Source: a virus
DNA: 30,221 nucleotides
Strand: one strand, 5' to 3'
IMG/VR virus record: IMGVR_UViG_3300028553_000786
Location: 1-30,221 of that record
A program made the translations under genes and the position numbers. Numbering within the stretch: position 1 is the first letter of the stretch; the number at the start of each line of letters is the position of its first letter. The notes under the pieces are model-generated. The model was not told the DNA's origin and made no database searches. It saw only the letters and a list, made by a program, of their open reading frames with translations. Positions 1 to 30,221 of the stretch are shown in pieces.

Positions 1-315
1 GGTTTGGCTACCGTTGCTTATGTTCCTAAACAAAAAGTCCTCGGACTATCCAAAATTAACCGCATTGTTGAGTATTTCAGCAAGCGCCCTCAAATCCAAG
101 AACGACTCACTGAACAGATCTTCCATACTCTCCAATTTATACTGGAGACTGAAGATGTTGCGGTGATGATTGATGCGCAACACTATTGTGTTAAATCCAG
201 AGGTGTTGAAGATACCGGATCATCTACAGTAACAGTTCGCCTCGGTGGTGGATTTAAAACAGACTCATCTGCAAGACACGAGTTTTTGAGTATTGCAAGG
301 ATGACAGGTAAATGA
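1..315 (+). CDS. folE: GTP cyclohydrolase I, C-terminal part (5' end outside the window)
   Basis: The reading frame is open from base 1, so this is the C-terminal ~104 residues of a longer gene. The stretch [15 protein letters not shown], the helix after it and [20 protein letters not shown] match the end of the FolE tunnelling-fold enzyme, including the Cys of the zinc/active-site loop and the closing beta strands. FolE converts GTP to dihydroneopterin triphosphate, which feeds folate or, through QueD, QueE and QueC, 7-deazaguanine synthesis. A QueD homologue and a DpdA-type transglycosylase lie downstream on the same strand, so supply of a modified base for phage DNA is the likelier role here. 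The stop codon overlaps the start of the next small ORF (ATGA). Family identity is secure; the start is not visible. Confidence 0.93.
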
Positions 316-431
316 TCGCAGAAATATTTTTATATGGATTTATTACTGCCTTTGGTTGGTGGACTGCTAACCATTATGTGATTGAACCTCATTTCCCTCC
401 ACCCATTGAAAAGAAAATCAATGACAAATGA
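312..431 (+). CDS. Small membrane-type protein, 39 aa
   Basis: This short ORF starts with an ATG that overlaps the folE stop (ATGA) and ends with a TGA that overlaps the ATG of the next gene, again as ATGA. Such double coupling argues that it is real. The product begins [19 protein letters not shown], a single hydrophobic helix of about 20 residues. A Pro-rich hydrophilic tail ([11 protein letters not shown]) follows. I recall similar tiny proteins in marine T4-like phages, but no function is known to me. It may sit in the inner membrane as a single-pass peptide. No upstream Shine-Dalgarno motif stands out, which fits translation by coupling to folE. Confidence 0.65.
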
Positions 432-1069
432 AAACTACTATTGCTCTATTCATAGCAGATCCTAAGTGTTCTGTACAAAGCAGTAATGGTATTATAAAAG
501 CTTTGGGTGATGATTACTCATTCAAAATTTTTGGTAAGAATGAATTAGAAGATAACTTTTTCGATGGGGTGGATATGATTATTATCCCAGGAGGAATAGG
601 CGATTCTGAATCATATACAACTCTTTTTAAGCGCAATGCAAAAAGAGTTCGCAACTTTGTTAAGAATGGTGGCAAATATCTTGGGATATGTATGGGTGGT
701 TACTGGGCAGGTAAGCACTATCTAAATATACTAAATAACATAGATGCTGTCCAATACATAAAAAGACCAGGTACAGACACAAGGAGACCTCATGCTAAAA
801 ATATTAAAGTCAAATGGAATGGATCTGATACAGAAATGTTTTTTTACGATGGTTGTGCTTTGGTTGGTAATGGAAGTCACCAAACACTTGCTACGTATGC
901 AAATGGTGACCCTATGGCAATCATACAAGGCAACATTGGAGTAATTGGGTGTCACCCCGAAAGCGAACAATTTTGGTATGATAGTTATAGTTGGCTAAAA
1001 GGTAAGTATCATAACGGCGAACATCACAAATTATTACTTGATTTTGTAAATACATTGATAAAAAAATAA
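428..1069 (+). CDS. Class I glutamine amidotransferase-like (BPL_N-type) protein
   Basis: A 213-residue single-domain protein. The nucleophile elbow is GICMGG with Cys88, preceded by IIIPGG (residues 52-56). Near the C terminus CHPESE supplies His176 and Glu178, so the Cys-His-Glu triad of class I glutamine amidotransferases looks complete. The surrounding features (PGGIGDSESY, the GGYWAG after the Cys, YDGCALVGNG) fit the family named for the N-terminal domain of eukaryotic biotin-protein ligase (BPL_N), whose reaction is poorly defined. It sits in a tight operon downstream of folE and upstream of glycosyltransferases and dpdA. Supplying ammonia for amidation of a carboxylated 7-deazaguanine or of a sugar is possible, but this is inference. 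The fold call is strong and the function unknown. Confidence 0.8.
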   Translation: MKTTIALFIADPKCSVQSSNGIIKALGDDYSFKIFGKNELEDNFFDGVDMIIIPGGIGDSESYTTLFKRNAKRVRNFVKNGGKYLGICMGGYWAGKHYLNILNNIDAVQYIKRPGTDTRRPHAKNIKVKWNGSDTEMFFYDGCALVGNGSHQTLATYANGDPMAIIQGNIGVIGCHPESEQFWYDSYSWLKGKYHNGEHHKLLLDFVNTLIKK

Positions 1070-2004
1070 TGAAAAATATAGTATTTTTATTTGATAATGA
1101 ATGGGCGTTTGGTTCTATTCATTATGAGCTATTTAAATATCTTTGGAAGTATGGATTTAATTGCCATCTGCTTCCGTGGGATAAGCAATATTCAACACAA
1201 GAAATTAAAGAACTAGATTCTCATATAGATGTATGGGTAACCAGCCCACATGGATATATGGGATTACATCATACTCATGGCATTTCACCTGAGAGATGTA
1301 TTGTTATTGGTTATGCTACATTGGATTTAACTGAGTATAATTATAGATTTGGATTGGATGATTTCAACCATGTTAGAAAATTTGGTGTCTGTAGTAATTA
1401 CTTAAAAGAATACAGTAAAAAATTAAATTTGGAAAGATCTCCTATTGTTTGTCCTATTGCAATCAATTATAATACTTTCTATGATGAGCCAAGCAAAGAG
1501 CTTAAAGTTGTAGGGTTTGCTGGCGCATATCATGAAAGGCATGAGTTTACTCAAGAAATGATAGATGGACCTTTATCTCAACCAAGATATAAAAAACGAG
1601 GTTACCTGGTAAAAGAAGCGGCACAAATTTGCGGTCTTGATTTCCGAGTGGCTAGTCACTATCATCATAGTTTCGTAACAATGCCAGGATTCTATAAGTC
1701 TGTAGATAGTGTCATATTATCTAGTTCAGAGGAGGGCGGTGGATTACCTTCATTAGAGGCAGGCGCCGCAGGTAAGTTAGTTATCGGCACACCTGTCGGT
1801 TGGTGGAATGATATGGTTGGGCACAAAGGTGGAATTGAAGTCCCAATTCATGAAAAAGAATTTTTAGAAAGTACTGTATCTGTTTTAATGTATTATAAAG
1901 ATAGACCTTCAGAATATAGAGATAGATGTTATTTAATACGAGAACACGCAAAATCGTATGACTGGAAAAATTATGTTGGGCAATGGGTAGAATTATTACA
2001 ATAG
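1069..2004 (+). CDS. GT-B glycosyltransferase (GT4-like)
   Basis: A 311-residue protein whose start overlaps the preceding stop by one base. The N-terminal half resembles a Rossmann-like acceptor domain (VFLFDNEWAFGSIHYELF). The C-terminal half carries the donor-site signature of GT4-type retaining enzymes: SSSEEGGGLPSLEAGAAG (about 218-235), with the acidic pair and Leu-Pro-Ser-Leu-Glu expected to contact the nucleotide sugar, followed by VIGTPVGW. It is shorter than most GT4 enzymes (350-400 aa). No membrane segment is visible, so it is probably cytoplasmic. Donor and acceptor cannot be read from the sequence. Its place between folE and dpdA makes DNA or nucleobase glycosylation worth testing against surface-glycan synthesis. 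Confidence 0.82.
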   Translation: MKNIVFLFDNEWAFGSIHYELFKYLWKYGFNCHLLPWDKQYSTQEIKELDSHIDVWVTSPHGYMGLHHTHGISPERCIVIGYATLDLTEYNYRFGLDDFNHVRKFGVCSNYLKEYSKKLNLERSPIVCPIAINYNTFYDEPSKELKVVGFAGAYHERHEFTQEMIDGPLSQPRYKKRGYLVKEAAQICGLDFRVASHYHHSFVTMPGFYKSVDSVILSSSEEGGGLPSLEAGAAGKLVIGTPVGWWNDMVGHKGGIEVPIHEKEFLESTVSVLMYYKDRPSEYRDRCYLIREHAKSYDWKNYVGQWVELLQ

Positions 2005-2012
2005 GATAATAT

Positions 2013-2522
2013 ATGACAGTTAATATTATGGTTGACTTAGAAACAATGTCAACAAGATCGCATGCAGCAATTTGTTCTATTGGTGCAGTGAAATTTGAGG
2101 GTAAAGAAATACTTGATACTTTTTACTGTACAATTGATTTAAAGACCTGCAAAGAGGCAGGTATGCATATCTCTAAAGATACAATCAAATGGTGGTCGGA
2201 GCAAAACAAAGAAGCTTTGCGAGAACTTACTCGCAATAATATACCACTAAAACAAGCACTGGATGATTTCGAAGAATGGTTCGGACCTAAGAGTCTACCT
2301 GTCTGGGGTAACGGTGCAGTATTTGATAATACAATTTTAGCCAATGCTTATTTTAATACTGACAGAGAACCACCTTGGAAATGCTGGGACGATCGTTGCT
2401 ATCGTACAGTAAAGGCTTTATTCCATTGGGTGCCTGTAGATGCTCGAGAAGGTGTTTACCATAATGCCTTAGATGATGCTATGCATCAAACTAAACACTT
2501 AATTAAAATACTAGGTGAATAA
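2013..2522 (+). CDS. DEDDh 3'-5' exonuclease (DexA-like / Rv2179c-like)
   Basis: A 169-residue RNase H-fold exonuclease. The first catalytic motif is VDLETM with Asp8 and Glu10. The second is GNGAVFDN with Asp105. The third is YHNALDDA with His150 and Asp155, giving the DEDDh pattern of the DnaQ superfamily. Length and motif spacing resemble the stand-alone exonucleases grouped with T4 DexA and mycobacterial Rv2179c. Such enzymes degrade DNA or RNA from the 3' end with two metal ions. AGGA (2002-2005) precedes the ATG. It sits inside the putative base-modification and glycosyltransferase operon and overlaps the next start by one base. It could help degrade host DNA or clean up unmodified DNA, but the substrate is unknown. 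Confidence 0.85.
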   Translation: MTVNIMVDLETMSTRSHAAICSIGAVKFEGKEILDTFYCTIDLKTCKEAGMHISKDTIKWWSEQNKEALRELTRNNIPLKQALDDFEEWFGPKSLPVWGNGAVFDNTILANAYFNTDREPPWKCWDDRCYRTVKALFHWVPVDAREGVYHNALDDAMHQTKHLIKILGE

Positions 2523-3889
2523 TGAATACATATAAGAAGCGCATCGCTTTTTGTTTAAGTGATCAACATACTATTCCTCACGGAGGATTAGGTCAATTTG
2601 CTAAAAGTTTTATTGAGACTTTTACACCACTCGGTTATAAGATAGATATCATTACTGATAAACCTACTTCTAATCTAGCATTCAAAGAATACTTAGAAGA
2701 AGCAGGTGCAAATTTTATATGGTCACCTACAGCAAGATCTTATAGCACACATACTAAAACATTCATGTTTGAAGATTCATATAACTTCGAAAAGATGAGT
2801 TCCTTTAGAGATGCTATGATGTATGCCTTGAATAAAAATCTTTATGATATTATTATTTGCAATACGTTAGAATCATTTCCGGGCATTTATGCTCTTAACT
2901 TACATAAGACTGTTCAAGTAATCTATTACACTCATAATGAAAGTATGGTCTTCTTAGATGATAGATCATGGAAAAATGAGTTTACAGAATCATTCAATGA
3001 AGTGTTTAATGCTTTGATGAGAGTCAAAGGTATCACTATTGGCACACAAACTTTACGCAATCGTAATGAATTGCTTGCGCAAAACTTGTTCAATTCTTAT
3101 GAGCTTCCAATTCCAATGACCGAAAAAACATTATTGGAAGAAAACAATCAACCAAGAGAAGGTGTACTTTGGATTGGTCGTTGGGAGCCAAGAAAGAATC
3201 CCGAGGAATTTATCCGTGTTATTAAAGAAACAGGATTGCCTGCAAAGGTTATTACTAACACCAATGGTGCTAAAAAGTTTGAAGAAGCTCTAAAGGCAAT
3301 AGATGCTAAATATGAAATAAAGATTGGTGTGTATGGTAAAGAGAAGGTTGACTTTATTACGTCTGCTAGAGTCGCTTATAATCCTGCAATCAGAGAAAGT
3401 TTCGGTTTAGCTTTTTATGAATGTATGGGGCAATTGCCAACGGTTGCTATAAAGGGAATGTCCTGGTTAGATAACTTTAGTAACCAATGGTATTGGTGTG
3501 AGGAAAAGAAAAATATTCCTAAATTGATTTTAAAACTATACGAAGACTTTGCCGATTCTAGAGTTTGGTATAGTAAGTCGCCTCTGCAGAGTATTGTAGC
3601 AGAACATGCGACAGGAATTCAAGCTTGGATAGATGTATTTGAATCATTCAAACCCGCAGAATCAAATTCTGATAGAGCAACAATTAATGAATATGACAAT
3701 ATAAATTATTCCGATTTTATTATCAAACTAAATAGGAAAGATTTAGCTGTCGATGATGTCCGTTCTGTATTGACAAACAAGACAAAATTTAATATAATTT
3801 ATACAGATGAGAACACCTATCTATCTAAGGATCTCAATTTTGTTCCAAAAGAAGACAAGGCACATACTTTAGAAAGTTTATTCGAATGA
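2522..3889 (+). CDS. GT-B glycosyltransferase with a C-terminal extension ending in a clamp-motif-like tail
   Basis: A 455-residue glycosyltransferase. The N terminus has the glycine-rich acceptor-side loop HGGLGQFAKSF. The donor domain begins near residue 213 with GVLWIGRWEPRKNPEEF, and the nucleotide-sugar motif RESFGLAFYECM lies near residue 290. About 80 residues extend beyond the usual end of the fold. They are charged and end in DKAHTLESLFE. This terminus resembles the C terminus of the next gene product, DpdA (SLEDLFA), and the short C-terminal clamp-binding tails known in T4-type phages. The stop overlaps the dpdA start (ATGA). T4 alpha-glucosyltransferase has been reported to contact the gp45 clamp, so a DNA-directed transferase is plausible. 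The sugar and acceptor are not determinable here. Confidence 0.82.
   Translation: MNTYKKRIAFCLSDQHTIPHGGLGQFAKSFIETFTPLGYKIDIITDKPTSNLAFKEYLEEAGANFIWSPTARSYSTHTKTFMFEDSYNFEKMSSFRDAMMYALNKNLYDIIICNTLESFPGIYALNLHKTVQVIYYTHNESMVFLDDRSWKNEFTESFNEVFNALMRVKGITIGTQTLRNRNELLAQNLFNSYELPIPMTEKTLLEENNQPREGVLWIGRWEPRKNPEEFIRVIKETGLPAKVITNTNGAKKFEEALKAIDAKYEIKIGVYGKEKVDFITSARVAYNPAIRESFGLAFYECMGQLPTVAIKGMSWLDNFSNQWYWCEEKKNIPKLILKLYEDFADSRVWYSKSPLQSIVAEHATGIQAWIDVFESFKPAESNSDRATINEYDNINYSDFIIKLNRKDLAVDDVRSVLTNKTKFNIIYTDENTYLSKDLNFVPKEDKAHTLESLFE
3770..3798 (+). promoter_or_regulatory. Perfect sigma70-consensus promoter inside the glycosyltransferase gene, upstream of dpdA
   Basis: TTGACA (3770-3775) and TATAAT (3793-3798) are separated by exactly 17 bases, a 12/12 match. 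The expected transcription start near 3805 is about 80 bases before the dpdA ATG at 3886. It lies within the C-terminal extension of the upstream glycosyltransferase, in a stretch coding for LTNKTKFNIIYTD. This would give dpdA and the genes after it early expression by host polymerase, independent of the folE operon. A chance match is possible in AT-rich coding DNA, but the full match and the placement are favourable. Confidence 0.6.
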
Positions 3890-5175
3890 GCAGACAATTA
3901 GAATACGTTATATCTGGACCAGCATATCTACGATTAGGTTCAGAACAATGTGAAGACCCAGACACATTGAATATGATAATTAATATGATGAACAAAACTG
4001 TTCATAATAAAAATAACCATCAGTTTTCATTATTGTATAATGGGTTTACGGAGAAAAACTTTGGTAAGAAATTACAGAAGTTTAGACCTGCTATTAAAAA
4101 CATTCATGCTGACTCTGGCGGATTGCAAATTATTACTAGAGGATTACCTAATACTCCAGAAACTCGCAATAAGGTTTATGAGAATCAAGGAACGTATGCA
4201 GACATTGGTATGGCGTTTGATGAAATCCCAGTTAAGTCTACATCTGCAGATGGTACGTCTGCAAAGATTGATACCAAGCGTCGCTATGTAGATATGGAAA
4301 ATTTTGAGACATATGCTAGACAAACAGGCAAAAACGTTAAAGATCAAATTTTAAAATTCGATTCATTGAACAGTAAATGTAAACCATTTATTATTTTGCA
4401 GGGTTCGGGTGCAGATACTTATAAGCAATGGGGCGAATTCCTATTAGATGAAGTTCCAAAAGAATTACATCATCGTATTGGTGGTGTTGCTATCGGATCA
4501 GCTGCACTAGGTATGGGCCCTTTGGAGGATGTCAAGAGAGCATTCTATGTAAACTCTGTTCCATTGGAAAGACCATTTCATTTACACGTATTAGGTGTTG
4601 GTGCACTTAAGCGTATTTTACCATATCTATTATTTAGTCAAACTGGTCTATATGAAGGCATTGATATTTCATATGATTCGACAACACATTCTATGTCGTT
4701 AGATAATGGATTGTTCTACTTCTCACACAGCAAGAAAAAGAATCCTAGCGACTATGGTGGTTCTTCAGTAAAGATGGGTAGAGAATATTCTAACATTTAT
4801 AGAACAGTTGTTAATGAGATTAATTCAGTATGTGATACAGATTACACACCAGAAGAATATCACAAGTTAATGAATATTTCTGTTGGTCTATATTTAGAAC
4901 AAGGTGGAAAATTCATTGATGTAATGAGAGCAAGATTGGCATTCATTTTAACGAATGTCCATAATTTCACAATGGATGTTTCTAATTTAATGAACAGCAA
5001 AGAAGAATTTTTAAGATTTTGCAGAGATAAAGGATGCGAGAATGAATATGCAACTTTATTTGATGTAAAAACAAATGATGATTTTATTCACTGGGAAAAG
5101 AATGTAGGTAGGTTCATGGATTCAGAACCCGTTAATTCCGTAGCCCCATCTTCACTTGAGGACTTATTCGCATGA
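3886..5175 (+). CDS. dpdA: DpdA-family transglycosylase (TGT-like, inserts 7-deazaguanine into DNA)
   Basis: A 429-residue TGT-like TIM-barrel protein. HADSGGLQ (75-81) matches the DSGGFQ active-site motif of tRNA-guanine transglycosylases with Asp76. GGVAIGS (199-205) and HVLGVG (234-239) match the base-recognition and barrel motifs. GIDISYDSTTH (259-268) places an Asp (260 or 264) where TGT has its nucleophile. The Cys-rich zinc site of bacterial TGT is not apparent, as expected for a divergent phage DpdA. DpdA enzymes exchange guanine in DNA for preQ0 or related bases and protect phage DNA from restriction. The C terminus ends SLEDLFA, matching the end of the upstream glycosyltransferase. 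The start overlaps that gene's stop and the stop overlaps the next start, both as ATGA. folE and queD flank it. Confidence 0.87.
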   Translation: MSRQLEYVISGPAYLRLGSEQCEDPDTLNMIINMMNKTVHNKNNHQFSLLYNGFTEKNFGKKLQKFRPAIKNIHADSGGLQIITRGLPNTPETRNKVYENQGTYADIGMAFDEIPVKSTSADGTSAKIDTKRRYVDMENFETYARQTGKNVKDQILKFDSLNSKCKPFIILQGSGADTYKQWGEFLLDEVPKELHHRIGGVAIGSAALGMGPLEDVKRAFYVNSVPLERPFHLHVLGVGALKRILPYLLFSQTGLYEGIDISYDSTTHSMSLDNGLFYFSHSKKKNPSDYGGSSVKMGREYSNIYRTVVNEINSVCDTDYTPEEYHKLMNISVGLYLEQGGKFIDVMRARLAFILTNVHNFTMDVSNLMNSKEEFLRFCRDKGCENEYATLFDVKTNDDFIHWEKNVGRFMDSEPVNSVAPSSLEDLFA

Positions 5176-5597
5176 TTGTAAAAACAGATAGTTATATTTG
5201 GGTAACCTTTCAGAAAGAAGGTATCCATAAGTATCCTGCAGCAGCAACTGATCCTAAGTTGGCTACAGGTGATTGGTTAGATGTCTCATTCTTAGGAACA
5301 CCTCATAGACATATCTTTCATTTTAGAGTTGAGATGCAGGTATTTCATGATGATAGAGATGTTGAATTTATTCAAGCAAAGCGCATTATGGAGCGTTGGT
5401 ATGCAGATGGAACATTGCAATTAGATTATAAGTCTTGTGAAATGATGGCAAAGGACCTACACAATAAATGTATCAGTACATGGCCAGACAGAGACTATGT
5501 AATTGAAGTATCAGAAGATGGAGAGAATGGTTGCAGAATGTATTTCTCGCATATTAAAGGTAAAGATGTTACACCAAGGATGTATGTAAATGAGTAA
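5172..5597 (+). CDS. QueD-like tunnelling-fold protein, catalytic Cys absent
   Basis: A 141-residue protein that follows dpdA with an ATGA overlap. I do not recognise it by name, but its architecture parallels 6-carboxytetrahydropterin synthase. FQKEGIHKYP (13-22, His19) sits where QueD has FEAAHRLP. PHRHIFHFRV (44-53, His45 and His47) sits where QueD has LHGHSFMVRL. SCEMMAKDL (88-96) matches the Glu helix, and VSEDGENG (113-120) the final strand. The three zinc-binding His positions are therefore plausible, but the Cys that precedes HGH in QueD is missing. It could be a second enzyme acting on a pterin or 7-deazaguanine intermediate, or a DpdA partner. The fold is inferred from motif spacing only; the neighbourhood strongly links it to the modified base. 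Confidence 0.5.
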   Translation: MIVKTDSYIWVTFQKEGIHKYPAAATDPKLATGDWLDVSFLGTPHRHIFHFRVEMQVFHDDRDVEFIQAKRIMERWYADGTLQLDYKSCEMMAKDLHNKCISTWPDRDYVIEVSEDGENGCRMYFSHIKGKDVTPRMYVNE

Positions 5598-6759
5598 GTT
5601 ATATTATATGGGTTTAGAGCCCTATGAAGGTCGGTATACTTTACAACTTCAACACTGGAGTGAAGATGTGTTTAAGCGTAGAGGTATTGACTACGAAGTT
5701 ATTCATGGTGATTTCTTAGACAGTTCTAAGTCTATCGTAACAGGGCAAGTGCTTGATGCACACGGTCGTAGTTATTATTCTTTGACACAAATGGCAAGAC
5801 TTGTCGCAAAGATGAAGGCAGGAGAAATTACCTGGGAAGATACTATTTTCTTTGAGGATATGTTTACCCCTGGTATGGAAGTGTTGCCTTATATTATGGA
5901 TCAAATGTCGTGGGAATATCATCCTCGTATCTTTGTTCGTTGTTTGGCACAGACCATTGACCCAGATGATTTCCTTCATGTCTGGGATATGCAGAAGTGG
6001 ATGGGCTTCTATGAGAAAATGACAGATCATTTTGTGACGGGTATTCTTGCATCAAATGAAGAGATGGTTGCTCATATGAAGATTGCAGGTTGGGAAGCAC
6101 CAATCTTTAATATCTCGGGTTTAGCATTTGACAAAGATGAAGTTCAAAGTCGTGTAAAGAAAATTAAACCATTCATCAACCGCAAAAAGCGAGTAGTATT
6201 TGCTGCTAGATTCGATCAAGAAAAACAACCCGGATTCTTTATGGATCTGATTGAAGACTATGGTAGTTATAATCGAGATGTAGAGTTTGCTGTTTTATCA
6301 GGCGGACCATTACGTAGTAACGATCAAAAGTATTTAGATCGGGCAAGAGAATTAGAAAAGACTGCCAATTTTAAGATCTATGAAAATCTTAAAAAGAATG
6401 AGTATTATGAATTGCTAGCAGATTCTCGAGTATTATTTAATTGTGCTTTACAGGATTGGGTAAGTAACACAGCATCAGAAGCAGATGCACTAGGAACAAA
6501 TTGTTTATATCCTGCGTATAGATCTTTCCCTGAAACATTTGCGAATGATGCAGAATGTTTATATGTTCCTTGGTCTATGGAAGATGCTAAAAATAAATTA
6601 GATCATTTGCTAGTTAACCCAAGAAAAAGAATCGGACAATTATCCAATTGGACAACGGGTACCATTGATAGATGTTTAGATATCATGTTTAATACTAATG
6701 ACCATTGGTTCCGTAATACTAAAGATTATAGAAAATATGTACCAGAATCAAAATATTAA
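5590..6759 (+). CDS. GT-B glycosyltransferase (GT4-like)
   Basis: A 389-residue protein overlapping the previous gene by 8 bases. The N-terminal half is divergent and aromatic-rich, including FFEDMFTPG and a large acceptor domain. The donor domain opens near residue 201 with RVVFAARFDQEKQPGFF, the usual first strand and loop of GT4 C-terminal domains. Near 283 NCALQDWVSNTASEADALG aligns with the donor-binding helix, where the Glu after Ser-Ala would contact the sugar nucleotide. There is no membrane segment. It is followed by a GalE-like epimerase that overlaps its 3' end, which suggests that the epimerised UDP-sugar could be its donor. I cannot tell whether the acceptor is DNA base, lipid or protein. 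Confidence 0.8.
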   Translation: MSKLYYMGLEPYEGRYTLQLQHWSEDVFKRRGIDYEVIHGDFLDSSKSIVTGQVLDAHGRSYYSLTQMARLVAKMKAGEITWEDTIFFEDMFTPGMEVLPYIMDQMSWEYHPRIFVRCLAQTIDPDDFLHVWDMQKWMGFYEKMTDHFVTGILASNEEMVAHMKIAGWEAPIFNISGLAFDKDEVQSRVKKIKPFINRKKRVVFAARFDQEKQPGFFMDLIEDYGSYNRDVEFAVLSGGPLRSNDQKYLDRARELEKTANFKIYENLKKNEYYELLADSRVLFNCALQDWVSNTASEADALGTNCLYPAYRSFPETFANDAECLYVPWSMEDAKNKLDHLLVNPRKRIGQLSNWTTGTIDRCLDIMFNTNDHWFRNTKDYRKYVPESKY

Positions 6760-7777
6760 AACAGTAATTGTAACAGGTGCCTCTGGATATATTGGAGGTG
6801 CTACTTGCATAGCACTGAAAGAAAAAGGATATCGCGTAGTTGGTGTAGATTTACGCCCTTGCCCTGCACATCTAGAATCGTATGTAGATCAATTCGTAAA
6901 AGAATGTTTCACACATCCATGGTCGCTTGAGCATATTGAAAGAGATCCTGTTGCTATTATACATTGTGCCGGAACAAGTTTAGTTGGACCTAGCATAAAA
7001 AATCCGCATGACTATTATGAAAATAATGTAGTTAGAACTGAAAAATATTTAGATTATATTAGACGATGGTCTCCTAATACTAAATTTATTTTTAGTAGCA
7101 GCGCATCTGTTTATGGAGATCCGTTAGGTATGGTATTGTTCGAAGGAGCAACAACCAATCCTATTTCGCCATACGGTGAATCTAAACTAATGGTAGAAAT
7201 GATGCTTAATTGGTATAGCAAAGCGTATGGAATTAAATATGTATCATTTAGATACTTTAATGCCTGCGGTGCTGTTGCTGAAGGTATACATGGGCAAGAA
7301 CCAGATGCTACTCATATTTTTGCTAAATTGTTTGAAGCGGCTATGAACGATGGAGATTTTACACTCAATGGTGTAGACTTTCCGACGCGAGATGGAACTT
7401 GTGTCAGAGATTATGTTCATGTATCAGATATTGCAGATGCCCATGTATTAGGCATTGACACAGATATCGAAGGGATATATAATATAGGAACATTAAAGGG
7501 GTATACTAATTTAGAAGTCTTTACTGCTGTAGAAACATTCTTAATGAATGAAGAAGTATTGACCCATGGAATTGTTTGTCACTTTGATGCTCGAAGAGAA
7601 GGCGATCCCGCAACATTGATTGCTAGTCCAGAAAAGTTAAACACTGATACAGGATGGAAAGCCAAACGAAATTTAGACAATATAATTGAAGACTTATATA
7701 ATTGGTATATGTCTAAAGCATTCAACAAAATGAAAATCAAACAGCGGTCTCTCTCTGACATTCAACCCGCTATATAA
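6737..7777 (+). CDS. galE: NAD-dependent sugar-nucleotide epimerase (UDP-glucose 4-epimerase-like)
   Basis: An extended short-chain dehydrogenase of 346 residues when started at the ATG at 6737. An upstream ATG at 6698 would add 13 residues that lie before the first strand and look non-native. TGASGYIG (13-20) is the NAD-binding glycine motif. SSSASVYG (120-127) and SPYGESK (144-150) give the catalytic Ser, Tyr146 and Lys150. FRYFNACGA, RDGTCVRDYVHVSDIADAH and YNIG are typical of GalE. It probably interconverts UDP-Glc and UDP-Gal, or the N-acetyl or other hexose pairs. It overlaps the preceding glycosyltransferase by 23 bases, so it may supply that enzyme's donor. Family is clear; exact substrate is open. 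Confidence 0.85.
   Translation: MYQNQNIKTVIVTGASGYIGGATCIALKEKGYRVVGVDLRPCPAHLESYVDQFVKECFTHPWSLEHIERDPVAIIHCAGTSLVGPSIKNPHDYYENNVVRTEKYLDYIRRWSPNTKFIFSSSASVYGDPLGMVLFEGATTNPISPYGESKLMVEMMLNWYSKAYGIKYVSFRYFNACGAVAEGIHGQEPDATHIFAKLFEAAMNDGDFTLNGVDFPTRDGTCVRDYVHVSDIADAHVLGIDTDIEGIYNIGTLKGYTNLEVFTAVETFLMNEEVLTHGIVCHFDARREGDPATLIASPEKLNTDTGWKAKRNLDNIIEDLYNWYMSKAFNKMKIKQRSLSDIQPAI
7455..7483 (+). promoter_or_regulatory. Perfect sigma70-consensus promoter sequence inside the epimerase gene
   Basis: TTGACA (7455-7460) and TATAAT (7478-7483) are separated by 17 bases, a 12/12 match. It lies about 330 bases upstream of queD (7817), within codons for GIDTDIEGIYNIG. The YNIG stretch is conserved in GalE proteins, so the -10 hexamer may be partly a product of protein constraint. 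If active, it would drive queD, the cupin and the recombination genes. I give it less weight than the two intergenic promoters at 12984 and 15268. Confidence 0.4.
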
Positions 7778-7816
7778 ATTCTGCATGTCATCAAACTTAC
7801 TCATCGGAGGCAAGAG

Positions 7817-8296
7817 ATGGCTAAATATATCTCAACAAAAACTTACAGACAAATAGGACCCGTAGCATATAGACAATGGAGAGCCGACAGTCATTGCAAT
7901 TTAATTCATGGATACGCTTTAAGTTTCCATTTTGAATTTGAATGTGATACTTTAGATGCTCGTAATTGGTGTATGGACTTTGGTGGTCTAAAAGATTTAA
8001 AACACAATTTAGAAGACTGGTTCGATCACACATTGTTGGTTGCTCAAGATGATCCTAAAAGAGATGAACTATTGCGACTAGGAACATTGGGTCTTGCTAA
8101 GATTACAGAAGTAGAAAAGACTGGGTGTGAAGGTATTGCAGACTTTTTATATGAATATGTCAATACAATTTACTTGCCACAGTATGGTAAAGCTGAAGCG
8201 GAGCGCATCTGGTGCTCTAAAGTAGAAGTTCGTGAAACGGATTCTAATATGGCAATGAGGGTAGGACATCGTGAAGATAGAGAGTTCAGCGACTAA
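7817..8296 (+). CDS. queD: 6-carboxytetrahydropterin synthase-like protein (QueD), HGY variant
   Basis: A 159-residue tunnelling-fold protein preceded by a strong GGAGG (7807-7811). RADSHCNLIHGYALSF (22-37) holds His26, Cys27 and His31 of the QueD zinc/catalytic site. The usual HGH reads HGY, so the third zinc-ligand position is Tyr33. I recall this HGY form from other phage and alphaproteobacterial homologues. MDFGGLK (53-59), FDHTLL (69-74), the Glu105 helix and VEVRET (136-141) complete the family pattern. QueD turns dihydroneopterin triphosphate into 6-carboxytetrahydropterin, the QueE substrate. QueE and QueC are not in this window and may be encoded nearby or by the host. Together with folE and dpdA it indicates 7-deazaguanine DNA modification. 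Confidence 0.82.
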   Translation: MAKYISTKTYRQIGPVAYRQWRADSHCNLIHGYALSFHFEFECDTLDARNWCMDFGGLKDLKHNLEDWFDHTLLVAQDDPKRDELLRLGTLGLAKITEVEKTGCEGIADFLYEYVNTIYLPQYGKAEAERIWCSKVEVRETDSNMAMRVGHREDREFSD

Positions 8297-8423
8297 GTAT
8301 ATCACAAATATAGACGGTACAATAACCCTTCCTTACGAGGAAGGATTACTTGAATGGTTACAACAACAGTATCCATATTCTAAATATCGTATTGTGGAGT
8401 TACATAATGAGATGGTTTCTTAA
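8271..8423 (+). CDS. Small acidic protein, 50 aa, GTG start
   Basis: This ORF bridges the queD end and the cupin start. It starts with GTG at 8271, preceded by GAGG and AGGA at suitable distance, overlaps queD by 26 bases and overlaps the cupin start by 17. The product begins MKIESSATKYITNIDGTITL and continues with an acidic helix (EEGLLEWLQQQ) and a Tyr-rich segment. The composition looks protein-like and it fills what would otherwise be the longest gap in this operon. I recognise no family. Its stop after the cupin start suggests translational coupling. The GTG start and short length keep confidence moderate. Confidence 0.55.
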   Translation: MKIESSATKYITNIDGTITLPYEEGLLEWLQQQYPYSKYRIVELHNEMVS

Positions 8424-8865
8424 TTTACTAGATAAACTTGGTCGTAAACGTATAGTTATGGATCGGGTCAACAATGAACCTTATTTGGAAAGATACTATC
8501 TTTTTCTGAAAGATAGAAATAAATTTCCATTTAATATATTTTTACATAAATTCTTAAAAGGAGATCCGGATGATGTACATGATCACCCATGGCCGTATTG
8601 TACTTTCATACTTAAAGGCGGTTATTACGAATGGGTTCCTCAGTTTAATAAAGCAGGACAAAAAATCGGAGAGATTCGGCATTGGAGAGGGCCTGGTCAT
8701 TTTAGGGTTTGTAGCTCTTCTTCTTACCATCGTATAGAACTTAAAGAAGGTGTGACTGCCTGGACTTTGTTTATGCCTGGGCCACAAAAACGAGACTGGG
8801 GTTTCCTAGTTAATAATCAATGGATACAGCATGAGCAATGTCTGAAGGAGCGATATGTCAAGTAA
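8407..8865 (+). CDS. Cupin-fold protein with metal-binding His cluster
   Basis: I start this protein at the ATG at 8407 (152 aa) because GGAG (8395-8398) sits 8 bases before it. An upstream ATG at 8350 would add 19 poorly supported residues. DDVHDHPWPYCTFILKGGYYE (55-75) is the first cupin motif with His58, His60 and Glu75. SSYHRIEL (105-112) supplies His108 of the second motif. Small cupins of this type occur as isomerases, dioxygenases or sugar-binding proteins; none can be assigned. It sits after queD in the modification operon, so a role in tailoring a base or sugar is possible. No membrane segment is visible. Confidence 0.7.
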   Translation: MRWFLNLLDKLGRKRIVMDRVNNEPYLERYYLFLKDRNKFPFNIFLHKFLKGDPDDVHDHPWPYCTFILKGGYYEWVPQFNKAGQKIGEIRHWRGPGHFRVCSSSSYHRIELKEGVTAWTLFMPGPQKRDWGFLVNNQWIQHEQCLKERYVK

Positions 8866-9334
8866 TGTTATGAAGGGTCGTCATAGTTATGATGCAAATG
8901 TAGGCGGTCAATTAGTAACATTTATTAATCGTAGTTCTAGCGAATATCCTGTAGAAGTAGGTGCTGCATTTTTTGTTCCTGTCAATGTTCAAGAGCAAAA
9001 AGATTTAGATTTAAATGTTGCAAAAGAGCATGCTAAGCAAGAGTATAATAGAATCATGGAAATGGTTGCTATTTTACAAGAACAAGCAAAACAATTAACA
9101 AGCAGACTTGATGCCACTGAATTGGTGCACTCCGCAGAATATGGTATACGAACTACACATAATAGAGCATATCATATATACTTCAATTCATATAAAGACA
9201 AAAACATACTAACGCCAATCGGTCCTACTGAATGGCAAGCTGGCCCTGGCGAGCATTTGCGGTTTATTGCAAGTGTTACTAAAAAGGGAGATTCGACATG
9301 GGAATACATAGATGAAGATAGCATTAGTAACTGA
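8855..9334 (+). CDS. DUF2452-family protein
   Basis: A 159-residue cytoplasmic protein preceded by GAAGGAG (8843-8849). YPVEVGAAFFVPV, a helical middle (KEHAKQEYNRIMEMVAILQE) with coiled-coil character, then VHSAEYGI and LTPIGPTEWQAGPGEHL near the C terminus fit DUF2452, found in bacteria, eukaryotes and phages and of unknown function. It is near full length for that family. It overlaps the cupin end by 11 bases and the gp47 start by 23, so it is expressed with the recombination module. No catalytic residues can be named. Confidence 0.7.
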   Translation: MSSNVMKGRHSYDANVGGQLVTFINRSSSEYPVEVGAAFFVPVNVQEQKDLDLNVAKEHAKQEYNRIMEMVAILQEQAKQLTSRLDATELVHSAEYGIRTTHNRAYHIYFNSYKDKNILTPIGPTEWQAGPGEHLRFIASVTKKGDSTWEYIDEDSISN

Positions 9335-10376
9335 CACACATTTTGGTGCAAGATCAGATTCACAACCATTTGATAATTATTTTAAAAAATTCTATGATGA
9401 AATCTTTTTTCCTGAAATAGATAAAAGAAACATTACTCAGATTATACATCTCGGTGATTGCTTTGATCGTAGAAAATACATTAACTTTAATTCTTTAAGT
9501 AACTGCAAAAAGTATTTCTTTAACCAGGTAGAATCTCGTGGTATAGATATGGATATGATTATTGGTAATCATGATACATTCTATAAAAATACAAACGACG
9601 TAAATTCGCCTGACCTATTGTTGGGCGAATATCCTAATATTAGAACATACGATAAAGCAGAAGTCGTACAATACGACGGCTTAGACATTCTTTTAATGCC
9701 TTGGATATGTGCTGATAACTATGAGCATTCTATGAAGATGATTGAAAGCAAAGCTGCAAAGGTATGTTTTGGTCATTTAGAACTTGCTGGCTTTATAATG
9801 TTTAAAGCGCAAGAAGCACATATAGAACATGGCGGAACTGATCCTAACATATTTAAGAATTTTAAATTAGTTTGTTCTGGACATTTCCATCACAGACATG
9901 GCAAAGGCAATATTGAATATATTGGCAATCCGTATCAGTTATTCTGGAATGACTTTGAAGATGATCGGGGATTTCATATCTTTGATACGAAGACATTGAA
10001 ACTAGAATTCATAAAAAATCCAAATACTATATTTGAAAAGTATTACTATGATGACGAAAAAGAAGATCTATTGTCTGTAGACATATCTAGATTTCAGTCC
10101 AAGGTAATTAAATTGATTGTTCTAAATAAAAAGGACTATCTAAAGTTTGATAAATTTGTAGAAGAGATTTATAAACAAAATCCTATAGAGTTAAAAATTA
10201 TTGAGGATTTTTCTGAGTTCGAAGCTGAGGCAATTGATGAATCAGTTAATTTAGAAGATACAATGACTTTGCTATCTAATTATGTTGATAGTGTAGAAAC
10301 AGATGCGGACAAGGGCAGGCTAAAGGGAATACTTAAAACCCTATATGTAGAGGCTCAACATTACGAGGGTATATGA
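9312..10376 (+). CDS. 47: Recombination endonuclease subunit gp47 (Mre11/SbcD-like)
   Basis: A 354-residue calcineurin-like phosphoesterase. Metal-binding motifs appear in order: DTHFG (Asp8, His10), LGDCFDR (Asp49), GNHD (85-88), GHLE (154-157) and GHFHHRH (190-196). This is the Mre11/SbcD nuclease pattern. In T4, gp47 and gp46 form the complex that resects double-strand ends for recombination-dependent replication and degrades host DNA. The ATG lies inside the end of DUF2452, and the stop overlaps the gp46 start. Length matches T4 gp47 (about 340 aa). All motifs are intact. Confidence 0.95.
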   Translation: MKIALVTDTHFGARSDSQPFDNYFKKFYDEIFFPEIDKRNITQIIHLGDCFDRRKYINFNSLSNCKKYFFNQVESRGIDMDMIIGNHDTFYKNTNDVNSPDLLLGEYPNIRTYDKAEVVQYDGLDILLMPWICADNYEHSMKMIESKAAKVCFGHLELAGFIMFKAQEAHIEHGGTDPNIFKNFKLVCSGHFHHRHGKGNIEYIGNPYQLFWNDFEDDRGFHIFDTKTLKLEFIKNPNTIFEKYYYDDEKEDLLSVDISRFQSKVIKLIVLNKKDYLKFDKFVEEIYKQNPIELKIIEDFSEFEAEAIDESVNLEDTMTLLSNYVDSVETDADKGRLKGILKTLYVEAQHYEGI

Positions 10377-12088
10377 TAAAATTTAAAACTGTACGTTGGA
10401 AAAACTTTTTATCTACAGGTGGGCAATTTACAGAAGTTAGATTAGATAGATCGACCACTACACTTGTTGTTGGTGAAAATGGCGCAGGCAAAAGTACTAT
10501 TTTAGATGCTATCTGTTTTTGTTTATTCAATAAGCCATTTCGAAGTATCAATAAGCCACAGTTGATGAATAGTATCAACGGTAAAAATCTTCAGGTAGAG
10601 ATAGAATTTAGTATCGGGCCCAAAGACTATAAAGTTGTCAGGGGCATGAAGCCAGGTATCTTTGAGATATATGCGGATGGCAATTTACTAAATCAAGATG
10701 CCGCATCTAAAGACTATCAGAAATATCTTGAGGATGGTATACTTAAACTAAATTATAAATCTTTTACGCAGATTGTTATTTTAGGTAGTGCCTCTTTTAC
10801 TCCCTTTATGCAATTGCCACTAGGTCATAGACGTGAAATTATCGAGGACATTTTAGACATTCAAATTTTTACTGTTATGAATTCTGTTCTCAAAGATAAA
10901 CTAACTGATATTAAAACTAAAATAACAGAATTAGATACACAAATTGAGATTGGCAAAAACAAAGTTAAGTTGCAACAACAGTATATAGCAACACTCGAGA
11001 ATGACAAGCAACGAAAGGTTGATGATGTACAAAAGCGAATACTTGAAACGACTGAAGAGATTACACAACTTACTGCCTTGGTCGATGCTGAAAAAGAACT
11101 CGAAAATAATTGCAAATCCTCTATTTCCGACGCAAAGGAAAAACGTACAAAGCGTACGGAAATGGGATCTTTGCTTCGAAAACTTTCCGAGCGCGTTAAG
11201 ACTCAGGAAGCCCAAATACAGTTCTATCACGACCACGACTTTTGTCCGACGTGTAATCAAGGGCTTGATGATGGTATCAAGGGAGAGGCAATCGAAACTC
11301 ACACACATAAGATTGAGGAAGTTACAACCGCAATTCAAACCCTTACCGAACAACTCAACGATATTGAAGAAAGACTTACAGAGATTGATTCTATCGAAGA
11401 GAAAATATCTGAACATCAGAGCAACATCATTAGTTTTAACTCAAGCATCATTGCCAATCAAAACTACGTACAAAAATTACAGGACGAATTGGCAACAAGT
11501 AATACAGATACGAGCAACCTTGAGGATGAGAAAAAGAAACTTAAAGTAATGGCAAAGGATGTTGTTACATTTGCTGATAATAAAACAAAGATAAATGAGG
11601 ATAAGCATTACTACGATATTGCAGGTATCTTATTAAAAGACACAGGCATCAAGACAAAGATCATTCGTCAGTATTTGCCCGTTATCAACAAACTAGTAAA
11701 TAAGTATTTGCAGGCAATGGATTTCTTTTGTCTTTTTGAATTGGATGAGACGTTTAACGAATCCATCAAATCTAGACATAGAGACGAATTTTCATATGCA
11801 TCGTTTAGTGAGGGCGAAAAACAACGTATCGATTTGGCTCTACTATTCACATGGAGAACGATTGCGAAAATGAAGAATTGCGCTAGCACAAATCTCTTGT
11901 TACTTGATGAGGTTTTTGATTCTTCTTTAGATGCTAATGGGACAGATTATGTGATGAACCTAATAAATACTTTAGGAGATGAGACTAATGTATTTGTTAT
12001 TAGTCACAAAGGAGATCTTCTCTTTGACAAATTTAGAAGTGCCATAAAATTTGAGAAGCATCAGAATTTTTCAAGAATATCAGTATAG
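10373..12088 (+). CDS. 46: Recombination endonuclease subunit gp46 (Rad50/SbcC-like)
   Basis: A 571-residue ABC-type ATPase of the SMC/Rad50 class. Walker A is GENGAGKST (34-42). Two coiled-coil arms flank a zinc hook CPTC (291-294), which allows dimerisation. The ABC signature is SFSEGEKQR (477-485). Walker B is LLLLDEVFD (508-516), and the switch histidine is in VISHKG. It is the partner of gp47, encoded immediately upstream with an ATGA overlap. Length fits T4 gp46 (560 aa). Long open frames on other strands within the coiled-coil region are by-products of its repetitive composition. Confidence 0.96.
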   Translation: MIKFKTVRWKNFLSTGGQFTEVRLDRSTTTLVVGENGAGKSTILDAICFCLFNKPFRSINKPQLMNSINGKNLQVEIEFSIGPKDYKVVRGMKPGIFEIYADGNLLNQDAASKDYQKYLEDGILKLNYKSFTQIVILGSASFTPFMQLPLGHRREIIEDILDIQIFTVMNSVLKDKLTDIKTKITELDTQIEIGKNKVKLQQQYIATLENDKQRKVDDVQKRILETTEEITQLTALVDAEKELENNCKSSISDAKEKRTKRTEMGSLLRKLSERVKTQEAQIQFYHDHDFCPTCNQGLDDGIKGEAIETHTHKIEEVTTAIQTLTEQLNDIEERLTEIDSIEEKISEHQSNIISFNSSIIANQNYVQKLQDELATSNTDTSNLEDEKKKLKVMAKDVVTFADNKTKINEDKHYYDIAGILLKDTGIKTKIIRQYLPVINKLVNKYLQAMDFFCLFELDETFNESIKSRHRDEFSYASFSEGEKQRIDLALLFTWRTIAKMKNCASTNLLLLDEVFDSSLDANGTDYVMNLINTLGDETNVFVISHKGDLLFDKFRSAIKFEKHQNFSRISV

Positions 12089-12095
12089 GAATTAT

Positions 12096-12689
12096 ATGTC
12101 AAATAAATGGGAATTACACACACATCAAGTCAACGCATATTGCTATTACGAGAATGTGTTTGATGATGATATGATTAAAGCAATCATCGAAACTGGCGAA
12201 AAGGTCGGCACTGACAAGGCATTTGTTGGAGGCGATTTTAGTTCTCCAGGCCGCGTCGCTGACGAAATTAGAAAAACTGATATTGGCTGGTTAAATGCTG
12301 TTGAAGAAAATGGTTGGCTATTCAGAAAACTAACAGACCTAATTACTCAAGCAAATGCACAATGGTTTGGAATGGAGCTAACAACGATTGAAGCTTTGCA
12401 ATATTCTGTTTATAATGTAGGTGATTTTTATACCGCTCATGTAGACCATCATTTTCAAGGAGCAGGTCAATATCCAAGAAAGCTTAGTTTCAGTATGCAA
12501 CTAACTGATCCAAGTGAATATGAAGGTGGCAATACTAGATTAATCACTGGTCATGAACCATTCGACATTCCAAAGACAAAGGGTTCGATAACATTCTTTC
12601 CTTCATATACATTACACGATGTACAACCTATCACTAAAGGTACTCGCAAAGCATTAGTGGGTTGGGTACTAGGACCTAAGTGGAAATAA
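12096..12689 (+). CDS. 2OG-Fe(II) oxygenase (prolyl-4-hydroxylase-like)
   Basis: I start at the ATG at 12096, preceded by TAGGA (12086-12090), giving 197 aa. An upstream start at 12051 would overlap gp46 further. The double-stranded beta-helix motifs are present: HVD (115-117, iron ligands His115 and Asp117), YEGGNTRL, the distal His174 in TLHDV, and Arg184 in KGTRKALVGW for 2-oxoglutarate. Such oxygenases are common in aquatic T4-like phages. They hydroxylate proteins, nucleobases or small molecules, and the substrate here is unknown. It directly follows gp46 and may belong with replication or with modification of DNA or protein. Confidence 0.87.
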   Translation: MSNKWELHTHQVNAYCYYENVFDDDMIKAIIETGEKVGTDKAFVGGDFSSPGRVADEIRKTDIGWLNAVEENGWLFRKLTDLITQANAQWFGMELTTIEALQYSVYNVGDFYTAHVDHHFQGAGQYPRKLSFSMQLTDPSEYEGGNTRLITGHEPFDIPKTKGSITFFPSYTLHDVQPITKGTRKALVGWVLGPKWK

Positions 12690-12690
12690 T

Positions 12691-12966
12691 ATGGCAACTA
12701 AGATACCATTAGAGTATTTAGATTTAAGTAATGATTTTGGGTTCACTGCCGTTCATGAAACAGACTTAACTGAACCAATCATATCAGAAGTTAAAACTAC
12801 AGCAAATGATGCAACCAAACAGAAACTTTTGGATTTGGAAAAACTAATTTTGCCTCTTTTGGTTAATTTGATGAAGAATCCAGATAAGGATTACATCCAT
12901 TGGCCTAACAGAGTTCCGCTGATTGAGAAGCAAATTGAACGGATAATTGCAATAACCCGCCAGTAA
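12691..12966 (+). CDS. Conserved hypothetical phage protein, 91 aa
   Basis: A small soluble protein that begins one base after the oxygenase stop. The N-terminal third is acidic and low in structure. The C-terminal two thirds form amphipathic helices (KLLDLEKLILPLLVNLMKN, then WPNRVPLIEKQIERII). I recall a similar helical block with a Trp-Pro-Asn-Arg motif in small proteins of T4-like cyanophages, without known function. It may bind a protein or nucleic-acid partner. The Shine-Dalgarno match is weak, so coupling to the oxygenase is likely. The transcription unit may end here, as a strong promoter follows. Confidence 0.6.
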   Translation: MATKIPLEYLDLSNDFGFTAVHETDLTEPIISEVKTTANDATKQKLLDLEKLILPLLVNLMKNPDKDYIHWPNRVPLIEKQIERIIAITRQ

Positions 12967-12983
12967 TATGGATTTCCGGGGGC

Positions 12984-13012
12984 TTGACAACTGACACTAA
13001 AGGTGTTATAAT
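12984..13012 (+). promoter_or_regulatory. Perfect sigma70-consensus promoter for the HExxH-VWA gene
   Basis: TTGACA (12984-12989) and TATAAT (13007-13012) are 17 bases apart in a true intergenic gap. Transcription would begin near 13019, followed by AAAGGAG and the ATG at 13034. The spacer end and -10 region read AAAGGTGTTATAATTAA, shared with the promoter at 15268. Both are also preceded by GC. This is typical of an early phage promoter read by unmodified host RNA polymerase. Confidence 0.85.
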
Positions 13013-13033
13013 TAAGCACGTAAAGGAGATCTT

Positions 13034-15271
13034 ATGTTAGTACAATCTAAGTCTATTTTGGCTAAGCTTCTCGCCAGTGAGAATCTAACAGTCGAGCATC
13101 GCAAAACTCAGACAGCATATTTTGATACGAAAAATCGAGTAATGGTACTTCCTATATGGAAAGACATGCTACCAGAACTTTATGACTTGCTTCTAGGGCA
13201 CGAAGTAGGTCATGCTTTAAACACGCCAAACGACGGTTGGCACAATAATCTTAAAGACAAGCAACGCAAAGGTTTCAAGACATACCTCAATGTCATTGAA
13301 GACGTTCGCGTTGAAAAGCTAATTCAAGAAAAATTCCCAGGCTTAAAAACTTCGTTCGTCAAAGGGTATTCTAATCTTATGGATCGGGATTTCTTTGGTG
13401 TTGCTAATAATGTTTATCGCATCGACAGCCTTCCGTTGATTGATAGAATCAACCTTCACTATAAAATTGGTGCATATCTAAATGTTCATTTTAGTTCTGA
13501 TGAGTTAAAATTTGTAGAACGTCTAGATAAGATTCGCACATGGGAAGATGTAGAAATTATTGCGAATGAACTTTATGAGAATGGCAAAAAAGAACTACGC
13601 AAAGAATTAGAAGACCAATTCTTAGATGATAGTTACTACGATGGTGAGTACGATGATTTAGATGAAGACATGGATTATGACGAATCCGATGATAGAGCAG
13701 ACGGACGGCGAGATGGCCGCAGGATCAAAGAATATGGCAGTGGAGATTATGATGATCTAGATCCTGAGTCTATCACCGATAAGAACTTTCGAGAAAAAGA
13801 AAAAGATTTTCTAAGTGATGATTTGCGCCCATACTTTTATGTTAATTTGCCAACTCCAAAACTTGATAGGATTGTGGTTCCATATAAAAAGGTTATGCAA
13901 TATCATAATACTTTCAGAAATGTGGATATCGGCTACTCGCCAGAAGTTTTTGAATCAAAAGTATCCAATCTTAAAAATAAGATTTTGACTAAATTCTTGG
14001 AAACAAATAAAAAGTATATTTCTTATTTGATTAAAGAATTCGAACTCAAGCGCAATGCGAGACAATTTGCTAGAGCAAGTGTATCTAAAACTGGAGAACT
14101 AGATATGAAGAAAATATTTAGTTACAAAATCAACGATGACCTGTTCCGTAGAATAACGGTTGTGCCAAAAGGCAAATCGCATGGACTGCTTATGTTCATT
14201 GATTATTCTGGGTCTATGATAGATAACATCCGAGCAACAATTGAACAGACATTGATTCTCGCAACGTTTTGTCGCAAAGTAAATATTCCTTTCCGAGTAT
14301 ATGCATTTACTGATAACACAACTTCTCTAGAACAAGATGCAAGTGAACTAGGAATTAAAGACGTCGACGACTATATTGCTTGGAGAAACTACAATCGATA
14401 TTCTGACACTAGCAATACTAAATATGAAAAATTTTCTAGTGAAACAAATGAGATTGCGTTTTTGACTCCATCTTTTAAGTTAAAAGAATATCTTTCAAGT
14501 GAGATGTCGGGACAAGAGTTTAGAGAGTCTTGTAAATATTGGTTGTTGGTTGGAGAACTCTATGCACAAAAGTCTTGGAGACGCCGAGAAAATACTGATT
14601 TTAAAATGCCCGATTCTTTGAGATTGCCAGAAGAAGAGAGTATGAATGGCACTCCTTTAAATGAGACAATTGTTGCTAGTATTGAAATGGTCAAACAATT
14701 CAAGTCTTCATATAAGTTAGATGTTGTGAATACTGTGTTCTTGACAGATGGCGAATCGAATGAAACATCTTCGAAGTTTTCCTCAGATCCAAAACGAGGA
14801 ACGAAGTCTATCGGACAAAATTATTATTGCTTAAATGAATCTAATGTTATCATTCGAGACATGAAAACGATGACCGAGGCTAAGAAGCCCGCAGGCGCAG
14901 ATATGACAATTGGTTTATTGAACATGCTTAAAGCATTGACAGGCGTTAACACCATCGGATTCTTCTTAACAGATGCGAGAATGATTAGACGCACCGTTAG
15001 TAGTAGAGCAGATAAATGCGCAGCCAAAATTATGGACATGGATGCTAAAATTCGAGAGTTTAAGAAAACAAAATTCTTCCTAATCTCGAATGCAGGATAT
15101 GATGATTATTATATTATTCCTGGCGGTGATGATTTGCAAGTCAAAGAAGATGATTTGGATGTGGATTCAAAGTCATCCAAATCTGAATTGAAATCGGCTT
15201 TCATGAAACTCCAAAAGAGTAAGAATGTGAACCGTGTGCTTTTGAACAGATTCGTTGATAAAATTGCTTGA
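13034..15271 (+). CDS. HExxH metallopeptidase-like and VWA-domain protein (CobT-like)
   Basis: A 745-residue protein preceded by AAAGGAG and its own promoter. HEVGHALN (56-63) is a zincin-type HExxH motif, and NVIEDVRVE (86-94) could give the third metal ligand. A very acidic segment follows (194-220, rich in Asp, Glu and Tyr), then a basic patch. The VWA domain starts near 383 with LLMFIDYSGSM, whose DxSGS (390-394) forms a MIDAS metal site. Proteins of this type are annotated as CobT-like or peptidase-like in aquatic T4-like phages. A MoxR/CobS ATPase is encoded next, so the pair resembles AAA+/VWA chelatase-like or remodelling machines. A true cobaltochelatase is unlikely because no cobalamin genes accompany it. 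Confidence 0.78.
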   Translation: MLVQSKSILAKLLASENLTVEHRKTQTAYFDTKNRVMVLPIWKDMLPELYDLLLGHEVGHALNTPNDGWHNNLKDKQRKGFKTYLNVIEDVRVEKLIQEKFPGLKTSFVKGYSNLMDRDFFGVANNVYRIDSLPLIDRINLHYKIGAYLNVHFSSDELKFVERLDKIRTWEDVEIIANELYENGKKELRKELEDQFLDDSYYDGEYDDLDEDMDYDESDDRADGRRDGRRIKEYGSGDYDDLDPESITDKNFREKEKDFLSDDLRPYFYVNLPTPKLDRIVVPYKKVMQYHNTFRNVDIGYSPEVFESKVSNLKNKILTKFLETNKKYISYLIKEFELKRNARQFARASVSKTGELDMKKIFSYKINDDLFRRITVVPKGKSHGLLMFIDYSGSMIDNIRATIEQTLILATFCRKVNIPFRVYAFTDNTTSLEQDASELGIKDVDDYIAWRNYNRYSDTSNTKYEKFSSETNEIAFLTPSFKLKEYLSSEMSGQEFRESCKYWLLVGELYAQKSWRRRENTDFKMPDSLRLPEEESMNGTPLNETIVASIEMVKQFKSSYKLDVVNTVFLTDGESNETSSKFSSDPKRGTKSIGQNYYCLNESNVIIRDMKTMTEAKKPAGADMTIGLLNMLKALTGVNTIGFFLTDARMIRRTVSSRADKCAAKIMDMDAKIREFKKTKFFLISNAGYDDYYIIPGGDDLQVKEDDLDVDSKSSKSELKSAFMKLQKSKNVNRVLLNRFVDKIA

Positions 15272-15296
15272 CACGGATCGAAAAAGGTGTTATAAT
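15268..15296 (+). promoter_or_regulatory. Perfect sigma70-consensus promoter for the MoxR/CobS gene
   Basis: TTGACA (15268-15273) and TATAAT (15291-15296) are separated by 17 bases. The -35 hexamer overlaps the stop codon of the VWA gene (TGA at 15269-15271). The segment AAAGGTGTTATAATTAA repeats that of the promoter at 12984. Transcription would begin near 15303, leaving a leader of about 24 bases before the ATG at 15327. It allows the ATPase to be made independently of its VWA partner. Confidence 0.85.
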
Positions 15297-15326
15297 TAAT
15301 TATGAACTTTGAACAGGAACTTTATT

Positions 15327-16502
15327 ATGTCTAAAACTCATTTCTCAGAACATCAGCGAAACGAACTGATCGTTAAATTGATTGCTCGCTTTGGCGAACA
15401 AGCAACAAAGGAACAAATTGTTTCTTATTGTATTGAAAATGGTTTGCCGAATCCCCATTTCTTAATCTCTAAACGAGACATTAAAATTGGTAAGTCTTAT
15501 AATCTAAAAGCATATGATACAGGGAGCGTAGTTGTGAAGAATGAAGATTTGGAAATGGCACCTGCGCTTCAAGCACAGGTAGTACCACTTAGACGTAAAC
15601 AAGTTGTTCAAGAAATTGATAGCGCTATTCCAGAAAAAGATGCAACGTATGTTGCTTTCGGTTTCTATAAACAACTTGAAATGATTTTCAAATCTAAAGT
15701 TTTCTATCCTGTTTTTATTACTGGTCTATCGGGTAACGGTAAAACTACTATGGTAGAACAAGCTGCGGCTAAATTGGGCAGAGAATGTATTCGTGTTAAT
15801 ATCAGTATTGAAACAGACGAAGATGATTTGATTGGTGGTAATACATTGCAAGATGGTAATGTTATTTACCGAGAAGGTCCTGTTCTAATGGCAATGCGCA
15901 GAGGCTCTATTCTTTTGATTGACGAAATTGATCGTGGATCTAATAAGTTGATGTGCCTACAAAGTATTCTTGAAGGTAAAGCATTCTTTAATAAAAAGAC
16001 AGGCGAGGTTGTTCATCCTGCAAAAGGATTTACTATTGTAGCAACTGCTAACACTAAAGGCAGAGGCACAGAAGATGGTCGATTCATTGCAGCACAGATT
16101 TTGGATGAGGCATTTCTTGAGCGTTTCCCTATTACTGTTGAACAAGAGTATCCATCGACAACAACTGAGAAAAAGATTATCAACAATAAAATGGAATACT
16201 TTGGTAAAGTAGATTCTGAATTTGCAGATAAGCTTGTTACTTGGGCAGAAGTTATTCGTAAAACTTTCAACGAAGGTGGCGTAGACGAGATTATCAGTAC
16301 ACGTCGTTTGGTGAACATTGTTCAAGCATATGCAATTTTCAACGACCGCGAGGAAGCAATTCGTTATTGTATTAACCGATTCGATGATGATACAAAGACA
16401 GCATTTATGGATTTGTATTCTAAGATGAATGCACCAGCACAAGAAGAAGTTAAAGCATCTCCCGTATTTGATACAGGTGTCAGTGACGAAGTTCCATTCT
16501 AA
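15327..16502 (+). CDS. cobS: MoxR/CobS-family AAA+ ATPase
   Basis: I start at the ATG at 15327, with AGGA (15315-15318) upstream, giving 391 aa. The N-terminal 70 residues form a small helical domain (HQRNELIVKLIARFGEQATK). Walker A is GLSGNGKTT (133-141), Walker B ILLIDEID (195-202), then ATANTKGRG (sensor 1) and FLERFP (arginine-finger region). This is the MoxR/CobS branch. In T4-like cyanophages it is labelled cobS by similarity to the cobaltochelatase subunit. MoxR ATPases act with VWA proteins, and one is encoded directly upstream. Likely role: remodelling a host or phage target with that protein. The symbol follows phage usage and does not imply cobalt chelation. Confidence 0.87.
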   Translation: MSKTHFSEHQRNELIVKLIARFGEQATKEQIVSYCIENGLPNPHFLISKRDIKIGKSYNLKAYDTGSVVVKNEDLEMAPALQAQVVPLRRKQVVQEIDSAIPEKDATYVAFGFYKQLEMIFKSKVFYPVFITGLSGNGKTTMVEQAAAKLGRECIRVNISIETDEDDLIGGNTLQDGNVIYREGPVLMAMRRGSILLIDEIDRGSNKLMCLQSILEGKAFFNKKTGEVVHPAKGFTIVATANTKGRGTEDGRFIAAQILDEAFLERFPITVEQEYPSTTTEKKIINNKMEYFGKVDSEFADKLVTWAEVIRKTFNEGGVDEIISTRRLVNIVQAYAIFNDREEAIRYCINRFDDDTKTAFMDLYSKMNAPAQEEVKASPVFDTGVSDEVPF

Positions 16503-16520
16503 TATTACTTAACTTAAAAA

Positions 16521-16538
16521 AGGGCGCTTCGGCGCCCT
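16521..16538 (+). terminator. UUCG-capped GC hairpin after the MoxR/CobS gene
   Basis: A 7-bp perfect stem, AGGGCGC (16521-16527) with GCGCCCT (16532-16538), capped by TTCG. A run of six A residues precedes it and no T-run follows on the + strand. Read on the - strand it would be a textbook intrinsic terminator with a U-tract. On the + strand it is more likely a weak terminator or an RNA 3'-end stabiliser. It marks the end of the VWA-MoxR block and the start of the glycan island. Confidence 0.65.
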
Positions 16539-16550
16539 ACTCCTGCCTTT

Positions 16551-17387
16551 ATGCACACCAATGAAATAGTACACGATACATTTATTCCTAGATGGTTTGG
16601 CCGACTTGGGAATAACATACAACAAATATCTAATGGGATTTATTTTTGTAGAAAAAATAATATACGATTTACTTCGCCCGACCATCCTTATATAGAACCT
16701 ATTGACATAGACTTTGGAAATAATGAATATAAAATAAAAGACGATTCCCATAATTGGTTTTATTTCTTTCAGGGTGAGGATGCAGATTTTCAGGTAGATG
16801 TAGATGATTTAAATCTACAAAGAAAGCAAATTTGCGAAGAATACATACTACCCAAACTAAAGATAAATCATGCAGAATTAGATGATGTATTTGATGACGA
16901 TATTTTAGTAGCACATATTAGAAGTGGAGATGTATATTCTCCAAGAACACATCCTGCGTATGTTCAAAATCCTCTTTCATATTATCTACAACTATATGAA
17001 ATGTTTAATCGCAAAGTTATATTTGTGACTGAGGATACTGATAGTATTATTGCTAAAGCATTTGAAAGTATCAAAATCCCTATTAATGTTTGTGATGTTA
17101 CTCAAAGTATGACATTAATGTTACGAGCTAAAGCAATCGCAACATCGGGAGTAGGTACATTTGCTCTATCGGCAGCATTTTGTTCTAAGAACATTAGTAA
17201 ATTATATTGTACAAATTTATGGTTACCTAATGCTCTTAATCCTAGTATGTTAAAAGAGCAACTTGATGTCTATAGTGCGGACATCGACGACAATAAATAT
17301 ATTAAAATAGGTGAGTGGCATCATTCGTCTGATACGTTTAAACGAGTTATTGAATACAACGACCATATATCATTTAGGAGATTATAG
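16551..17387 (+). CDS. Fucosyltransferase-like protein (GT11-type signature)
   Basis: A 278-residue protein. [12 protein letters not shown] (17-28) resembles the GRxGNQ motif and HIRSGDVY (122-129) the HxRRGD motif of GT11 and related GT-B fucosyltransferases, where the Arg contacts GDP-fucose. Near the C terminus [13 protein letters not shown] is the expected donor-pocket Ser/Gly loop. The ATG has no clear Shine-Dalgarno sequence and lies 13 bases after a strong hairpin. Genes for GDP-mannose dehydratase and a GDP-fucose-synthase-like enzyme follow immediately, so a GDP-6-deoxyhexose donor made by its neighbours is likely. The acceptor could be host lipopolysaccharide, phage protein or DNA. 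Family confidence is good; the sugar could be fucose or colitose. Confidence 0.75.
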
Positions 17388-17388
17388 C

Positions 17389-18402
17389 ATGGCAAACAAG
17401 GTTGCTCTTATTACGGGCATTACTGGGCAAGACGGTTCTTATCTTGCAGAATTATTATTAGAAAAAGGTTACGAGGTTCACGGAATTGTCCGTCGTAGTT
17501 CTTCTATGAACACGGGTCGAATTGACCACATCTATAGCAATCCAAATTTACATCTTCACTATGGTGACGTAACAGATTCTTTATCTATTATGAACGTATT
17601 GAAGAAACATAATCCATCCGAGATCTATAATTTAGCAGCACAAAGTCATGTCAAAGTTTCCTTCGATACGCCTGAATATACAGCAATGGTTGATGGATTA
17701 GGCACACTTAAGATTTTAGAATCTGTTAGATTATTAGGAATGGAAAAAACAACTAGGATCTATCAAGCATCAACATCTGAACTATATGGATTGGTTCAGG
17801 AAATACCACAAAAAGAAACAACTCCTTTCTATCCTAGATCGCCATACGGTGTTGCTAAGTTATATGCATATTGGATTGTTAAGAACTATCGCGAATCATA
17901 CAATATGTTCTGTTGCTCAGGCATTTTGTTTAATCACGAATCTCCTCGCAGAGGTTTCAACTTCGTTACTAAGAAGATTGTAAATGGATTGGAAGCAGTT
18001 AGTTCTGGTCGTCAGGAGTGTTTGACATTGGGTAATTTAACAGCATTGCGAGATTGGGGACATGCTAAAGATTATGTCGAAGCAATGTGGTTAATGCTAC
18101 AACAAGATAAGCCTGAAGATTTTGTTATTGCGACAGGTGAACAATATACAGTGAAACAATTCGTAGAACATTGTGCTCCGTATTTTGCGTTAAAGATTCG
18201 CTGGGAAGGTGAAGGTTTGAACGAGGTTGGTATAGACGAAAACACTGGTCGAACTGTTGTTAGAGTTGATCCTAAATATTTCCGACCTGCAGAAGTTCAA
18301 ACTTTGTTAGGAGATTCCTCAAAGGCTAGGGGTGTCCTCGGCTGGCAACCTAAACATTCTTTCGACGATTTAGTCGAAGATATGTGTTTGAATTTTGATT
18401 GA
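17389..18402 (+). CDS. gmd: GDP-mannose 4,6-dehydratase
   Basis: The start is the ATG at 17389, with GGAG at 17377-17380; an upstream frame start at 17311 would run through the preceding gene. The 337-residue product has the NADP-binding motif [10 protein letters not shown] (9-18) and [13 protein letters not shown], specific to Gmd. It also has the catalytic Thr129 in STSELYG with Glu131, and YGVAK (153-157) with Tyr153 and Lys157. NHESPRRG is diagnostic. It converts GDP-D-mannose to GDP-4-keto-6-deoxymannose, the branch point for GDP-fucose, GDP-perosamine and GDP-colitose. GDP-mannose must come from the host or from outside the window, because no manB or manC is seen here. Confidence 0.95.
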
Positions 18403-18409
18403 GGGTAAT

Positions 18410-19345
18410 ATGGAAAAGAATAGTAAAATATTTGTAGCAGGACATAATGGTCTTGTCGGTTCATCTATTGTAAGAAAACTAAAAGAAGAAGGATATACAA
18501 ACCTTATCTTAAGATCAAAGGCGGAGTTAGACCTTCGAGATCAACGAGCAGTTAAGAACTTCTTTAGTACAGAACTTCCAGAATATGTATTTTTGTGTGC
18601 TGCTAAAGTTGGCGGCATCAATTGGAACTGGACAAATCCTGGTGAGTTTATTTACGACAACTTACAGATTCAAACGAATGTTATAGATGCAGCATATCGC
18701 AATGGCGCTAAGAAATTGTTATTCTTAGGTTCTGCTTGCATCTATCCAAAGGTTACCCCTCAACCTATCAAGGAAGAATATCTTCTTACAGCTCCACTTG
18801 AGCCTACAAATGAGGGGTATGCTTTAGCAAAAATTACTGGTCTACGTATGTGCGAATACTACAGACGTCAGTATGGGTTTAATGCTATTAGTTGTATGCC
18901 TGCAAACTTATATGGCATTAATGATAACTTCATTCCTGAGCATGGTCATGTTATTCCTGGTATTATTACTAAGATGCATAATGCTATGATAAATGGAGAA
19001 GATAGTATTGAATGTTGGGGAGACGGAACACCCACAAGAGAATTCTTATACGTAGATGATTTAGCCGATGCTTGTTTTTGGTTAATGCAAAACTATGATG
19101 AAAAGGAATTCGTGAATGTTGGTAGTGATGAAGAACTTACAATTAAAGAACTTGTAAACAAACTAACAAAAGAGTTTGGATTCAAAGGTAAGGTTGTTTG
19201 GAATAAAGATAAACCAAATGGCACACCAAGACGCAAAATGGATAATAGCAAATTAAAGTCTCTTGGATGGAATGCCAAAGTCAATTTTGACGATGGTTTA
19301 AAACGTACAATTGCTTGGTATAAAAAGGAAAAAGGATTACTATGA
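18410..19345 (+). CDS. fcl: GDP-L-fucose synthase-like epimerase/reductase (Fcl or ColC type)
   Basis: The start is the ATG at 18410 after GAGGG, giving 311 aa; the frame opens slightly earlier but inside gmd. GHNGLVGS (11-18) is the NADP motif. GSACIYPK (107-114) carries Ser108 and Cys110. YALAK (137-141) holds Tyr137 and Lys141. HGHVIPG (178-184) contributes His180. Cys and His are the acid/base pair for 3,5-epimerisation in Fcl. With gmd it makes GDP-L-fucose. The neighbouring DegT enzyme has a dehydrase-like active site, so the natural substrate might instead be a 3-deoxy keto sugar, which would make this a ColC-like GDP-L-colitose synthase. Sequence alone does not decide. Confidence 0.88.
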   Translation: MEKNSKIFVAGHNGLVGSSIVRKLKEEGYTNLILRSKAELDLRDQRAVKNFFSTELPEYVFLCAAKVGGINWNWTNPGEFIYDNLQIQTNVIDAAYRNGAKKLLFLGSACIYPKVTPQPIKEEYLLTAPLEPTNEGYALAKITGLRMCEYYRRQYGFNAISCMPANLYGINDNFIPEHGHVIPGIITKMHNAMINGEDSIECWGDGTPTREFLYVDDLADACFWLMQNYDEKEFVNVGSDEELTIKELVNKLTKEFGFKGKVVWNKDKPNGTPRRKMDNSKLKSLGWNAKVNFDDGLKRTIAWYKKEKGLL

Positions 19346-20511
19346 GATGGCCTTTAATGGGTGAGACAATCACCTTTACCGATAGACTTAAGATGGCGCA
19401 TTTTGCGCTTACTGCAAAGAAGTTTACCTTTGGCGATAAGGTCAAAGAGTTTGAACATGAGTGGAGTAGATGGCTAGGCGCCAAACATTCATTGTATGTA
19501 TCGTCCGGAAGTACAGCAAACTTTTTACTTGTTGCTGCAGTCATGGAATTGTACAATCTTAAACGAGGCGATAAAGTTTTATTGCCTGCTTGTACTTGGA
19601 TGACGAATGTTTCGCCAATAATTCAACTAGGTCTCGAGCCAGTATTTTGCGACATTAATATAACTAATTTTAGTTTTGATATTGCAGAAGTAAAAAATAT
19701 TGCTAAGAAACATGATATAAAGATGGTCTTTGTTACTCATCTACTTGGCTTCTCTGCAAATAATGAGGCATTGCAAGAAATATTCCCGAATGCTATTATC
19801 ATAGATGATATATGTGAATCGCATGGCTGTACTAGTAATGATGGCTCTAAAAGAGGATCTAATAGTATAGGAGCAACCTTCAGCTTTTATTTTGGACATC
19901 ATATGTCTACGATTGAAGGTGGTATGATATCCACAAACAATACTGATCTATATGACTTAATGAAAATAAAACGCAGCCATGGAATGGCAAGAGAGTCTAT
20001 CAGGTTTGGCGATTATGCAGAATTACATCCTGAGATAGATAAGCAATTCTTGTTTGTTACAGATGGATACAATTTTAGAAATCATGAAATCTGTGCAGTA
20101 CTCGGATTGTCGCAACTCAAGCGTTTAGATAATATGATTAAAATTAGGAATAGAAATCATTCTAAATTTACTAGAATCATTGATAATTATCCTCATCTCT
20201 TTTATAATATTAAAGACTCGGTGACGAATAGTAGTTTTTGCTTGCCCTTCATTTGCAAATCTAAAGAAATAATGTTGGCAATGAAAGAAACATTCACTAA
20301 GAATAGTATTGAATACAGACCAGTTGTTGCTGGTAATTTGTTAGCCCAGCCATTCTTAAAAGATTACGAAATTGACACAGATAAAGAAGAGACAAATGCT
20401 GCCTTAGTACATACACAAGGTGTATATGTGGGCAACAATCATTTTGTCAATGATATAGATATGGAATTTTTAAAACAAGTTGTTGAGGAAATAGATGACA
20501 AATTTAGGTAA
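19342..20511 (+). CDS. DegT/DnrJ-family PLP enzyme with His in place of the catalytic Lys (ColD-like)
   Basis: A 389-residue fold-type I PLP enzyme starting in an ATGA overlap with the previous gene. SSGSTANFLL (54-63) binds the PLP phosphate, LPACTWMTNV follows, and DDICESHG (155-162) supplies the Asp for the pyridine nitrogen. In the usual FSFxxxKxxTTGEGG motif this protein has FSFYFGHHMSTIEGG (180-194), so His186 stands where aminotransferases have the PLP-binding Lys. This is the hallmark of 3-dehydrases such as ColD and E1/RfbH, which remove the C3 hydroxyl instead of transaminating. With gmd and fcl upstream, it could produce GDP-4-keto-3,6-dideoxymannose on the way to colitose. The Lys loss is seen directly; the reaction is inferred. 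Confidence 0.82.
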   Translation: MRWPLMGETITFTDRLKMAHFALTAKKFTFGDKVKEFEHEWSRWLGAKHSLYVSSGSTANFLLVAAVMELYNLKRGDKVLLPACTWMTNVSPIIQLGLEPVFCDINITNFSFDIAEVKNIAKKHDIKMVFVTHLLGFSANNEALQEIFPNAIIIDDICESHGCTSNDGSKRGSNSIGATFSFYFGHHMSTIEGGMISTNNTDLYDLMKIKRSHGMARESIRFGDYAELHPEIDKQFLFVTDGYNFRNHEICAVLGLSQLKRLDNMIKIRNRNHSKFTRIIDNYPHLFYNIKDSVTNSSFCLPFICKSKEIMLAMKETFTKNSIEYRPVVAGNLLAQPFLKDYEIDTDKEETNAALVHTQGVYVGNNHFVNDIDMEFLKQVVEEIDDKFR

Positions 20512-20848
20512 TAGTATTGAGGCGGTCATTGAACAGACTGTTAAACGTGTTTTGGGTGAAGGTGGTCTTCCCGATTCTACATATGTTGAAACTGATAACC
20601 TCGGTGAGGTAATCGAAAAGCTAGCAATTATCCATATTCGTATGTGGATGTTGGAAGATGCAATTCAAGCAGCAAAGACCGATACTGAGATTGCAGAATT
20701 AAAACGCAAATGCGATATTTGTTTTAAAGTAAAGCGTCCTCGTTATGTTCAAGCAATTAATCTAATGGTAGACACTGCCATTAAACAAAACAGATCACTT
20801 GTAGAAGATTCTGTTAAACTATATAAAGGTATTGACACCAATGAATAA
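20495..20848 (+). CDS. Small helical protein, possibly DUF4254-like
   Basis: A 117-residue all-helical protein overlapping the DegT gene by 17 bases. The central part, LAIIHIRMWMLEDAIQAAK then EIAELKRKCDICFKVKRPRY and a following helix, recalls DUF4254. That family has a conserved His and Trp-x-x-Glu-Asp followed by a Lys-Arg-containing helix, and its members sit in glycan biosynthesis clusters. Here the Asn-Gln-Lys-Arg part of that family is degenerate, so the assignment is tentative. No membrane segment or signal peptide is seen. Position inside the sugar cluster supports a role in glycan assembly. Confidence 0.5.
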   Translation: MTNLGNSIEAVIEQTVKRVLGEGGLPDSTYVETDNLGEVIEKLAIIHIRMWMLEDAIQAAKTDTEIAELKRKCDICFKVKRPRYVQAINLMVDTAIKQNRSLVEDSVKLYKGIDTNE

Positions 20849-21815
20849 AATTGTATTCTTCAATCACTATCATCGTGGTGATCTATTAACACACAAAGAA
20901 TTTATTCGTCAACTTAAAAGTGAACTCCCCAATGTTACTTTTGAATATAAACACTTTAATCATCCCAAGTTGACTAGAGATTTAGATGTACCATTGGTAG
21001 GAGATCCGAAGGATTTAGATCATAAGACCCCATTTTATCAAGACGGTGATACATTGTATGTTAATACGTGGATAGGATGCTTCTGGGATATATTCTGCGA
21101 GCATGGTGGAATTAATATGAATTCCCTCTATCACCAATGGGAAAAAATATTTGCTCAAATAAATGCAGTGTTTAATGTTGACATTGGTATGTATGAAGAT
21201 AAAGAAGAATATCTATCATCTATAGATTTTTCACGATTTGATGTATCTAGTATCAATGAGTTCTTGTCTAGTAACACTAATAAAAATATTCTTATTTGTA
21301 ATGGACCCCCTCAATCGGGACAATCGTTTGCGGATAATATGCAACAATTCTTAGAGCCACTTGCACAAAGATATACAAATATTAATTTTATCTGTACTAC
21401 TAAATTTGAGACTTCGATTCAAAATATTTTATTTACAGATGATATTATTGTAGATAATGAAGTTGCTGAAGCACGTGCACCGTGGGAAACCCGTCAGAAG
21501 AATAACTGCGATCTACAAGAAATTTCATACTTGAGTGAAAAGGTTGATGCTATTGTAGGTAAGAATTCAGGTCCCTTTGTTTTCTGTGAAACAAAGAACA
21601 ACTATATGAATCCTGATAAGAAGTTTTTGTCATTCAATGTTAGTTGGGGTCCTGCATTTCAAACGGGTCAGAGCAGACCAACAGAGACGATGTCTAATAG
21701 TTTAGCATATAAATGCCAATATGAGATTGTCCCTATTAGCGATATCAATACGCTAACAGATACAGATAAAAGCAATATTAGTAATTCTTTAGATAAACTT
21801 GCAGCAAGCCTATGA
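20841..21815 (+). CDS. Glycosyltransferase-like protein (GT-B, GT9-like features)
   Basis: Starting at the ATG at 20841 (324 aa) fits the first beta strand NKIVFFNHYHRGD; the frame also has an ATG three codons earlier. The N-terminal half resembles a GT-B acceptor domain. ILICNGPPQSGQSFADNMQQ opens the second domain, and VGKNSGPFVFCE resembles the Ser/Gly-Pro loop at the donor site of heptosyltransferase-like proteins. I cannot assign a donor. It overlaps the upstream gene by 8 bases and the GT10 gene downstream by ATGA. No membrane segment is visible. Confidence 0.6.
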   Translation: MNKIVFFNHYHRGDLLTHKEFIRQLKSELPNVTFEYKHFNHPKLTRDLDVPLVGDPKDLDHKTPFYQDGDTLYVNTWIGCFWDIFCEHGGINMNSLYHQWEKIFAQINAVFNVDIGMYEDKEEYLSSIDFSRFDVSSINEFLSSNTNKNILICNGPPQSGQSFADNMQQFLEPLAQRYTNINFICTTKFETSIQNILFTDDIIVDNEVAEARAPWETRQKNNCDLQEISYLSEKVDAIVGKNSGPFVFCETKNNYMNPDKKFLSFNVSWGPAFQTGQSRPTETMSNSLAYKCQYEIVPISDINTLTDTDKSNISNSLDKLAASL

Positions 21816-22687
21816 GAAAACTTAAACTAGGGTTTACTGATACCCATGACCATTTAGCACAATTCTTCAGTTCTATTCTAGCCAATAGATTTGATGTTGA
21901 GATTGATAATGAAAATCCTGAGTATTTGATCTTCGGTGATGAAAACTTTGGAACAAATAATAAAAAATTTAATAGGTCCGACGTTGTTAAGATTTTCTAT
22001 ACAGGCGAGAACCGCAGACCAGAAAATTATGACTGCGATTATGCTATTACATTTGACCACAATTTTAATAATTCACACTATCGTTTACCTTTGTATGTAA
22101 TCTATCAATGGTCTTTAGAACAAATACACAAGACAAAGTATAGTTACTATCATCTATTAGGTGATAATGAGCCTCAGGAAAAAACAGATTTCGCTTCTTT
22201 TGTAGTATCAAATGGTAATTGTAAAGAGCGTAATGAATTTTTTGAAAAGCTATCTGCATATAAAAAGGTAGATAGCGGTGGTAGATTGTTTAACAATATT
22301 CAAGCAGATCTTAGCGGAGAAGAAGCAAAGATTGATTTCTTAGCTAAGAGAAAATTTAATATTTGTTTTGAATCCGGTTCTTATCCTGGATATACAACAG
22401 AGAAAATACTCCATGCTTTTTACGCAAAAACTATCCCTATTTACTGGGGAAGCCCTACTGTTGCTGCAGACTTTAATCCTTCCGCATTTATTAATGTGCA
22501 CGACTTTGATAGTTTCGATGATGCGATAGAATATGTAAAGCAAGTAGATAATGACGATGAGCTATACAATAAAATTGTAAATGCTACTCCGCTTGCAGGA
22601 AATGTTCCTAGAGATTATATGTTGTTGAACAATTTTTTAAATTGGTTTGATGCTGTTGTTTACAATAAGATTGACCGCAACGAATGA
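21812..22687 (+). CDS. GT10-family alpha-1,3-fucosyltransferase-like protein
   Basis: A 291-residue protein with the signatures of GT10. FYTGENRRPENYDCDYAITFD (62-82) contains the conserved Glu-Asn near the acceptor site. KKVDSGGRLFNN (151-162) is the family's Asp-x-x-Gly block. FNICFESGSYPGYTTEKI (182-199) contains the Glu, Tyr and Lys that bind GDP-fucose, followed by IPIYWGSP. Bacterial GT10 enzymes transfer L-fucose from GDP-fucose, as Helicobacter does when making Lewis antigens. The donor would be provided by gmd and fcl in the same operon. It lacks the C-terminal heptad repeats of Helicobacter enzymes. Start and stop overlap neighbours as ATGA. Confidence 0.87.
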   Translation: MRKLKLGFTDTHDHLAQFFSSILANRFDVEIDNENPEYLIFGDENFGTNNKKFNRSDVVKIFYTGENRRPENYDCDYAITFDHNFNNSHYRLPLYVIYQWSLEQIHKTKYSYYHLLGDNEPQEKTDFASFVVSNGNCKERNEFFEKLSAYKKVDSGGRLFNNIQADLSGEEAKIDFLAKRKFNICFESGSYPGYTTEKILHAFYAKTIPIYWGSPTVAADFNPSAFINVHDFDSFDDAIEYVKQVDNDDELYNKIVNATPLAGNVPRDYMLLNNFLNWFDAVVYNKIDRNE

Positions 22688-23403
22688 AAATACTAACTGT
22701 CATTTTTAATTGGCGGGGACATTTTCTAAATACTGTAAAAAAACAAAATCAATTAACAGCAATAGGTGTAACACCTGTAGTTATTAATAGTGACGATGAA
22801 CACAGAATCGATGCTCCCCATTGGCATAATATAGGTGAAGATAGTTATTTCAATGCACAATTTTTAAAAGCATTGGAAGTATTCGAATCTTCAGATTGCG
22901 ATGTTCTGTTCCATATTCAAGCAGATGCCTCATATGATAATTGGAAACAGTTGTATGAAGATGCTGAAAAGTATTTTGAAATGACAGACTGGGGTGTCTA
23001 TGCCCCTAATGTAGATTATACTTGGTATGATTCTATTAGATCGGATGTAACAACTTTAGAGTTTCCTATAGACAAGTTAAAGATTGTAGCAAATACAGAT
23101 TGTACTTGTTGGTTCATTCATAAAGATATTATAGATAAATATAGGAAACGTAACATAGATATGACGCAATATAAAATGGGCTGGGGCTGGGATATTATTT
23201 TTCCTGCTATCTCATTTATTAATAAGAGACCTGTTATTCGAGACTACGGACATACCATTGACCATCCTCAAGGAACAAACTATGATACAAATAAAGCAGA
23301 ACAAGAAATGTGGAGTTTGTATAACAGTTTAGATCCTGAACTAAAACAAGCATTCGGGTTTATTAAAGGCAACAAAGAATTATTAGCATCATATTATAAA
23401 TGA
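22684..23403 (+). CDS. GT-A-fold glycosyltransferase-like protein
   Basis: A 239-residue protein starting in an ATGA overlap. The N-terminal MKILTVIFNWRGHF resembles the first strand and loop of GT-A enzymes. FHIQADASYDNW (76-87) places Asp81 where the metal-binding DxD-type motif is expected. NTDCTCWFIH (137-146) and MGWGWDIIF (165-173) resemble the acceptor-side and Gly-Trp-Gly-x-Asp motifs of GT2-like families. Donor and acceptor unknown. It is embedded in the cluster with GT10 and other transferases, so it likely adds another sugar to the same glycan. Confidence 0.65.
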   Translation: MKILTVIFNWRGHFLNTVKKQNQLTAIGVTPVVINSDDEHRIDAPHWHNIGEDSYFNAQFLKALEVFESSDCDVLFHIQADASYDNWKQLYEDAEKYFEMTDWGVYAPNVDYTWYDSIRSDVTTLEFPIDKLKIVANTDCTCWFIHKDIIDKYRKRNIDMTQYKMGWGWDIIFPAISFINKRPVIRDYGHTIDHPQGTNYDTNKAEQEMWSLYNSLDPELKQAFGFIKGNKELLASYYK

Positions 23404-24041
23404 AGAAAATTATATCATTTAGTTTGTGGGGAGACAATCCTAAGTATTGTGTCGGTGCTATTCGCAACGCTCAATTAGCACAAATACATTTCCCACAATG
23501 GCAATGTAGATTCTATTGCGGAAGAGATGTTCCGGGAATCTATATATCCGCATTAAACGCTTTCGATAATACTTCGGTATGGATCAGACCAGAAGACGAC
23601 TTTACATTCGGAGCATTCTGGAGATTTGATGCCATGGAAAAGGATACTATAGTATTGTCTCGGGATTGTGATTCCAGATTGTCTGCCAGAGAAAGACAAA
23701 TTGCAGATGAATGGCTCTCCTCAGAAAGACGCTTATCGGTTGTACGAGACCATATCAATCATTATGAATTTCCTATCCTTGCAGGTATGTGGGGACTAAG
23801 GGGCGGATTAGATGATGATATGAAATCTCGTATGTCCAGTTATAATAAAAATCATGTATATCTTATGGATCAGTATTGGCTACGAGATATTATTTGGCCA
23901 GCCTTAGAAACCGATTCTATGATACATGGTATCAAAGAAACGATGTGGATGCGAAATTCTTATAAGTCACTCGGGAAAGATTTTATAGGACAAACATACG
24001 ACGCTAACGACATTCCCGTATACGACTCAGCACTATCATGA
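23400..24041 (+). CDS. Glycosyltransferase-like protein with DxD motif
   Basis: A 213-residue protein starting in an ATGA overlap. KIISFSLWGDNPKYCVGAIR (3-22) is a recurrent N terminus in a family found in glycan clusters. SRDCDSRLSARE (88-99) holds a DxD motif (Asp89, Asp91), consistent with a metal-dependent GT-A transferase. VRDHINHYEFPILAGMWG (115-132) is a second conserved block that I recall from the same family. I do not know a characterised member. It probably acts in the cytoplasm. Together with the genes on either side it suggests stepwise assembly of a multi-sugar structure. Confidence 0.6.
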   Translation: MKKIISFSLWGDNPKYCVGAIRNAQLAQIHFPQWQCRFYCGRDVPGIYISALNAFDNTSVWIRPEDDFTFGAFWRFDAMEKDTIVLSRDCDSRLSARERQIADEWLSSERRLSVVRDHINHYEFPILAGMWGLRGGLDDDMKSRMSSYNKNHVYLMDQYWLRDIIWPALETDSMIHGIKETMWMRNSYKSLGKDFIGQTYDANDIPVYDSALS

Positions 24042-24730
24042 AACAAACTATTGTAGTACACCATCATACTGGTCTAGGAGACCATTTTATTTGTAATGGC
24101 TTAATTCACTCATTACGAGACCATTATTCTATTGACTTAATATGTAAAAGAAATTATAATAAAACAGTAAAGCACTTATATGAAGACTTCGAAGATGTGA
24201 ATGTTGTTCCTGTTGATAATGAAATGGAAGATACGTTGAAACATATTCAAGAAACGAATCGACCATTAATGAGAGTCGGATTTGAAAATTGCGACTATAA
24301 TAATTTCGAAGAGTCCTTTTATCTAACCTCTGGGGTAGACCCAGATGCAGAATATGATAAATTTATACTTCCTGAGAGATTAGATAATTCTTGGAAATGG
24401 TATCACAGCCTAAAAGAAAAATTAGGCGAGGATTATATCTTTGTACATGATGCTAGTACATACGGTACTTTTGATCTTAAAATAGATTCTAAATTACCTA
24501 GACATACTGCAGTTAAAGAAGATACCGACGATGTTTTGGATTATGTAGATGCTATCTGTTTTGCTAAAGAAGTTCATGTTATCAATAGTGGCCTAAACAA
24601 TTTAGTATTTCAGTTATACTATAAGAATATGACAAAAGGTAAAATATTTTATCACAATGCAAGAAAGCTTAATCTTGGCGGAATACCAGTAAAGGTACCT
24701 GAAGGAATTGAGGTAATTGAATATGAGTAA
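24038..24730 (+). CDS. GT9/heptosyltransferase-like protein, short
   Basis: A 230-residue protein overlapping its upstream neighbour by ATGA. GLGDHFICNGLIHSL (12-26) resembles the GLGDxIxxxP start motif of ADP-heptose:LPS heptosyltransferases (GT9). Near the C terminus VINSGLNNLVFQL resembles the donor-site motif in which Ser/Asp-Ser-Gly precedes a His or Asn. At 230 residues it is much shorter than canonical GT9 proteins (about 320-350), so the two Rossmann halves are trimmed. Donor unknown. A sigma70-like sequence (11 of 12 consensus bases, 24132-24160) lies inside this gene but may be fortuitous. Confidence 0.58.
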   Translation: MKQTIVVHHHTGLGDHFICNGLIHSLRDHYSIDLICKRNYNKTVKHLYEDFEDVNVVPVDNEMEDTLKHIQETNRPLMRVGFENCDYNNFEESFYLTSGVDPDAEYDKFILPERLDNSWKWYHSLKEKLGEDYIFVHDASTYGTFDLKIDSKLPRHTAVKEDTDDVLDYVDAICFAKEVHVINSGLNNLVFQLYYKNMTKGKIFYHNARKLNLGGIPVKVPEGIEVIEYE

Positions 24731-25454
24731 ACGAGTAACAGTAATTACACCGACTACTGGTTCTAAGTATTTAGAACAAAACCTACAATCTGTTTCTGAG
24801 CAAACATATGATAATGTAGAACATCTTGTTGTTGTAGATGGTCCTCCATTTTGGAAATCCGCAAATGACATTTTAGAGTGTTATCAAGATAAAACAGTAA
24901 TGTATTTGCAGGAAAATACTGGAGCAGATCAATACAACGGGCACAGGATATATGGTTCAATGCCATACCTTGTTAATTCTGACTATGTGATGTTTTTAGA
25001 TGAAGACAATTACATAGATAAAAAGCATATAGAAACTTTAGTTAAAGTTTGCGAAACAAACGACTGGGCATTTTCGTTGAGAAAAATTGTAGACAAAGAT
25101 AATAATTATGTTTGTCTTGACGATTGTGAGAACTTAGGTAAGTGGCCTACTTGCTTAAGTGAACAGGAACTCTTTGTAGACGTTGGTGCATACTTTTTAC
25201 CAACGACAATTGCTATTCAAATTTCACCTCTTTGGTATCGAAGAGCAAGACATCCAGATGAACAACCAGAAGTAGATCGTATTATTATGCAAACACTTCT
25301 TGCATATGGTTGGAGCTATGATACTAATGGAATGTATACGTTAAATTATAGAGTTGGTAATAGAGAAGATTCGGTTAAAGCGGACTTCTTTATATGGGGC
25401 AATAGCGTGATGGAAAAGAAATTTAAGGATGGATACCCATGGAGAAAGAAATAG
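24723..25454 (+). CDS. GT2-family glycosyltransferase
   Basis: The start is the ATG at 24723, overlapping the previous gene by 8 bases and preceded by GAGG; a TTG two codons upstream is less likely. The 243-residue product is a typical GT-A inverting enzyme. VTVITPTTGSKYLEQNLQSV (5-24) is the nucleotide-binding strand and loop, VVVDGPP (37-42) the second, and MFLDEDNYID (90-99) contains the metal-binding Asp93-x-Asp95. There are no C-terminal membrane helices, unlike polyprenyl GT2 enzymes, so it is soluble. It is the last gene of the glycan island, overlapping the DUF3310-type gene by 16 bases. Confidence 0.82.
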   Translation: MSKRVTVITPTTGSKYLEQNLQSVSEQTYDNVEHLVVVDGPPFWKSANDILECYQDKTVMYLQENTGADQYNGHRIYGSMPYLVNSDYVMFLDEDNYIDKKHIETLVKVCETNDWAFSLRKIVDKDNNYVCLDDCENLGKWPTCLSEQELFVDVGAYFLPTTIAIQISPLWYRRARHPDEQPEVDRIIMQTLLAYGWSYDTNGMYTLNYRVGNREDSVKADFFIWGNSVMEKKFKDGYPWRKK

Positions 25455-25726
25455 CATACAAATATAATGAGGGAGAACTCTTAAAAGAGTTTAAAGAATA
25501 TATCGATGCCACCTACGGCGAACACTATTCAATGAATAAATTTCAGGCAACCGAATTTATTATTGATAGTGGGCATGGTGTCGGATTTACCGTTGGGAAC
25601 GTAATAAAATATGCCCAAAGATACGGAAAGAAAGCCGAAAGGAATAGACAAGACATATTAAAGGTGTTACACTATAGCATGATGTTATTATATGTACACG
25701 ACATTGAAACCAAGGAGATTAAATAA
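25439..25726 (+). CDS. DUF3310-like small protein
   Basis: A 95-residue protein. DSGHGVGFTVGNVIKYAQRYGKK (about 48-70) followed by NRQDILKVLHYSMML is the conserved block of DUF3310, a phage family sometimes labelled nucleotide kinase-like but of unknown function. Its position right before the sliding clamp marks a return to replication genes. The start lies within the end of the GT2 gene and the stop overlaps the gp45 ATG by one base. No catalytic residue can be named. Confidence 0.68.
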   Translation: MEKEIAYKYNEGELLKEFKEYIDATYGEHYSMNKFQATEFIIDSGHGVGFTVGNVIKYAQRYGKKAERNRQDILKVLHYSMMLLYVHDIETKEIK

Positions 25727-26382
25727 TGCAGATTAGTAAAGAAACAATTGATATCCTAAAGAATTTTGCTGGGATCAACAGCAACATTCTTATCAGAAAA
25801 GGTAAAACCTTATCCACAATTAGCACGGCAAAAAACATTTTTGCTAAAGCAACAGTCGCAGAAGACTTCTTAGAAGAAGTTGCGATCTATGATTTGAATT
25901 CTTTGTTGGCATTGCTAACATTAATGGAAAATCAGAATGTTGAATTTGGTGAAAAGAGTTTGACAATTTCTAAAGACTCAGGTAAATTTGAATATTTCTA
26001 TTCTAGCCCTACTGTTATTGTTGCGGCGCCTACGAAGGATATTGAAGTAGATACACACTATGAGTTTAAGTTAACAGCAGAAGATGTTAACATGATTATG
26101 AAGGCCGCAGCTATTACAGGTGCTCCTACAATTACAATCGCTTGTAAGGGCGACGATGTTACTTTGACAATTGGTGATAAGAAAAATGATACGGCAAATA
26201 CCTATAAGAAAGTTATAGGTAAATGCGAGCACACATTTGATTGCCATATGGCAGTAGAAAACTTCAAGATCATTCCTGATGCTTATTCAGTAACAATCTC
26301 GAAAAAGAAAGCATTCCAATTTAAACACGCAACAAAACCATTGGGTTATTTTATCGCAATGGAACCTGATTCGGTGGTGTAA
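25726..26382 (+). CDS. 45: Sliding clamp gp45 (DNA polymerase processivity factor)
   Basis: A 218-residue protein with AAGGAG before the ATG. MQISKETIDILKNFAGINSN matches the N terminus of T4-type gp45, and the rest has the alternating strand pattern of two PCNA-like domains. It ends in KPLGYFIAMEPDSVV, the final strand of the clamp family. A trimer of gp45 encircles DNA, tethers polymerase gp43 and, with gp33 and gp55, activates late transcription. gp44 and gp62, its loader, follow. In this window two proteins (the glycosyltransferase at 2522 and DpdA) have tails that might dock on this clamp. Confidence 0.92.
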   Translation: MQISKETIDILKNFAGINSNILIRKGKTLSTISTAKNIFAKATVAEDFLEEVAIYDLNSLLALLTLMENQNVEFGEKSLTISKDSGKFEYFYSSPTVIVAAPTKDIEVDTHYEFKLTAEDVNMIMKAAAITGAPTITIACKGDDVTLTIGDKKNDTANTYKKVIGKCEHTFDCHMAVENFKIIPDAYSVTISKKKAFQFKHATKPLGYFIAMEPDSVV

Positions 26383-26383
26383 T

Positions 26384-26566
26384 ATGCAAGAATCTTTTTA
26401 TGTACCAAGACGTGAGTATATTGCTGTTCTTCGTAATGAAGTAGAAACATTAAAGCGCTTTTACTATAAACCAAACGAAGAAGGCACAGGACATTTTACT
26501 ACTACAATTGGTGTATTAGAACAACGTATTAACGAACTTAATACTGTCCAAGATGCAACAGCTTGA
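26384..26566 (+). CDS. Small hypothetical protein, 60 aa
   Basis: A 60-residue protein starting one base after the clamp stop. It is mostly helical and charged (REYIAVLRNEVETLKRFYY, then TIGVLEQRINELN), giving short coiled-coil potential at both ends. I recognise no family. Its 3' end overlaps the next gene by 14 bases. Placement between clamp and clamp loader in an otherwise tight operon supports it being real, perhaps a small modifier of replication proteins, which is speculation. Confidence 0.55.
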   Translation: MQESFYVPRREYIAVLRNEVETLKRFYYKPNEEGTGHFTTTIGVLEQRINELNTVQDATA

Positions 26567-26891
26567 GATACCATTCTTCTATCCTCTAACGGAGCAAATT
26601 CCGTTAGAGTTAGACTTCACTCCTAGTGAACAATGGATTGCTGAATGGCGAAAGAAACAATGGAACACTAATACACTTGCAACTAGTGGTAGTATTTTGA
26701 TTAGTGGCACAGGTATAACTACATGGGCACAGGCACCTATGTCTTCTTTTGTTGTGAAGCCTTCTACAAAGAATGTTGGTAAATGGGAAATCTCAGAGTC
26801 TATGTTTGTGTATAGACCAATAAAGCCAAATGCTGTTATCAGATTTATGACCAAGCATCTTCTTGGTTTTAAATGGCATGATGAAATTTAA
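26553..26891 (+). CDS. Hypothetical phage protein, 112 aa
   Basis: A 112-residue soluble protein. The N terminus is aromatic and Pro-rich (LEIPFFYPLTEQIPLELDF), followed by SEQWIAEWRKKQW. The C-terminal half (FVYRPIKPNAVIRFMTKHLLGFKWHDE) is basic and aromatic and could bind nucleic acid or protein. I recall comparable proteins between gp45 and gp44 in marine T4-like phages without assigned function. It overlaps the upstream ORF. The downstream gap to gp44 holds a GAGG ribosome-binding site. Confidence 0.6.
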   Translation: MQQLEIPFFYPLTEQIPLELDFTPSEQWIAEWRKKQWNTNTLATSGSILISGTGITTWAQAPMSSFVVKPSTKNVGKWEISESMFVYRPIKPNAVIRFMTKHLLGFKWHDEI

Positions 26892-26909
26892 TTATATTAT
26901 GAGGTTATT

Positions 26910-27851
26910 ATGGATTATCGTGAAAATGAATTTTTGTGGGTTGAGAAGTATCGCCCTCGTAAATTAGAAGACTGTATCTTACCCGCAGACCAAAAGACCA
27001 TCTTTCTAGAGATGTTGTCTAAAGGTGAGATACAGAATATGCTATTATGCGGTGGTGCTGGTATGGGCAAGACCACAGTTGCCCGAGCATTATGTGAAGA
27101 ACTACAAACAGACTATATCGTAATTAACGGTTCGGAAGAATCTGGTATTGATGTTCTTCGCACAAAGATTAAACAGTTTGCATCTACTGTATCATTCAGT
27201 GGCAAGGCAAAGGTTGTAATTTTAGACGAGGCAGATTATCTTAATCCCAATTCTACACAACCTGCACTAAGAGCATTTATAGAAGAGTTTTCGAATAACT
27301 GTAGATTCATTCTTACTTGTAACTTTAAGAATAGAATTATTCCTCCATTACATTCTCGATGCGCTGTTATCGAATTTAAATTACCTAAAGCAGATAGACC
27401 AAAGATTGCGGCAGCATTCTTCAAGCGCGTTACTGAGATTATGTCAATCGAAAAGATTGAGGCAGATGGTAAAGTAATCGCAAAAGTTATCGAGAAACAT
27501 TTCCCCGATTATCGACGTGTATTAAATGAGCTACAAAGATATTCAGCCTCAGGAAAGATTGACGAAGGAATCTTTGTTAATCTAGGTGAGTCTAATATGC
27601 AAGAACTAATCGCTTGTCTAAAAGATGGCGATTGGAAAAAGATGAGAACTTGGGTTGTTAATAATATTGATAATGATCCTGGAACAATCTTTAGAAAATT
27701 ATATGATACACTAACCGATCATGTTAAGCAAGTACCGCAATTGGTTTTGCTATTGGCAGATTATCAATATAAATCTGCATTCTGCGCTGACCAAGAGATT
27801 AATCTAGTTGCTTGTTTAACTGAGATTATGGCGGCGGTAGAATTTAAATGA
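26910..27851 (+). CDS. 44: Clamp loader ATPase gp44
   Basis: A 313-residue AAA+ protein. LWVEKYRPRKLEDC (9-22) is the family N terminus. Walker A is GGAGMGKT (48-55) and Walker B is VVILDEAD (102-109). Sensor 1 lies in FILTCNF, and the arginine-finger SRC motif is at 149-151. Length equals T4 gp44 (319 aa). Four gp44 and one gp62 load gp45 onto DNA. The next gene, a membrane protein, overlaps its stop by ATGA. Codons and composition match the neighbours. Confidence 0.95.
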   Translation: MDYRENEFLWVEKYRPRKLEDCILPADQKTIFLEMLSKGEIQNMLLCGGAGMGKTTVARALCEELQTDYIVINGSEESGIDVLRTKIKQFASTVSFSGKAKVVILDEADYLNPNSTQPALRAFIEEFSNNCRFILTCNFKNRIIPPLHSRCAVIEFKLPKADRPKIAAAFFKRVTEIMSIEKIEADGKVIAKVIEKHFPDYRRVLNELQRYSASGKIDEGIFVNLGESNMQELIACLKDGDWKKMRTWVVNNIDNDPGTIFRKLYDTLTDHVKQVPQLVLLLADYQYKSAFCADQEINLVACLTEIMAAVEFK

Positions 27852-28135
27852 TAGATATTTTTCAACCTACTATACAATGGATCAAAGATGACTGGAATTC
27901 TAATCGCATTCGCTTTGCTGCCGAGCTTGTTGCTTGGGCTATTAGTATTGGGTGTAGCATTACAATGGCACTTACCGTACCAACACCTCCCCTCCTGGCT
28001 CTTTATCCTGTTTGGATTGCTGGCTGCGCTATCTATGCTTGGGCTGCTTATACTAGGAAATCTTTTGGGATGCTTGCTAACTACATCCTGCTTACTACCA
28101 TAGACACAATTGGTTTGGTAAGGATGTTGACATGA
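27848..28135 (+). CDS. Small integral membrane protein
   Basis: A 95-residue hydrophobic protein with about three membrane helices: roughly 21-43 (FAAELVAWAISIGCSITMAL), 47-66 and 72-93. The loop Ala-Tyr-Thr-Arg-Lys is positively charged. It starts in an ATGA overlap with gp44 and ends in one with gp62, so it is co-translated with the clamp loader. I recall similar membrane proteins in other marine T4-like phages; the function is unknown. A shorter + frame and a long - frame overlap it but lack these couplings. It may anchor the replisome to the membrane or act on the host envelope; this is inference. Confidence 0.75.
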   Translation: MIDIFQPTIQWIKDDWNSNRIRFAAELVAWAISIGCSITMALTVPTPPLLALYPVWIAGCAIYAWAAYTRKSFGMLANYILLTTIDTIGLVRMLT

Positions 28136-28590
28136 GTTTATTCGGAGAACCAGTAAAGAAAATTGAAGAGGTTCCTTATAAAGCGCCAGCAATATCACCT
28201 TTCGATTTTATTAACGCAATACATCATAGTAAGGATAATCTAATAGTTGACGATTGGTCGGAGAAACAGTATAATCCATATATCATAAACAAAGGTTTGT
28301 CATATGGACACGATACAGTAATCCCAGCCAATGAGATGAACTCGCGTCCGCATCTGGACAAAATACTACAATTTCATTTTCTTATAAATATCATTAGGCC
28401 TAAAAAAAGATTTAATAAATGGATCAAGGCTGAGAAAATCGATGATTTGGAGGTTGTCAAAGAATACTATGGTTATAGCACAGAAAAAGCTAAACAAGTA
28501 CTCCCACTCTTAAATGATTCGATCTTAGATGAGATGAAAAAAAGAATAACAAAAGGTGGTAAGAATGAGTACCGATCTAATCAACATTAA
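28132..28590 (+). CDS. 62: Clamp loader small subunit gp62
   Basis: A 152-residue protein located exactly where T4 has gene 62, between gp44 and RegA. It begins MSLFGEP, like T4 gp62 (MSLF). It contains SPFDFINAIHHSKDNL near the N terminus and a helical segment HFLINIIRPKKRFNKWIK, where T4 has the basic PRGKRYGKWAK block. It is shorter than T4 gp62 (187 aa). It forms the clamp-loader complex with gp44. Similarity is weak overall, so gene order carries much of the evidence. Confidence 0.8.
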   Translation: MSLFGEPVKKIEEVPYKAPAISPFDFINAIHHSKDNLIVDDWSEKQYNPYIINKGLSYGHDTVIPANEMNSRPHLDKILQFHFLINIIRPKKRFNKWIKAEKIDDLEVVKEYYGYSTEKAKQVLPLLNDSILDEMKKRITKGGKNEYRSNQH

Positions 28591-28999
28591 TTTCCCGGGA
28601 TATAATCCGCTGGAAGTTGTGCTCTCCGAACCGGATGATTTTTTAAAAGTACGTGAAACTCTAACAAGAATTGGTGTGGCTTCTCGCAAGGATAAAACAT
28701 TATTTCAATCATGCCATATACTACATAAACAAGGCAGATATTTCATTGTCCATTTTAAAGAATTATTTGCGCTGGATGGCAAATCTGCAGATCTATCAGA
28801 AAACGATCTGCAACGAAGAAACACTATTGCTAAGTTATTAGTAGATTGGGGTTTGGTTAAAATTAACAATCCTCAGAATTTTATTGATTATGCCCCGCTT
28901 TCACAAATCAAAGTAATTTCTCATAAGGAAAAAGATGAGTGGAAATTGGAAACAAAGTATAATATCGGTAAGAAAAAACCGATAACTAGTAATAAATAA
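28565..28999 (+). CDS. regA: RegA translational repressor
   Basis: The start is the ATG at 28565, preceded by AAAGGTGG; a GTG three codons upstream is less likely. The 144-residue product matches T4 RegA closely in the middle: EPDDFLKVRETLTRIGVA, KDKTLFQSCHIL, GRYFIVHFKELF, RRNTIAKLLVDWGL and EWKLETKYNIGKK. RegA binds the start regions of early mRNAs and represses their translation, including clamp and clamp-loader genes and its own. It has a short N-terminal extension relative to T4. gp43 does not follow here, unlike T4; a structured leader and accessory genes do. Confidence 0.93.
   Translation: MSTDLININFPGYNPLEVVLSEPDDFLKVRETLTRIGVASRKDKTLFQSCHILHKQGRYFIVHFKELFALDGKSADLSENDLQRRNTIAKLLVDWGLVKINNPQNFIDYAPLSQIKVISHKEKDEWKLETKYNIGKKKPITSNK
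28991..28998 (+). promoter_or_regulatory. Candidate T4-type late promoter motif AATAAATA
   Basis: AATAAATA lies over the last codons of regA and its stop, and resembles the NATAAATA -10 motif used by late sigma factor gp55 in cyanophage relatives of T4. Transcription starting about 10 bases downstream would include the whole structured leader before the 29107 gene. No -35 hexamer is seen, as expected for late promoters. The motif is short and AT-rich, so chance is a real alternative. Confidence 0.4.
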
Positions 29000-29020
29000 T
29001 TATATCCCAGGGATGGGAAG

Positions 29021-29075
29021 CAAGGCGGAGGTAACCTTGTAAAAACCTTCACCAACGCTATGCCTTCGGGGTAGC
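29021..29075 (+). other. Structured RNA leader between regA and the 29107 gene
   Basis: The 107-base gap after regA (29000-29106) holds no ORF but two predicted stem-loops. The first pairs CAAGG (29021-29025) with CCTTG (29035-29039) around a GGAGG-containing loop. The second (29057-29075) pairs GCTAT with GTAGC, then CC with GG around a TTCG loop, with one bulged G. C(UUCG)G is an exceptionally stable tetraloop. No T-run follows, so termination is not obvious; mRNA stabilisation, a small RNA or translational control are possible. AAGGAG (29095-29100) follows for the next gene. Confidence 0.5.
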
Positions 29076-29106
29076 ATTATTAACTCGCTTAATTAAGGAG
29101 CACAAA

Positions 29107-29331
29107 ATGACACAATTCGTAAACACTGCCATCGACACTATTGCTGGCGCAAAGAAAACTTTCGTTACTACATTCGTACCTAACGAAGAATTAAGAAAAC
29201 CCCTAGACACTTACATTGACGCGCAAACAGATTTTGCTAAGAAGGTCGCTGCCGAAGTTAATAACTTCTTCACTACTATCAGCCTAGCAACATATTCTGT
29301 TGATGTTAAAAAAGCATTCGCAACTAAGTAA
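29107..29331 (+). CDS. Small helical protein, weakly phasin-like
   Basis: A 74-residue protein with an ideal AAGGAG six bases before the ATG. It is predicted almost entirely helical: FVNTAIDTIAGAKKTFVTTF, then a break at VPNEELRKPL, then YIDAQTDFAKKVAAEVNNFF. The Ala/Thr/Phe-rich amphipathic helices recall small phasin-like proteins that coat polyhydroxyalkanoate granules, but the similarity is compositional and weak. Good translation signals, a long leader and a possible late promoter suggest high expression. It precedes Hsp20 by 12 bases. Function unknown. Confidence 0.6.
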   Translation: MTQFVNTAIDTIAGAKKTFVTTFVPNEELRKPLDTYIDAQTDFAKKVAAEVNNFFTTISLATYSVDVKKAFATK

Positions 29332-29343
29332 TAGGGGTTTAAC

Positions 29344-29853
29344 ATGACATATTTTTTAAACAACCTACCTAAAGATTTTGACAAATTTTTTGTAGGATTT
29401 GACGACCAATTCAATCGCCTTTCAAAGATCCATGATGATCTAACGAAAGCAATTCCAAACTATCCTCCATACAATATCAAGAAAACCGGCGATAACACTT
29501 ACGTTATCGAATTGGCTATTGCTGGATTTGCTAAGCAGGATATTGAAATTGAATTAGCAGACGGCAAAATGATTATTAAAGGCAATGTAGAAAATACAGA
29601 AGCTGAAGATAATTTCTTGTTCAAAGGTATTGCAAACCGAGCTTTCACTCGTACCTTCGCTTTAGAAGATACGATAGAAGTTAAGGATGCAGCAATGATG
29701 AATGGCATGCTTAAAGTATTCTTGGAAAAGATTATTCCTGAGCACAAGAAGCCAAAGAAAATTGAAGTTAAAGATACAGAAGCAGAAACAAAATCTTCTA
29801 AAAAATCTAAAGCTCAGTTTTTAACAGAAGATCCTTTGAGTCGTGATCTATGA
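29344..29853 (+). CDS. Small heat shock protein Hsp20 (IbpA-like)
   Basis: A 169-residue alpha-crystallin-domain protein. YNIKKTGDNTYVIELAIAGF (43-62) is the first strand pair, ELADGKMIIKGN the next, and LFKGIANRAFTRTFAL contains the IbpA-type FKGIA-R-F-R-F block. NGMLKVFLEKIIPE ends the domain with an Ile-x-Pro-like anchor. A Lys-rich tail of about 30 residues follows. Hsp20 genes are common in aquatic T4-like phages, presumably to hold unfolded phage or host proteins during infection. It is preceded by AGGGG and overlaps the next gene by ATGA. Confidence 0.92.
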   Translation: MTYFLNNLPKDFDKFFVGFDDQFNRLSKIHDDLTKAIPNYPPYNIKKTGDNTYVIELAIAGFAKQDIEIELADGKMIIKGNVENTEAEDNFLFKGIANRAFTRTFALEDTIEVKDAAMMNGMLKVFLEKIIPEHKKPKKIEVKDTEAETKSSKKSKAQFLTEDPLSRDL

Positions 29854-30035
29854 AGGATGGCTTAGATGCTCTGGAAGGAGTACAGGCACCTTTATTGAAA
29901 GACTTTTGGGTATGGGTAAAAAGAAATTTTACTACATCATATCAAGCTGAGGTTGAAGCTTATCTCGCAGATTCTACAGATCACGCAGACGTTGAACGAC
30001 GAATGCGCACTTTACAAAGAAGAGGTATGTTATGA
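29850..30035 (+). CDS. DUF3563-like small protein
   Basis: A 61-residue protein that overlaps Hsp20 by ATGA. The C-terminal half AEVEAYLADSTDHADVERRMRTLQRRG matches the DUF3563 pattern, in which a YLA...D segment is followed by ERRMR, known from proteobacterial proteins of unknown function. The N terminus has a Trp-rich basic helix (LLKDFWVWVKRNFTT). It may be taken from a proteobacterial host. No catalytic motif is visible. Confidence 0.68.
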   Translation: MKDGLDALEGVQAPLLKDFWVWVKRNFTTSYQAEVEAYLADSTDHADVERRMRTLQRRGML

Positions 30036-30115
30036 AAAAAATCTTTTTAAGTATTTTGGAAGCTATTCAAGCTATCAAAAAACATAGGACTGGCCCCGGG
30101 TTAAAGGGTCGTTAG
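30032..30115 (+). CDS. 27-residue basic peptide
   Basis: An ATG overlaps the DUF3563-like stop (ATGA), with AGAGG upstream. The product is 27 residues, beginning MKKIFLSILEAIQAIKK and ending GPGLKGR, an amphipathic basic helix plus a Gly/Arg tail. It ends five bases before a strong terminator, so it would be the last cistron of the Hsp20 operon. It is too short for a family call. It could be a real small protein or the chance remnant of an open frame. Confidence 0.45.
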   Translation: MKKIFLSILEAIQAIKKHRTGPGLKGR

Positions 30116-30119
30116 ACAC

Positions 30120-30139
30120 GGGGGCTTAGGCCCCCTTTT
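30120..30139 (+). terminator. Intrinsic terminator after the Hsp20 operon
   Basis: GGGGGC (30120-30125) pairs with GCCCCC (30130-30135) around a TTAG loop, followed immediately by TTTTATT. This is a standard Rho-independent terminator on the + strand and the strongest one in the window. It separates the Hsp20 operon from the next gene. Confidence 0.9.
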
Positions 30140-30153
30140 ATTAGGAAATTAAA

Positions 30154-30221
30154 ATGGCAATCAAAGTAGTTAAGTTAGTAACAGGTGAAGAAGTTGTAGG
30201 TGATATTACCGAAAATGGAAA
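30154..30221 (+). CDS. Start of a small protein, possibly Sm-like (runs off the window)
   Basis: An ATG at 30154 follows AGGAAA and the terminator. The visible 22 codons read MAIKVVKLVTGEEVVGDITE and continue past the window edge. The pattern of a Lys-Leu-x-Thr-Gly-Glu-Glu-Val turn between two strands resembles the N terminus of Sm-like small proteins that I recall from T4-like marine phages. With so little sequence this is tentative. A further promoter for it is not visible between terminator and ATG. Confidence 0.5.
   Translation, partial: MAIKVVKLVTGEEVVGDITENG

Follow-up and report, generated by a model that had tools for sequence, protein, structure and literature searches.

The base-exchange enzymes of deazaguanine modification work on DNA that is already complete, and how phages steer them to their own new copies is an open question. 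A 30,221-nucleotide stretch of viral DNA (IMG/VR record IMGVR_UViG_3300028553_000786; hereafter, the window) bears on it. Here the gene for a glycosyltransferase (GT) overlaps by four bases (ATGA) with that for a DpdA protein, and the two products share a short motif at the extreme C terminus.

Two adjacent genes and their C-terminal tails

The GT ends ...FVPKEDKAHTLESLFE (final residues AHTLESLFE) and DpdA ends ...PVNSVAPSSLEDLFA (final residues PSSLEDLFA); the positions of both genes, of their tails and of neighbouring features are given in Table 1. An earlier note on this DNA had described the endings TLESLFE and SLEDLFA on these two neighbours and on no other protein in the window. The coordinates and sequences proved exact, and only the GT and DpdA, two of the 75 window open reading frames (ORFs) of at least 60 amino acids, terminate in the motif; the other glycosyltransferases in the window are without it. 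The same note spoke of a flexible, charged linker ahead of each tail, which holds for the GT, where the linker is charged and of varying length, but only in part for DpdA, whose linker varies without being strongly charged. In the GT structure model, confidence falls from a pLDDT of 65 in the linker to 47 at the extreme end.

Table 1. Positions of the two tailed proteins, their motifs and associated genes in the window, with one feature of a second phage group (last line).
Feature	Position	Strand	Size or evidence
GTP cyclohydrolase I (FolE), cut by contig start, preQ0 pathway	4..315	+	phrog_2197 E 2e-42
GT, GT4-like GT-B fold, C-terminal extension ~residues 380-455	2522..3889	+	455 aa
GT variable linker, ~residues 440-448	3839..3865	+	<=10 residue types per column, indels (36 distinct sequences)
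GT tail TLESLFE, clamp-binding-like motif	3866..3886	+	L, E, L, F invariant, 36 homologues
DpdA (DpdA2 type), TGT fold, predicted DNA base exchange	3886..5175	+	429 aa; phrog_10773 E 2e-98
DpdA variable linker, ~residues 414-422	5125..5151	+	<=7 residue types per column
DpdA tail SLEDLFA, clamp-binding-like motif	5152..5172	+	L, E, L, F invariant, 37 homologues
phrog_17812 protein (VTFQKEGIHKYPAA), no tail	5172..5597	+	phrog_17812 E 1e-31
Second glycosyltransferase of module (MGLEPYEGRYT), no tail	5590..6759	+	Pfam Glycos_transf_1 E 1e-6
QueD, preQ0 pathway	7817..8296	+	phrog_2389 E 9e-40
gp45 sliding clamp, proposed docking partner	25726..26382	+	218 aa; phrog_223 E 1e-64
gp44 clamp loader	26910..27851	+	phrog_168 E 5e-118
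gp62 clamp loader	28132..28590	+	phrog_225 E 1e-40
phrog_12062 protein, between DpdA and polymerase, clade B	L211:12343-13071 (G006 88343-89071)		242 aa

DpdA is homologous by sequence search to proteins of Vibrio phages nt-1 and KVP40. By sequence it belongs to the same family as the DpdA2 of nt-1, a TGT-like enzyme described in PMC6884629. The DSGG-Q and D-E motifs expected of a DpdA2 are present, with conservation of DSGG, FDEIP and DS-x-H. A sequence search of the PDB gave no match for DpdA and fold comparison was used in its place: the best 50 structural matches of the AlphaFold2 model (mean pLDDT 80) are all tRNA-guanine transglycosylases, with Z scores of 19.2-19.7. The enzyme is predicted to replace guanine in DNA by a modified base. 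Genes for preQ0 synthesis linked to DpdA, a FolE fragment and QueD, are present in the window; in phage BUCT-ZZ01, QueE, QueD and FolE are annotated beside DpdA. In nt-1 DNA, only ~0.1% of G is present as dPreQ0 (PMC6884629).

The GT matches Pfam Glycos_transf_1 weakly (E 1e-4, under the curated cut-off), with no match to the Pfam family of T4 alpha-glucosyltransferase, and a PDB sequence search gave weak matches at best. Its model (pLDDT 89.6) has a GT-B fold of the GT4 type with a low-confidence tail, and the best structural matches are TarM, BshA and PimA, with Z scores of ~26-28 (up to 27.6). T4 alpha-glucosyltransferase is not among the structural matches listed for the model, the top ones being GT4 enzymes; its absence from that list does not speak against a structural relationship.

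Several further genes were noted in the window. Proteins like that of phrog_17812 adjoin DpdA in BUCT-ZZ01, ACP17, X1 and the second phage group described below (G005, G006 and G013), and N termini like that of the second glycosyltransferase adjoin DpdA in BUCT-ZZ01, ACP17, X1 and PA5oct. A glutamine-amidotransferase-like protein near DpdA (428-1069; Pfam BPL_N E 1e-11, GATase weaker) may be part of the modification pathway. The genes at 17311-20511 and 21812-22687 amount to a phage-encoded fucose-type sugar route: they specify a GDP-mannose 4,6-dehydratase, a second epimerase-family protein similar to GDP-fucose synthase, an aminotransferase of the DegT type and a fucosyltransferase of family GT10. 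By our own reading of the sequence, an ORF at 29344-29853 resembles a small heat-shock protein.

Conservation, specificity and co-variation of the motif

The earlier proposal would fall if the tails were not conserved in homologues, and it withstood this test. L-E-x-L-F is invariant both in DpdA (37/37 distinct sequences, 67-100% identical) and in the GT (36/36, 48-100% identical), while the preceding residues vary freely and indels occur ahead of the tail in GT homologues. The pattern is kept at 29-39% identity in the DpdA proteins of BUCT-ZZ01 (SLDSFFD), ACP17 (TLDELFE), Moby (SLDDLFG) and X1 (SLEELFG). It is degenerate in pf16 (TLDLMCA) and absent from DpdA of the KVP40 type, as represented by Vibrio phages phi-pp2 and 6E35.1a, which differs in this respect from the window protein; the phi-pp2 polymerase ends TLESFFG, yet its DpdA has no tail. 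Hence, DpdA can dispense with the tail, and the KVP40 type rules it out as a universal DpdA feature. Nor is it a general feature of glycosyltransferases, being absent from the others in the window and from distant X1 and Erwinia homologues.

Specificity was assessed on a genome scale by a census of the C-terminal pattern [ST]L[DE]x[LF]F in the 5,363 ORFs of at least 60 amino acids from eight long or complete T4-like genomes, namely BUCT-ZZ01, ACP17 (150 of 156 kb), Moby, X1, phi-pp2 and three IMG/VR relatives (190-222 kb). There were 18 matches, comprising eight DNA polymerases, seven DpdA proteins, three GTs and no other protein; the GT of G003 ends NLESLFA, narrowly outside the pattern. Since 7 of 300,000 random C-terminal 10-mers match (~2 in 100,000), two adjacent matches by chance are very unlikely. 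The regular expressions were devised after the window tails were known, and the cross-genome census is therefore the fairer test. The motif is not at the C terminus of the late sigma factors inspected in relatives (BUCT-ZZ01 gp55 and the ACP17 sigma factor).

The tails also follow the form of the polymerase tail from one lineage to another. In BUCT-ZZ01 the polymerase (TLDDFFS), DpdA (SLDSFFD) and GT (SLEDFFND) have FF in common, and in ACP17 the tails are SLDDLFE and TLDELFE. The comparison extends to a second phage group, known from IMG/VR contigs of up to 367 kb and here called clade B, in which DpdA is divergent (E 3e-6 in a profile comparison with the window protein) and carries DSGGFQ. 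Clade B polymerases end STFDDLFSFG or similar, and DpdA has a motif such as TMFDQLF or TKFNELF at every one of 86 loci, 77 of which also contain the polymerase, such that F-x-x-L-F is common to both proteins. In many clade B DpdA proteins the motif is not terminal and is followed by 15-30 mostly acidic residues, and clade B GTs end in forms such as LSLFEGL and FDLFSFT. PA5oct has HFDSLFGW on the polymerase and SFNSLFDV on DpdA. Across eight lineages, co-variation of the tails gave a permutation P of 0.001-0.006, a value that is supportive and not exact because the lineages are not fully independent.

Proposed docking on the sliding clamp

T4 provides the precedent for such tails. The polymerase gp43 ends KASLDFLFG and gp55 ends SLDFLYEAND, in the same pattern as the window proteins, and it is established that these hydrophobic-acidic tails bind gp45 and can be exchanged among gp43, gp33 and gp55 (PMC2988020, PMC7892883); the gp55 tail sits on a linker tolerant of change (PMC2988020). 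The T4 and window tails have in common their position at the extreme C terminus, the sequence S/T-L-D/E-x-L-F/Y and a flexible, variable linker, and both phages encode gp45. The gp45 gene is indeed inside the window, as the earlier note had said, and its product matches the RB69 and T4 clamps in the PDB (1b77 and 1czd; E 5e-18 and 1e-17). The polymerases of 13 IMG/VR relatives, which end ATLEGLFG/S/A, stand in for that of the window phage, the window's 30 kb being without a polymerase gene. In contrast to T4 gp43 and gp55, the proteins that bear the tail in the window are an enzyme of base exchange and a glycosyltransferase.

The proposal that these are clamp-docking tails is well supported at the sequence level by the match to gp43 and gp55, by invariance, by confinement to polymerase, DpdA and GT and by co-variation with the polymerase. 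We consider it likely that both enzymes dock on the sliding clamp, and that base exchange, and probably glycosylation, would ride with replication. In the mechanism we propose, the GT and DpdA would each bear, on a flexible linker, a clamp-binding motif of the gp43/gp55 kind that fits into the hydrophobic gp45 pocket where the polymerase tail also binds. Held there, DpdA, as a TGT-type enzyme, would exchange guanine for a 7-deazaguanine in DNA and the GT would probably add a sugar to the modified base. Since gp45 is loaded at primer-template junctions and remains on the new duplex, modification would concentrate on freshly replicated phage DNA. That the enzymes end in the tail by which the polymerase holds the clamp suggests that modification of the DNA travels with its replication. 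We infer gp45 binding, tethering in the cell, modification after replication and transfer of the sugar to the inserted base. Against this reading stand the tailless DpdA of the KVP40 type, the degenerate tail in pf16, the use of relatives' polymerases in place of the window phage's own, the failure to recognise a gp45 in clade B and the T4 alpha-glucosyltransferase result described below. More speculatively, polymerase, DpdA and GT could share one clamp ring, which would then serve DNA synthesis, base replacement and glycosylation alike, with glycosylated 7-deazaguanine appearing behind the fork in several T4-like and jumbo-like groups.

The most probable alternative concerns the substrate of the GT. 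The tails might bind the clamp while the GT acts on something other than the inserted base, for instance a pterin, a surface glycan or a different base of the DNA, leaving base exchange alone coupled to replication; the many GT4 enzymes matching the GT fold include pterin glucosyltransferases, and the window is rich in other sugar genes. We judge this unlikely, for a clamp tail makes little sense on an enzyme with a non-DNA substrate and the remaining window glycosyltransferases are without one. Furthermore, in the records tested the GT is seen only together with a DpdA, and each of the 11 from clade B has the two, whereas DpdA occurs without a close member of the window GT family in Moby, X1, pf16 and the KVP40 type. 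Such a distribution is what one would expect of a GT that works downstream of DpdA-mediated base exchange. The clamp tail itself supports a DNA-linked role for the GT and predicts a sugar-bearing deazaguanine.

The identity of the docking partner can be questioned in two ways. The census points to a shared ligand but cannot name it, and polymerase, DpdA and GT could compete for some other common replisome partner, such as SSB or helicase; this has a small probability, given that gp45 is the established binding partner of the same tail in T4 gp43 and gp55 (PMC2988020, PMC7892883). It also seems hardly likely that the tails bind the beta clamp (DnaN) of the bacterial host, or both clamps, through a motif like the QL[SD]LF box, even though host DnaN is available during infection. 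L-x-L-F does resemble the bacterial clamp boxes, but the conserved Q of those boxes is missing, with S or T usually in its place, the phage has its own clamp and loader genes, and it is the polymerase of the phage itself whose tail the motifs track from lineage to lineage. Although chance can produce a short motif, a chance resemblance or a functionless inherited peptide is extremely improbable, a chance origin being rejected on the random rate, on invariance beyond a variable linker, on restriction to three proteins (polymerase, DpdA and GT) and on occurrence in non-homologous proteins.

Docking of both enzymes on gp45 would be a simple answer to the question of targeting, as the base-exchange enzyme would be delivered to freshly replicated DNA. 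The tethering of a DNA modifier to a sliding clamp is a known principle, exemplified by the PCNA-bound maintenance methyltransferase DNMT1, although enzymes, clamp and modification are there all unrelated to the phage case; DpdA and the GT would be new clients. Another parallel is T4 alpha-glucosyltransferase, which modifies phage DNA and contacts the clamp, both properties being predicted for the window GT. The earlier note had invoked this enzyme, and the contact with gp45 stands, being reported by pull-down (PMC13216743), but the T4 protein has no such C-terminal tail, ending FCFKEQFDIITK, and its acceptor is 5-hydroxymethylcytosine, not 7-deazaguanine. The same 2026 study concluded that clamp binding is not the main reason why alpha-glucosylation predominates in T4 (PMC13216743). 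No paper linking DpdA to a clamp was found among open-access papers, and clamp-binding-type tails on deazaguanine base-exchange enzymes and their associated GT are, as judged from sequence, a real and specific feature that is apparently unreported. A tail matching that of a phage's own polymerase provides a sequence signature with which other phages can be searched for clamp clients and for new modification enzymes.

A clamp candidate and a possible further client in clade B

A clamp loader was found in clade B, and no gp45 homologue was recognisable there with phrog_223 or PF09116. The best profile match to gp45 is the phrog_12062 protein, at very low probability (1.7%), and neither Pfam nor the PDB supports its being a clamp. 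It is possibly an unrecognised sliding clamp, a candidate only. A similar protein of PA5oct is annotated as structural by mass spectrometry. A second clade B protein, of 196 aa (L214:6375-6965; G006 139375-139965), ends ATDLFEFR and is, from this ending, a possible further clamp client. In PA5oct (L463:11995-13617) and its relatives, including Pseudomonas phage Paride, DpdA of the clade B type is annotated as hypothetical, and the PA5oct copy carries a polymerase-like motif.
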